Under the pieces are notes generated by a model, which was not told the DNA's origin, made no database searches, and saw nothing but the letters and a program-made list of their open reading frames with translations. A stretch of 60,291 nt of DNA from Grammothele lineata (lineage: Eukaryota > Basidiomycota > Agaricomycetes > Polyporales > Polyporaceae). Made by a program: the position numbers and the translations under genes. The stretch spans positions 1 to 60,291 of the forward strand of contig NDFF03000239.1 of NCBI GenBank assembly GCA_002150815.3. Direction: 5' to 3'. Of this stretch, positions 1-60,291 are shown piece by piece; position 1 is the first letter of the stretch, and each line of letters opens with the position of its first letter.

Positions 1-88
1 TTTCACGTGACTTTCGTTGGCAGGCGCTTAAACTGAGGGCCACTCCCAACGCGTCGTTGCACGTGACTTACGTTGGCAGGCGTTTCAA
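1..88. repeat. Two direct copies of a ~25-bp block, 57-bp period
   Basis: A block beginning CACGTGACTT and ending TTGGCAGGCG starts at about position 4 and again at about 61. Each copy carries a CACGTG palindrome. The series may continue to the left of the window. No function can be assigned; it could be a short satellite or a cluster of bHLH-type E-boxes. Confidence 0.6.
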
Positions 89-329
89 GAAAGTCTGGGC
101 CCTGGCCTGCTCGAGCTCCTGGCCCACGCAGGCTGCCACCTTCCAGTCTCCTGACAAGGGAAGGTGAAAGAATGTCCTGGGTACGAGCACGACGGTGTCT
201 GGCTTGTGTCCTTTGTGGCATCTGCAATTTCCATCCTTTTGCGTGCGCTTGAGGGATCGCACGACTCCGCATACTACGGCAGCTGGAGGACGACTGCCAG
301 ATACTGGCAACTCAAAATGTGCTCATGTA

Positions 330-950
330 ATCTACTTGCACAATCCGAATGCTGGCCGCAATGCCGCATTGAGACCGTATCCGTGGCAGGAAAGAATCGG
401 AATCCAGGGCGCCTCGGCGCCGCTCAAGAGACAAGTCTCTGATAGATGAAAGGAGCCAACAGAGGACGGACAGTGAAGAGACACGAGACAAGCGCCGACT
501 GAACGCATGCGTGACGTAAGCGACATGACTTATGACGTGCCGCTTGGTTAGAGACCCATCGCATTCTTCTCAGCCCGCTATGCACGTCATCAACTGGGGC
601 CCGTGAAGCCAGGGGCAAGTAGCTCTTACTCGGAAACAAACTCCAGCCGGAGTACAGCAAACTGTTCGGGTCCGCCAATGTCGTCCGAGTCCCTCGAAGC
701 TCACATGGGCACCGTCTCGTTTGGGATCCGAATTACGGACGATACGGGATGGTTCTCCCGCAGTAAGTGTAAAAAGTCTGGAGTGCGGTACATACATGAC
801 ATGATGCGGTACAGGGGGCACTGGCAGGCACGGCCGCCGCAGGGACTACGGTTGGTAGTCAGTTTACTAGATCACTTCAAACTCCATGGTGACATCACGC
901 CTGGACCCGAGCGTCGACGTCGTAGAATACTGAAGGAAGAAGCATGCTTA
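330..950 (-). other. Duplicated flanking block, left copy (X block plus promoter-like segment)
   Basis: Read on the minus strand, this block matches 50434-51060 on the plus strand. The first part (about 821 to 626) can be read as the end of an unknown protein with a closing LEF.SE-stop motif; the matching right-hand copy closes REFSSE-stop. The second part (about 570 to 330) shares the string GTCATGTCGCTTACGTCACG with 50760-50780 and 31090-31130, just upstream of NT-C2 copies. It is probably the promoter side of a further NT-C2 unit lying left of the window. The coding status of the X part is doubtful because frames and stops differ between copies. Confidence 0.45.
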
Positions 951-1373
951 GCTTAAACAGGAGTCTCTTGTGAACTCAATTTGAAAATATCTATCTATCG
1001 TGTGGCTTTAAGATGTTTCATCGCGATCGTTGTCTGAGCTGACGTCGGCGTGTAGATAGTTCACAACGTGTTGCACGCGATAACAATGTTCGAGATGAAC
1101 ATTGTCAACGGCACGTTCCACTTATGACATTGGAGAGGTACCACGAGGAGATGAAGATGCCTATGGGTGTGTGGGCAACTCCAACACCGCTTCCTGATCT
1201 CACTGACGAATTACAAGGCGGAAAAGCATCGGCGGCGTGAGTTGCCTACCGAACTCTATCGTTCATATCGTACTTTACTAGATCCAGCTATAATGCGTAT
1301 GCATTCAAAGGTCAGACTAGATATCTTTCGCTGTTAATCAGGCATGAAGCATTTACATATCGCCCCGACCCAC

Positions 1374-1379
1374 TATAAG
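1374..1379 (+). promoter_or_regulatory. TATA-like element of DUF6533 copy A
   Basis: TATAAG lies about 65 bp before the ATG at 1443. AT-rich TATA-like hexamers occur at similar distances before the ATGs of paralogues C (near 36515, minus strand) and D (near 49497, minus strand). Confidence 0.45.
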
Positions 1380-1442
1380 TAAAGGCAGTCAGACGGCGAC
1401 GTTGGTCAGATCTCGCAGCATCTGCTATCCTGACGTTCGACC

Positions 1443-3184
1443 ATGGCTTCACAGTTGGATACAACGGCGTCGGCCGCGGAAGCAAACAGCTTGTAAGTAG
1501 AGCTATCTTAACATGTTGTTTAGTCACATTCCACTGTGCTTGACGTATATTCCTCAACAGGTATTTAAACACTTACTGCACCGTTGCGGTATCAGGCAAG
1601 CACTGGCACCTAAAAGTAGCATGCCCATGAGAATATCACTGACACACCACTCACTAGCACTCGTCTTCTACGACTGCTTGCTCACGTTAGACGTGGAGAT
1701 CAAGTACTTCTGGACGACGAAGGTCACTGGGGCCTCGGCGCTCTTCATTGCAAATCGATATCTCAACCTCATGTCACAATGCTGGATGAGTGTAGTTGGA
1801 TTATGTCTTCGTACTGCAGCTGTTTCTGAGGTAAAATGACATTTGACTTCAAAGATACATTGCACGGCCTTAGCACCCGATGACAGGAGTGAGTGCACTA
1901 CCTTGTGCTCTTACTGAACTGCTCACGATCCGCAAATTGGAGAGCGTTGTTGTTTAATGGCACAATGTTTGTTCTAAAACTTCTCGCGTATATTTTATGG
2001 GCAGGTTAGGCGCAGTGTTTATCTACCGCGTTCACCAGGGAATGACTTCTCTCTGACAGCGTTTTCCGCGATGCGCACATTGGCGCTCAGTCAATCTCGA
2101 TTCCTCGCTGCCTTAGTCCTCATTCTCTATCTCGTCTCCTCTGGAGTCAATGCGGTGAGCTACAGTACAAATCATCAGCGTGTCACTTCGATACGTTGCC
2201 TGATGTCTCAAGGCATAGTACACTGTAAGCACCTTCCGTGCATTCTATTTCCCCATCTTCGGATGGGCAGTGGGCTCTACTGATTCGGTGGCAGTCGCAA
2301 GAATGTAAGTCAATATGTCCCCTCTTTGGAGTAAACCCTCATTTGTTGTTTATAGCTGTTAGTGACCAAGACGATGCCCTACAGCCATAGCTGACACTAT
2401 TCCGCAGTGGTCATACTCTCAAGATCAACTTTGATGATCTCCGACGGCATCGTGATTGGAACAACGTGGTACAAGCTGTACAGAGGGCGGATCGAGGGTG
2501 TACTTGGAGCCAACACACTCTCCAGCATCTTTCTAGTCGATGGTGAGCACAGTTGTCGTAAATCCATTGTTGGACAGGGATGCTCATCCAATTCCATTGT
2601 CGTGTAGGGTCGATATATTTCATGTATGTTGACAAGCTGCATGAGATACAAACGGCTTATCTGACAGGCGTTCTTCAAAGTATACTTTTCATCCTCAACG
2701 CCCTTCACCTGGTGCTCACGCTTCTTTCGGCGGTATGAGTAGTATGGTTTCCCTTGGAGTCGCATTCATAACACCTCCAATCCAGGCCTTAGATGGTGAA
2801 GAAAAAGTCAGCATCATCACCGCCTTCACCGATCCGTACGTTCCTGTCGAATCTTACCTAAACCATCCTATTGGACTCATCGTGTGATGCAACCTGACGT
2901 CTTCATAAAGTCTAACATCCATCCTTATCTCCCGATTTCTACTCCGCCTCCAAGCCGCAAACAGAGCCTCCGCTCATGCGTCCTCGAGCGCGGACGTCAA
3001 CTCCATCGTGTTCGAGCGCGTCGTCGGGGCCATCGGAGCGTCCATCGGTCCGGAGGACTTTGCCTCGGATGGAGGCGACGACGAGCTTTGGAACGAAGAC
3101 AACACGGATCCCGTGCCTGAGGAAGGAAACGCCGAGGAAGGGAATATCGAAGAAGTGAATCCCGCGCTGGAGGAAGTGGCGTAG
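1443..3184 (+). CDS. DUF6533 family seven-TM protein, copy A
   Basis: Thirteen exons give 343 aa: 1443-1492, 1561-1595, 1658-1830, 1887-1888, 1943-2004, 2060-2154, 2219-2304, 2356-2357, 2408-2542, 2608-2623, 2681-2732, 2786-2835, 2911-3184. The start MASQLD is shared by the paralogues. The DUF6533 signature follows (LLTLDVEIKYFW, then LFIANRYLNL), then about seven hydrophobic segments, MRTLALS after helix 3, and an acidic tail ending EEVA. The family is an integral membrane family of unknown function, common and expanded in basidiomycetes. Two exons are only 2 nt long (GA at 1887, CT at 2356). Intron 2 uses a GC donor (CAG|GCAAGC). All phases close and no internal stop remains. It converges on the NT-C2 gene at 4396. 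The family assignment is firm; the microexons are inferred from frame and from all paralogues. Confidence 0.85.
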
Positions 3185-4395
3185 TCGCGGAAAAGGCACA
3201 TGGCGTTTGAAGGAAGCAACTTCTTGTTCCAAAATTCTTGGCACCGCCCGCTGGAGAGGGCGAGGTTCCTATTCGCAAACACACTAGAAAAACGTGACGC
3301 GCGTATTTATCAGAGTATCCCATGCAGAAGGACTCCAACTTGACCCCTTGTATTTATTCCCGTCGTCTCTAGATGTTGCACCGTGATCGAGTTCTTGGTT
3401 CCGTATTTATGCTTCTTTTCTTGGAAATATCGGGAGTGTCGTTTCGTGCTCGTCCTTCGTGTATGTGAAGCAGTCTGCACGTTGCTAGCCTGTGGGAACT
3501 CAAGAAACTCACTCGCACGGACGGCACCCCCCAGGACCTCTTCCAGGGATCAAGTCACCAGTATCTCGGCCACGAGCAAGACAAACCCCCAACACATTGC
3601 ATGTAAAGCAACGGCTCACTTCAACAAGCGGAGCGGGTACGTTCGACATCCAATCCTGAATAGGTGACATTATGATTACCAAGACACGTAACATATACGC
3701 TACGACAGAGCGCGAGTACCACGAGTATAAACTTGTCTCTATGTAGACTGACGAGGAGCAAAGGGCGGACGCGGGAGCTATAAGAGAACCCCCAGGCTCA
3801 GGCTCAGGGCCGAGAGGCGGGAGGGAACGAACGAGAAACGGACGACGAGCACGGGAGGGATATAAGACATAACAGAGCGGGGACGGAACGGGCGCAGACG
3901 GGGAATGCTGACGCATGTACGACTTAAAGAGCACATAAGTTATCATACGGGTAAGGGTGAGGGACGGGGTGGCATGTACAGCGCCCGCGCGCGGATCGGG
4001 GCGGCGCGGGGCGTGGTAGTGAGCGAGGGGCCAGAGAATGAGGATGAGGATGAAGGCCGGGATGTTGTCAAGGTCGTTACGGTCGTGAAGGGGAAGGTGA
4101 GTGTCGAGGCGCGCCGTATATGCATGGAGGCGTGTATGGCCGAGAAGATAAGCGCTGGGCGAGAGAGCGTGGGCGAGCGGAACGCGGGTCCGGGGGTCCG
4201 TGGGTATGTACCATGAACAGATCTACACCAGGGGTACCAGGGATAAAAGCAGAGTGGAGTCGGAGAGGAGCATGTCGAAACAGGGACAGGAGGAAAAGCC
4301 ACAGCAGGAACCGCCGCCCGCCCCGAGGACGAACGGCGGACCCGTCGAGCACAACGCAGAGGGGAGGGGGGGAGGGACCGCACAAGCAACGACGC
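3185..4395. other. Intergenic 3' flank, conserved in a duplicate
   Basis: This gene-free stretch lies between the 3' ends of DUF6533 copy A and NT-C2. Its inverted homologue is 38533-39678. Examples are the KGEGRGGMYS-like reading at 3950-3990 versus 38940-38980, and the strings around 3420-3460 versus 39425-39460. Open frames on both strands are not supported by codon-level conservation, so I read it as duplicated 3'UTR and spacer. Confidence 0.6.
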
Positions 4396-6180
4396 CTACC
4401 CATTCCGCACCGGCACAGGCGGGACCGGCGTCGCCGCCGCCCCCGCTCTGAACCCCGCATGGCCCGCCCTCGCCGCAGGCGTGCCCGGCCTGCTCCCCGG
4501 CCCGCGCATCTTCTGCCACCAATGCCGGTTCGCAGCCATACTCGCCGCGTCGCTCGCCATCCCCGGGTCGTCCAGCACGCTCCGCCCCGAATGCTCGCTC
4601 GCCCCGCTCACGCTGCTGTCTACCGAGCGGCGGCCGTGCGACCGCCCAGGAAGGTCCGCCGAGTCGTTGGAAGTCGAGACGGAGTACGCGTGGGGCGATT
4701 GCGAGCGCCCGCTCGTGTCGAACTCCAGCTCAGGCTGGGGCGGGGGCGGAGCGTAGTACGTGAACGGCGTCTGGTCGCTCTCGTCGCTCGGCAGGGGGTT
4801 AAACAGCGCCTCGATGAGCGTCTCCGTCGTCCGGAGCCCATACGAGTTCGCGAGCTTGTCGGGGAGGACGTGCCCCGCGCGGTCGGCGTACGGGAACGCG
4901 CTGTCGTCCTCTGGGCGGTCGGCGCCGACGTAGAGGTCGAGCTCGCGCGCGAAGCGGGTGTTGAAGAGGCCGTTGTTGGAGAGAATGCCCGAGACGGAGG
5001 CGAGAATCTCGCCTTTACGGAGGGGAGGGGCTTTGTAGTGCTTCTCGCCGCCGATGTGTTCCAGCTCGATCGTGAGCTATCGCAGGTTCAGTGTTAGGTT
5101 CGTAATGCAGATAAGTACAGGAGGACGTACCTTCAGAGTCGCGTTCGTCTTGCTCTGCCTGAGGAGATACCTTCGCGTAACAGGACCAGCGTCCGCATAT
5201 TCCGCCAAGTTCAGGTAGATAGCCCCGAGGCGTGGTTGTTGTGGAGAGTCTGGATCGCCGGGCACAACGCGCTGTTAGAACCACCAGGGTCAGCACGGTG
5301 TCCGAACGTGTCAAAACTAGGAAACGGCCACGCTCGCTCTTCTCGGACCTTCACCCATCCCAGAATAGGTGCATCTCCCCGCACGCACGACGAATGTTAT
5401 CGACGGATCGCCAGACGCGCGCCGATAATATCCGTCCCGCAGCGAACGGAGACCCACATGCGACGCGAGCGGTAATTGCGGTCGAGGGCTACTCACCTGC
5501 ATGATCACAAGCTTCAACTCGCTAGGCAGCAGGTCGCCCGTCTCGCGGTGGACGTCCATCTGAACCGCGACGTTGACCGTGTGCGACCACCTGACGTTGT
5601 AACTCTGCAGTGCGGCCCAGGGGGTCATCCCGCGCGACTCGGACTGGCGCAGGGCGGTCGCAGAGGACGCGTGCGAGGGGCTGTTAATGATGGGCGTGGG
5701 CGCGGGCGGGGGATGGAGGGCGTCGGGCGCGCGGTGGCCGGCATCACTCGGGCTCCGGGGGGATTCGGCGGCGGAGCGGTCGTCCTCGGTCGTGTCGTGG
5801 GTGTCGTGTGTGCTGTGGGTGCTCTGTCCCTCGAGAGCGTCGCCTTCGTCTCCCTCCCCGCCCGCCCCTCCCGCGTGTGCCTCCTCCCCATCTGCCCTGC
5901 CCTTCCCCTTCCCCTGGCCCGACCATGCCCTGTGTCCCTTCATCTTCGCGAGCAACCCGGAGCCAGACTGAACGTTCTTGAACTTCCACCGCACTCCAAA
6001 CTCACCCTTGATGAGCGGAACATTCGAAAGCTGGTCGATATGAAGGCGAACTTGGAAAACAGCATGTTTGGGGAGAATATGGCCGAGCTGGGTGCGGAGG
6101 CCGTGGGGCGCGGGGTTAGGGGGCGTGGAGGAGGCCCCCGAGCTGGAGGTGGAGGCGGTTGTGTGGGAGGAGTGCTTCAT
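4396..6180 (-). CDS. NT-C2 (EEIG1/EHBP1-type C2) domain protein
   Basis: Three exons (6180-5497, 5271-5131, 5076-4396) give 501 aa. Residues about 34-230 carry the N-terminal C2 signature of EEIG1/EHBP1-type proteins: VFQVRLHIDQLSNVPL, then GEFGVRWKFKNVQ, and later YNVRWSHTVNVAVQMDVHR and LPSELKLVIMQ at the exon 1 end. A low-complexity, charged insert splits the domain (about residues 80-185). Exons 2-3 continue with LGAIYLNLAEYADAG and a Ser/Pro/Gly-rich C-terminus. The C2-type fold is associated with membrane or cytoskeletal scaffolding in animals; the fungal role is unknown. Intron 1 is 225 nt; intron 2 is 54 nt. This is the only copy in the window that appears intact; at least six relics lie at 27-59 kb. 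Confidence 0.85.
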
Positions 6181-7000
6181 GGCGGCGGGGCATCAGGGAC
6201 GGAGGGAAGGGGCATTGGGGGTGATGGAGGCGAGAGCGTATATGTAGACCTCCGGCCGCAACAGGCTCTCGGGCGACGAGACGCGTCGTCGTGTCCTCGC
6301 CCGTGACGTCCGATCACTCAGCGCGCTCATCTAACCGACGGGAGTCTTGTTACGAGCGGAGTGTGGATTATGTTTTCGGGGGTTAATTATTGTACAACTC
6401 CGCTGAGGAGAACCCGCAACACATTGGGCGGAGCTTGAATACCCCTCCCCATCGGCGCTCACGCCGTCACAGCATCTCAAAGGCCTGGGCCGTGCAAGAC
6501 CGGTAAGTACAGAGATGCGCGCCCGGGAGACGCTGACCAGCGGCCAACATGACCCCAGCAGACTCTGCCCGGAGCCACAACCGTCATGGCAAACATACCG
6601 CGATTTTCCTCCGCTGCAGCGGCGCCAGACACGACAGAAGACATACGCCTGATCACCGGACGCGGGTCCCGCGGAGATGCGGGACTCCTCCAGCTCAGCA
6701 CGTTCTCGCGACCAGCCGTCGCTCTGACCGTTTTCGCCTAAAAGCAGACAGCTTTCCATGCCCCGGACGCGCCCTCGGCCTGCGCGCGCGGCTGCCCCGC
6801 TGCCCCTCCGACCACCACCTCGCCTCCACCTCGCGCGCACGCGCCGCCCACCGCCCCCCAGCCGTACTTTGTACTGCTGCCATGCAATTGGCGGGCCCCG
6901 TAAAGCCTCCCCGCCGCTCCGCTCTTCTCGACCCTCGCTCCCAGATTCTCCCCCGCCCAGCCACGCCCGCTTATCTGCTCCATCGCCGCCGCGGCCCGTC
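6181..7000. other. Divergent intergenic region
   Basis: This is the presumed shared promoter space between the NT-C2 gene (-) and the F-box gene (+). It is pyrimidine-rich just upstream of 7001. The long open frames here (for example minus strand 6331-7125) are GC-driven, without recognisable protein features. Confidence 0.5.
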
Positions 7001-9680
7001 ATGCCCTCTCTCTCCTCTCTTCCAGACCCCGTCCTCGTCAACCTCTGGGCCCACCTCCTCGGCGACCTCCCAGCCCATGTCGCACTCGCACAGACCTGCA
7101 GGCGCACCCGCGGCGTGTACGACAAGGACGACGACCTCTGGCGCGCGGCATGCTTCGTTGCGAGCTTTGGGCGCCCGCAGCGCGCGATCGACGCTCATGG
7201 CGGTCCCTCAGGGGAACTGAGCTGGAAGAGCTTGGCCTGCATCATCGTCAGCCATGCAGCCGTCTGCGAGATCGGCAGCTGCATCCGGGCAAACGCGTGT
7301 TTCGGTGAGTAGATCCTTTCGGCCGACTTCTCCCTTCTTTCTCCGTCTCCAGGCGTCGCTGTACCGCATATATGCGGGTTAAGATGGCCGGTAATCTGTC
7401 GGATGTGGTTAGACAGGCTCTCTGCGCCGATGAGCAGCACGACCCAGGCACAGTGCAGCACTCTCACCTCAGCGGGGGCACACGCCTCCTCGCTGACTAG
7501 CGGCACGCATATGTCGTGCCATTCTTTCCACGCGCATATAGCCTGCCTTTTTTCGGTGGGCAGCCACACGGGCGCTTAGTCAACGCCTCCCGATTAGGGA
7601 CCGCTGTTCTTCCAGATGAGGGCCTGTCGAGCGACGTCCCGTAGCGCGTTCCTGGATACATAGTGTTCCACAGTCCCTGTGGTGGCGCCCCACGTCCGCG
7701 TTTGGGCGACGGTGCAGGGCGCGAGCGGACCTTGTGATACTCTGCACGCTCCTCTCTCCCCGGAGCCTGGCGGCGCTTATGATGCATCGGGAGGGCGCGC
7801 GTCACCTGACGGCGAAAATGCACCAACGCGCTCGGACCTTGCAACCTTGACCGAGGGTTAAACCTGTAACCATACCTCATGCGCAGGCTGCGGGCTGTGC
7901 CCCACTTGTGCTCGACGCGCAGCTTTCAGCCCGTACCTTTCCTGCAGTCTCGTCTCCCGCCGTCGTCTCAGCCTCGCTCACACCCGGTGCCTACGTACTC
8001 TCAGCATTGCATGTGATTCCCCTCACGCGAGACCTCTCTCTATCCAGAACGGCTCCCGAGTGACTTCCGAGACATGCATTGTGGCTAACCGCCCCCGCAG
8101 CGGCCCAATACGCCCGCCTGCCCTACACCCGCCTACGGCCCATCCACCCCTACCAAGCCGTCGAGTTCCACCCGCTCTACTTCTACCTCCACTTCGCCTC
8201 CTCCCCACACCCCACCTCCTCCTCCACTTCCTCCTCCACATCCTCCTCCCCCCGCTCCCACCCCCGCTCGATCTCCGCGCACTTCCCCACCCTCTCCCCC
8301 TCGCCCTCGCCCCCTCCCCCGGCCTCCTCCGTCCCCGACGCAGTGGCGATCCTGCTCACGCACATGCCGACGTACCCCGAGTGCCGGCGCGCGCAGTACG
8401 GCCCGCTCTGCGCGCACCCGAACGCGGCGTGCGCGTTCGCGACGTTCCCGCCCGTGGACAGGCTCGAGTTCGAGAACGGGGAGGGGGAGGTGTTCATGGT
8501 TGTTGAGAATGGGGAGGGGTGTACGGTGTTGGATGTCAATAGGGCGTTGGCGCAGCTGTGAGTTTCTTCTTTCTTCGAGCGGGGGTGCGAAGGGGGCTAA
8601 TGGTTTCGGGAAAGCATACCGCTGGACGAGTACCACTTGGAAGTCGCGCGGGAGCATTACCAGGACTTGGCGCTCACTTCGGGCCTTACTCTGAGCCAGT
8701 ACGCCGCCGTGCTCTCGAAAGAGAGGGGGTTCCTGGGCGATCACGAGTGAGTAGCACGTGCCTGAATTGTCGACCATTAACTCACCGGCCTTTAATCATA
8801 CAGGTACCCCTTCCTACAGCACATCGTCGGCGGGATGTGAGCCAGCACGCGGGGATCATCTCGAAGAAGAGGCGGTTCTTGGGCGATCACGAGTAAGCCG
8901 TCTGCGCCTGCCCCTGAAGATGCACTCACTACCCTTCTATCCCTCAGGTACACCCTCGTCCACCGCCTCGTTGGCGGGATGTAAGTAAGCCTGGCGGGAC
9001 GGGCCACGCGTTCGCTCCTCCGGAGCACCGACCGATCAGGCTATGACGTTTCCTTTTGGGCATTTGGGGCTTCTCGCAGCGGGGACTGCGTGTTGTATTC
9101 TTCTTCTTGCGGGTTCGGAGGGTACTGTCGCCTTCTTGTTGCGTATCGTGCTAATGATACGCCATCTTGCGGATTGCGGAAGGCGTCTGCGCGCATTCAG
9201 TCTGCGCATGCGCGACTTTCTGTCTTTGAGCTACTTTCAATGTTGCGGCTGGTCGATCTCATGGCCGAGTACCCACAAGGTATACCATCCCCGCTCCCCA
9301 CCAACTTGCCAAGTACAGCTTGCACGAAAAATGCTCACCGTTTTCGTGTCGCCTGACCTCTTCTGACCTACGGCCGGGTCCGGATGATGCTTGCTCAGCG
9401 GGGAATAACGTTAGTGAACCGTGATCGCAGGATGTAGCATTGCAGCAGACTCGGGGGGACCACGCGACTGTCCCCCAGGCAGCCGTCATAGGTGCGTCTT
9501 CTGTGCCTCTTTGTTATCTGCGTTCTGTGATTCTGATACAGCTCCTTGTCGCTGGATGATGACAGAAGGGGTCTGTCTCTTTCGTGGCGCCTGGAGATTC
9601 TAACTAGGTTGGGGAAGGAGAATCAAGATGCTACTGACGTTGCTTTTAGAGTGGCCACAGCTTGGCACGTCGAGGACTGA
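7001..9680 (+). CDS. F-box domain protein with duplicated cassette exon
   Basis: Exons: 7001-7304, 8101-8557, 8615-8746, cassette 4a 8804-8836 and/or cassette 4b 8948-8980, 9080-9279, 9431-9491, 9542-9680. With one cassette the product is about 441 aa; phases close with 4a, with 4b or with both. The N-terminus is F-box-like (SLPDPVLVNLWAHLLG, then LAQTCRRTRGVYDKDDDLWR, residues about 4-48), so it is probably a substrate adaptor of an SCF ubiquitin ligase. Later exons include YHLEVAREHYQDLALTSGL, FELLSMLRLVDLMAEYPQ and a conserved-looking end (LSLSWRLEILTRLGKEN, FRVATAWHVED). The 796-nt first intron is unusually long. The exon 6 frame (9431-9491) is the least certain part. Confidence 0.72.
8697..8980 (+). 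repeat. Tandem duplication of exon-intron-exon segment in the F-box gene
   Basis: The segment from the end of exon 3 through the small exon 4 (8697-8836) is followed by a diverged copy (8843-8980). Both copies hold GGCGATCACGA next to a GT donor, an acceptor, and a 33-nt exon. The exons encode YPFLQHIVGG in 4a and YTLVHRLVGG in 4b, each ending GGGAT|GT. Confidence 0.75.
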
Positions 9681-10685
9681 TAGACTTGTTTCCGCGACGC
9701 TCGGGGACCGTGGTCTGAATCATCGTTATCTCTCGAAGAGGGGGGAGGGGGGATCACGATTCAGCAGGCATGATGAACAGAGCAGGCTAGCGCATCTCTT
9801 GGCGCTTCTCCGCAGAACCCATCCGCAGAACTTCCTGGGCGCTTCCGCCCCTGCCCCAGCTTCCTTCCTCAGCTGCAGGCTTCCGGCCTTATCCACCCTG
9901 AAGGCGCGAAGATGCTCCCTCCGTCGCAGCCTGTAGCAACATACTGAATGTCCGGCCGGTACGTGCCGTCGTCCGTATCATCATCATCGTCGTCCAGATC
10001 GTCGCGCCCAGTTCATCCGCCATCCGGGTCTGGTAGCACGCCGGGATACGTCATCCTCCCTTCCTTCTGCGCAGGGATGCCGCGAGCGGTCCCGAGAGGA
10101 CGCTTCGACCAGGCCCTATCGCGCTGCTATCGACATGCAAGAAGGTCTCGTGCGTCATTGCATGTTGATAGCCATGCGGCGAAGGAGCCTTGAAGTGACG
10201 ACTCGGGGCTGGGGCTAGGGCTGTCGTATCTCCACGAACTCTCCGTATGTCGTGTAGCGTTCGCGCGTACACCGCACTGACGGGGATTTTCCCCAGTACG
10301 GATCACGCCCGGCGACGCGGCCGCAGGTCCTGGTCGCCTGGCCGCCCTCGACTCTCTCGTGCTCCCGCCCGCCGATGATGCAGCCTGAGCCCCATGGCGC
10401 GGCAGACGGGAATTCGCATCGCGCATCTGAAGGCGAGCACGGAATTCGAAGGCTGCTGTTGTCTCACCCGCTGCTGGCCCCCAACTATCTGCAGGCGCAC
10501 GCGCGGGCGTAATGTCGCCGAAACGGCCCTTCCTTCCTCGCCCTTCTGCCCTTCTCGCGCGTCGCTGATAGCTACAAAAGCCCGTGGTCCATCGTAGGGA
10601 CCGAGCTAAGGCCCGCCGACCTTCCCTCCCCGAGCCTCCAACGCCGGATCCGCCTTCCCCCTCCCCCTCCTTCGAGACTGCAGCG
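9681..10685. other. Intergenic region upstream of the aspartic protease
   Basis: No convincing gene was seen. A weak TATA-like CTACAAAAG lies at about 10572, roughly 110 bp before the protease ATG. A CT-rich tract fills 10620-10680. Confidence 0.5.
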
Positions 10686-12246
10686 ATGTTCGCCCGCACC
10701 GCACTCCTCGCGCTTTGCTCCGCAGCCATCGCGGCCGTCTCCCTCCCCGTCTCCGCGTCGCCCACCGTCATCCGCCGCTCTCCCGTGACCCTCCCGATCG
10801 CGCGCCGGCTGAACGTCACAGGCGCAGCGAACATCCTCGCGCTCGACCAGGCGCGCGCGAAGCAGCTCAAGTCCATCTCCTCCTCTACTTCAGGGACGTC
10901 ATTCAAGAAGGCGGCGTCGGCGTTCGACGTGATCGCGACGAACGGCGCGGTGGACTATACGGCGAGCGTGGGCGTGGGCACGCCCCCGACGTTCTACGAC
11001 TTGCTCATTGATACGGGCTCGTCGAACACGTGGTTGGGCGCGGGTCAGTCGTATGTGCAGACGAGCTCGAGTGTAGATCAGGGCCAGGAGTTTGTGAGTT
11101 GCGAGAGCTCGGGGCGTTACGGTCGCGTGCTCACGCGTTCTCGTCTCGTGACTGTAGGAAGTCATCTATGGGTCTGGTCTCGTGTTCGGTACGTGTGCCC
11201 TCACGATATGCGACGTCCGCGCCATGCTGATGGGCTTGGTGGCTTACAGGCGAGTTGTACTCGGACACTGTGACCCTCGGGGATCTCGTCATCGAGAACC
11301 AGGGTATCGGTAATGCGCTCCTTGCGTTCGGGTTCGATGGGGTCGACGGCATTCTTGGGTATGTCTCCTCCCCTCTAACTGGAATCTCCTCGACTTACCA
11401 TACGCCCACAGCATCGGCCCCGTTGACCTCACAGACGGCACCACCGAGGACGGCAACGAGGTCCCGACCGTGCTCGACAACGCCTTCACCCAAGGCTCCA
11501 TCAGCTCCGAGCTCGTCGGCATCTCCTTCGAGCCCACGAGCACCTTCCCGAACACCAACGGGGAGCTCACCATCGGGGCGCTCGACGACAGCAAGTACAC
11601 GGGCGACATCGCGTACGTGCCTGTCACGTCGACGAGCCCTGCGTCGTTCTATGTTGGGATCGACCAGTCGATCACGTATGGGGCTGCGGGCACCACGGTT
11701 TTGGCCTCCACGGCGGGCATCACCGATACTGGCACCACCCTCCTCCTTATTGCCTCTGGTACGTCTCACCCGGGCCTGTCGTATCGGATTGGAGGCTGAC
11801 CTCTGCACAGATGCGCTCGCCACGTACCAGAACCTCACTGGGGCCGTCCCGGACTCGAACACGGGTCTCCTCAAGATCACACCCGATCAGTTCGACAGCC
11901 TCGAGAGCCTGTTCTTCAACATCGGCGACGAGACGTACGAGTTCACCGCCAACGCCCAGATCTGGCCTCGCGCTGTGAGTCGCCCCCCTCCCCTTTCCCC
12001 TCCTCCCTTATCTCCCCTAACCAGCGCGGTACTGACTGTGTCTGATTCCCACAGCTGAACACGGCGATTGGGGGCGATGACGACAGCGTGTACCTCATCA
12101 CGGCCGACCTCGGCAGCGACTCTGGCGAAGGCCTCGATTTCATCGACGGCATGACCTTCTTGGAGCGCTTCTACCAGGTGTGGGACGTTGAGAACGCGCG
12201 CGTCGGGTTCGCCACGACCGAGTTCACGACAGCGACGTCGAACTAA
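10686..12246 (+). CDS. Secreted A1-family aspartic protease (polyporopepsin-like)
   Basis: Six exons (10686-11093, 11158-11188, 11250-11358, 11412-11758, 11811-11974, 12055-12246) give 416 aa. There is a signal peptide of about 20-24 aa with hydrophobic core ALLALCSAAIAAVSL. A propeptide follows to about residue 80. The first catalytic motif is DTGSSNTWLG (Asp about 109), the flap tyrosine is in IYGSG (about 140), and the second catalytic motif is DTGTTLLL (Asp about 288). The C-terminus has FLERFYQVWDVENARVGFA, typical of pepsin-fold proteins. Length and architecture match basidiomycete extracellular acid proteases, which digest protein in wood or litter at low pH. A 31-nt exon is the only oddity. 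Confidence 0.95.
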
Positions 12247-12849
12247 GTTATGCGTGCATCTGGAATTTGCTCGGGATTGGACATTGGCATATGGAACTTG
12301 GGCATTTTGGACGGATTCGTAGTGGATTTTAGGAATGTGTAGTGTATTTGGACGAGTGACGAATCTTCATTCGGGGTTTCTCGGACTCACTAGGGGAGTG
12401 GACCTAAGCGATTGTCATTGCAGACACCGGCGAGTCGGAAGAGACCTGGTCTCTTCTAAGACACGTTCATAGGAATGCGCTGGTGACCGGGAGGCCATTG
12501 AACCCTCCCATAGCGCCAGCGAAGAAGCGTACAAGCTGCTTTCCTGCCTACTCTTAGAGTTGAAAATGATAAAGGGATTTGCTGTGTGGCTTAAGACCTG
12601 GTGAAGACGGAAGAAATGCAAACGGACAGCAGTTGGCGCGGGTAGAGTCTAGATGGAAGCGCATTACGGCTGTCGACGGAGTAGTCTCCCCAACAGATGG
12701 TGAAGTTAAAGTACAGGAAGGCGTCCGCGTTGCGCAGCCAGCCAAAATGTAAGGAAGGGACGGTAGGCGACGAGGGTCTGCGTGTACAGGCCTTCCGTTA
12801 GCATGAGTTGAATGGGGATGGTACGATGCGGGCGCACCTGACGAGACGG
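12247..12849. other. Convergent intergenic region
   Basis: 3' flanks of the protease gene (+) and the bL28m gene (-). No gene-like feature was found. Confidence 0.6.
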
Positions 12850-13297
12850 TCATGAGACGGTCTTCGTGACCTCCTTCTCCGCCCCCTCTGCTAGTATTGC
12901 CGCCGCCTCCTGCCGCTTTTCTCGCACCATGATCCTCAACCGCATACCCTCCCACCCCAACAGCTCCGGCTTTGTCTTCAACAGGTAGCTGTCGAGCCCT
13001 CCGTGCTGCACACATCCTCCATGAGTCATCCCTCGTCCGCCTGAACACTCGAGCACATGTGCATACCTTCTTGATCGTCTTCAACGCGCGCGCGGTCAGC
13101 TTCACGCGTACCATCTCGCCCAGTGAGTCAGAGAAGACCCGTTTGTTCTGCACGTTGGGGAGCCACGTCCGGCGGGTCTTGTGCAGCGAGTGCGGTACGT
13201 TGTTTCCATACTGCTTCATCTTGCCTTGGAAGAGACCCAGTTGAGACCGTTTGAACGGCCCAGTGATCTTGGCCAGCGAGGGTAATGAGGGGAACAT
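12850..13297 (-). CDS. Mitochondrial large-subunit ribosomal protein bL28m
   Basis: Two exons (13297-13067 and 13005-12850) give 128 aa. Residues about 13-75 hold the bL28 signature: KRSQLGLFQGKMKQYGNN, HKTRRTWLPNVQNKRVF, then VKLTARALKTIKK at the exon 1 end. Exon 2 begins HGGLDSYLLKTKPELLG. The fungal counterpart is yeast MRPL24. The protein acts in the mitochondrial 54S subunit. The 61-nt intron has normal borders. It is transcribed divergently from the isocitrate dehydrogenase gene, a plausible pairing of mitochondrial genes around a 417-bp promoter. Confidence 0.93.
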
Positions 13298-13714
13298 GGT
13301 GCGGAGGAAGACGCGGGACGAGCGGGCCCGGCGTCGTGGACGGTGTCAAGGGCGCGTGGTGCTTTTCGGGTATGTAACCCCCCTTACAAGCGGAAACAAA
13401 CCTGGGATAACCTCGATATAGCAAACGACAAGTATTCGGCTTTACTCGGAGATCGTCCCGCGACTGAAAATTATCAGATAAGATAGGTGACTCGGCGCGT
13501 CGACGACCGCGTTGGCGAGGACGGTTGACCTGCTGACCGTCGTCCCTCGTGCGTTCCTCACGCTCTCGACCCCGCTTGCTGGCACTGGTGATTCCTCCGA
13601 GGTTCTTCTCGACCGCTGCTGTTGCTGACCGTTGGCACCCTGCCACCCCCTACAAGGTATTTATACAGTCGACTTGCTGCTTGCCGACGCAGCTGCTCTT
13701 CGTCCTGATCCACC
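13298..13714. promoter_or_regulatory. Bidirectional promoter region (bL28m / isocitrate dehydrogenase)
   Basis: This 417-bp spacer separates two divergent nuclear genes for mitochondrial proteins. A TATA-like TATTTATAC lies near 13659-13667, about 50 bp before the plus-strand ATG. Confidence 0.55.
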
Positions 13715-16700
13715 ATGTTGCCGCGCTACGTTTCGCGCACCCTCCACGGCAGGCACTTCGCCCCCGCCAACCCTGCGCTCTACCGCGGATTCGCGAGCAG
13801 CTCCGTCAGGATGCGTGAGTTCCTCCGTTGCTTTCGGCTCGTCTCGCTTCCCTGATGGCGTGCTACAATTCTCCTCGGCGGCGCTCGGGCGTGTGGCGGA
13901 CGTGCAGAGAACAAGATTGTCGTCCAGAACCCGGTCGTGGAACTTGATGGGGACGAGATGACGCGGATTATCTGGAAGAAGATTAGGGAAGAGGTGAGTG
14001 TTTCACCCTTCATTACTCGCGGTCCGGTGGTGCTTTGGGGAAGACTAGCAATGAATGTGGAGCTCGGGGCGAGGTGTCAGTCGTTTTACACTCCGTTGCG
14101 ACATCACGGAGCGCTGCAGCGGGCGCAACTACGCAACTTCAGCGGGGCATGGCAGGTGCTTGAATATCAGGCTATGCCCTTCACTGCGGTCGGCCGACTT
14201 TACAATCCCACGCGAGCAGCATGCGTTGTTCGCATTTTGGCTATTTTCACTGCTATGACGGGGCCGGGAACGTCCGGCACCGGAGCCTCGACAGCTCTGT
14301 GACATAGGAATTCTCCTGTGTTCGCGGACCGCGTATCCATGCAGTCAAAGTTATGCTACATGCCAAGGCGCTGCTCTTCACATGAGGCCGCTGATTTCGG
14401 ACGTTTTTCGCCATGTCAGAATTCTCATGCCTGAGTGTATACTCATTTTGAAGAGTCGATGCCGTCAATGGGCAGTGGATAATGATGCTGATAGTGGCGT
14501 GTTTTGTAGTTGATTCTGCCGTACCTCAAACTTGACATCAAGTACTACGACCTCGGCCTCGAACACCGGGACGCGGTACGTTCTCATATTGGCGATTTCT
14601 GTTTGTTCAGCAATGATGACTGTACACTTCGCTCTCCATTGCTCGTCACTTGTGTGCATGCTCGGTACCTGAATGGTGCACAGACCAATGACAAGGTAAC
14701 TGTCGAGGCCGCTGAGGCCATCCTCAAGCACAAGGTCGGCATCAAGTGCGCGACCATTACTCCCGACGAGGCTCGTGTGAAGGAGTTCAAGCTCAAGGAG
14801 ATGTGGAAGAGCCCCAACGGCACTATCCGCAACATCCTGGGTGGAACCGTCTTCCGCGAGCCCATCGTCCTCGACCGTATCCCCCGCCCCGTACCGGGCT
14901 GGAAGAACCCAATCGTCATTGGGCGTCACGCGTTTGGCGACCAGGTGCGCCCCCATCCCGCCTTCCGACACGCGTTTCGGCTCGGGACTTACTTCCTATA
15001 ATCGCTCCGTTCCAGTACCGCGCCTCCGACTTCCTCGCGCCCGGACCGGGCAAGCTCGAGCTCGTGTACACCCCCACAGATGGTGGCGCCCCCACCACAA
15101 TCAACGTGTACGACTTCAAGGCTGCAGGCGTCGCCCTCGCGATGTACAACACGGACGAGGTGAGATCGGCGCGCGGGCCGCCCCGCCACTTCCCGCTCTG
15201 CGTATCTCTGCGGTGGATCTGACGCTGCGTCCGCTGTTGCCGCACAGTCGATCCGCGGCTTCGCCCACTCGTCGTTCAAGATGGCGCTGCAGAAGAAGCT
15301 TCCCCTGGTGAGTCTCGTGTCGCGTGCTGCTTTGTTCTTTTCATCGCTCTCCGTCTCTGCGTCGTATCGCGTCACATCCTTTTCTTTCCTACCCCGCTCC
15401 GCTTCGCCCCGGCTCGTCACGTTTCGTGTGCCTGCTGCGCCGACGCTTCGAGTGGTCGGCGCACCTGTTCGCGCAGGCAGCAGCACAAGGAAACGAAGCC
15501 GTGGCGCAGCGGGCAAACGCCCAGACGGGCGGTCCCAGGCCCGGACTTTCGCGCACTGCACTCCACGCACCTTCTATTCGCGAGTCATCAGGATTAGGGG
15601 ATCTTGATAGCCCGCCGGTCATCAAGGGTTCTTCACCCTTCCCCCTCCCCCACCTCCTTCACACGCGCGCTTATCTCGCCCTGCCCGAGCGAGCTCGTTT
15701 CGAGACGACTCCCAGCGCACTTCCGCGGGCGTCTACGAGCGCCCGCGGAGGTGTGTGGTGTGTCCGTTGTTCTTCTCAAACTAAACCGACGCGATGGGGA
15801 TCATGTGTGTAAATCGGGCATGTGATCCCCCAGAAGCCTCTCCGGCGCTGGAAGTTGTCCATATCGAGTGGCGACGCGCACCACGCTCCGTACGCCCTCG
15901 GAGGCTAAAGAGAGCTTCGCGGCTCTCAGGGGTCTGGTGCGCTTGAGGGGGCCAGCCTCGAGGCCTCGCGGGTTGGAGGGTGGGGCGATCCTTCGGAGGT
16001 TTTTTCTGTGGGGTTCTGCGTTGCGACGTGCAGGGTGCAGTTTCAGAGAGACGTTCCAGCTCTCGTCGTATCGACAGCGTAGGCGTCCTTCCTTTGGGCG
16101 GCGTGCGCTTTTGTGCTCGTAATGACGGCCTCTTTCATGAGTACAAAGAGAGTAAATGCGTAGTTGGGCGTCGAGATGCGCGTTATCGGACGTTTGGAGG
16201 GCGAAGCGAGATTTGAATGGGTCGGTTCGCGGGAGCGCTGGCCCTGCTCGCGAAATCGCGTTGCACTCAGGGGCGGTCTCTTCGCGAGTAGGGTTGGTTA
16301 CAATCGTGCCACGGCACGAATCTCGGCAGACCTAATAGCATTGATAGAAGACGCGATACCGGGCAGGCGTAGCCGGAGAGGGGTGTGGCGTCGTTAACGT
16401 TTGGGTTGTGTTGTCGTATCTTCGCTCTTGTTCCACGGTGTGTTTGCGAACATGGGCTAACGGCAGGAATTTCACCTAGTTCATGTCCACGAAGAACACT
16501 ATTTTGAAGAAGTATGACGGAAGGTTCAAGGACATCTTCCAGGAGATTTACGAGAGGTACGCTTCTTGTCTCTTCACATATGGTCACGAGCTCATGTTTG
16601 CCTGCACAGCGAATACAAGCCCGCATTCGAGGCCGCGGGGATCTACTACGAGCACCGCCTGATCGACGACATGGTCGCGCAAGCGATCAAGTCCTCCGGC

Positions 16701-17439
16701 GGGTTCGTGTGGGCGTGCAAGAACTACGACGGCGACGTTCAGTCGGACATCCTCGCGCAGGGCTTCGGCTCGCTGGGCATGATGACCTCCGAGCTCATCA
16801 CGCCCGACGGGGACGTGATCGAGAGCGAGGCCGCACACGGGACGGTGACGCGGCACTACCGGGAGTGGCAGAAGGGCAACGAGACGTCGACGAACCCGGT
16901 CGCGTCGATCTTCGCGTGGACGCGCGGGCTGCTCCACCGCGCGAAGCTGGACGGGAACGAGCCCCTCGCGCGCTTCTGCAGGGACCTCGAGGCGGCGTGC
17001 GTCGAGGTCATCGACAAGGACGGGGTCATGACGAAGGATCTCGCGCTCGCGATCCACGGGAAAGCGATGAAGCGCGAGCACTGGGTCGTCACCGATGTGT
17101 ATATGGACAAAGTCAACGTGAGTGTCTCGCCGGAACCCTCGTCCTTCTTTTGTCTTCGCGGCGTCTGCGGGGCCTTCGTGCTCCCAGGCGGGCGAGGCGC
17201 CTCGCGCGAGAGACTTGATAGATCGCGCGAAGCCAGCCCGTGCGCGCGGCGACGACAGATCCCGCTTGGGGCTCGATTCGCCGGCCGTTCGCAGGGTAGG
17301 GTGGGGCGGGGGCGCCTCGCCGGGGGGTTGGTCTCGTCGAAGCGTAGGGCTAGCGCGCGACGCAGCAGCTGACCCGTTTGTACCCGACGCACAGGAAAAG
17401 CTCAAGGCGAAGCTCGCAGCGAGCAAGGCGAAGCTGTAG
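13715..17439 (+). CDS. idp1: NADP-dependent isocitrate dehydrogenase, mitochondrial
   Basis: Nine exons (13715-13814, 13908-13993, 14510-14575, 14684-14944, 15016-15159, 15248-15307, 16480-16556, 16610-17117, 17395-17439) give 448 aa. The enzyme oxidatively decarboxylates isocitrate to 2-oxoglutarate, making NADPH. The first ~30 residues ([17 protein letters not shown]) look like a mitochondrial presequence. Family motifs follow in order: [109 protein letters not shown] and [12 protein letters not shown]. All phases close. Introns 2 (516 nt) and 6 (1,172 nt) are far longer than the other introns, and the intron 6 content is unexplained. Confidence 0.96.
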
Positions 17440-18027
17440 TCCGTCCCGCCGCGGGGCGCGGGCGTCGGGGCGAACTATGCAGGGAGGGAGGAGCCGTCCG
17501 ACAATATTTACGTGGGGGTCGGAGGACTGATTGGACACTAGCGGGCGCGCTCGCGTGGTGGTGATGTACGTTAGCTCGTGCGCTGTCGGTCCGAATGGAA
17601 CGGCCCTGAGGGGCACGGCGGAGGCCGCCCGGAACTGGCACAGACGTGGACTCGCTCACCGCCACATCGGGCACTCCGGGCGCACGGAGGCGCGTCTCGT
17701 GGCTGCGTGCCTCTCCCAGCGACCACCAAGCGGCTGCGACTCTGCGACGTCTACCGCATGCGCGTCAAGGCGCGCGCTCGAAGGAAGGCAGGGCGGGGAT
17801 CCGCGTCATAGGCCGTGCGCTGTATTAGAACACGTCTCGACCATCTCTGATCGCGACTTTGCCTGCTCTCTCCCGAACCGACGCGTCTGCCGGGTTATGT
17901 TCTCGACGTCCTCTTCTTTCTGACTGCCGTTTCTCTTTCTCTTCCAGCATCCCACACACGCTTTTCTCCTCCCCCATCCCCGCCATTCTCACTCCACTCG
18001 CCTGCCGATCCGCCTTTTTCGCAGGTC
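17440..18027. other. Intergenic region
   Basis: Spacer between the isocitrate dehydrogenase gene and the transcription-factor gene, with a CT-rich stretch from about 17930 to 17990 before the ATG at 18028. No gene was seen. Confidence 0.6.
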
Positions 18028-21000
18028 ATGCCCCCCACCACCCGCCATCGCCAGAACGGTGAGAACAAGGAGCGGTCCGTAAAGCAACAGGAGCAGGAGC
18101 TCAAGCGCGCACGCGGTGCCATCTCCTGCGCTGAATGCCGCCGCCTTAAGCTCAAATGCAACAAGACAATCCCCTGTTCTTCCTGCGAGCGTCGCGGATG
18201 CGCATCCATATGCCCAAATGGCAGTCTCACTACCGGCCAGGGTACGAGGTGCGTCCGCCTTCTCGCCATCATGTCGCATCGAGAGCCAAACCGACCGGGG
18301 TCTTCCCCCTTCCCTTCCGGTGCTTCTCTCGCCCTCGCCGTGCCCTGCCGCGGATTGACAATCGCGTCGATCGCGCACGCATGTATCTACGCACCGCCGC
18401 CGCCGCCCGCGCAGGTTCATCCTCGCCGATACCGAGCGTCTCCACAACAAGATCCACTCCATGAGCGAACGCATCCGCTTACTCGAGGACGGGCTCGCCA
18501 TCCTCCAGTCCAGCGTCTCGCGCGATCCCCACCCCCTCCTATCTGCCGACCTCCTCAAAGTCAAGTCCGTGCTCGAGCTCCATTCTGCCGCAGACTTGCC
18601 CGACGGTGTGTTCGATACGCCCGGCTCCGGGCCTAGCTCCCTGCGCGAGGGAGGGAGCGTCGGCCCAGAGGCGAGCGACGACGGCGAGGAGGACGGCGCA
18701 GGGGGCACGCCCCCGCTCGTGGACGCTCTCGGCACGCTCGCGCTCCGCGACGACGGCGCTGCGACGTTCTACGGCCGCTCTGCTGGCTCTGAGGTGCGTG
18801 CGCCTAGCACCCTCCGATGGCCCGGGAGCCCGGCGTACTAACTTCTCCCCGTTATCGCGACGCGTCTCTGGGCTTTCCTTCACGTTCCCTCGTACCATGC
18901 CCGCCGTATGTGTAAATCTGCGGCGTGCTGGCCGAGTAGAGTCTATTACTGGTGAGTCTGAACCTTCCACATGATGGTATCACCTTTGGGGCACAGCTTT
19001 CTGAGGGCATGCGTGCCCGGGGGAGGCAAGGGTCGGCTGTGGCGCCCCGCAGGTGGTGGCAATGCGGACATTGTCGCGCCGCGATGGGCAACACCGAGCA
19101 CAGGGAACGGATGGGAGGTTCGGCGTCGGTTCGGGCCTCCGTCATCTCATCATCACGCCTGAGCGCGCCTGCCTCCGCCGAAGTGGGGTGTATTTACCGA
19201 CGCGTCTCCGGGGCTGCGCCTGCTCGGAGACGACTGTGTCCGATGGTCTCACTACAGGAAGAAGAGGGGTGTTGCGTACGAACGCGATGGGCCCTGCCAG
19301 TCTGGCACACTTGTGCGGATGATGCGAGACTCGTGGGGTGATCCCGGGGCCGGGGACGCCCACCGCTCTTGCGCTCGCTTGCCTCGTGTTCTCGCGCGTC
19401 CGTTCTGAATGCTCACAGCGTACGACTCTTCACAGGGCGAAAAACCCTACCTGGCCCTCTCGACGCTCGCGCCCTCCGCACACGGACACCCCGACCTCCC
19501 CGCCGACATCAACCGCTACGCGTCCTCGTTCCCCCATGGCCCACCAGACGTCCCCGTGTTCGACATGAAGGACATCATCCGCGGGTACATCCCACCGTGG
19601 CAGCGCGCCGCGCAACTACGCGAGCTCTACCTCGAGCACGCGCCCTGGTTCTCCTGCGTCGTCTCCCGCGCGCAACTCGAAGACGAGCTCCTGCCATTCT
19701 TCTACGACGAGGCGCGCATCGCGCGCGCAAACAGCTCGGATCCGTTCACCGCTTCGGCCGTCGGAGGAGGTGGGGCAGGCGGAGGCGCGGGCGGGGCGGC
19801 GACAGTCCCGAGCGCGCACGAGCTCGCGCTCGTCTGCGCCGTGTTCTGCTTCGGGGCGATGATGGACCCGGCCCTCCCCGCGGCCCCACGGAACGTCGAG
19901 GCGGCGCGGTACTACCAGCTCTGCCGCGCCGCGCTCAGCTTGGAGCCGGTCATGGACCGTCCGCCGGGCGTGGCGACGGTGCAGGTGCTCGTGCTCATGG
20001 GGCTCTACCAGGTGCGTTTCGCGATCGGTTTGCGTCTGTTTCGGTTTGTGTTTGGTGGCGTTGCTCGGTGCGCAGGTATCCGCCGCGCGCGGTGGTGTGT
20101 GTCCTTGCTGGCGCGAGACTGCCACATGGCTACGATGTGCACGTTTGTTTGGGCTCGTGGTACCCAGCCCCACTGCCACCGCATGCGCCGAGTTGAGCTG
20201 AGGTGCGGCGGCAGATCACTGACAGACTGCGTTTGCAGGGGCTCATCTCGGACGAGCACAGCATCGAGACAACCTGGGCGCTCACCGGTCTCAGCGCGAA
20301 GCTTGCGCAAAGTGTGAGTACGAGTGTCTGTATCATTCATGATCGTACTGATGTGTACCTCTCTTACTTTTATCTTCCCGCGATATCCGCGTCAGGCCGG
20401 TCTCCGTAAGCACGTTCTGCGCTGACCGATATTTAGTTTTTCTCATTCTTTGACCTTCCAGACCGCGACTGCTCTCGCTTCCGACTTTCCCCGGCAGAGA
20501 CTCAGAAGCGGCGCGCGGTCTTCTGGGAGGTCTTCATCCTGGATTGTTGGCAGGTGCGCGTCTCCCGGCTCTCAGAAGTGCGAGGAGAACTCACCAGAAG
20601 TGGGTGGATGTGTTGCATGACAGGCTTTGGCGACTGGCAGGCCGCCGACGTTTCAGCTTCAATTCATCGATACAGAGCTGCCCGCGGACCCAGACGAGAC
20701 GCGAGACGAGGAGGGCAACCCTCAACCGAGTTGTAAGTATCTGGCACCCCCGGCGTTGTGGGCGTAACGCTCACTGTCTGGCGTTCAGTCGCGGCGTGGA
20801 AGGCGCGCTGGGCAAAAGAGTGCCTCTCCAGCGTTGTCATGAGCACGCTCACAGCAGAAACTCCGAAGTACGCCTCCATCCTCGACCTGGATCGGCGCAT
20901 ACGCGACTTGTCACTGCCGAAGTTCGCTCAGGGCGCACCCCCGAAGGACGCTACGTTCTCTCAGGCGATGACGTACTTCATGCCGAGCTATTATCTTCAC

Positions 21001-22795
21001 ACTTGTAAGTGTCCACTCTTCTTTTGTCTTGCTAGCCACAGCTCAAGTGCGTTCTCTGCTCAGCGTTGCTGTATATCCACCGGTGCTTCTTTGCGAGCGC
21101 CCTCATCGACCACCCTGCGGACCCGCTGCGCAGCCAGTACGCGTCATCTTTCCTCGCAGGGTACAAGAGCGCGACTGCACTCTTGAGCACGACGCGCGAG
21201 CAGTACGCGCTGTTCCCCCTGCGCATTGCGCGCTACTGGGTCATATGGACACACGCCTTTTCCGCCTGTGTGAGTACGGCTTTGTCGCAAGTTCAAACTT
21301 TTGGCTATCTATCAGGCTAACGGCATTCACTGTAGGTTATGTTGGGGTCGGTAGTGACGAGGTCGAGCACGGGCAAGATGGCGCAGGCAGCCCTGGGAGA
21401 ACTTCGAATGGCTCGCGAGATGTTCGAGCGCGCCGCGGAGCATGGGGGCCCTGCGCTGAAATTCTTGGTAGGTCTTTTCTGACGGTTGGTCGCATGGTCC
21501 TGCTTTCTCACTGCGTGTCGCTTCAGCCGGTGCTCCGGAGAATCCACGAAAAGGCCCAGTCAGCGTACCTCCAAGAGGTTCCGTCTGCCTATTACAACAT
21601 ATTCGCGCCGCGTGGGGTAGACGGTCAAGATGAACTCTCGATCTTCAGCAGCCGGTACCCGCGCACAATCCACACCACCTCTGCTCGCGGCGCGTTTGCC
21701 TCCCCGGAACCTTCGATCCCCTCTTCATCCTCCGACCTCATGGGGCGCATCACTCGTCCGCCTTCGCCCATGTCTAGCGGGAGCGGCGAACCCTTCCCTG
21801 GTCTCGATGTGTCGTACCGCAATGCAATCCATCCGGGGCTTGTCGCGGAGCATGATGCCTTCGACATCCAGCTCGACGCGCAGCTCGACCAGACGAGCGC
21901 ATTCTTCTCCTCTCATTCCAGCTCCTCTTCGCACCACCATGCATCGTCCAGCTTAGATTCGCTCCCCCTTCAGGCTCAGTGGTTCAACATGCCTGAGTCG
22001 GGTCTGCCGACGCGCCTCACGCGTTCCGCCCAACGGCACCATCCTTACTCGTCCTCACACCTCCAGAGCGCGCGCTCGCGCTCCCAGCCGCAGACACCTC
22101 GCGCGCAGGCCGACCTCCACCTACTCTCAGCATCTAGTCATCTCGCACCTCCGCTCAACAGCCTCCCAATCTTCGGCGGCATCCCCCCACAGTCGCAAAG
22201 GAAGGCACAACAGCCTTCTCCCCCTGCAGCGCGGCGCAGGCCTCGCAGTTTCCACCAGGGCTTCACGCCTTCTCCCGCGGCGTCTTATTCATCCACGGAT
22301 GGTCCCGGGCTTGCATTATCGTCCTTCGACTACCACCAAGCTGTACCTGACGCGCGCCCTGGCTCCACAGGGGTTTCCTGGGGCGGCATCGACCTCTCGA
22401 GCGGGAGTGAGCACGCGTTTGGTGGCGCGGGCTCGCTCAATGGTTCCGTCACCCAAGACCCGTCGTTCGACATGCTTTTGGACAACGTCGACCTGGGCAC
22501 TATGGACGGCGCTGCGCATGGCCATGGGCGGGATCACGCTCTGTTCGGTTCGGGGTTGCCAGCGTTCGCAAACGGCGCCGGATCCGGGAAGCACGGCACG
22601 TCTGCGGACCACTTTGGGGATATGCTCACGGACATACCAACTCCTGGAGGCGCGGGCGGTGCTGGTGGGGTGAGCTTGAACGAGTCGTGGTCCTCGTTCA
22701 TGAAGCAGGAGCTAGCGCAGGGTCCAGCCGGGGCTTCCCCTCATGTTCCGCCGTTGCAACATGGGGCCAGCTGGCCAGGGTTCGAGTCGAGATGA
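18028..22795 (+). CDS. Zn2Cys6 transcription factor with fungal_trans domain
   Basis: Model: 18028-18248, 18415-18793, 18940-18951, 19436-20011, 20239-20313, 20396-20405, 20462-20553, 20624-20732, 20789-21004, 21064-21269, 21336-21467, 21527-22795; about 1,098 aa. The Zn2Cys6 cluster is at residues 34-62 (CAECRRLKLKCNK, then CSSCERRGC), followed by a short leucine-rich coiled segment (RIRLLEDGLAILQS). A fungal_trans regulatory region follows (ATFYGRSAGSE, YYQLCRAALSLEP, RDCSRF, RRAVFWEVFILDCWQ, ALATGRPPTFQLQF). The last ~350 residues are Ser/Pro/Gln/Gly-rich and likely an activation region. Microexons of 12 nt (SLLL) and 10 nt are needed for frame and motif continuity. It is a nuclear DNA-binding regulator; the target pathway is not evident. 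Confidence 0.88.
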
Positions 22796-23191
22796 TGGGA
22801 ACGTCTGAGGCAAACCATGTCGTGAATTTAGGGGTCACCTGGGGGCGCGCACAGAAGGCGGAACTTGAAGGCGGGGTGCGTTCCTCGAGGTGATCGGTGA
22901 TCGGAAGGATGGATGTCTGGGCTACGGGAATCACTATGTTATATTTTGCGCTGTCCTATTGCATGCTGTCGTCGCACCTCGTGTTACTTTATGTCTCGTT
23001 TGCTCTTCGTTTATCAGCGTAGTTATGACGCTCACGGATGTGTATGACCACTTAACATTAACTGTAGTAAATACCGAGTCTGGGAGAGCTCTGCATATGT
23101 ATTGCCGTTCAGCATCATCGATAAGAAATTTCGGTCCGTCAAAGTATGCAGAGAAATGGTAGGAATGCGAAGAAATAGTACACGACAAGGG
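22796..23191. other. Convergent intergenic region
   Basis: 3' flanks of the transcription factor (+) and the two-TM protein gene (-). Nothing else was recognised. Confidence 0.55.
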
Positions 23192-24193
23192 TCATCTGCG
23201 CCCAAGACAACATTTGAACCAGATGAACCCGGCAAACCCGGTGGCCAGAAGCAGCAGAGCGACAAGTGGTACATTCACGGCGGATGTCTCGTGTTCGATC
23301 TGAAAATTGGTAACTGTGAGTCCTGCATGCACGCCAGAAATCTCTGGGACGAAACTCACCACGGACGCGAACGGCGATAGCACGGGGATGGTGAAGTGAG
23401 TGGCGCCAGTCCGGCCCTGTGGCGGCGACGAGGAGATGAGATGGACGAGAACATAAGAAGACGCTACGATCAACATGGTTGCTGCAGCCAGGATTGTCCA
23501 CTGACAAAAGTGCAAGGTCAGCAACGCAGAGGCCACGAAAGACGTTGACGTACGACGAGGCGCGTGATGCGCGCAAACTCGTGCGAGTATCGAGTATGCA
23601 ACTCCGCCAATTCTCGCTATTAGGGAACGAGTTAGTATCCGGTAAAAGGCGACACTAAGCATGAAGAACGAACTTACTGCATGACGTTCCTCATGTGCAG
23701 ATGCGGCTGCGCCGAGCTCATGCCTGTACGCCACGTGTAACTCGATGAGCTGCTCGGCCACAGTCGCGCGAATCGCCCAATAATGTTCTATCGCGGTAAT
23801 CGGACGCATCAGAGACTGAGTAGGGTGACGAAAGTAGTCATATATGGCCGAGGATGGTTGCGCAAGAGCGCTTGAATGCGGTTGTTTCGAAGGTGGTGCT
23901 GAACCGACTGGCGAGGATCGTTGCGTTGATGCATCGAGTTGGATGGCTTGAGATACGCTGTTGCTGTAGAGTGGCAAAAATCGCGTAGGAAGAGAAGTTT
24001 TGGGTCTCGTGGGAGTGTGCTGAGGAGCCCGTGAGGAAGGAGACCGGCGGAATGATAGCCATCGAGACGTTGTGGTCGTGTTTTGTGAAGAGACAAAAAC
24101 CGTCGAGCTGGAGGCGGTCGCAAGGTCGGGATGCGTATCGACGTTCTGTCGAGCATAGGACATAGTCCGACTCTCTGTCAAAAGAAGTGTCAT
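23192..24193 (-). CDS. Hypothetical protein with coiled segment and two TM helices
   Basis: Four exons (24193-23678, 23616-23554, 23500-23360, 23299-23192) give up to 275 aa; a second ATG ten codons in (MSYARQ) is an alternative start. The whole interval can be read partly in one frame, but three clear introns are present: 61 nt with ACTAAC branch site, 53 nt, and 60 nt. The spliced product has a Ser/Thr/Pro-rich N-terminus, then an amphipathic stretch (IELHVAYRHELGAAASAHEE, then ELAELHTRYSHEFARI). TM1 begins WTILAAATMLIVASSYVLV. A loop and TM2 (VPLVALLLLATGFAGFIWF) follow, close to the C-terminus. I do not recognise the family. It is probably an endomembrane protein with a cytosolic coiled region. 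Confidence 0.65.
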   Translation of the reverse strand: MTLLLTESRTMSYARQNVDTHPDLATASSSTVFVSSQNTTTTSRWLSFRRSPSSRAPQHTPTRPKTSLPTRFLPLYSNSVSQAIQLDASTQRSSPVGSAPPSKQPHSSALAQPSSAIYDYFRHPTQSLMRPITAIEHYWAIRATVAEQLIELHVAYRHELGAAASAHEERHAVSSFFMLSVAFYRILTRSLIARIGGVAYSILARVCAHHAPRRTSTSFVASALLTLHFCQWTILAAATMLIVASSYVLVHLISSSPPQGRTGATHFTIPVLSPFASVVSFVPEISGVHAGLTVTNFQIEHETSAVNVPLVALLLLATGFAGFIWFKCCLGRR

Positions 24194-25403
24194 GAAGGTC
24201 TTTACCCGATGCTACGGTCAATGTAAGTACCTTGCGTGGGCTTTCGGAGTTTGCTCGGGGAAGTAGATGGCCTTCGCCACTCTCCAGGTTGGCCCAACAG
24301 GGTCCTAGGATCCAGATGATCCATAGATACTAGAAGATCAATGGGATATCAGGCCATTCTTGGGTTAAATCGTCGGAAGCACAACCTTACCCACTAGTTT
24401 GGCCTCTTCTACTACTGCAGAACAGGAGTCGGACTTGCGACGTCACAGCTTCACACTGTAGCTGCCGTCTTCAGTCTTGAAGTAAAGCTGTAAGTTGAAT
24501 AACAGATGTTCGCTGTGGTCGATGAAGTTACGAACGCCGACTTATGCTTCTGTGAGTGAACTGTGGAAGATCCGGACTTCGGTACATAACGTGGACCGGG
24601 TTCAAGTTGAAGTTGGGCAACGTTCAGTTGCCGGTAGACGGGCCGAAGAGGTCGCGTGGCACTTACGTAATACACGTCAGCTTGGCGAGTAGACCGAAGC
24701 GCTAGCGCCGGTTCCTGCTGCCAGTCCAAAACGCTCGAAGGGGTTCTGTCTTCGCAAACTTTACGTCTTCCCACATGGTTGTGTTAGACGCAATGGGAGT
24801 ACGCCATATGGTGTGCTTGACAGCATCACGTACCTGACTGAGTACCAGTCGGCCTCCGACGGGAGTAAGGTGCATGTCATCGTCTCCCGTCGCAAGCACG
24901 CAGGACCTCCACGTTGTACTACCATCCAACACGTTGTATTCAGAGTGAGGTTCGCATTTCTCGCGGCCTGTCTGTACCCCGGAGGTATGGGAACTGTACT
25001 CAGAAAACTCCCTTACAGTTCCCTAACGTGTCAGCCCAATGACAGATCCTGATGAAAGTACGACAGTTCGTATCGCTGTCATGTGCAACGATCTTAGAGG
25101 TTCGGGATTTTGAGGTGGCTTATGGAGCATTCTCTTGATTTCAGGATCCAGCTAGGAATGCTACAGCGATGGCATCTCTTTTCATTTGACTTGCGTCAGT
25201 CGATCTGAAGACTTCGCGGGAGATCTCTTGTTGGTTGCCCCTTTAAAATCTGATTATGCTTCCCGATGATGTCTTCACCTGGTACCCCGCAGTGTTATGC
25301 TTAGTTACTAACAAAAGATGTCTACATGTTAGGTGTATATATACCTGCATTCCTTTGGCACCATGACTGCGACCCACATCTCCTACACATCTCGCTCTGA
25401 GAC
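24194..25403. other. AT-richer region, possible gene debris
   Basis: Base composition drops compared with the genes to the left. There are short disconnected readings that resemble membrane-protein debris (for example FYYCRTG at about 24410) and minus-strand frames without family features. No intact gene is supported. Confidence 0.4.
25335..25344 (+). promoter_or_regulatory. TATA box of the DUF6534 gene
   Basis: GTATATATAC lies 60-69 bp upstream of the ATG at 25404, the usual distance in these genes. Confidence 0.6.
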
Positions 25404-27426
25404 ATGTCATCCTGCCTACTTCAGCAATCAAGTAGTGACGCGCGCGGGCTTGTAGGAAGCTTGATTGTTGGGTGTATGGTTGAAGCTACGTCCGTGCACT
25501 TAAGCTCATCACCGTATACCCTTCCTTACAAGCAATCTATTGGTTTAATAGGCTCTACGGAATTACGATCCTGCAGTCGTACATATACTACAGGCGATTT
25601 CCCGAGGACTCGCGTACTTTAAAGGCAGTGGTAAGTGCTGCCACGTTTATGCTCTAGGTGGTCTCACTCATGGATTCCAAACGATAGGTTGGTGTAGTCT
25701 TGTACGTGCCTTGCAATTCCGTCTGTAGTTGCGGTTGACATCTATATGTCAGCTCGCTTGAGACAATGATTGCAATAGGATCGGTAATAGGACTCTACGA
25801 ACGTACTATGGAAGAGTGGGGCGATCGACCTACGCTCTCTGGACAGTCTTCTATCTCACTGTAAGTGCTCTATGTCTATCCCTGAATATACTGTATGTCC
25901 TGACGGGTTTCTTTTTCCTACGCGTAGGGTGATGCTTGATGTGCGTAATTCAAACTGGAAGCTCTTGTCCTCATTGGGTCGTTTTGGGCTTATGTACACG
26001 TCACTCTAGCTATTTTGGCCGCTCAGTGTACGTCGGTTTTCATAGGAAAAACACTCGAGAGATGTGGATTCTAATAGTTCAATGTTAGGAGATGATCGAA
26101 ATTCTTGTACAAGGGTAAGCACACTTGGGGATTGGATTAGGGACTGCTCTTACGAGCACGCTGGAGCCAGGTATTTGTCCATGCAGCTCTGGAAGCGTAC
26201 GTCTGTTCTCTCATGTCACAAATCCTATGTTCATGAGGCGTAGTGAGTAGGAACAAACTTCTAGTAGGGGCGATCGTGAGTCGTCTGCGGACCTGTGCCG
26301 TACACTTGAGAAGACTCAGCTATATACAAGATTACAACCGCGATAGCATCGGCTGGTACGCCCTCCGTCTATCTCCCGTCGGGCGAGGCTTTAACTTTCA
26401 TGAAAATTAGTGGCTTTGATTGGTATGACTATTTCTTATCTCACATACTTCCGTGTACTCACAAAGGCCACCACACCACTACGTTCAAAGTCCTTACCGG
26501 CGGAATGTGCGTATGTTTATATGATGAACTGTGGGGGTCACGAACGAATCATCATGCTTCCAGCTTTTCCTGCCATCTCGGCGGGGGCACGTACATTCTC
26601 AGGGATTCTCACGGAGAACCGCATCCGGGGCTCGTGATTACACTATTTAACTTGCTCATGGGCATGGTCTGCGATACTCTTCTGGCTGCAGGGCTGAGCT
26701 ACTACCTTCGAGAAAATTGTAGCGGTTTCGTAAAGTGCGCCTCCTGGTATCTGACTCTTATTCCCTCACATAATATGTCGTATTGCTTCGCAAAGCTTAA
26801 CCTCAGTCGTCAATCGACTCGTTTTCTATAGCATCAACCGTGCTATCTTGACTGTGTAAGTACTCTCTTCGCTTCTGATTTATTAGTGGAGCGTTGAACC
26901 CATTATGCATTTCTCCCCGTTGCTCTCGGTACACTTCACAGTCTCATCAGGATAGCTACATCAATCACGGTATGTGCTGACACTTCTTCAAAGCCTCGGC
27001 TTGTATCATTGTATCTATCATGATTCTGAGACTATCGTTCATTCGCGGCCATCGTAAATACCGGGGGATCAGGTTGCCGTGTCTCCAAGCACCTATACCT
27101 ACTTGATTTTCTCACTCGTTCGAAGCAAACGTGAGCCGATCTTCAGACGTCTATTCTGGCGATACGTTGCTGACTCTATAATTTTTCAGTATATGGAAAC
27201 ACGCTTTTAGCAACGTACGTTAGTATTCTTTAGGTTGCCTTCTCCCACCATATGGGCTATATAATGTCACAGCCATGCTCACGTAGGCTTTAATTGCTTC
27301 AGGCTTAATGCACGTAAATCTCTGCGGGCAGCGCTGCAAGACAACGAGCTTGTGGACGCGAGTGTTCAATTTACGAGACGCAATCATGATAGGGATAGTA
27401 GGAATTATACATCCAGGGCCTTGTAA
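25404..27426 (+). CDS. DUF6534 family membrane protein (model partly unresolved)
   Basis: A many-exon gene. The first exons are 25404-25471, 25552-25630, 25688-25701 and 25753-25860. They give MSSCLLQQ, LYGITILQSYIYYRRFPEDS, LETMIAIGSVIGLYE and EEWGDRPTLSGQ, matching the usual DUF6534 order. Further exons contain LWKLSRNKLLVGAIV (joined across 26161-26275), DTLLAAGLSYYLRENCSGF (about 26670-26725), SINRAILT followed by VLIRIATSIT, SPSTYTYLIFSLV, and the end block YGNTLLA-LNARKSLRAALQ, with a stop at 27424-27426. These are fungal multi-TM proteins of unknown function. I could not bridge 25861-26088 or 26275-26400 cleanly, so the gene may be diverged or starting to decay. It sits at the edge of the DUF6533 array. 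Confidence 0.6.
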
Positions 27427-27649
27427 GACAGTTGCGTTCTCATTTTGATTTACGATGCTGAGATTTTCCGCAGCCCGGGTTAGATGGAGAGTCATTGTAG
27501 CCGCCCGTTGCCCCACGTTGTGGCTAGGAAGGATTTATACGGGAATCTACTCTATTGCGATATACGTGGTCGCTGAGACATGTGACAGTGTGCTTGAGTC
27601 CCGCGAGTCGGTGAAGTTGAAGTTACACATATTTTGATTCGACGTCACG

Positions 27650-28000
27650 CGGCGCTGCTGGAGGCTCATGTACGTACGCGCCTCCGTCTCCCTGTCAACA
27701 GACGTCTGAGCGTTACAATCGAGCACTACTCGTGTTTCCTCGACCATCCGTGCTCACCGGGAGATATAGCCGCCAGCCGGGTCTTCCCCGGTGGCAGAAG
27801 ATGCGTGCGGCCGAGCGATCACTCCCACCTCGTCCTCCGGGGCATTTTTCTCGACAACGCTGGCCCTGCCTTGGTTCGGAATGGGTAGCGGCTATGCGTA
27901 CACAGATGCCCTATCCACTATCCACCCCTGTGACTCGCATTCCCATCCCACATCGTATTTGTATCTGATATCTGCTCCTTTCCGTCCCACGCGTGTGCCC
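27650..28000 (+). pseudogene. NT-C2 3'-end relic, array unit 1
   Basis: The reading RWQKMRAAER around 27785-27815 and VRNG-stop near 27888 resemble the C-terminus of the intact gene (HWWQKMRGPG and PVRNG-stop). Upstream exons are absent. Its position before a minus-strand DUF6533 gene matches the other units. Confidence 0.45.
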
Positions 28001-28415
28001 TGTGCATGCCGCCGCCTGGCCCGCCTCCCATCTCCCTCGCTGTATTCGTATAGTAGCATATTGACTTTGTAGTCTAAAGTGCGTCGGTTCTCGCCTGCGC
28101 TGATGTCATCCGTGCTTAGGTCCCCTCTTCATGTCGCCATTGTTTGTTCATATCATTTATCCCCTGACTGCGCCCCTTGTGGGTCACAATTGTAGCGCTG
28201 CGCCCACATGCGAGGGAAGAGGTAGTGCGTGAGACGCCGCACTCGGCGTCTCAATATGAACGCCTCAGTAGGCAGTAGTTCTTCGTGTCATCCCTTTTAC
28301 ATGCGCAGATTCTGCATCGATTGCTGATGGGGCCCGCTCCGTCGCGAACCAGGACGTTAGAAATGCACCCCTTTTTGTCCCCACTCCTTGCTGTGTTTAA
28401 ATGCTTTTGCCGCCG

Positions 28416-30108
28416 CTATGCCACTTCCTCGCGCTCAGAGCCCTCGTTCTCAGGCGCCACATCCGTACCGGCTCCCTCATCCCAGCACTCATCTACATGT
28501 TCCCCGGAAGCGAAGTTCTCCGGACCGAGAGACGCCCCGATGGACCCAACAACGCGCTCAAACACGATCGAGTCGAGTTCCCTGCTGAACGACACATGAG
28601 CGGACGCTCTGTTGGCGGCTTGAAGGCGGAGTAGGAAGCGGGATATGAGGATGGATGTCAGACTATGCGAGGCAATAAGGTAGGTCAAAGACGAGGACGC
28701 AGAGGTGACATGACAGGAAACGTACGGATCCGTGAAGACGGTGATGACGCTGATGTTGTCCGAGATGATATCTGACGCCTGGATTGTAGGTGTAATGTAC
28801 GATATCCGAAGGAGCGTAACGTAGTGCACGTACCTCCGAGAGAAGCGTGAGCGTAAGGTGCAAGGCATTGAGGATAAATATAACACTTGAGCGTGTGCGT
28901 CAGACAAGCCAATCTTATAAGATGCGAGTTGCATACGTACATGAAGTATATCGATCCTACAAAAGTGGGTGATAACACATGAGTATCCTCGTCCGATAAT
29001 TAAATTGCAACGAGGTACTCACCATCGACCAACAGGATGCTTGAGAGCGTGCTTGCTCCAAGTACGTCATCGATCCTCCCCCTGTACAACCTGTACCATG
29101 TTGTCCCAATCACGACGCTGTCTGCAAGCATCAAAGTCGATCTCGAAAGGATGGTGACTACAGAAGGTCTTCAGTAACTGAAGTGGCTCTCGTTCTATAG
29201 CAACCACTGACGCCTGTAAACAGCAAAATAAGATGGAGAACGTGCTTGCAAGGCAGAGTGACATACAATCTTCCTGCCGCCAACGACTCAGTAGGACCCG
29301 CTGACCATCCCGCAAAGGGAATATAGAGTGCACGAAAGGTGCTTATGTCGTACTATGTACCGAGTGATCAGCGAACATGTAGGGATAGCAGCCCGAGCAC
29401 GTGTGTTGCAACTCACCGCGTTGATTCCAAATGAGAAGAGCGAGAGAATCAATACGAACGCGGCGAGTAATCGAGAGCGACTGAGTGCCAAGGTCCGCAT
29501 CGAGGAGAACGCTGTCCGGCATCGAAAGGAACTATCAACGCACTGAATCGGAGTTGAATACGTCAAGCAACCCACCGGCCCATAGGATATACATCGAAGT
29601 TTTGAGACCGAACTGGATGCACGTCACAAGATATGCCCTGAAATCGGGAGATTTGCGAGGATACGGCAAGAGCGTAAGTAGCGCGCTCACCCCTGTAACA
29701 GAGTCTTGAGTCGGTGTATTACACGAGACGACCAAAACACATCTTACCCTTGCGCTGATAGAAACATAGCACGATTCCGCCACGGTAATCCAGCATTGCG
29801 TCACCAGGTTAAGATATCTGTTCGCAAAAAAGAGCACCAAGGCCCCGGTGACATTCGTCGACCAGAAGTGTTTGACCTCCGCATCAAACGTGAGTAGATG
29901 GTCGTAGAGAACGAGTGCTGATAAGGGAAATATCAATGTGAATATCTCCATACTATCACTGCGGTACTTACCCGATACTACGTTGGTACAGTAATTGTTG
30001 AAAAGCCTGCGGGTATCCGTGAGGCACAATCGTGTTCGGAAGCAAGACGTTCACTTACACGCTCTGTACTTCTGCAATTAATTCTGTCGAGTCAAGCTGT
30101 GAAGCCAT
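28416..30108 (-). CDS. DUF6533 family seven-TM protein, copy B
   Basis: Exons from 5' to 3': 30108-30059, 30006-29972, 29917-29748, 29692-29691, 29637-29576, 29511-29417, 29352-29267, 29213-29212, 29157-29023, 28956-28941, 28885-28834, 28778-28726, 28662-28416; 334 aa with no stops. It starts MASQLDST. The signature is LLTFDAEVKHFW and LFFANRYLNL; the tail is acidic and ends EREEVA. The two 2-nt exons are GG and GC. It differs from the other copies in having a normal GT donor at intron 2. It appears to be a functional family member. All exon lengths match copy A except exons 3, 12 and 13, which differ by whole codons. Confidence 0.85.
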
Positions 30109-31739
30109 TGTTGGAGTGGAATGGATTATCTCCTCGCAGAGATGTGTGGCGCGCTCCGATGGCCTTAAGTAGTTGCTCTCGAAGTCTGGCCCGGAATTTG
30201 CAACGAGATTACCCCGCTGACAGGTAAAGATGGTTGGGCGCATCAAAGAGGTACACGTCGCTCCCGAAGCCGATAACGGACGATGAACGACGAGCACGTG
30301 CAGTTAGTTAAGACCGTCAATCTCCCTCATCGCTCTAATTAGTTAGCTAGGTCAGTAGGCGGTGTTGTACTCCCTTACATGTCTAACGAGACCCGCACCT
30401 CCGGGTAGTACATTTCAAAAACCATCTACTTAGACGATCCTAGAAACACGAAGATGATGTGAAGTACAATAAGAACCCTAAATGCGGACATTTATACCGG
30501 CATAGGAGACGCTGCAACATACGCACCTCAGTTTGAAAGGGTTCTGCCCAAATATCCCGCCAAGCTACAACAGATAGTCAGTTCGTTCGTATCTGCGTAG
30601 TACGACCACATAACTGAAATACTTACCCAGTGACCACAGACGTCGGAGGCGGCACCGGAGATAGTGCGTCAGCGATAGGTTGTGTAGTGGATCATCGCAG
30701 TTCTTCTATAGTAAATCGCCACGCAGCCGTAGCGCGAAACTCATTGACCGTCCGCGGGTGGACTGCCTACTAGGTGAAGATCACAAATAAGTACTAGAAT
30801 CAGAGCTGCAACTCACGTCTGATCCCTCAAGACTGCTGCTCGAGGCTATCCTGTGCAGTGGCGCGCAATCGTCGGGCGACTGGGGACAAACAGCGCGCGA
30901 CACCACGCCGCAGTCGACGAACGCTGCTGATGAAAATCTGCCGTAAGTACTTCGTGAGTGTAGCTAGCGTGAGTTCGATAACAACTTCATGTAACATCAT
31001 CTGATCTCCTCGGGCGTTCATGCATCATGAGGCAGCAGACTCAGAAAAGCGTCATCTACCTCCTGGCAGCCTTGTGTGGCACGGCAACTATGACCTACGT
31101 CATAGCTTCATAGGTCATATCGCTTACGTGACACGTCTAATGACAGACGCCTGGATTTGCTCTCTGGCGCCTGTCTCGCTCCCCTGCCTGTCCATCGCCG
31201 CCGCGGCTCGTCCTCGTCTTGATCCCTTCCCGTACGCCTCACTCCATGTCCTATCAGTATGCTTATCTGAAGGCTTACAGCGTCTGTGAGGTATGCTGAA
31301 GCGCTTCTCGTCTACTGCCCGCAGGCGCAAGATGTACTCACATGGTTGACCAGAGCGCGACTCCATTCCCGAGCAACGACATCTACATGAGCCAGAGCGA
31401 CTCAATGCTCAAGAAGCGCTGCCTGTTCATGTGGCATTGAAGGTCGTTCCATCATACAGGAGCGAAAGCGAAGCCGAAGCAGAACAAGGACCGCGCTCGC
31501 GGGCCCCCGGAGCCGCGTCTTCAAATCTAAGGCTGCTGTTATCGACGCTCGGTTCGCAGGTACGCTCTTGATCCCTCCAGACTCAATGCTCCTTCCGCTC
31601 CCCCTCTGAATCCTCGTGTTTTGACGTCACGCAGCACCCTTCCAGCGCTGTCTTTGGTGAACTACCTTACTTTCCCCCATCATCGGCTCCGTACCCCTCT
31701 CCCAACTCGATCACCCTCTTTACAAACGCGCCATGTTCC
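30109..31739. other. Spacer between array units 1 and 2
   Basis: No intact gene. The segment 31080-31140 (GTCATATCGCTTACGTGACA) matches the promoter-like blocks at 500-540 and 50755-50785, so the 31.0-31.7 kb part is probably the decayed 5' flank of the next NT-C2 copy. The rest is unassigned. Confidence 0.5.
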
Positions 31740-33050
31740 AAGTCTGTCGCTGCATCTACAACTCACCTAAATGGGGAAAGAGGGCACGTTTGGATACGGA
31801 GAAAGGAAAGGTCAGGGAAAGCGAGGAGGATGGGCCGGGCGGATGGGGATACATAGGAAGCTGAGGGCGGTGAGGGAGATCATGTCGAGGGACAAGGTCT
31901 TTACGGGGAGCACGGTACGTTCTACACCACCGGGGACGACCGATCCGCCGCGTAATCGCCCCAACGCCACAGTGATCCTCGCAGCCAAACAGCTCCTCAC
32001 TCGCGGCGTCGGTGAATCCCGCGCCAGCATCAATTACGCAGCGTTACGCTATCGATGGCGTTACGGAGCTGCAACGTTCAATGATGCTTCAATCAACGCC
32101 ACTGTTTAGATGGACGTGAAGCGCGAGGCGGGCGATCTGCTGCTTGGCCGATCCACGTGTATGAGGGTATAGGTAAGTGGTTCCCCGCCGCACTTGCCAC
32201 TCGTGTCGCCTGAGTGTCCGGTCGCTGCGGGGTGAACGTTGTCCGTGCGCGTATGGCGATCTTCCAAAATGTGCTCAGCGAGGCGCGTATCATGAGACGA
32301 GTAAAGGTCTGGGAAGACCGAGCAAACCCGCCTGCCGTGTTCGACGTGTATGGACAACCTGCTGACCGCGATGATCTTCACAGCCTATTTCACCCCGCGG
32401 TACAAAGTCCCCACAACTTCTCGTCCTCCAACCATCTCCTGAACCTCGGTCTAGTGCAACACGGAGAAATCTCCTTGGGAGAGCAAGACGAACGCGACGT
32501 TCAAGGTATATATGATACACTCCGTCCTTCCCGCGTTGCCCGATCGAAACTGACTGTATCTTAGCTTACGCCCCTACCGGAACATGTCTGCAGTGAGAAG
32601 TCCCACGATGTTCCTCTTCTAAGGCGAGGACCTCTCCTCGGTCGCTATAATCCTCACTACCAACGTCCGTGCCGAATCGCTCTCCCTGCGCGCGCTCGAC
32701 CTGTGCGTTGGCCCCGACGAGCCCGAGCAGGCCATCCCATGTCTGTACGCCGGCCGCGCAGACCACATCCTCCTCAACAAGCTCACCAACTCATCCAGAT
32801 CCGGACGACCGAGTCTCTCCTCGAGACGCTTTCCAACCCCTTCCCGAACACCGAGAGAGGCTTTTCGGGTACTACGCACCGCCGCAGCGCGAGCCCGACT
32901 TGAAGCCCGACACGCACTCGCAGTCTCCTCGACTCACGCAGTTTCGATGTCAAACGCTCCGGCGGATCTGCACGACGCGCACTTGCACCGGCGGCGTTCG
33001 ACCGACAGCGGCGGGCGCGGAGAATCTGGCAGTTTTATGGACTGCCCTAT
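31740..33050 (+). pseudogene. NT-C2 relic, array unit 2, first partial copy
   Basis: Scattered pieces are in gene order. QMDVKREAGDLL at about 32107-32145 matches QMDVHRETGDLL of the intact gene. A donor GTAAGT follows, then an exon 2-like piece near 32430-32505 (NHLLNLGLVQHGEISLGEQ) and exon 3-like sequence from 32567 (ALDLCVGPDEPEQ, cf. LDLYVGADRPED). Stops, frameshifts and a damaged exon 1 rule out a product. Confidence 0.7.
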
Positions 33051-33059
33051 GAGCACGGC

Positions 33060-33960
33060 GAACGCTACGTCAAATATCGCCGTGCTCAGGTCATGGCGAC
33101 AGGGGATGCGCGGGAGCCGGCCAGCACGCTCGCTGTGCCCTGAGGCGCTTCGTCCGACGATGCCGGTCCCGCTTGTGTCGGTCCAGTCCGTGTTTCTGAA
33201 CGTGGAAGAATGTACGGACGTGGGTCACGTTCTGGGCTGGCACTTAGTAAGGCGGAACAGAACACCGAACGTACGTCCTTCTCTCAACATCTCTTGCATT
33301 GCGGAACTGACGCTCAATCACTCTTAGCTCACGGTCAAGCTGGAACACTTGGAAGGCTACGAGCTTCCTTGCGTGTCGTCATCGCTACATTACTAATTCG
33401 CTCTTTTCTTGCCTCTGGAGTCGAATCGAGCTATGACCTCTCAACACTCATCTCTCTCGCGTGCGAGACCTCTATGCCGGGAACGACCGGCTCAAGCACA
33501 GCAACACGTTCCCGTGCGTCGTCTCTTCGGAGCACGTTCCCGCCGATCAGCTAATGAGCTCGTATCAGCGTTTGACGATCGAAACGCTCGTCGTCTCCCT
33601 CTTCGCGTCTTTCGCAGGCGTCGATTCCTGCCGGACCCCCTTCACGTACCATGCTCCATCATGGGCGGGATCTGACCTAGACCTGGACCCGCCCTCGTAG
33701 TCGCCGTGCGCGTACAGTCTCCATGTGGTCCTTCCAGCTACGGGTCGCGCTCAATGGAGAGCGGTAGCAGTGTTAGCCGGGCGAGCGAGTACTCGAAGCG
33801 TAGCGTGCTGGACGACATGGGGATGGTCAGCAACGCGGCAGACGTGGTAGCAAACTGATACTGGTGACTGAAGACGCGTGGGAGACCGCTAGGAACACAT
33901 ACGGCACGCTCTGTGGATGCGGGGTTCCGCGCGACGGCGACGATGTCGATCACGCCTGTC
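33060..33960 (+). pseudogene. NT-C2 relic, array unit 2, second partial copy
   Basis: Exon 2-like sequence (VFLNVEECTDVGHVL at about 33190-33235) and exon 3-like sequence (LTVKLEHLEGYELP from 33328) occur a second time directly after the first relic. This shows an internal tandem duplication followed by decay. It ends before the DUF6533 gene on the other strand. Confidence 0.65.
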
Positions 33961-34694
33961 CTAGTGCGGCATGGGTAGCGTCACGCGTGTCGTGTCCTTC
34001 ATGCTGCGTTTGACACGTCCGTCGTCTGTCTTAGCGTCGGGTGGTGCCCCTCGTTGCTGTCGTTTGTCCTGCGTCATTCTCCACATGCTCTTCATCTTCT
34101 GTTTGCACCTCTCGGCCATGATTGTGAACGTTTCTTCATAAGTTCCGAGCCTGCCGAAGCCCTTTGCTCGGTCTAGGAACAATCTTGTTTTCGTAGTATT
34201 TGCATTGTCCTCGCACATATGTCGGGTGACCTAATAATTACAGTGTTTCTTACTCGGGAATGAATGACCAACAACCTTGGCCTACTATTGCCCTGAACAA
34301 CGCATGGCCCCTGAAGGTTTAGTTTTCCATGAGCGGCGTGTGACCTCGGGACCCAAGTCTTGGTCATCTCAACACGTTGTAAGGAGGTGTTAGACGCTTT
34401 ACAAGCACAGGAGGTGTTGGAACGCAAGACAATGCCCACGATGTTTCTAAGTAAAATACCAAGCCAAGAACTGAATCGTAGAGGGATACCTAGAAATCGT
34501 ACGTCGGTACGAATACATACAGCCGAAAACGAGGCCTTCTACAAGGAATGCTCTAATGCATACGTGCATCGTGGTCGTCTAGCATTCTTAGGAATAGTAG
34601 AAACCTTGCCATCGCCGGCGGGCAGTATACAAGAATTTCAGAAACAGAAGCTGACCCTTCCACCCTTTTCGTACACCCCATGTCCTGCGCGCCA
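33961..34694. other. 3' spacer of unit 2
   Basis: Gene-free stretch between the NT-C2 relic and DUF6533 copy C. It corresponds in position to 3185-4395 in the left unit, but similarity is weak by eye. Confidence 0.5.
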
Positions 34695-36439
34695 TTACAC
34701 CACTTCCTCGCGCTCGAGGTTTCCTTCCCCGACGTTCCTCTCCTCAACATCACTTTCCTTAGGCACCGGGTCCATGGTGTCTTCGTTGTCCCAGAGCTCC
34801 ATTTCCCGCTCACCCGAGAGAAAATCCTCCGGACCGATGGGCGCCCCGATAGACCCTATAACACGCTCGAACACGATGGAATTGACGTCCGCGCCGGACG
34901 AAGCATGGTCGACGGCTTGGTTTGCGGCTTGAAGACGGAGTAGAAAGCGGGAGATGAGGATAGATGTTAGACTTTGTAAAGACATCAAGTTGCGTTATAA
35001 TGTGAGTGGAAGCGTGAGGAGGGCGCAATAGCGAACATACGGATAAGTGAAGGCGGTGATAACACTGATGTTATCACCCCCATTTATGGCCTGAATTACA
35101 GATCCTATCAGCGCTACTTCAAGTGTAGGTGACATACTCCTCATACCGCTGAGATAAGAGTGAGCACTAGCTGAAGGGCATTGAGGGTGAAAAGTGTACT
35201 TCGGAGAACAACTGTCAGACGATCTTTTCCGGACCCATGATGCGACCTTTCAACATACATGAAATATATCGACCCTACATGACAACAGTATTGCCGCATG
35301 AGCGTCCTCATCCAATGATGAGGCTACGACAACCGCGCTCACCATCAACCAGAAGGATACTAGAGAACGTATTGACTCCAAATACGCCCTCGACTCGTCC
35401 TCTGTACAGTTTGTACCACGTCGTTCCAATCACGATGCCGTCAGAAAGCATCAAGGCTGATCTTGAGATTATGACCACTGCGGAACAGGCTCAGCTATGG
35501 CTGTAGGGCATCGTCGCATTTTGGCTACTGACAGCTATAAACAACCAATCAGGTCGTATTGAACAGCGAGAGACATGTTGACTTACGTTCTCGACAATGC
35601 TAGTGAATCAGTAGTGCCAGCTGTCCATCCGATGATGGGGACATAGAACGGACGGACGGTGCTTATTTCGTGCTATACCTTCAATCATCAGTCAGCATAT
35701 CCTCATAGGGTCTTCAACATAACTCACCACATTGACTCCAATCGGGACGAGAGAGAGAGTTAAGACGAAGGCAGCGAGGAATTGAGACTGACTCAGCGCC
35801 CAGATCCGCATCGCGGAGAATGCTGTCAGGTAAGATCCATTCCCTCGTGAACACGAAAGTAGATAATGTTGTGTCTAACCTGCCCATGGAAAATACCCCA
35901 GGAGTCCTAGAACGAACTGCGTGGAAACTAGAAACAGCGCTCTGTCCCTTGGAGATCATGAACAGTTCAGTAAGAGTATAAAGAATACCCTCACCCCTGC
36001 ATTTGAGTGTTAATCCAGAGAAACACGTATACCGATTAAATGACATCGTACCTCTGCCCCGAGAGAGACAAGGCATAACCCAACAACTATGATCCAGCAT
36101 TCTGCTGCGAGGTTGATATATCGGTTTACAATGAAGAGCACCGATGCCCCAGTGACCTTCGTCAACCAGATGTACTTGATCTCTGCGTCCAATGTGAGCA
36201 GGTATTCATAAAGCACGAGTGCTAGTGAGCTGTGTTTCAGTAATATTCTGATGAGCCTAATGCTGGTCTGAGCGGCTTGCCTGATACCGCGACGGTGCAG
36301 TAATTGTCAAGAAACCTGCGAAAAAGTATACGTCAGGTACCGTGCCTGTGGGATGCGACTAGACATGATTTCAGGCTGATTTCGCTTACTCGCTCTTCAT
36401 TTCCGCAGTCAACGCCGTTATATCGAGTTGTGAAGCCAT
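34695..36439 (-). CDS. DUF6533 family seven-TM protein, copy C
   Basis: Exons from 5' to 3': 36439-36390, 36315-36281, 36221-36052, 35996-35995, 35941-35880, 35822-35728, 35672-35587, 35534-35533, 35477-35343, 35274-35259, 35198-35147, 35090-35041, 34971-34695; 343 aa with all phases closed. It starts MASQLDITALTAEMKSE. The signature is LLTLDAEIKYIW and LFIVNRYINL. The tail carries an acidic stretch and ends REEVV. The 2-nt exons are GG and CT; the intron 2 donor is GCAAGC. A TGA that appears when intron 4 is read as exon is removed by the microexon model, which supports that model. A TATA-like TTTAAAAG lies about 75 bp upstream. Confidence 0.85.
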
Positions 36440-37419
36440 AGTGGAACGTCGGGATGGCAGCTGCTGTTGAGTATCACCAGCGTCGTCGTCTGACTGCCTA
36501 GTTGTAGAAGCCCTTTTAAACCTTCCGCGGCGTGATCTACGAAAGCCGTATACCCAAAAATAGCGAAACATAATCCGACATTTGAATAGTAGATATACAT
36601 TGCAGCCGGAGATAGCAAGGCACGATATCAGTGATGGAGGCCTGTAGGTATTCAACTTCTGCTTCTGCTTCCTACGTTGTTTCCGCCCTGTGATTGGTTT
36701 GTTCAATGAGAAAGTAGTGCCCCATGTCACACTTCCCCACGTACCTTAGGATTCTCCACCTTGGTACATCTTGAAATCTTTCTGCTTGTCAGTCCTGAGA
36801 CGCACATGATAGGACCGCGGATAAGTTGGGAGTTCATGCACCACCGACGTGGGCGTAGTTCGACTCCGGTCCGACTTCAGGCGGACTTGGAACGCACGTG
36901 GGGGCAGGCTACGTCACAGGTCCCGCTTACGTTATGCATCTAATTATGGTCGCTCCCCGGGGCGTCTGCATAGCGCTGTCCCTCTAGGGCCTTACACTCA
37001 TGCCCGTTCGCCTGTCTTGATGTCGCCCGTGCGTCGCATCTCCTGGATCTCCATGTCCGGCTCTTTTCTCCACTGCCCACTCGACACTCTTCTCCGTCAG
37101 CAAGCTATACTCGACGATCACCTCTGCATCAGTCAGTCCTCGAGCGTACTTATTATCTGGAGTCTTCAGCCATTCAAGGGACGCCGAACATGACCGCGCC
37201 TCATGGACAGTCGGAGGAGGGCAGACGAGGAGGGAAGATGAGGAGGGAAGATGAGGAGGGAAGATGAGGGACACGCGGGAAGGGGGCGTTCGAGCGACAT
37301 AGCGCCCACGGTTCGCTCGACACCCACAGCATGACCGAGGGCGACTGCTCCGCCGCAGAGTCCTCTCATCCTGTACACTCTCGATGGACGCCATCTGCGA
37401 CAGAGAGAACCTTCAACTC
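36440..37419. other. Spacer between units 2 and 3, with truncated junction
   Basis: No intact gene. A minus-strand open frame (37394-36984) has no recognisable features and contains a GAGGAGGGAAGAT triplication at 37229-37270. The NT-C2 homology of unit 3 starts abruptly at about 37435, at the end of exon 1, so exon 1 was lost here. Confidence 0.5.
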
Positions 37420-38532
37420 AACGCTTTAGGTAACCATCGTTCAGGTGAGTAACCCTCGAGTGCAATCATTGCTCGCATCGCATGTGGGTCTCCGTTCGCT
37501 GCGGGGTGGATGTTGTCGGCGCGCGTCTGGCGATCAATTGATAACATTCTTCGTGCGTACGGGGAGATGCACCTATTCTGGGATGAGTGAAGGTCCGAGA
37601 AGAGCGAGCGTGGCCATATCCTCCTTTTGACACGCTCGGACACCGTGCTGACCCTGGTGATATTAACAGCGCGTTGTGCCCGGCGATCCAGACTCCCCGC
37701 AACAACCGCGCCTCAGAGCTATTCACCTGAACCTGGCAGAATGTGCGGACGCGGGTCCTATCACGCAAAGATATCTCCTTAGGCAGAGCAAGACGAACAC
37801 AATGTTGAAGGTACGTCAACCTCCCGAGCTCACTGCGTTGCGTAGCTGACACCAAGCTCGTCTCAAGCTCGTCTCAGCTTACGATCGGGCCGGGGCGCGT
37901 CGTTGGCGAGCAACACTATGAAGGGCCCCCACTCCGTAGAGGCGAGATCCTTGCCTTCGTCTTCGGTATCTCCTCCGACAACGGCCTCTTCAACGCTCGT
38001 TCGCGCCCCAGCTCGACCTCTACGTCGGCGCTGACGGGCCAGAAGAGGACAACACGTTCCCGTACGCAGACCATACCGGACGCGTCCTCCCCGACAAGCT
38101 CGCGAACTCGTACGGGCTCCGGACGACGGAGACGCTCATCGATGCGTCGTTCAACCCCTCCTTCGAGTGACTAGGCGCCGTTCATGTGTTACTCCCTGCT
38201 CCAGCCGGCCGGACTTCGACGCGAGCGCACGCTCACAGCCCCTACACGCGTACTCGGCTTGCACCTCCAACGACTCGGCCGACCTTCCCGGCCGACGCTC
38301 AGTAGACGGCAGCGTGAGCGGGGCGAGCGTGTACTTGGAGTGGAGCATTCTGGACGACCCGGGGATGGCAAGCGACGCGGCGAGCATGGCTGCGAACAGG
38401 CATTGGTGGCAGAAGATGCGCGTTCCGGGGAGCAGGCCGGGCACGCCTGCGGCGAGAGCGGGGCATCCCGCAGTGAGGGTTGCGGTGGCGGCGGCGACGC
38501 CGGTCCCGCTTGTGTCGGCGCGGAATGAGTAG
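37420..38532 (+). pseudogene. NT-C2 relic, array unit 3 (youngest, exon 1 lost)
   Basis: Intron 1 (from the GTGAGTAACCCTCGAG donor at 37445), exon 2 and exon 3 closely follow the intact gene. Exon 2 is fully open (VVPGDPDSPQQPRL, CADAGPITQRYLLRQ; about 37674-37813). Exon 3 begins LTIGPGRVVGEQHYEGPP and then loses one base near 38000-38010, shifting the frame; a TGACTAG follows near 38168. The C-terminus is again recognisable (LDDPGMASDAASMAANRHWW). It is non-functional without exon 1. Confidence 0.85.
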
Positions 38533-39678
38533 CGTGTAGTGTCTTGCGCGGTGCTCGCCCTCCTCTACGCGTTGTGCTCGACGTTTCCGCCCTCCGTTCC
38601 CGGGGAGGGTGGTGGTTCCTGCTGTGACTTTTCCTCTTGTGCCTGTTTGGACACGCTCCTCTCCAACTTCGCTCCTCTTTCATCCCTGGCATCCCTGGTG
38701 TAGATGTGTTCATGGTACATATCCAGAGACCCCCGGACCCGCGTTCTCGCTCGCCCACGCTATCTCGCTCAGCGTTTACCCTCTCGGCCATACACGCCTT
38801 CATGCATATACGGCGTGCCTCGACACTTGCCTTCCCCTTCACGACTGTAGCGACCTTGACAATCTTCCGGCCGCCATCCTCATCCTCTGGCCTCTCGCTC
38901 ACTACTGCGTCCTGCGCCGCCCTTACCCGCGTGCGGGTGCTGTACATGCCACCCCGTCCCTCACCCTTACTCGTATGATAACTTATGTGCTCTCTAATTC
39001 GTACGCGCACCGGCGCATCCCGCCCGCGCCCGTTCCGTCCCTGCTCTGTTATGTCTTGTATCCCTCTCGTGCTCGTCGTTCGGTTCTCGTTTGTTCCCCC
39101 CCCGCCTCTAGGCCGTGACCACGTAGGTTCTACTATAGGTTCCGCGGCCGCTCCTTCGTCGGCATTGAGAGAGGTTTATGCTCGTGATACTCGCGACGTC
39201 GTAGCGTATGTGTTAGGTTCCCTGATAATCGTAATGTCTGCTACTCAGGTTCCGATGTCAAACGTACCCGCTGTACTGGTTGAGCTATTGGAGACCTGAT
39301 TCCGGCAGGAGTGCTTTGGAGTTGACGTCCGTGTGAGTGAGTTCTGGAGTTTCCACAGACGAGAAAGGACATCTAAACATGTCACGACAATGTGTGCAGA
39401 CTGCTTCATATACTCGAAGGATGAGGGCGAAACGACACTCCCGATGTTTCCAAGAAAAAGTAAGTAGTATACATAGATATGGAGCCAAGAACTCAACCGT
39501 AGAGGGACCGGATCTAGAGGCAGTACGTCTGTACGAGCGAATACAGCCGAAAACGGCGAGTCCTTCTGCATAGAATGCTTTGATACATAGGCGCGTTCCT
39601 CAGTGACCTTGCCATCAGGAGCGTCGTTTTCATTAGCGAGCGATATCTCTCTTCGTACGCCCCATGTTCTGCATGCCA
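38533..39678. other. 3' spacer of unit 3, conserved with 3185-4395
   Basis: Inverted homologue of the left unit's spacer. Similarity runs through both 3' flanks, which marks units 0 and 3 as a recent duplication pair. No gene is supported. Confidence 0.6.
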
Positions 39679-40895
39679 CTACGCCACTTCCCGTAGCTCT
39701 GGGGTTCCTTCCTCGACATTCTTCTCCTCCACGTTTCCGTCCTCGGACACCGGATCCGTGCCGTCTTCGTTGTCCCAAAGCAGATCTTCGCGCTCGTCCA
39801 AGGTGAAGTCCTCCGGACCAATGGATGCTCCGATAGACCCTACAACACGCTCGAACACAATAGTGTTGAGGTCCGCGCTGGAGGACTCATGGGGAGATGC
39901 TCCGCTCGCGGCTTGAAGCCGGAGTAAAAAGCGGGAGACGAGGATGGATGTTATCCTGTATGAAGACAGCGGGATACGTCAAATCTTGAGCCGAGTGGGA
40001 GAGCGTGAGGAAATCGCAATAGGGAACGTACGGATCGGTGAAGAGGGTGACAACACTGAAGTTGCCAATTCCATATAACGCCTGGATTAAAACTCTCATG
40101 AGCGTATTTCCAATGGTCGCGGAGTTCTACTTATACCTCTGAAAGAAGAGTGGATAGCAGGTGGAGGGTGTTGAGGGCAAAAAGAGTCCTTAGGATGGCG
40201 TCTGTCAGACGAGCAGATCCCATATCATGAGCTATGTGCACATACATGAAATATATTGACCCTACACAACAACGGTATTGCGTGAACATCCCCGTCCAAT
40301 GAAGTTACGACGGCTGTGCTCACCATCAATGAGAAGGATGCCCGAAAGTGCGTTGGTGCCAAGTGCACCCTCGATCCGTCCTCTACGCAACTTGTACCAC
40401 GTCGTTCCAACGACGATGATATCGGAAAGTATCAAAGTTGATCTCGAGAGTATGGTGACTGCGGGACAGTGTCAACTATTGCTAGTGAGCGTCACCGCGT
40501 TTTGGCTACTAACGGCTATAGACAACAAATGAGGGCTTATAAAATAGCAGAGAATATATCGACTTACATTCTCGAAACCTCCAGCGACACAGTAGAGCCC
40601 ACTGACCATCCGGAGATGGGGGAATAGTATGCACGGAAGGTGCTTACGTAGTACTATTCCTCGAGATATGAGTGAACATATTCGGATGAGATCCTCGATA
40701 TTTGAGATGCAGCTCACCGCATTCACTCCGAAAGGGACGACGGAGAGAGTAAAGACAACGGCAGCGAGGAATCGCGACCGGCTTAGCGCCAAAGTGCGCA
40801 TCGAAGAGAATGCTGTCAGAGGGAAGTGATTCCTTTAAGGGCGAAGAGCTAGATGAATGGTGAATCTAACCGGCCCATATCATGTACATCAAGAG

Positions 40896-40904
40896 GTGAA
40901 GAAC
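40896..40904. repeat. Target site duplication, left copy (GTGAAGAAC)
   Basis: Identical to 48926-48934 on the other side of the element. Together they restore the 62-nt exon 5 of DUF6533 copy D when one copy is removed. Confidence 0.92.
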
Positions 40905-40917
40905 GGGCACAGGTATT

Positions 40918-41092
40918 TCGACGCGAACGGACGCAAACGGACGCAAACGGACGCGACGGGACGCGACAGGGGACGCGACGGGACGCAGGTGGGGACGCGA
41001 CCGGGACGCGACCGGGACGCGCTGTGGCGTTTGTGGCGCAAGGAGAGACGCGACAGGACGCGACAAGACGCGACGCGACGCGCGCGCACCCA
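40918..41092. repeat. Left minisatellite array, ~10-bp unit (GGGACGCGAC)
   Basis: Degenerate tandem units of GGACGCGAC or GGACGCAAAC, with an internal spacer TGTGGCGTTTGTGGCGC near 41023. The same kind of spacer recurs in the inner right array at 48019 in the same orientation. Confidence 0.85.
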
Positions 41093-41462
41093 GCGCTTAT
41101 TCGTCCTCATACGCTCCTCATACGACGCTAAGCCTGCTCACTACTCATGCCCTCAAATACGCTCTGCCATACGATTCTATGGTTCTATAATAGAGATAAT
41201 GTATACTTCTAACACCCCTGACACTATTTAGACCTTGCTAATTTATCCCCCGCTTTCGATGACGGTCGCAACGTACGTGCGCCGCTTCTCGTCTACTGAG
41301 GTCGCGCGGCATCCGTCCGGGCCGCAGCCCGCCCAAAGTTGGGTTCGATCCGCACGCTTCTATCTGGGAAGCTCTAGTCAGGCTGCCCCTATGAGCGATG
41401 TTGGCAGCCGCTGCCCACTCACCATCCTCGCCCTTGCCCACTACTTCCTTGTTGACTAGCAC

Positions 41463-44400
41463 TCAGTCACCCTTTCGTGCCCGCTTTACTTTAGGTCTCG
41501 GCTCCGGTTTCTTGGCGACCCCTCTCTTCTTACCGCGGCGTGCAGGTCGTCCATCTTGCTCTTGAGCCCCTGATTTCTTCGACAACTGAAACTTGGGCCC
41601 ATGCTGCAGCGAGGTTTAGGTGAGTATATGCGCTCGACTTGGAGAACACTGAGAAGGAGCTTGCCTTGAGCAGTGCCTCTGGATCTTCAGGAGTCCAACC
41701 ATCGTCCCAGTCGCGTGGGGTTTCAAGGTATGGAACCCACCCGTCTTGATGTTCTCCTGCGTCGAGTCCCCATTGATTGTAGCTTGCTTCTCCAGCTTCC
41801 TTGGAGCACACGAAGAGCTTGCACTCAAACGCTCGCAAGCACTCTAAGTCGACGTCCTGTGCGTTTATACTCTCATTTATCCCTTCGACGCTATGAGAGT
41901 TGACTTGTATGTCCCAGGCGCGCTTCATGAGGTCTTCAGCATCTTCTTGAGCGCTCTCCACCTTCAATCTGTGGGCGATCAAGAGTGTTATGGCATGAGC
42001 AACAACATATCGCCCTATCCACCGCTGGTACGTCTCCTTTGCACCCGGGATTCTTGCGTAAATCCAGTTGTGAACCTGAGCTCGAGATGCTATGTCCAGA
42101 TCCCCAACGAAGGACACAACTCCCTTGCGCGCGGCATGAATAGGAGATTGGCGCTGCGCTTCTACGAGGGCAAGGACTGGAACAGACTCGGGTGATAGGT
42201 GCGTGTCCTGGCCTGGCTCCCACTCCATGAGGGCGACGAGAATGCTGATGTGGGGCTGCAGAGCTTCGTTCACTTCCTCAGAGTATGGATGCGCCAGCGG
42301 GTTTGCCAGGATGTCCTCCTCGTCAGGAAGAGAGCAGGCCATCTTCCAATAGCCCAGCTATGAAATATGGTGAGCGCGTCGAATAGAAGCCTTTCAGTAC
42401 TTCTGTGACACTTACTCTGATCTGACGACGACGGCTACGATCATTCTCCAGCTCATCGACAATCCTCTCTTCCGGTATAAGAGCAGTCGGATCAGGTGCG
42501 CCATCCTCATCGTCGTACACACACCCACGCCAAAAACGGACCCTCCAGAATGGCCCCTCAGGCATCTCTTCCCGTTGCAGCAAGCGCACCGGGAACCAGA
42601 AGATTTTACCATGTTGTACTAGCGCTCCCTTCCCTGGACTGTAACACATGTTCGTCAGGATGATGAGTGGTAATTTAGGACTCGCTAGGAGCTTACCCTA
42701 AACGCTGTGACAGAGGGCGCGGACGAAGGGTGCGCTTGCGAGGCTCTTGAGGAACATCGAGTTGACTGATTTAAATGTGAGTCAACAATCTCTCTGTGCA
42801 CAGCGACTCGCATTGATGACTCACGGTAGACCAAGATCCATACCGGAACAGTCGTCGCAGATGAACGTTGCGCCGTGCGGGAGGTTGTTTGCCCGCCCGT
42901 TCCTCTGGCAGGCCAGGTGAGACCATGTCCCACATTCGTCGCACTTGATCGTATTTAACCCTTCAATCATAAGGCGACCGTCCCCTTGAACTCCGCATCT
43001 GCAGCGCACTGGATGCGGGGACATCAGGGCTATGTCATAAACGCTGGAGAGAGGTAGCGGTGGAGGAGTTGAAGGCTGCTGGAACTCTGGTGCGCCATCT
43101 TCAGGCATGTCGCCTTCAGGAGCTGATGTACCGTCTTCAGGGGGAGAACTAGTCGTTTCTCCATCGTCTCTTCCACGACCCGAGGCGGCAGACGAGTGGA
43201 GAGAATGTGCACTGGGGCTAGGGGGTGGTGATTCGACTATGGCTCTTCGGGCTCTATGAAAGTCCACTTCTGGGTACGCGTGTAGAGCCGTAGAAGGACC
43301 GTAATCAATCTCCTCCTGACGATGTCGCGAATCAGGAAGATACCATAACCTTTCGTCGTCTGGTACAACCCGGATATCGCCCCCTGAGAGACTGAGAGTT
43401 GCGCCATGTATGTCGTCAAGAGCATCCGAGGAGATGGATATCATGGGGTGCTCTGTGTGAAGGAGTGCGAGCTGACGTCGGTAGAACAGTTCTTGTGTTG
43501 CGCGCCCTTCCTGAAGGCGATAGACAACCATGCTTGTGCGCCATCCTTTCTTGGGAGGAGACTGGAGCTTGTCGTCTGGTCCAGCAAGATGCGTCTTCAC
43601 CTTGCTGTTCTTCATAGCGACAGCCATTCCTGCGTTCTTGCAGTCGTCATACTCGAGCACTTGACCGCCAGCTGACTTTGGTTGCAGGGCTCGATGTCGA
43701 GATGTGTAGTGTCCACCGCTGCTATATCCGGAGAGAGAGCTTTCGCTCTTCTCCCCGTGGTAGAATGCGCGACTCACTAGTTCATAGACGACTGCAGGAT
43801 TGACGGAGCTGCCTACTGAGGCCTTCGATAGGACGGTAATCTTCTCGGGGTAGTCCCACTCCGTCTCAACTGTTTCGATAATCAGAATGACAGGCAGAGA
43901 TACGAGCGCACAGAGGAGGCTGGTTGTTCCCTGAGGACAACGTTTGATGACCTTCGAGCCGGCTTGAGGGTTGACGTAGTCCTCCGTGTTGCGCCAGCAC
44001 GTTTTCAGAGCTTCCATGCTCGCAGCACGAAGCCCTATCTGAGCCTTGAGCCACAGTGTGAGTTTTCCGCCATAGGTCTTTGAGTCGTTCGAAGTAACCT
44101 GGAAATGGAACCGTGGGGAGAGGCGAGAGGATATACAGTAGTGAGGCTCCCCCAAGGCTTGCTGACCGCCGGAGCAAGTGCGCAGAGAAATCGAATACCC
44201 GTGGAGGTAGGAATAAGCCTTGGAATATACCTCCGGGAACGCTTTCACAGCCTGCTTGAGAATGATGGCTATCCATGGCTATGATGAGTATAATTTAGCA
44301 CGTTTCAGCGACACAATGAAGTAGATAAGAAGCATACTGTGACTGAGTCTTCGCCATTTCGTTGTGCAGCCTTGGCTTTGATGAGGACCTCTCTAAAGGC

Positions 44401-47298
44401 ATCCCGCTGATCGGAGAGCACATCGACGTTGTGATTGACCGTTTTGCCTGCGTACAGCGTGTACCTTGTATCAAGAAGCTGAAAGAGGGAATAGAGTGGC
44501 GTCTGCTGTGTTTGAGGGTTAGCCATAGCGGAGGTGAAACAAGCTGCAAAATCATTGAAGTCCTGGCCAAGCGTGCTCCATAGAATCTCGAGAGCGGTGT
44601 CCAGCCAGCAGGAGTTGTTGGACCAACGATAGCTTGGAACGAGGTGCCCCATAGGGGTTGATTTACTTTTCCCCTTTGGTGCAGTACGCTTGGGTTCTAC
44701 TGGGGCTGCCAGAAGTATATGTTAGAATCATATTGTGAGCCTTACAGCGATCAAACAAACACTAACCGAGCGGTCCACGTCCGGAGAACTTTGCCCCGGA
44801 TGAGAAGTTCAGCTGAGGGCTATGAGTACTTCCTGTGAGCCCATTCCACTCGCTATGATTGACAGAATCGGAGGATTCATTGGAATCAAGAAGACGCTGC
44901 TTATGAGAGCGAGTCAGTGTCCCAGAACGGACGACTGAGAGGAATGTACTCTGCACCGATTGGCTACGGATAGTTTGACGACCACGCTTGTGAGGTTTCC
45001 TAAGCAATGCCCTGATGGTGTCCGGAGGGCGGTCAGGGTTGATGCGCGAGATACGCTGGCTAAGAGAGCTCTTGATACGCTTCCCCCGCGATTTGGAGGT
45101 ACGGAAGGCCTGGGGCGCACGTGAAGGTTTCGTTCGACCTATCGCTTTCTTCCACTTCTTCCACGGCTCAGGATCACCGTAGTCTATCTTTATTCCAGCT
45201 AGAAAACATTCATGAGACCATATGGCCAAAAATATGCAGGGACACTCACCTAGCTTGCTCGCCATCTGCTTGTCATAAAGCTCGACAAAGGCATGAAGCG
45301 CACGGATACCTGCCATGAGATGATGCTGCTGGCCAACTGCCCGATATATCTTCCAATGCATGGCTTCCTCAGCATTCGTCGTGTCTGGCATTGAGTCCCA
45401 CAGAAGTGGATCCATTCGTCGATGTGACTCGAAGATCATACTCGCATGCTCGTCACGAAGCCACCACGAGAGCCAGGGAGCCACAAGAGGGAAACGGGCC
45501 AGTATCTCTTGACCTGCAGCGTGGAAGCTGCTGAGGTCGGATGCATGAACGAGCTGCTGTGTGAGATCACGGAAATCCTGCTCCTCTCCGACAGGGATAA
45601 CTCCACCCATGCGAGCAATGCGAGTTACACCAGCACGGAAATGCTGCTCACAACCCTTCAGCAGCTTTTCTGCTGTGTGACGGAGATCGTCAGGAGTTCG
45701 CGTAGAACCCTCTTGCTGACGGAAGGAGATGAACGCGTTGATATAACCGTTGCGTTCTGCCTCGCTGAAGTCAATGACCTGCAGCATAAACAAAGCAGTT
45801 CATGAGACAGTATTCGTTTGAACGCATATAATCACTGACATTACCGAAATGCGCGTCGTCACTTGTGTCCCAGCCTCGCTTTCTTAACTCAGCAGCAATG
45901 CTTTTGAAGAGTGCGAGGAAATGATAGCGGTAGTGCTCTTGAGACGCACCATTCGTGTAGGAGAGGATCCCTGGGATCCAGCATCGAAGCATAGAGGAGT
46001 ATGCCGAGCTGATAACGAGAAGACAAGTTTTCTGAGACCAGAAGCCGTGTGCTGCGTCGGTGACGATTCCATTGACAGGATCTTCGCGATCTAGATCCCA
46101 TGAGCGCGTCTCCTTCACCAGCTCCGAAAGCATAAGTGGCTGCTTCATGGAAATAACAACAACATCAGGGCCAGCGACAGACTGAACCACAAATCCCTCG
46201 TGCTCAGAGCAGAATGCAATGAACTCATCAAGGTTCAGCGTGCTAGGCGACAATCCAGCAACACCAGTAGCTTGGATGACCTTCTTCCGCTCGTACGTGA
46301 TGCGGCCCTTGTTGATAAGGAGGGGCGAGATGTCTGCAGCTGAACGACCAGGGCCTTGAAGCGTAGGGACGCCAACTTGGAGCTGCAAGGGCCCAGACTT
46401 CGGATTTTGCTGTACGAGTGCCGAAAACTCCTCGCGCTGCTCTTCTGTGAGATGAATGAGCTGCGTTGGGCGAGGGTGGTTGTGAAATCCTTTGTGAGTA
46501 AAGTGTATGCCGTGCCGGTACACTAGAAGAACCTGACGCGCCCCGCAGGGTGTGTGCTGTAAGGATGCACCGCATACACTGCAAGGCTTGCTGAGCTGCT
46601 GAGTAATCTGCGGCCTCTTCGTTTGCGGGCGGACAAGGGCGTCGCAATTTGAGTTATTGCAGGAGATAACCCCCCAGCACCGTCGGTCTGACCGGCGACC
46701 ATCTTGCGGCTCTTCTGCGTCAGGAGAGCCGCGCTTCGAGCCCGAGGTTTGATATGACCAGTGGCAGAGAATCTGTGGGACTCCATTGACGATGGGGAGT
46801 TCGTCGTTTGAGAACGTTCTCTCCATATTACCGTCTGGCCAGCCGTCCCACCCATCTGGGGATGGATTGTTATTAACAGGAGAAGTCGCATTTTGAGGAT
46901 TGCCAAGCTGCTGGTTCTGAAGCGTACTGCCAGACACATTAGAGAGTGGAAGAGAGGAAGGAATGGAGGTGAAAGGCTGAGGGTGGGACTCACTTCTGTG
47001 CTGGTACTAGCACTGAGTTCGACGGAGGGGGCGGAACGATGGTGGATTGCAGAGACATTGAGGAGTTTCCGGAGCGTTGGGTGGGCCGATTGTTCCCTTT
47101 GTTGACGACCTGGTTTCGAGAGGAAGGCTCCGGAACGGCGGGTGTATTGGCCAGCTGTAAGCCGATGAAGTTCCCTAAAAATCGAGAGCATTCAATAAAG
47201 ATATCGCATGACTTGTGCAGTGTGAACATGCCGCTGGAATCATAAATCGGCACCGCTGGGAATGCGTTCAAGGCTGTGAATACGAGAATCAGCCTCAT
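41463..47298 (-). CDS. MULE transposase fused to USP-like peptidase and PHD finger
   Basis: Exons from 5' to 3': 47298-46994, 46926-45840, 45778-45250, 45198-44767, 44705-44338, 44278-42825, 42765-42697, 42638-42416, 42357-41665, 41603-41463; 1,766 aa with every phase closing. Residues about 155-252 form a GCM1/WRKY-type zinc finger (CWGVISCNNSNCDALVRP, PCSVCGASL, HKGFHNH). The DDE triad candidates are Asp about 392 (VTDAAHGFW), Asp about 467 (VIDFSEAERNGY) and Glu about 601 (TTNAEEAMHW). A USP-type peptidase follows, with Cys about 817 (NNSCWLDTALEIL), His about 1097 (GGHYTS) and LEYDDCKNAG. A PHD finger is at about 1335-1388 (CRCGV, CDECGTWSHLAC, CDDC). The C-terminus is Lys/Arg-rich. The last intron has a GC donor. 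The exon 2/3 donor (AAT|GTCAGT) and the start codon are the weakest points. The peptidase may deubiquitinate host proteins; that is inference. Confidence 0.82.
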
Positions 47299-47946
47299 CA
47301 ACCGAAGATGAAACAGAAGAGGCGCATACAGCTGTGCTTTCGGACATCTGACTTCCCAACAGGCGCGTCGTCTTCCGAAGGCGGCTTCTTTTTGAAGTAG
47401 GAGAGGATATGTTTCGCAAAGGCCTTAGAAATTGCGACATTAGTACTAGGCCTTCTTAATCAGGTTCGACATTCAGGGCTAAGCGTACTAGAACCATAAT
47501 GAACTCGGCCTTTCTCGTGCTGTACTGCTGAGTATCTCTCTGTCGAGGAAGATCGAAACGGACGTCCTTCGGTAGGCAATGGGCAATCAACACTTGTGCA
47601 CTCGTTGCACTTTCGTTCAGACAAATCGCAATGCTTGGCATGAGCAGGAACTTTCGAATAGGCAATACATTTCTGATAAGCAAGGAACAGAGTATCTGGG
47701 AGAAAGATGAGCGATAGTCTCTTTAGTTTAAAAGCATAGACATACATTTATGTGGCGCGCAAGACCGGTCGCTGCAGAGATTATCCTACGCGTCGGATAT
47801 TTAATGAAGCGTATGGAGGCATATGAAACGATAAGGACGTACCTCCAATACGTCCGGGGGATTGGAACACGGAACAGGAAGTACTACAGCTTGAGCGACC
47901 TGTTAGTGACAAGGCTTGACGCGGTATGCGGAAGGGACTCGAGTAA
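47299..47946. other. Upstream region of the transposase gene inside the element
   Basis: Contains minus-strand openings such as KHILSYFKKKPPSEDD (about 47415-47365) and a Cys-rich reading (HAKHCDLSERKCNECTSVDC at about 47645-47590) that might be extra 5' exons or a captured fragment. No splice chain to the main gene could be fixed. Confidence 0.4.
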
Positions 47947-48258
47947 ACGCGACGCACACGGACGCGACGCGAGACGCGACAAGACGCGACAAGACGCGCG
48001 CGGACGCGGCCCGGACGCAATGTGGCGTTTAGTGGCGCTCGGAGACGCGCGCGGACGCGCGGCGGGACGCAGACGGGACGCGACGGGACGCGACGGGACG
48101 CGATAAGGACGCGACGGGACGCGACACGGACGCGACACGGACGCGACAGGACGCGACAGGACGCACAGCGGGACGCGACACGGACGCGCGTGGACGCACA
48201 GCGGGACGCGACAGGACGCGACAGGACGCGTTACAGGACGCGACGAGACGCGTCGCGG
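47947..48258. repeat. Inner right minisatellite array (GACGCG units)
   Basis: About 310 bp of 9-10-bp units (GGACGCGAC and variants). They are in direct, not inverted, orientation relative to the left array. The spacer TGTGGCGTTTAGTGGCGC at about 48019 is shared. Confidence 0.85.
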
Positions 48259-48785
48259 GGGCAAGTATAGATATGACAAATGCTGAGCAGATCATTTACG
48301 GGAGCAAAAGTGTTCAGTAATATAGCTCGTAGTATACTTGAACGACAGGGTAAGAGGTGGGGATGATCAAGCCTCACGGGACAGCACACAGGGATACTAG
48401 CGAAAGGTCAGTGCATCTGCGGCCTACCTTCAATCTCATCTCAGACTGGTATCCTATCACTTCCAAACCTATTTCCCAGAGTGAGTAATAGCATACTGTG
48501 GACACAGATTATGTTTGCTTCACACCTGCTGCGCTGAGAGACAGCGAATTATTAGGTTCGTGCTCAACGAGATCAGTATCACCATTATAGGCGCTAATGC
48601 TAGCAAGCAGTCAGCATCGACCTCCAACTCATTAACAATTAATGTACCACGTATTCATGCGTAACAACAGCGTGCATTATAGCAACGTGATGCAAAATAC
48701 AAAGCAGTAGGATACATCTGGGGTAATACGTAGCACAATAGGTATGAGACGCAAGCACGACGCAGAAGAAGAGTGGGCGTCTGTG

Positions 48786-48925
48786 CCCAGGAGGGACGCG
48801 ACAGGACGCGACGGGACGCGAACGGGCGCGGAAAAGTAGTGGGCGCTTGTGTCGCGTCTCTTGTCGCGTCTCGTCGCGTCTCGTCGCGTCCCGTTGCGTC
48901 CCGTTGCGTCGAATTCCTTTTGCCC
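48786..48925. repeat. Terminal right end with inverted GACGCG / CGCGTC mini-arrays
   Basis: A short GACGCG array (48793-48830) faces a CGCGTC array (48850-48911) around a ~20-bp spacer, so the element tip can fold back on itself. The final bases give the inverted tip ending at 48925. Confidence 0.8.
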
Positions 48926-48934
48926 GTGAAGAAC
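48926..48934. repeat. Target site duplication, right copy (GTGAAGAAC)
   Basis: Partner of 40896-40904. Confidence 0.92.
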
Positions 48935-49449
48935 GGATTGCGTGTGATCGAAAAGCAATGCCCTGTAGTCTTACATGTGTAAGAGGTTCAGCCAGAGCGT
49001 GAAGAGTGACCCACCCCTGCAGCTGAAATGTATGCCAGATTATCATAGCTTATGACAAATCGATCGGTACCTCTGCAGTGGAAGACGTAGCATTTATCCC
49101 AATAATCCCGAAGCAGCATTGGGCTACGAGGTTGAGGTATCTGTTTGAGATAAATAGTACTAAGGCTCCGGTGGTCTTCGTCGACCAGAAGTACTTGACC
49201 TCCGCATCGAATGTGAGCAAGTAGTCATAGAGAATTAGCACTTTTGGGCCATACGTCAATGTGATCCCGCGGATATTTCCAAGTTGAAGTGCTCGCCTGA
49301 TGCTGCAATGATACAATAGTTCTCGAGAGTCCTGAAGAAGAGTATATGTCAGTCAACACGATATTGTGACTGACACGCTGCTCAATGAGGGCCACTTACC
49401 AGCTTTGTATTTCCGCAGCTAACGCTGTTGCGTCTGCCTGCGAGGCCAT

Positions 49450-50433
49450 GGTTGACTTAGCTGCTCAGACGTGTCATCTGGGTACCCTGGCCGCATTAAA
49501 TAGCACGAGAACTGCTGATTATGCGCCTGTGCGTACCCCGTTGATTGCTAACTTTGATATTGAAATAGATACACCACACCCTAAGCCAGAAACGCGTAGC
49601 ATCAGCGATGGACAGCGGTAGGCAATTGAGACAGAGGATGTCTTGCCGCCTCGCAATTGGCTAGTGAGATCAGAAGAGGTGCCGTACTTCTTCATACACC
49701 CACACGCATCTTCATCTTCGGATGGAGCATGTCAGAGCATTTCTGTTCGCACAGTCCGAGAAGCATGTGGCGTTATGGCATGTGATGAGTCCCTCAACCT
49801 TGTTATTCATAGCGGCATAGTAAGGTTGGATGGTTGCGAAATGGCCACCGGTAACATATGTCCATATCGTCGGCAATAAAGCATCTTTTTGAGATGATGT
49901 ACTATGAAGGTGCGTGCCTTAGGTAAGTCTTCTGAAACCTATAACGTCAACCGTCTTGGAATACTGGCAGGCGATTCACCACAATATGCGTAGCCAAACG
50001 ACTACATATGAGTACTCTACCCAGCTTCGACGTACGATGGCTTATTTTTTGGCCCGTACAGCAAAATCTGTGTGTGCATTCTCCGAGCTCAGCTCATCAT
50101 CGACATTGGAAACAGCATCAGAGATAATTCGTCGGCGTCTGGCCTGAGGCTGCCGTCGATGAGATCCGTTTTTGCCACCCATGTTGTTACTGCGCGCAAA
50201 TCGTTGATCGTCATCGCATGTAGATCTCTACACGTTAATGCGATCCCCTTGAATGAGAAAGCGTGAGCATCAGGCGACGAGCTGAGGGGAACTTCTATAC
50301 GAACATTGGTACCGCCCCGAGCCGAAGGGACGCCGGCACTCAGCTCCAGGGGTAATATAACTACAGAGTAACTTGTAATCTAAGATTCTAATATGACTGA
50401 CCGTAGTCTCCATCATGTTCGTGAATTCCCCCC
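49450..50433. other. Spacer between units 3 and 4
   Basis: 5' flank of DUF6533 copy D (TATA-like TATTTAAT near 49497 on the minus strand) followed by about 800 bp without a recognisable gene. Confidence 0.5.
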
Positions 50434-51060
50434 ATGCCGGCTGCGACCCGTCAAGGTATGCACACACCTCACTCTAGGCTCCTCACACTTACTGCGGAAG
50501 AAGTGTCTCGTATCACCGTCCGGAGGTCGGATCTCAAACGAGACACGGTGCCCGCGTGCGCTTCGACTCGGAGGGACGACGTCGACGTCGCGCAATGGAC
50601 GAACATTTTGCTGCACTCCGGCGTGAGTTTTCTTCCGAATGAGGGCGCCTTGCTCCCGGTTTTATGGGCCCTAGTTGATGAGGTAGCGGGTTGAGAAGAA
50701 CGCGATGGGTCTCCAGCCACCGGGAGTCGAGAGGCAGCAACAGGAGGCTACGTCATAGGTCATGTCGCTTACGTCACGCGTCTCGACTGTCGCGTTCACT
50801 CGGCGCTTGTCTCGTGCGTCTCCGTCAGAGTCCGTTCTCTGCTCCTCTGCACGGTCTCTTTCGTCCATCCGAAGGCTGCTCATCCATCCTGTACGCTTTC
50901 GGCAAGCCACATTCGACTTCATCGACTGTTCTTCACCTCCACTCGCCACTCGTGTCCAACTCGTATCTCTCTTTCCTCCTCCCCGGTCCCAGTCTGGATT
51001 CTTGACGCAAGTCCCGTCCCGCATCCCATGTATGCTACGCATCCGCGATGAGTAGCGTGC
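50434..51060 (+). other. Duplicated flanking block, right copy (X block plus promoter-like segment)
   Basis: Homologous to 330-950 on the other strand. The X part closes with AMDEHFAALRREFSSE and a stop at 50640-50642. The following 50740-50830 segment contains CATGTCGCTTACGTCACGCG and precedes an NT-C2 relic. X may be the remains of a third gene of the unit. I do not recognise it. Confidence 0.45.
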
Positions 51061-51319
51061 ACTAGGTATGCTTGGCTTCATTCATTGCTTACGAATACCG
51101 ATCACACTGACGTCTGTGCTAGAGAATTCCCCAAACATTCAGGCGCGCGTGGTGGATACCTGGAGCGTCCAACGTCGGTCAACGGACTGGTAGTGAACAA
51201 GAGGGGAGACGGACCGAAGTGCCGCGGAAGAGGGGCCAAACTGGCTGGAAGACGACAGTTCAGAGCTATGCTGCTCGAAACATCAACAGGTACGCTGTTA
51301 CGCCTAACATTTCGCCTTT

Positions 51320-52990
51320 CTTACCTTTGATTCCTCGCGGCAATGCACAGACTTCTACACATCTTTCCTATGCCCTTGGTCCTCTCCTCTGCTCCTTGCA
51401 CTCAGCTCGATCGTCTTGTTCATACGTACCGTCATGGTATCTACCTATCAGCTCAATCTTGGATATGGCGGATGATCAAGAATGTGCAGGCTAGCTCAAA
51501 ATTAATCGGGGCAATGAAGGGATACAGGGGGTGGTCGGATCAGGAGAAGGTGAACAAGAAGGATGCAGACACCGGGGGCAGGGTTGGGGGGAGAGGATGA
51601 CGAAGAGAACGGTATCTATAACGATAGCGTCTGGATAACCGTGGACGACAGGTACGCCGCCGACTCGTCCTAAAACCTGAGCGGTACCGACAACCCCACA
51701 CCCGTCACGCTCGACACTCAACACGATCTCCCGAGCACATGCCCACCATCAACAGTCTCTTCAAGTATGTGTAATGACGGTGCCGCTCCAGCGGAGTCGC
51801 GCAGGATGGCCTCGTGCGCGGCGTGTCAGAGCATCGATACCGAGTGGGCGCACACCGTCTGCGCTGCCATCTATACTCCAGACGGACGTTAGCCACGACA
51901 GGGGAGACCCACCAAGCTGAAGGTCGAGATCGTGCAGGTGAGCATCCCTTGCCCTCAACAGCAAATCGTGTTGCGTGAACGTCTTAGTTCGCGGGACGAA
52001 TGTTATCGGTGTGCTTCTGGCGATCCAAGGCGATCTGTCGGTAGCATTCGTCTCGTGTGCGGCGGGAGACATTCAACATGTTGGGCCGAACGAAGGCCCG
52101 AGGAGGGCCGCCTTCTCCGCTCAATATGTTCAAAAACCATTCTAACATTCATGATCCTATCAGCGCGTTGCAACCGCTGAGCCAGACGCCCCAACACACT
52201 CGCCTTATGGCCTTAGACCTCACTCCAGCCCGAATGTGCCGACACGGGTCGTGTAACGCGAAGACATCTTAGGCAGAACAATACGAATGCAGCACCGCAG
52301 GTTCGTCTGTCTCTGTGCCCTCCCGTGTCGCGCAGCTGAAGTTGAACTCGTCTCAGTGTACGGTCGAGCGAGAGCACATCAGCGGCAGAATGATTCCGAA
52401 GGCACCGTCACTCCAGAAGGGTGAGACGGAGCTCAGGATCATCTCGAACGGCGGCCCATTCAACATGCGCTTCGCGCGCGAACCCGGCCTACACGTTGGG
52501 GCGGACAAGCCCGAGCGGGACGACGCGTACCCGCCCGCCGACTGCGCTTGGAACGGTCTCCTTGACGCGCTCGTGGACTCGTAGAGGCTCCGCACTATGG
52601 AGAAACCCATCGCGGCGCTCTTCAGCCCTCTCCCGAGCGACGAGAGCGACGAGACGAGTTCCACGTACTACGCCCCGCCCCAGCCAGGGTCCCACTTCGA
52701 GCCCGACGCGCGCTCACAGCTTCCACACCCGTACGTGGTCTTGGCCTTGAACGAATCCACCAACATTCCCGACCAGACCGCAGATTCGTACTGGCAGCGC
52801 TCGGTTCACAGCAGCATTTTCGAGAAGCGTAGCCCTCTGGGTAGAGCGTGTTGGACGACGCGGGGATGGTGAGCGACGCGGGGACCTTGACGGCGAGGTG
52901 AGCCGGTGGCAGAAGACCGCGGGAGGCGACCGGGCACACCCGCTGCGTGCTCTGCGCCTGCGGGGTTCTAGGTCATCATGCCTGCCCCGC
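51320..52990 (+). pseudogene. NT-C2 relic, array unit 4
   Basis: Exon 1 remnants are readable: KNVQASSKLIGAMKGYRGWS at about 51480-51540 (cf. KNVQSGSGLLAKMKGHRAWS) and TKLKVEIVQ before a donor at 51938. Exon 2 is degraded near 52200-52300. Exon 3 is long: VEREHISGRMIPKAPSLQKG, then RFAREPGLHVGADKPERDD, then an in-frame stop at about 52582 and further shifts. No product is expected. Confidence 0.8.
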
Positions 52991-53349
52991 CTATCGCAGT
53001 GCGGGAGGGGTAGCGTGCCGTCATTGCGTGCCGCGCCTATCACATCCCTCCCGTCCTCTGTCATCACTCCTCTGCTACGTGCTCCTCTTGTTGTCGATGT
53101 GCCCGTGCTATCCCCATAATTGCGTTGCCTACCTCCCTCGCACTCGTCCTCTCTTGCTCGTCGCCCTCACACGTGTTCATGCATACGCAAAGGCCTAATT
53201 GTTTTTTACGAAATGTTCTGATACATACGAGCGTTATCCAGTGTCCTTACCAAACGGGACCCTCTCAATTAGCGAGAGTTTTACAGGAATATCATCAACG
53301 GAAAGTTGCCCCTCTCGTTCTCTTCGTACGTTATAGGCCCTACCCATCA

Positions 53350-55098
53350 CTACACCAGCTCGAGCTCCTCGCGCTCGGAAGTCGCTTCCTCAACATTCTT
53401 CCCCTCAGAGCCTCCTTGCTCCAGTGCCGTAGCCGTGTGGTCTTCCTCATCTTGGAGCCCGTCAGAGCCGTTGAAGGTCTCCGTACCGATGGACGCCCCA
53501 ATGGCGCCCACAACTCGCGCAAACACAACGGAGTCGAGATTGACGCTTGAAGATGTGTAGACGGACGCGCTATCTGCGGCTTGAAGGCGGAGTAAGAAGC
53601 GGTAGACTAGGATGGACGTCAAACTGCGCGAGATGATGGGGCAGCGTTAGGTTGTGGGTTACAAGGGAGAGTGAACGGGCCTGAGGTACAACGAGGAACG
53701 TACGGATTAGTGAGGCTCGTGACAATGCTGAGATTGTCTTCGCCCAGATTTGACGCCTAGATTGGGGGTCTAATGAATACGGTTCCAAGGAAATGGCAGG
53801 GGCTCCTACGCTCTTCCGAGAGAGTGAAAATCAGATGAAGGGCGTTGAGAACGAGGAGAGTACTTCGGAGAATACTCGTCAGACAAGCTAGTGCCATCTC
53901 ATGCAATATGTTCCCATACATGAAATATATCGACCCTGCGCAAGAGTGATAGTAAATGAGCATCCGTGTCCAAGAATCAGACTGATGGGACTCACCATCG
54001 ACCAGGAGGATATTCGAGAGCGCGTTGCCTTCAAGCAAACCCCCGATCTTTCCTTTGTGTAACTTGTACCACGTAGTTACAACGACGATTGCGTCTGAAA
54101 GCATCAGGGCTGATCTTGCCAGGATGGTTACTGCGGAACATTCTGAGTAACGCAAGCGGGACTTAATCTCATATTTGGTACTAACAGCTGTTGAATCAAC
54201 GACGAGTCAGGGCTAGAAATATTTAGCGCGAAACGTAGTGACTTACTTTCTAGCATCTGCTAAGGTCTCGACGGGACCCGCCCCCCATCCGAAGACGGGG
54301 ACATAAAATGTGCCGAAGGTATGAAGAAGGTACTATATGTCGAGTATCTCATCAACGGATTTGGAAAACACTGAGACCACTGGTATTTTAACCTACCGCA
54401 TTGGTCCCGAAAGGGACAAGCGAGAGAATCAACACCAAGGCGGCGAGGAGTCGAGAACGACTTAGTGCCAAGGTACGCATTGCAGAAAATGCTGTCCAAA
54501 AGTGTTAATGTGACAATGAGAGAACAGATCAATGTTGCGACTAACCTGCCCATGGAATGTACATCAAAACGCTCAGAGTCCATTGTGCACGCGCGAACAG
54601 GAGCGCTCTGTGGTCTCGAAATTTTGAAGGGTTCGGGGAGAGCATAGATAGTGACTTACCCCTGCCATTGAACTGTGAGCCGGAGTAACATATTCCATGA
54701 TAAACTCAAGTCGTACCTCTGCACTCAAGAATATAACGCTCGCTTGAATAGCCACGAGACAGCCTTCTGCTACGAGTACGAGATATCTAGTTGCGATGAA
54801 GAGCACCGAGGCCCCCGTGACCTTCGTGGTCCAGAAGTACTTGACCTCCGCACCGAATGTGAGCAGATAGTCATACAGCACGAATGCTGGAGACTCATAT
54901 GTAACTTAGTTGTGAAGAGACTTATCCCCAGTATGAGGTGCTTGCCTGACGCTGCGATACCGCAGTAGTTCCCGAGAAGCCTGACAACGGGTATAGCTTA
55001 GGAAACGTTTGACTCGGCCCAGAACACTGTATAGCTGAGGCGACTTACCCGCTGTTAATTTCTGCGGCCAGCGCCGCTGCGTCAATTCGCGAGGCCAT
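53350..55098 (-). CDS. DUF6533 family protein, copy E (one damaged splice donor)
   Basis: Exons from 5' to 3': 55098-55049, 54980-54946, 54886-54717, 54661-54660, 54607-54546, 54491-54397, 54332-54247, 54187-54186, 54130-53996, 53935-53920, 53862-53811, 53756-53704, 53623-53350; 343 aa if exon 11 keeps its usual 52 nt. It starts MASRIDAA. The signature is LLTFGAEVKYFW and LFIATRYLVL; the tail ends ELELV. The 2-nt exons are GG and CT; the intron 2 donor is GCAAGC. The donor of the 52-nt exon reads GAG|CGTAGG, so the GT sits one base late. Using it would shift the frame, so this copy may be turning into a pseudogene. Confidence 0.7.
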
Positions 55099-57029
55099 AC
55101 TTGAATATTCATCTAATATCTGCTCGGGGAGATTGCTGGCACTGTGTCCGCCTTAAGTAGTACCTCGTGCCAACAGTCACCAAGGGATCTGCGATGAGCT
55201 CGTGAAGACCTCGCTGACAGCTGAAAATGATGTGATTTCGAAATGAGTGGATTTAATCTGGAGCTAGGAGTATGCTCTAAGAGTGATGAGCACCGGTAGG
55301 AGATTGAGGGTATGGATGTCGTTCCGTCCCGAAATCGGCTAGCGGGGACGGAAGGCGGTGTTGCGCTTCTCCGCACATTCGCGTGCATCTGCGTCTTCTG
55401 AAGAAACATCCCCACCTAAATCCCCATCGAAGCATTTTGAGCTGATTCTCGCGGAAGAGCCATCCAAAGTTGACCCGGGGAACGTCTCATGACTACAACC
55501 CAAATCTCAACCTAACGGATGCTATTCAAAATGGAAGAAAAAGGTCCTGCACTTACGACAGTAGACTGACATCAACCATTCGCCTCACTCCCACACAGCC
55601 CGTGCTTGATATGGCTGGAGATACTTCGCAGTAGCAGAGTTGAACGCGAGAATACACTGGCTGTCTAGCTGATGGAGGGCAAGTTTGACCAACATCACCG
55701 CCGAAACCCAACACCCCGAGAGGGAATGAAGGCCGCATAAGGTCTTCTGCTCTAACGGAGGTTGACTATTGCGGAAATCACGGAGTGATGGTCGTGTTTG
55801 AAATAACACCGTAGGCTTCGGGATACTCCTCCGCCTGTGACCGAGATGAGTGATCAGCAACCACTGTATGCGGTTCAGAATGATGAGAGTCACCGCCATG
55901 CGTGGCGCGCAGTGCTCTTCGGGCTTTGTGCGCTCGCCCCACCCCCAGCGGAGCTTCAGGCTGTCCATATACAGGAAGGTGCGCTTACCAGAGCGCGTCT
56001 GATGCAAACTCTACGGAGGGTCAATGCTCCGTGCATGATGGAACGCTGCCCTCCCAGACAGTTCACGAGCCTTACTGCACGCTGCGGGTAGACGTGCCTC
56101 GCACTTTGCGCGGCGACCTGCACTGCGGACTGCACAGTGCACACAGGTTCTCATCCCTATAGCCAAGGAAATGTCAGTACGTGACAGCGAAGGGGCGTTG
56201 ATGAGCACTGGCGTACCGCGGTTGCTTGAAAATACGGGGAGGCCTGTGTGTACGAGCGAGCAGGAGATCCAAGATCTGACTTCGTCCGATTCAAAAGTCC
56301 GCGGATCGTAGGGGCGGTACCGTACTTAATGTCAGGTTTCAACAGCCATGGCTGACAGGAAAGCATTGATTACTGGGAGCCGTATCGTTTAAGGGGTGCC
56401 CTTTGGAAGTGTCTCTGGTTATGAACAGAGACAGCTTCAATCGGCGCAGGGGTCGATGTGGCTGGCGGGGCGGCCGAGAATGGCTGACATGACATTTTCG
56501 ACCGATACGGGCCGAGCGGGCCGCCTGAGTTCGGCGCCTACCGTGCAGAGGCTCCCGACGCGCCTTTCCCGTTCTTTCCTTGATCTATCCGACGCCTCTC
56601 GCATTTCTAGGCTGTTCCTGCTCGTCCCGCCCTACGTTCTATAAGCGCTCTCCATTGGCCATTATGAGCGTGGACTAAGTACGTTTACGCAGCTTCACTG
56701 CCTGTGGACGCTAGGGACACTGACGTCCGTGCCGGGGAATGTCCACAGATAACATGTCCGAGTGTATCGCACACACATGGGACAAAGCCAGAAGACAGAT
56801 ACACCTGGTGCAAGTCTGAGGTACTCAACATTGACCGACAATCTGGCGGAGAGAGAGGGAGGGTCGGGGTACCCCCAAACAGGGCTAGGCGTGTGCTGAA
56901 CGGCGACGACTCGTGAGTCGTATCGCATCTTCGAATGTGAGTCTTTTGTGGAGCTATAAGCGTACGTTCTTGTTTTCATCATCTCCAATGGTCTTTCTTC
57001 TCGGCCTCTGATTCTCTGTTGCCAAGCAG
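55099..57029. other. Spacer between units 4 and 5
   Basis: No intact gene was found. The stretch around 56715-56760 (ACACTGACGTCCGTGC) matches 51100-51125 (ACACTGACGTCTGTGC), which marks the decayed 5' flank of the next NT-C2 copy. The remainder is unassigned. Confidence 0.5.
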
Positions 57030-58600
57030 GACTCCTTGCGTGCAATCGCTTACACTTCAAGGATCTCTCCCGTCCTCTGCCCATCCCCAACCTCGCTCCT
57101 CGCACCTACCCCGATCGAATTGTTCCCGGAGGTCATCCACGTATTGATCAACTCTCGAATTCTCATTGCTCAGGACCGCTCAGTTCAGTATCGAGTTTCT
57201 CGCGACGCAGAAGGGATGCAGGACATGGTCAGCACGGGGAAAGGCGGCGCGGGAGGGGGGAGGGGGGAGATGAGGGCGAAGAAGATGCTGCTTCCAACGG
57301 GTATGTCACCTACCGCACACACGACATCCGCGACACCACAGAGAACGATGGTTCCCCCTTTGAATCGCGCCGGGACCCAAGCAATACCGAGCGCTTCACA
57401 CTCACCACGCTCCATCCCCCCCAGCGTCCACGCTCATCGTCAGCGGTCCCTTCCCTAGGTGGCCGATGGCTGCTCTGTGCCTTCCTAGCTTGTGCGGAAC
57501 GGCCCGTGGACGGTGTAGCAGGACTACACAATCATACGATTGCGCGCGATCCCAGCCATCCGAATCCTAGTCAGCCGTTGGACGCAAGACGGGAGACGGG
57601 AGACTTCGCATAGAGAACTGAGACTCATGATCGCGCAGGTGAGTATCCCTTCCCCATGGCCGCTCGCGTCGCATGGATGTGCTCGTTCGCGGCGAAATGA
57701 ATGCGCTTCTTGCCATTCGTCGATAACTTTCGTCCTGGGTGCGGCGAAGTATGTGTATCCTTGGGCGAGTGAGAGCTCGAACAGGGCGGCCGTAGTTGCT
57801 TCCTACGTTCAACTTGTTCGGACATTGTGCTGACTTGACGATTTTAATACCGCATTGCGACCGCTGCTCCAGATCTGGCAACGAATGTGCCTCGGAGCCT
57901 TCTACCTCACCCTGACAGAACGTGCCAACGCAGGTTCTCTGAAGCTGAGATTTCTCCTAGAGGCAGAGTAACACGAACACGGACCTGAAAGGTATGTCCA
58001 GTTTCAGCGCCCTCCCACGTCGCCGACCTGAAGCCGTGTCTATCTCAGCGTGCGCGCGAGCGGCAGCATCTGGACGCGAAACGCTTCCAAGACGCTGCCA
58101 CTCCGGGAAGGCGAAATCGCTTCCTAGGTCTCCGGGACTCTCGAACAACGCCCTGTTCAGCAAGTCTCTCCCACGAACGCTCGACGTGTATGTCAACGTG
58201 ACCGCGCGGACACGCCCTTCCCAACAAGCTGGCCACCTCGTGTAGGCTTCGCACGACGTAGATTTTCGTCAGGCGTTCTTCAACTGCCCCCTGAGCGAAG
58301 AGAAAGACGATACACCCTTCACAGAGTACGCTTGACACCGGCTCGAATCCGAACGCGAGCTCGGCCCGCGCATGTACGGGTGGCTTTCGATGGATACCAA
58401 TGTGAGTGCGGCGAGGGAGCACCCGGGGGCCAGCACGCTGAACCAATTGGAGATACAGAACGACGCAGCGGGCATGGTTGTGTGCTGATGTTGGCGGCGG
58501 GAGCCGATCGGGCATGTCCGCGCTACGCTCCGGCCACGGAGGACTCCGTGCGGTGGCGGCGACGCTGACCCCGCCTGTCCCGGTACGGAACGGGTAATGC
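57030..58600 (+). pseudogene. NT-C2 relic, array unit 5
   Basis: ELRLMIAQ before a donor at 57640 matches the exon 1 end of the intact gene. An exon 2-like piece, LGAFYLTLTERANAGSLKLR, runs at about 57890-57950 and meets a stop soon after. Exon 3-like fragments follow from 58048 with several shifts, ending near VRNG-stop at about 58596. Not functional. Confidence 0.75.
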
Positions 58601-59327
58601 CGTCCACTGCCTTTCGTCGTGCGTTGCTCTCGACGTGCTCGAGTCTGTCTCCTCTCTGTATCCCAACCCACGGACCCGCGTTCCACCCCCGTTCCCTCGC
58701 TCGGCTCTCAACCCCTCGCCCATACAGCCGTTCTTCGGTAGATACAGTATGCAACTGCTCCCGCCTTCGCTTCCATGGCTCAGACGTCCTTCTAGTCTCA
58801 CGTCTCTCATCCTTCCTGGCGCACTACCGCACTCTACACCCCACGTCTCTGCGCTGTATACGCCAACATGTACCCTCACTCTTACCTGTGCGATAATGTA
58901 TATGCTCTTAAGTCGTGCATGCGCCGGGTCATCGCTCGCACCCGTCTCGTCCCCGGCCATCAGTCTAATATCTCTCTGTGCCCGTCCGTCTTCCGTTTTC
59001 GGAGCTCGGCGCGCTGCTACAGGGCATCGCCACGCTCTATATGCACGAGGGACATTGGAGAACGGGACGATACTCTTATTTCTCCGAGAAAACGCATTCA
59101 TGAATATGGGGCTGAGAATCAGACCGCAGAGGTACCCCCAGATACAGTAAAAATGGATACAGACGAACACTCAATCGTTATTCATAGGATGCTTTGATAC
59201 ATACGTGCATTCTCCAGTGTCCTCTTCAATGGAAGCCTTGACGTCGATAGGAGGAGGCGAATCAAAATTCCGGAAACAAGATGCTTCACTGTCTGCCCTC
59301 TTCGTACACTCCATGCCCAACCTGCCA

Positions 59328-59607
59328 CTACGCCAGTTCCTCGCGCCCGGAGTTCCATTCCTCGATATTGCCTTCCTCAATATTTCCTTCCTCTGGTGCA
59401 GGATCAGTGTTGTCTTCTCGATCCCAGAGCTCATCCCTGTCCTCGTCCTCGGCGAAGTCCTCAGAAGCGATGGACGCTCCGATGGAACCTACAACGCGCT
59501 GGAACACGATGGAGTCGCCAACATCCGCGCCCGAGGACGCGTTCTCGGCGGCTCTGTTCGCGGCTTGAAGACGAAGTATGAAGCGAGAGATGAGGATGGA
59601 CGTTAAC
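59328..59607 (-). pseudogene. DUF6533 copy F, last exon only; gene split by a second transposon
   Basis: The final exon (LTSILISRFILRLQAANRAA, then SIVFQRVVGSIGASIASEDF, acidic tail ending REELA) is open and ends at a TAG at 59328-59330. The acceptor CACAG at its 5' end is preserved, but an element starts 11 bp upstream of the exon, inside the last intron. Upstream exons must lie beyond the window. It is disrupted unless the whole element is spliced out as an intron. Confidence 0.7.
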
Positions 59608-59609
59608 CT

Positions 59610-59618
59610 GTGTGAGAC
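59610..59618. repeat. Presumed target site duplication of the second element (GTGTGAGAC)
   Basis: Nine bases directly before the GGGC tip at 59619. The partner copy would lie past the window end. Confidence 0.6.
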
Positions 59619-60291
59619 GGGCAAAAGGAATTCGACGCAACGGGACGCAACGGGACGCGACGAGACGCGACGAGACGCGACAAGAGACGCGACACAAGCG
59701 CCCACTACTTTTCCGCGCCCGTTCGCGTCCCGTCGCGTCCTGTCGCGTCCCTCCTGGGCACAGACGCCCACTCTTCTTCTGCGTCGTGCTTGCGTCTCAT
59801 ACCTATTGTGCTACGTATTACCCCAGATGTATCCTACTGCTTTGTATTTTGCATCACGTTGCTATAATGCACGCTGTTGTTACGCATGAATACGTGGTAC
59901 ATTAATTGTTAATGAGTTGGAGGTCGATGCTGACTGCTTGCTAGCATTAGCGCCTATAATGGTGATACTGATCTCGTTGAGCACGAACCTAATAATTCGC
60001 TGTCTCTCAGCGCAGCAGGTGTGAAGCAAACATAATCTGTGTCCACAGTATGCTATTACTCACTCTGGGAAATAGGTTTGGAAGTGATAGGATACCAGTC
60101 TGAGATGAGATTGAAGGTAGGCCGCAGATGCACTGACCTTTCGCTAGTATCCCTGTGTGCTGTCCCGTGAGGCTTGATCATCCCCACCTCTTACCCTGTC
60201 GTTCAAGTATACTACGAGCTATATTACTGAACACTTTTGCTCCCGTAAATGATCTGCTCAGCATTTGTCATATCTATACTTGCCCCCGCGA
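59619..60291. mobile_element. Inverted end of a second copy of the MULE element
   Basis: These 673 bases are the reverse complement of 48253-48925, equal in length and identical wherever I compared them. They include the folded terminal mini-arrays. The copy continues past the window edge and is inserted in the opposite orientation to the first. Confidence 0.9.

Follow-up and report, generated by a model that had tools for sequence, protein, structure and literature searches.

The 60,291-nucleotide window analyzed here (positions 1–60,291 of contig NDFF03000239.1 from the polypore Grammothele lineata) contains five copies, A to E, of a gene for a DUF6533 protein. Copy A (1443–3184, plus strand) is a complete gene that ends in a stop codon, and its product matches Pfam DUF6533 (PF20151) at 51.6 bits, above the curated cut-off of 24.1. 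The best database match of copy A is a Lentinus tigrinus protein with 35% identity, while a profile of the paralogues shares 38–47% identity with its best five database rows, which come from Lentinus, Polyporus, Earliella, and Cerioporus. Gene models were obtained by a base-by-base reading of the five copies and by a purpose-written spliced profile alignment in which an exon could have any length. Copies A, B, C, and E have full open reading frames and a common plan of 13 exons, with sizes of 50, 35, 170 (173 in A), 2, 62, 95, 86, 2, 135, 16, 52–53, and 34–53 nt followed by a long last exon. Exons 4 and 8 of this plan are predicted to consist of two nucleotides each; we refer to their positions as J1 and J2.

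In copy A, exon 3 (1658–1830) ends at the boundary between codons 86 and 87. It is followed by a 56-nt intron (1831–1886), the predicted exon 4 with the sequence GA (1887–1888), a 54-nt intron (1889–1942), and the 62-nt exon 5 (1943–2004). The second predicted 2-nt exon, CT (2356–2357), is located between a 51-nt intron (2305–2355) and a 50-nt intron (2358–2407), which separate it from the 86-nt exon 7 (2219–2304) and the 135-nt exon 9 (2408–2542), respectively. The two 2-nt exons were identified by splice scoring, spliced alignment, and direct letter check, and exons 3, 7, and 9 by spliced alignment. Spliced alignment also places a third small exon of 16 nt in copy A (exon 10, 2608–2623), and this exon is common to copies A–E and to many paralogues. 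Exon 2 is followed by a GC donor (GCAAGC or GCGAGC) in copies A (at 1596), C, D, and E, and by GTAAGT in copy B.

The other four copies lie on the minus strand. Spliced alignment and letter check indicate that copies B (28416–30108), C (34695–36439), and E (53350–55098) are complete, and the same three kinds of evidence as in copy A locate their predicted 2-nt exons: GG (29691–29692) and GC (29212–29213) in B, GG (35995–35996) and CT (35533–35534) in C, and GG (54660–54661) and CT (54186–54187) in E. Copy D is divided into a 5' part (48926–49449; spliced alignment) and a 3' part with the stop codon (39679–40895; spliced alignment and letter check), which contain GG (49015–49016) and CC (40514–40515), respectively, as predicted by spliced alignment and letter check. 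An 8-kb insertion (40907–48925) interrupts exon 5 of copy D, and for this reason the two sites are 8.5 kb apart; the coordinate 40514 proposed for the second site by a first-pass annotation of the window is correct, although far from the first. The pieces of exon 5 beside the insertion are 37 and 25 nt long and add up to 62 nt, the size seen in the other copies. The insertion carries terminal inverted repeats with arms of 77 nt (79%), and an 11-bp sequence, CCGTTCTTCAC, is duplicated at the target site (48926–48936 and 40896–40906). Of four open frames scanned within it, two show weak similarity to GCM and PHD domains, with scores that stay under the Pfam cut-off in both cases. The insertion looks like a DNA transposon.

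The first-pass annotation had placed one 2-nt exon at each of ten AG/NN/GT sites, two per copy. The two bases are present at all ten coordinates, and spliced alignment puts 2-nt exons at these positions in copies A, B, C, and E and in both halves of D. The accompanying statement that each gap contains a single such site in all five copies is incorrect, as AGNNGT occurs twice in each gap of copy B. The annotation had also argued that the frame can be kept only by adding two nucleotides. The 2-nt model is indeed the best one, but in-frame models without a 2-nt exon exist. At J1, the closest competitor of whatever type falls 7 (E), 9 (A), 14 (C), or 18 (B) bits short of the 2-nt model, and the best model with a single intron 14 (C and E) or 24 (B) bits short, copy A having no such model. 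At J2, the closest competitor in the window copies trails by 13–43 bits. For J1 of copy E, a 13-nt middle exon scores 7 bits below the 2-nt exon, and a single 98-nt intron with exon 3 extended by 11 nt scores 14 bits below; an earlier, cruder scoring had favored a single intron with a weak donor for this junction and for several other loci. Read-through of the J1 gap in copy B leaves the frame open but scores −65 bits versus 15 bits for the 2-nt model, and was rejected.

DUF6533 genes are abundant in the 41.8-Mb, 252-contig genome, with at least 150 matches scored, five of them in the window. They form a large family, many members of which lie near one another on a shared contig. Of 150 scored loci, 69 were modeled. 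These were chosen non-randomly, starting with the best matches, continuing through contigs C2 to C60 by number, and ending with four loci having a long open frame. Specifically, 74 loci were entered, two duplicates (L006 and L007) were removed, six fell under the score threshold (L002 and L003, both of which had been read on the wrong strand, C5:49734, C2:105708, C2:85380, and C42:223849), C50:43025 was left out, and L049–L052 were added. At each locus, models with no, one, or two introns were built between fixed anchors and scored with splice-signal matrices trained on 190 introns at other positions of the family. The profile used in the survey and the copy A protein used as query in the database search keep 19 false columns and residues, respectively, derived from read-through of the intron after the 16-nt exon; these positions come after both J1 and J2.

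At J1, the top-scoring splice model has a 2-nt exon in 49 of 68 evaluable loci; twelve others are fused, having the two bases at the start of the next exon, and seven are neither. At J2, a 2-nt exon is best in 52 of 64 evaluable loci, an exon of 8 nt in two, one of 14 nt in one, and a single intron in nine, with anchors being unusable in five further loci of the 69. Among the 63 loci evaluable at both junctions, 36 have a 2-nt exon at both, and these 36 are diverged from one another (pairwise identity 26–69%, median 35%). The margin of the 2-nt model over the best other model has a median of 16–17 bits and is smaller than 5 bits in two loci at J1 and three at J2. The introns that flank the 2-nt exons have median lengths of 55–58 nt. 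Their GT-AG and branch signals are ordinary upstream of the 2-nt exon and ~2 bits weaker downstream (median scores upstream and downstream, 18.0 and 16.2 bits at J1, and 18.8 and 16.9 bits at J2; ordinary introns, 18.7 bits, n = 190).

Because the profile was partly trained on models with 2-nt exons, the survey was controlled in two ways. With the junction columns masked, the 2-nt model was best in 48/68 loci at J1 and 52/64 at J2, and with a profile made from 12 foreign proteins alone, in 49/68 and 52/64. Dinucleotide shuffles of the inner gap matched the observed score in 4 of 1960 cases at J1 and 1 of 2080 at J2. The 2-nt exons at AG/NN/GT sites thus exceed what chance would produce. Two translated 2-nt exons, as claimed for the window copies, are the predicted best splice model both there and across the surveyed family, and this family-wide survey constitutes far stronger evidence than the five window copies.

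Several loci depart from the common pattern. The top J1 model is a single intron in C50:32466 and C50:21514, by 5 and 1 bits, respectively. In L019 (C28:199627), a 4-nt exon came out best at J1; here, a good acceptor is followed by AG and then by GC instead of GT, and the locus possibly has a 2-nt exon with a GC donor. In L045 (C50:157217), the best J2 model is a single 129-nt intron with a shifted phase, and this may be a copy without its 2-nt exon in which the shift is compensating. The longer small exons at J2 measure 14 nt in L031 (C42:205040) and 8 nt in L014 (C5:43539) and L048 (C60:373839). All three lengths equal 2 modulo 3, an assignment that is tentative in these divergent loci, and the tiny exon may have grown there by whole codons. 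When the seven left-over loci were re-run, a 2-nt exon was best at J1 in two (C50:43025 and C5:49734) and not in three, with two being unevaluable, and at J2 in three (L002, L003, and C50:43025), with four being unevaluable.

The reading frame bears on whether the two bases are translated. Omission of either 2-nt exon breaks the frame in the loci that have it, and retention of the whole gap brings an in-frame stop in 37/49 loci at J1 and 48/52 at J2, and read-through was rejected on this basis as well. Without the 2-nt exons the protein would be out of frame, and on this ground they are predicted to be included by splicing and translated. The J1 bases would fill positions one and two of codon 87, which mostly encodes Gly or Ser. 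At J2, one base would complete codon 168 and the other would begin codon 169. The base in the third codon position is A, G, C, or T in 19, 17, 12, and 4 loci, respectively (n = 52, one in another phase), and the base in the first codon position is T or C in 43/52. Residue 169 is Leu in 23/52 loci, Phe in 16/52, and Val, Ile, or Met in 8/52, together 47/52. Besides the frame, three observations count toward translation: this behavior by codon position at J2, the tentative longer J2 exons with lengths of 2 modulo 3, and the fused relatives at J1 described below. The first-pass annotation had noted that the second 2-nt exon contributes to a leucine codon in all five window copies and had taken this as co-variation expected only of translated bases. 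This argument is not supported: Leu occurs at J2 in 22 of 51 loci versus 19.7 by permutation (p = 0.14, not significant), and random pairing would give Leu in all five window copies about one time in ten.

Relatives without one of the flanking introns provide a view of the same two bases inside a larger exon. The 12 loci fused at J1 have one intron of 54–73 nt followed by an exon that opens with the two bases; in those that retain the following intron, this exon is 64 nt long, which is exactly 2 + 62. For example, a fused locus reads GACAAG-intron-ACATGC, as compared with GACGAG-intron-AG-intron-ATGTGG in the 2-nt locus C42:185890. No paralogue fused at J2 was found among the surveyed loci. 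In a quick tree of 64 proteins, made with the junction columns left out and having many weak branches and no outgroup, the fused loci need four changes, three of them forced by the starred branches. L049, a 2-nt locus, falls inside the fused clade and is not explained by plain repeated loss. We infer that the downstream J1 intron was probably lost several times and that the two-exon state is probably ancestral among these paralogues.

We also looked at database DUF6533 proteins of other species for signs of missed 2-nt exons. Among genome-annotated proteins that span J2, 69 of 94 have an indel within a nine-column window over it, as compared with 17/96 at N108 and 11/93 at N272, which are ordinary intron positions. 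Indels are nevertheless not specific to J2, since two other ordinary positions gave 24/97 (N214) and 79/97 (N140), and J1 gave 68/92. Our own models, examined with slightly wider windows, have indels in 7/45 cases at J2 and 32/45 at J1; they are no independent control at J2 because they assume the 2-nt exons. Indels at J1 were dropped as evidence because the loop there is of variable length in any case. A further fourteen proteins are encoded on short contigs, each with one uninterrupted reading frame, which in so intron-rich a family suggests that they derive from cDNA; one short-contig protein, P0093, has the appearance of genomic DNA in which an intron was retained. The cDNA-like proteins are disturbed at J2 in 5/14 cases versus 69/94 for the annotated ones (Fisher p = 0.01), and are more often disturbed than the annotated ones at N108 (4/12) and N272 (5/11). 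Within one search, the difference at J2 is not significant (5/14 versus 23/35, p = 0.11). Automatic gene-finders are expected to miss the 2-nt exons, and the J2 indels appear to follow the pattern expected from such omissions, which is not proof of 2-nt exons in those species.

We consider it very likely, with a probability of about 0.9 on the genomic evidence, that many DUF6533 genes in this genome have two constitutive 2-nt coding exons, each between introns of ~55 nt that are removed one after the other. The flanking introns would be recognized as units, that is, by intron definition. Their removal would be sequential, since just two bases separate the AG that ends one from the GT that opens the next, and the upstream intron, whose signals are slightly stronger, would probably go first and the downstream intron after it. 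Inclusion would be the default, constitutive outcome because the intron removed on skipping would exceed almost every other intron of the family in length (at least 101 nt at J1 and at least 103 nt at J2, the longest of 190 ordinary introns being 101 nt). Exons this small had been presented in the first-pass annotation as a challenge to exon-definition models. Their size stands as a prediction, but the challenge is milder than claimed because introns of ~55 nt can be recognized as units. The same considerations bear on the suggestion that the 2-nt exons act as a regulated frame switch, in which inclusion gives the membrane protein and skipping leads to truncation or decay. Skipping would indeed produce a premature stop in all modeled cases (47/47 at J1 and 52/52 at J2), as such a switch would have it. 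The length that the skipped intron would need relative to the ordinary maximum, along with splice signals around the 2-nt exons that are close to ordinary strength, makes regulation of this kind improbable.

Two further explanations dispense with the 2-nt exons altogether. A single longer intron could fill each gap if exon 3 or exon 7 were lengthened or shortened at an alternative donor or acceptor. Among the window copies, B, C, and E each admit such an in-frame model at J1, and at J2 copy A does so as well as these three; as described above, a single intron is the top model in two loci at J1 and nine at J2. In the 2-nt loci, such models lie a median of 16–17 bits behind (taken as the margin over the best other model), and in the window copies they call for introns of 66–125 nt, mostly near or above 100 nt, against the ordinary maximum of 101 nt (n = 190). 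At J1, moreover, the two bases are coding in the 12 fused paralogues, and we regard the single intron as quite unlikely to account for the gaps in general. The other explanation is a stwintron, an intron nested in a splice element of another, by which everything between the exons would be removed. Stwintrons are already known in fungi, and two adjacent introns within ~110 nt look alike on paper in either case, being closely packed and removed in sequence. The difference is that no coding bases remain between the parts of a stwintron, while the 2-nt loci would keep two. Complete removal leaves the frame of these loci 2 nt wrong, and the fused paralogues keep both bases at J1, so that a stwintron is barely credible here. 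The model of two included 2-nt exons is the one we carry forward.

Exons of one or two nucleotides are, to our knowledge, documented in few genes. The 1-nt exon of CYP621A in Fusarium is described by its authors as the first single-nucleotide exon in a fungal gene (PMC12940212). As predicted for the DUF6533 genes, the CYP621A exon is shorter than a codon, is flanked by two short introns, and is needed for the frame; it lies in a conserved motif, is wrong in nearly all gene models, and was checked against an intronless relative (PMC12940212). CYP621A differs in that a single exon of 1 nt is described, for orthologues from one ascomycete genus and with RNA reads; the predictions here concern a large basidiomycete family in which a gene would have two exons of 2 nt. 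Closer in phylogeny, P450 genes of the polypore relative Phanerochaete chrysosporium have micro-exons, several of them in one conserved motif; the example given is 8 nt long and belongs to a different gene family (PMC12940212; PMC1184071). In plants, single-nucleotide exons occur in APC11 and VPS55 (PMC4674806, PMC8831610), and intron definition is thought to be the more plausible model for the Arabidopsis 1-nt exon (PMC4674806). The plant exons are conserved and have been misannotated, and monocot APC11 has the base inside a larger exon, comparable to the loci fused at J1 here. Unlike the DUF6533 exons, those of APC11 and VPS55 are found in plants, one per gene, are 1 nt in length, and have been verified by RNA.

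The DUF6533 family includes Snowball (snb1), which is required for fruiting-body patterning and is, like the window copies, a predicted membrane protein with this domain (PMC10949477). The accessible portions of that report have no mention of a small exon in snb1. Among the matches listed in the open-licence literature, there is no report of 2-nt exons in DUF6533 genes or of a two-nucleotide exon under that phrase. Exons shorter than a codon are known as such. As far as these searches show, what is new here is that genes of a basidiomycete are predicted to have two 2-nt exons each, across dozens of diverged copies, and that some relatives of these genes are without one of the flanking introns.

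A broader proposal is that the pair of 2-nt exons predates the expansion of the DUF6533 family in polypores and that at least half of the 100 or more copies have retained it as a splicing gate. Both exons would then be needed for a functional protein, and splicing fidelity would set the output of a family that is misread in databases. We view this proposal as speculative and, on balance, unlikely. The 2-nt exons themselves would offer one genome with dozens of natural replicates of two minimal exons. Along with the fused 2 + 62-nt relatives and the possible 8- and 14-nt versions, they would allow direct tests of how small an exon can be, which intron is removed first, and how introns are lost. 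They would also be a simple reason for the frequent disturbance of database DUF6533 proteins at one place, and may thus be of practical value for annotating the genomes of mushrooms and for studies of the Snowball family.
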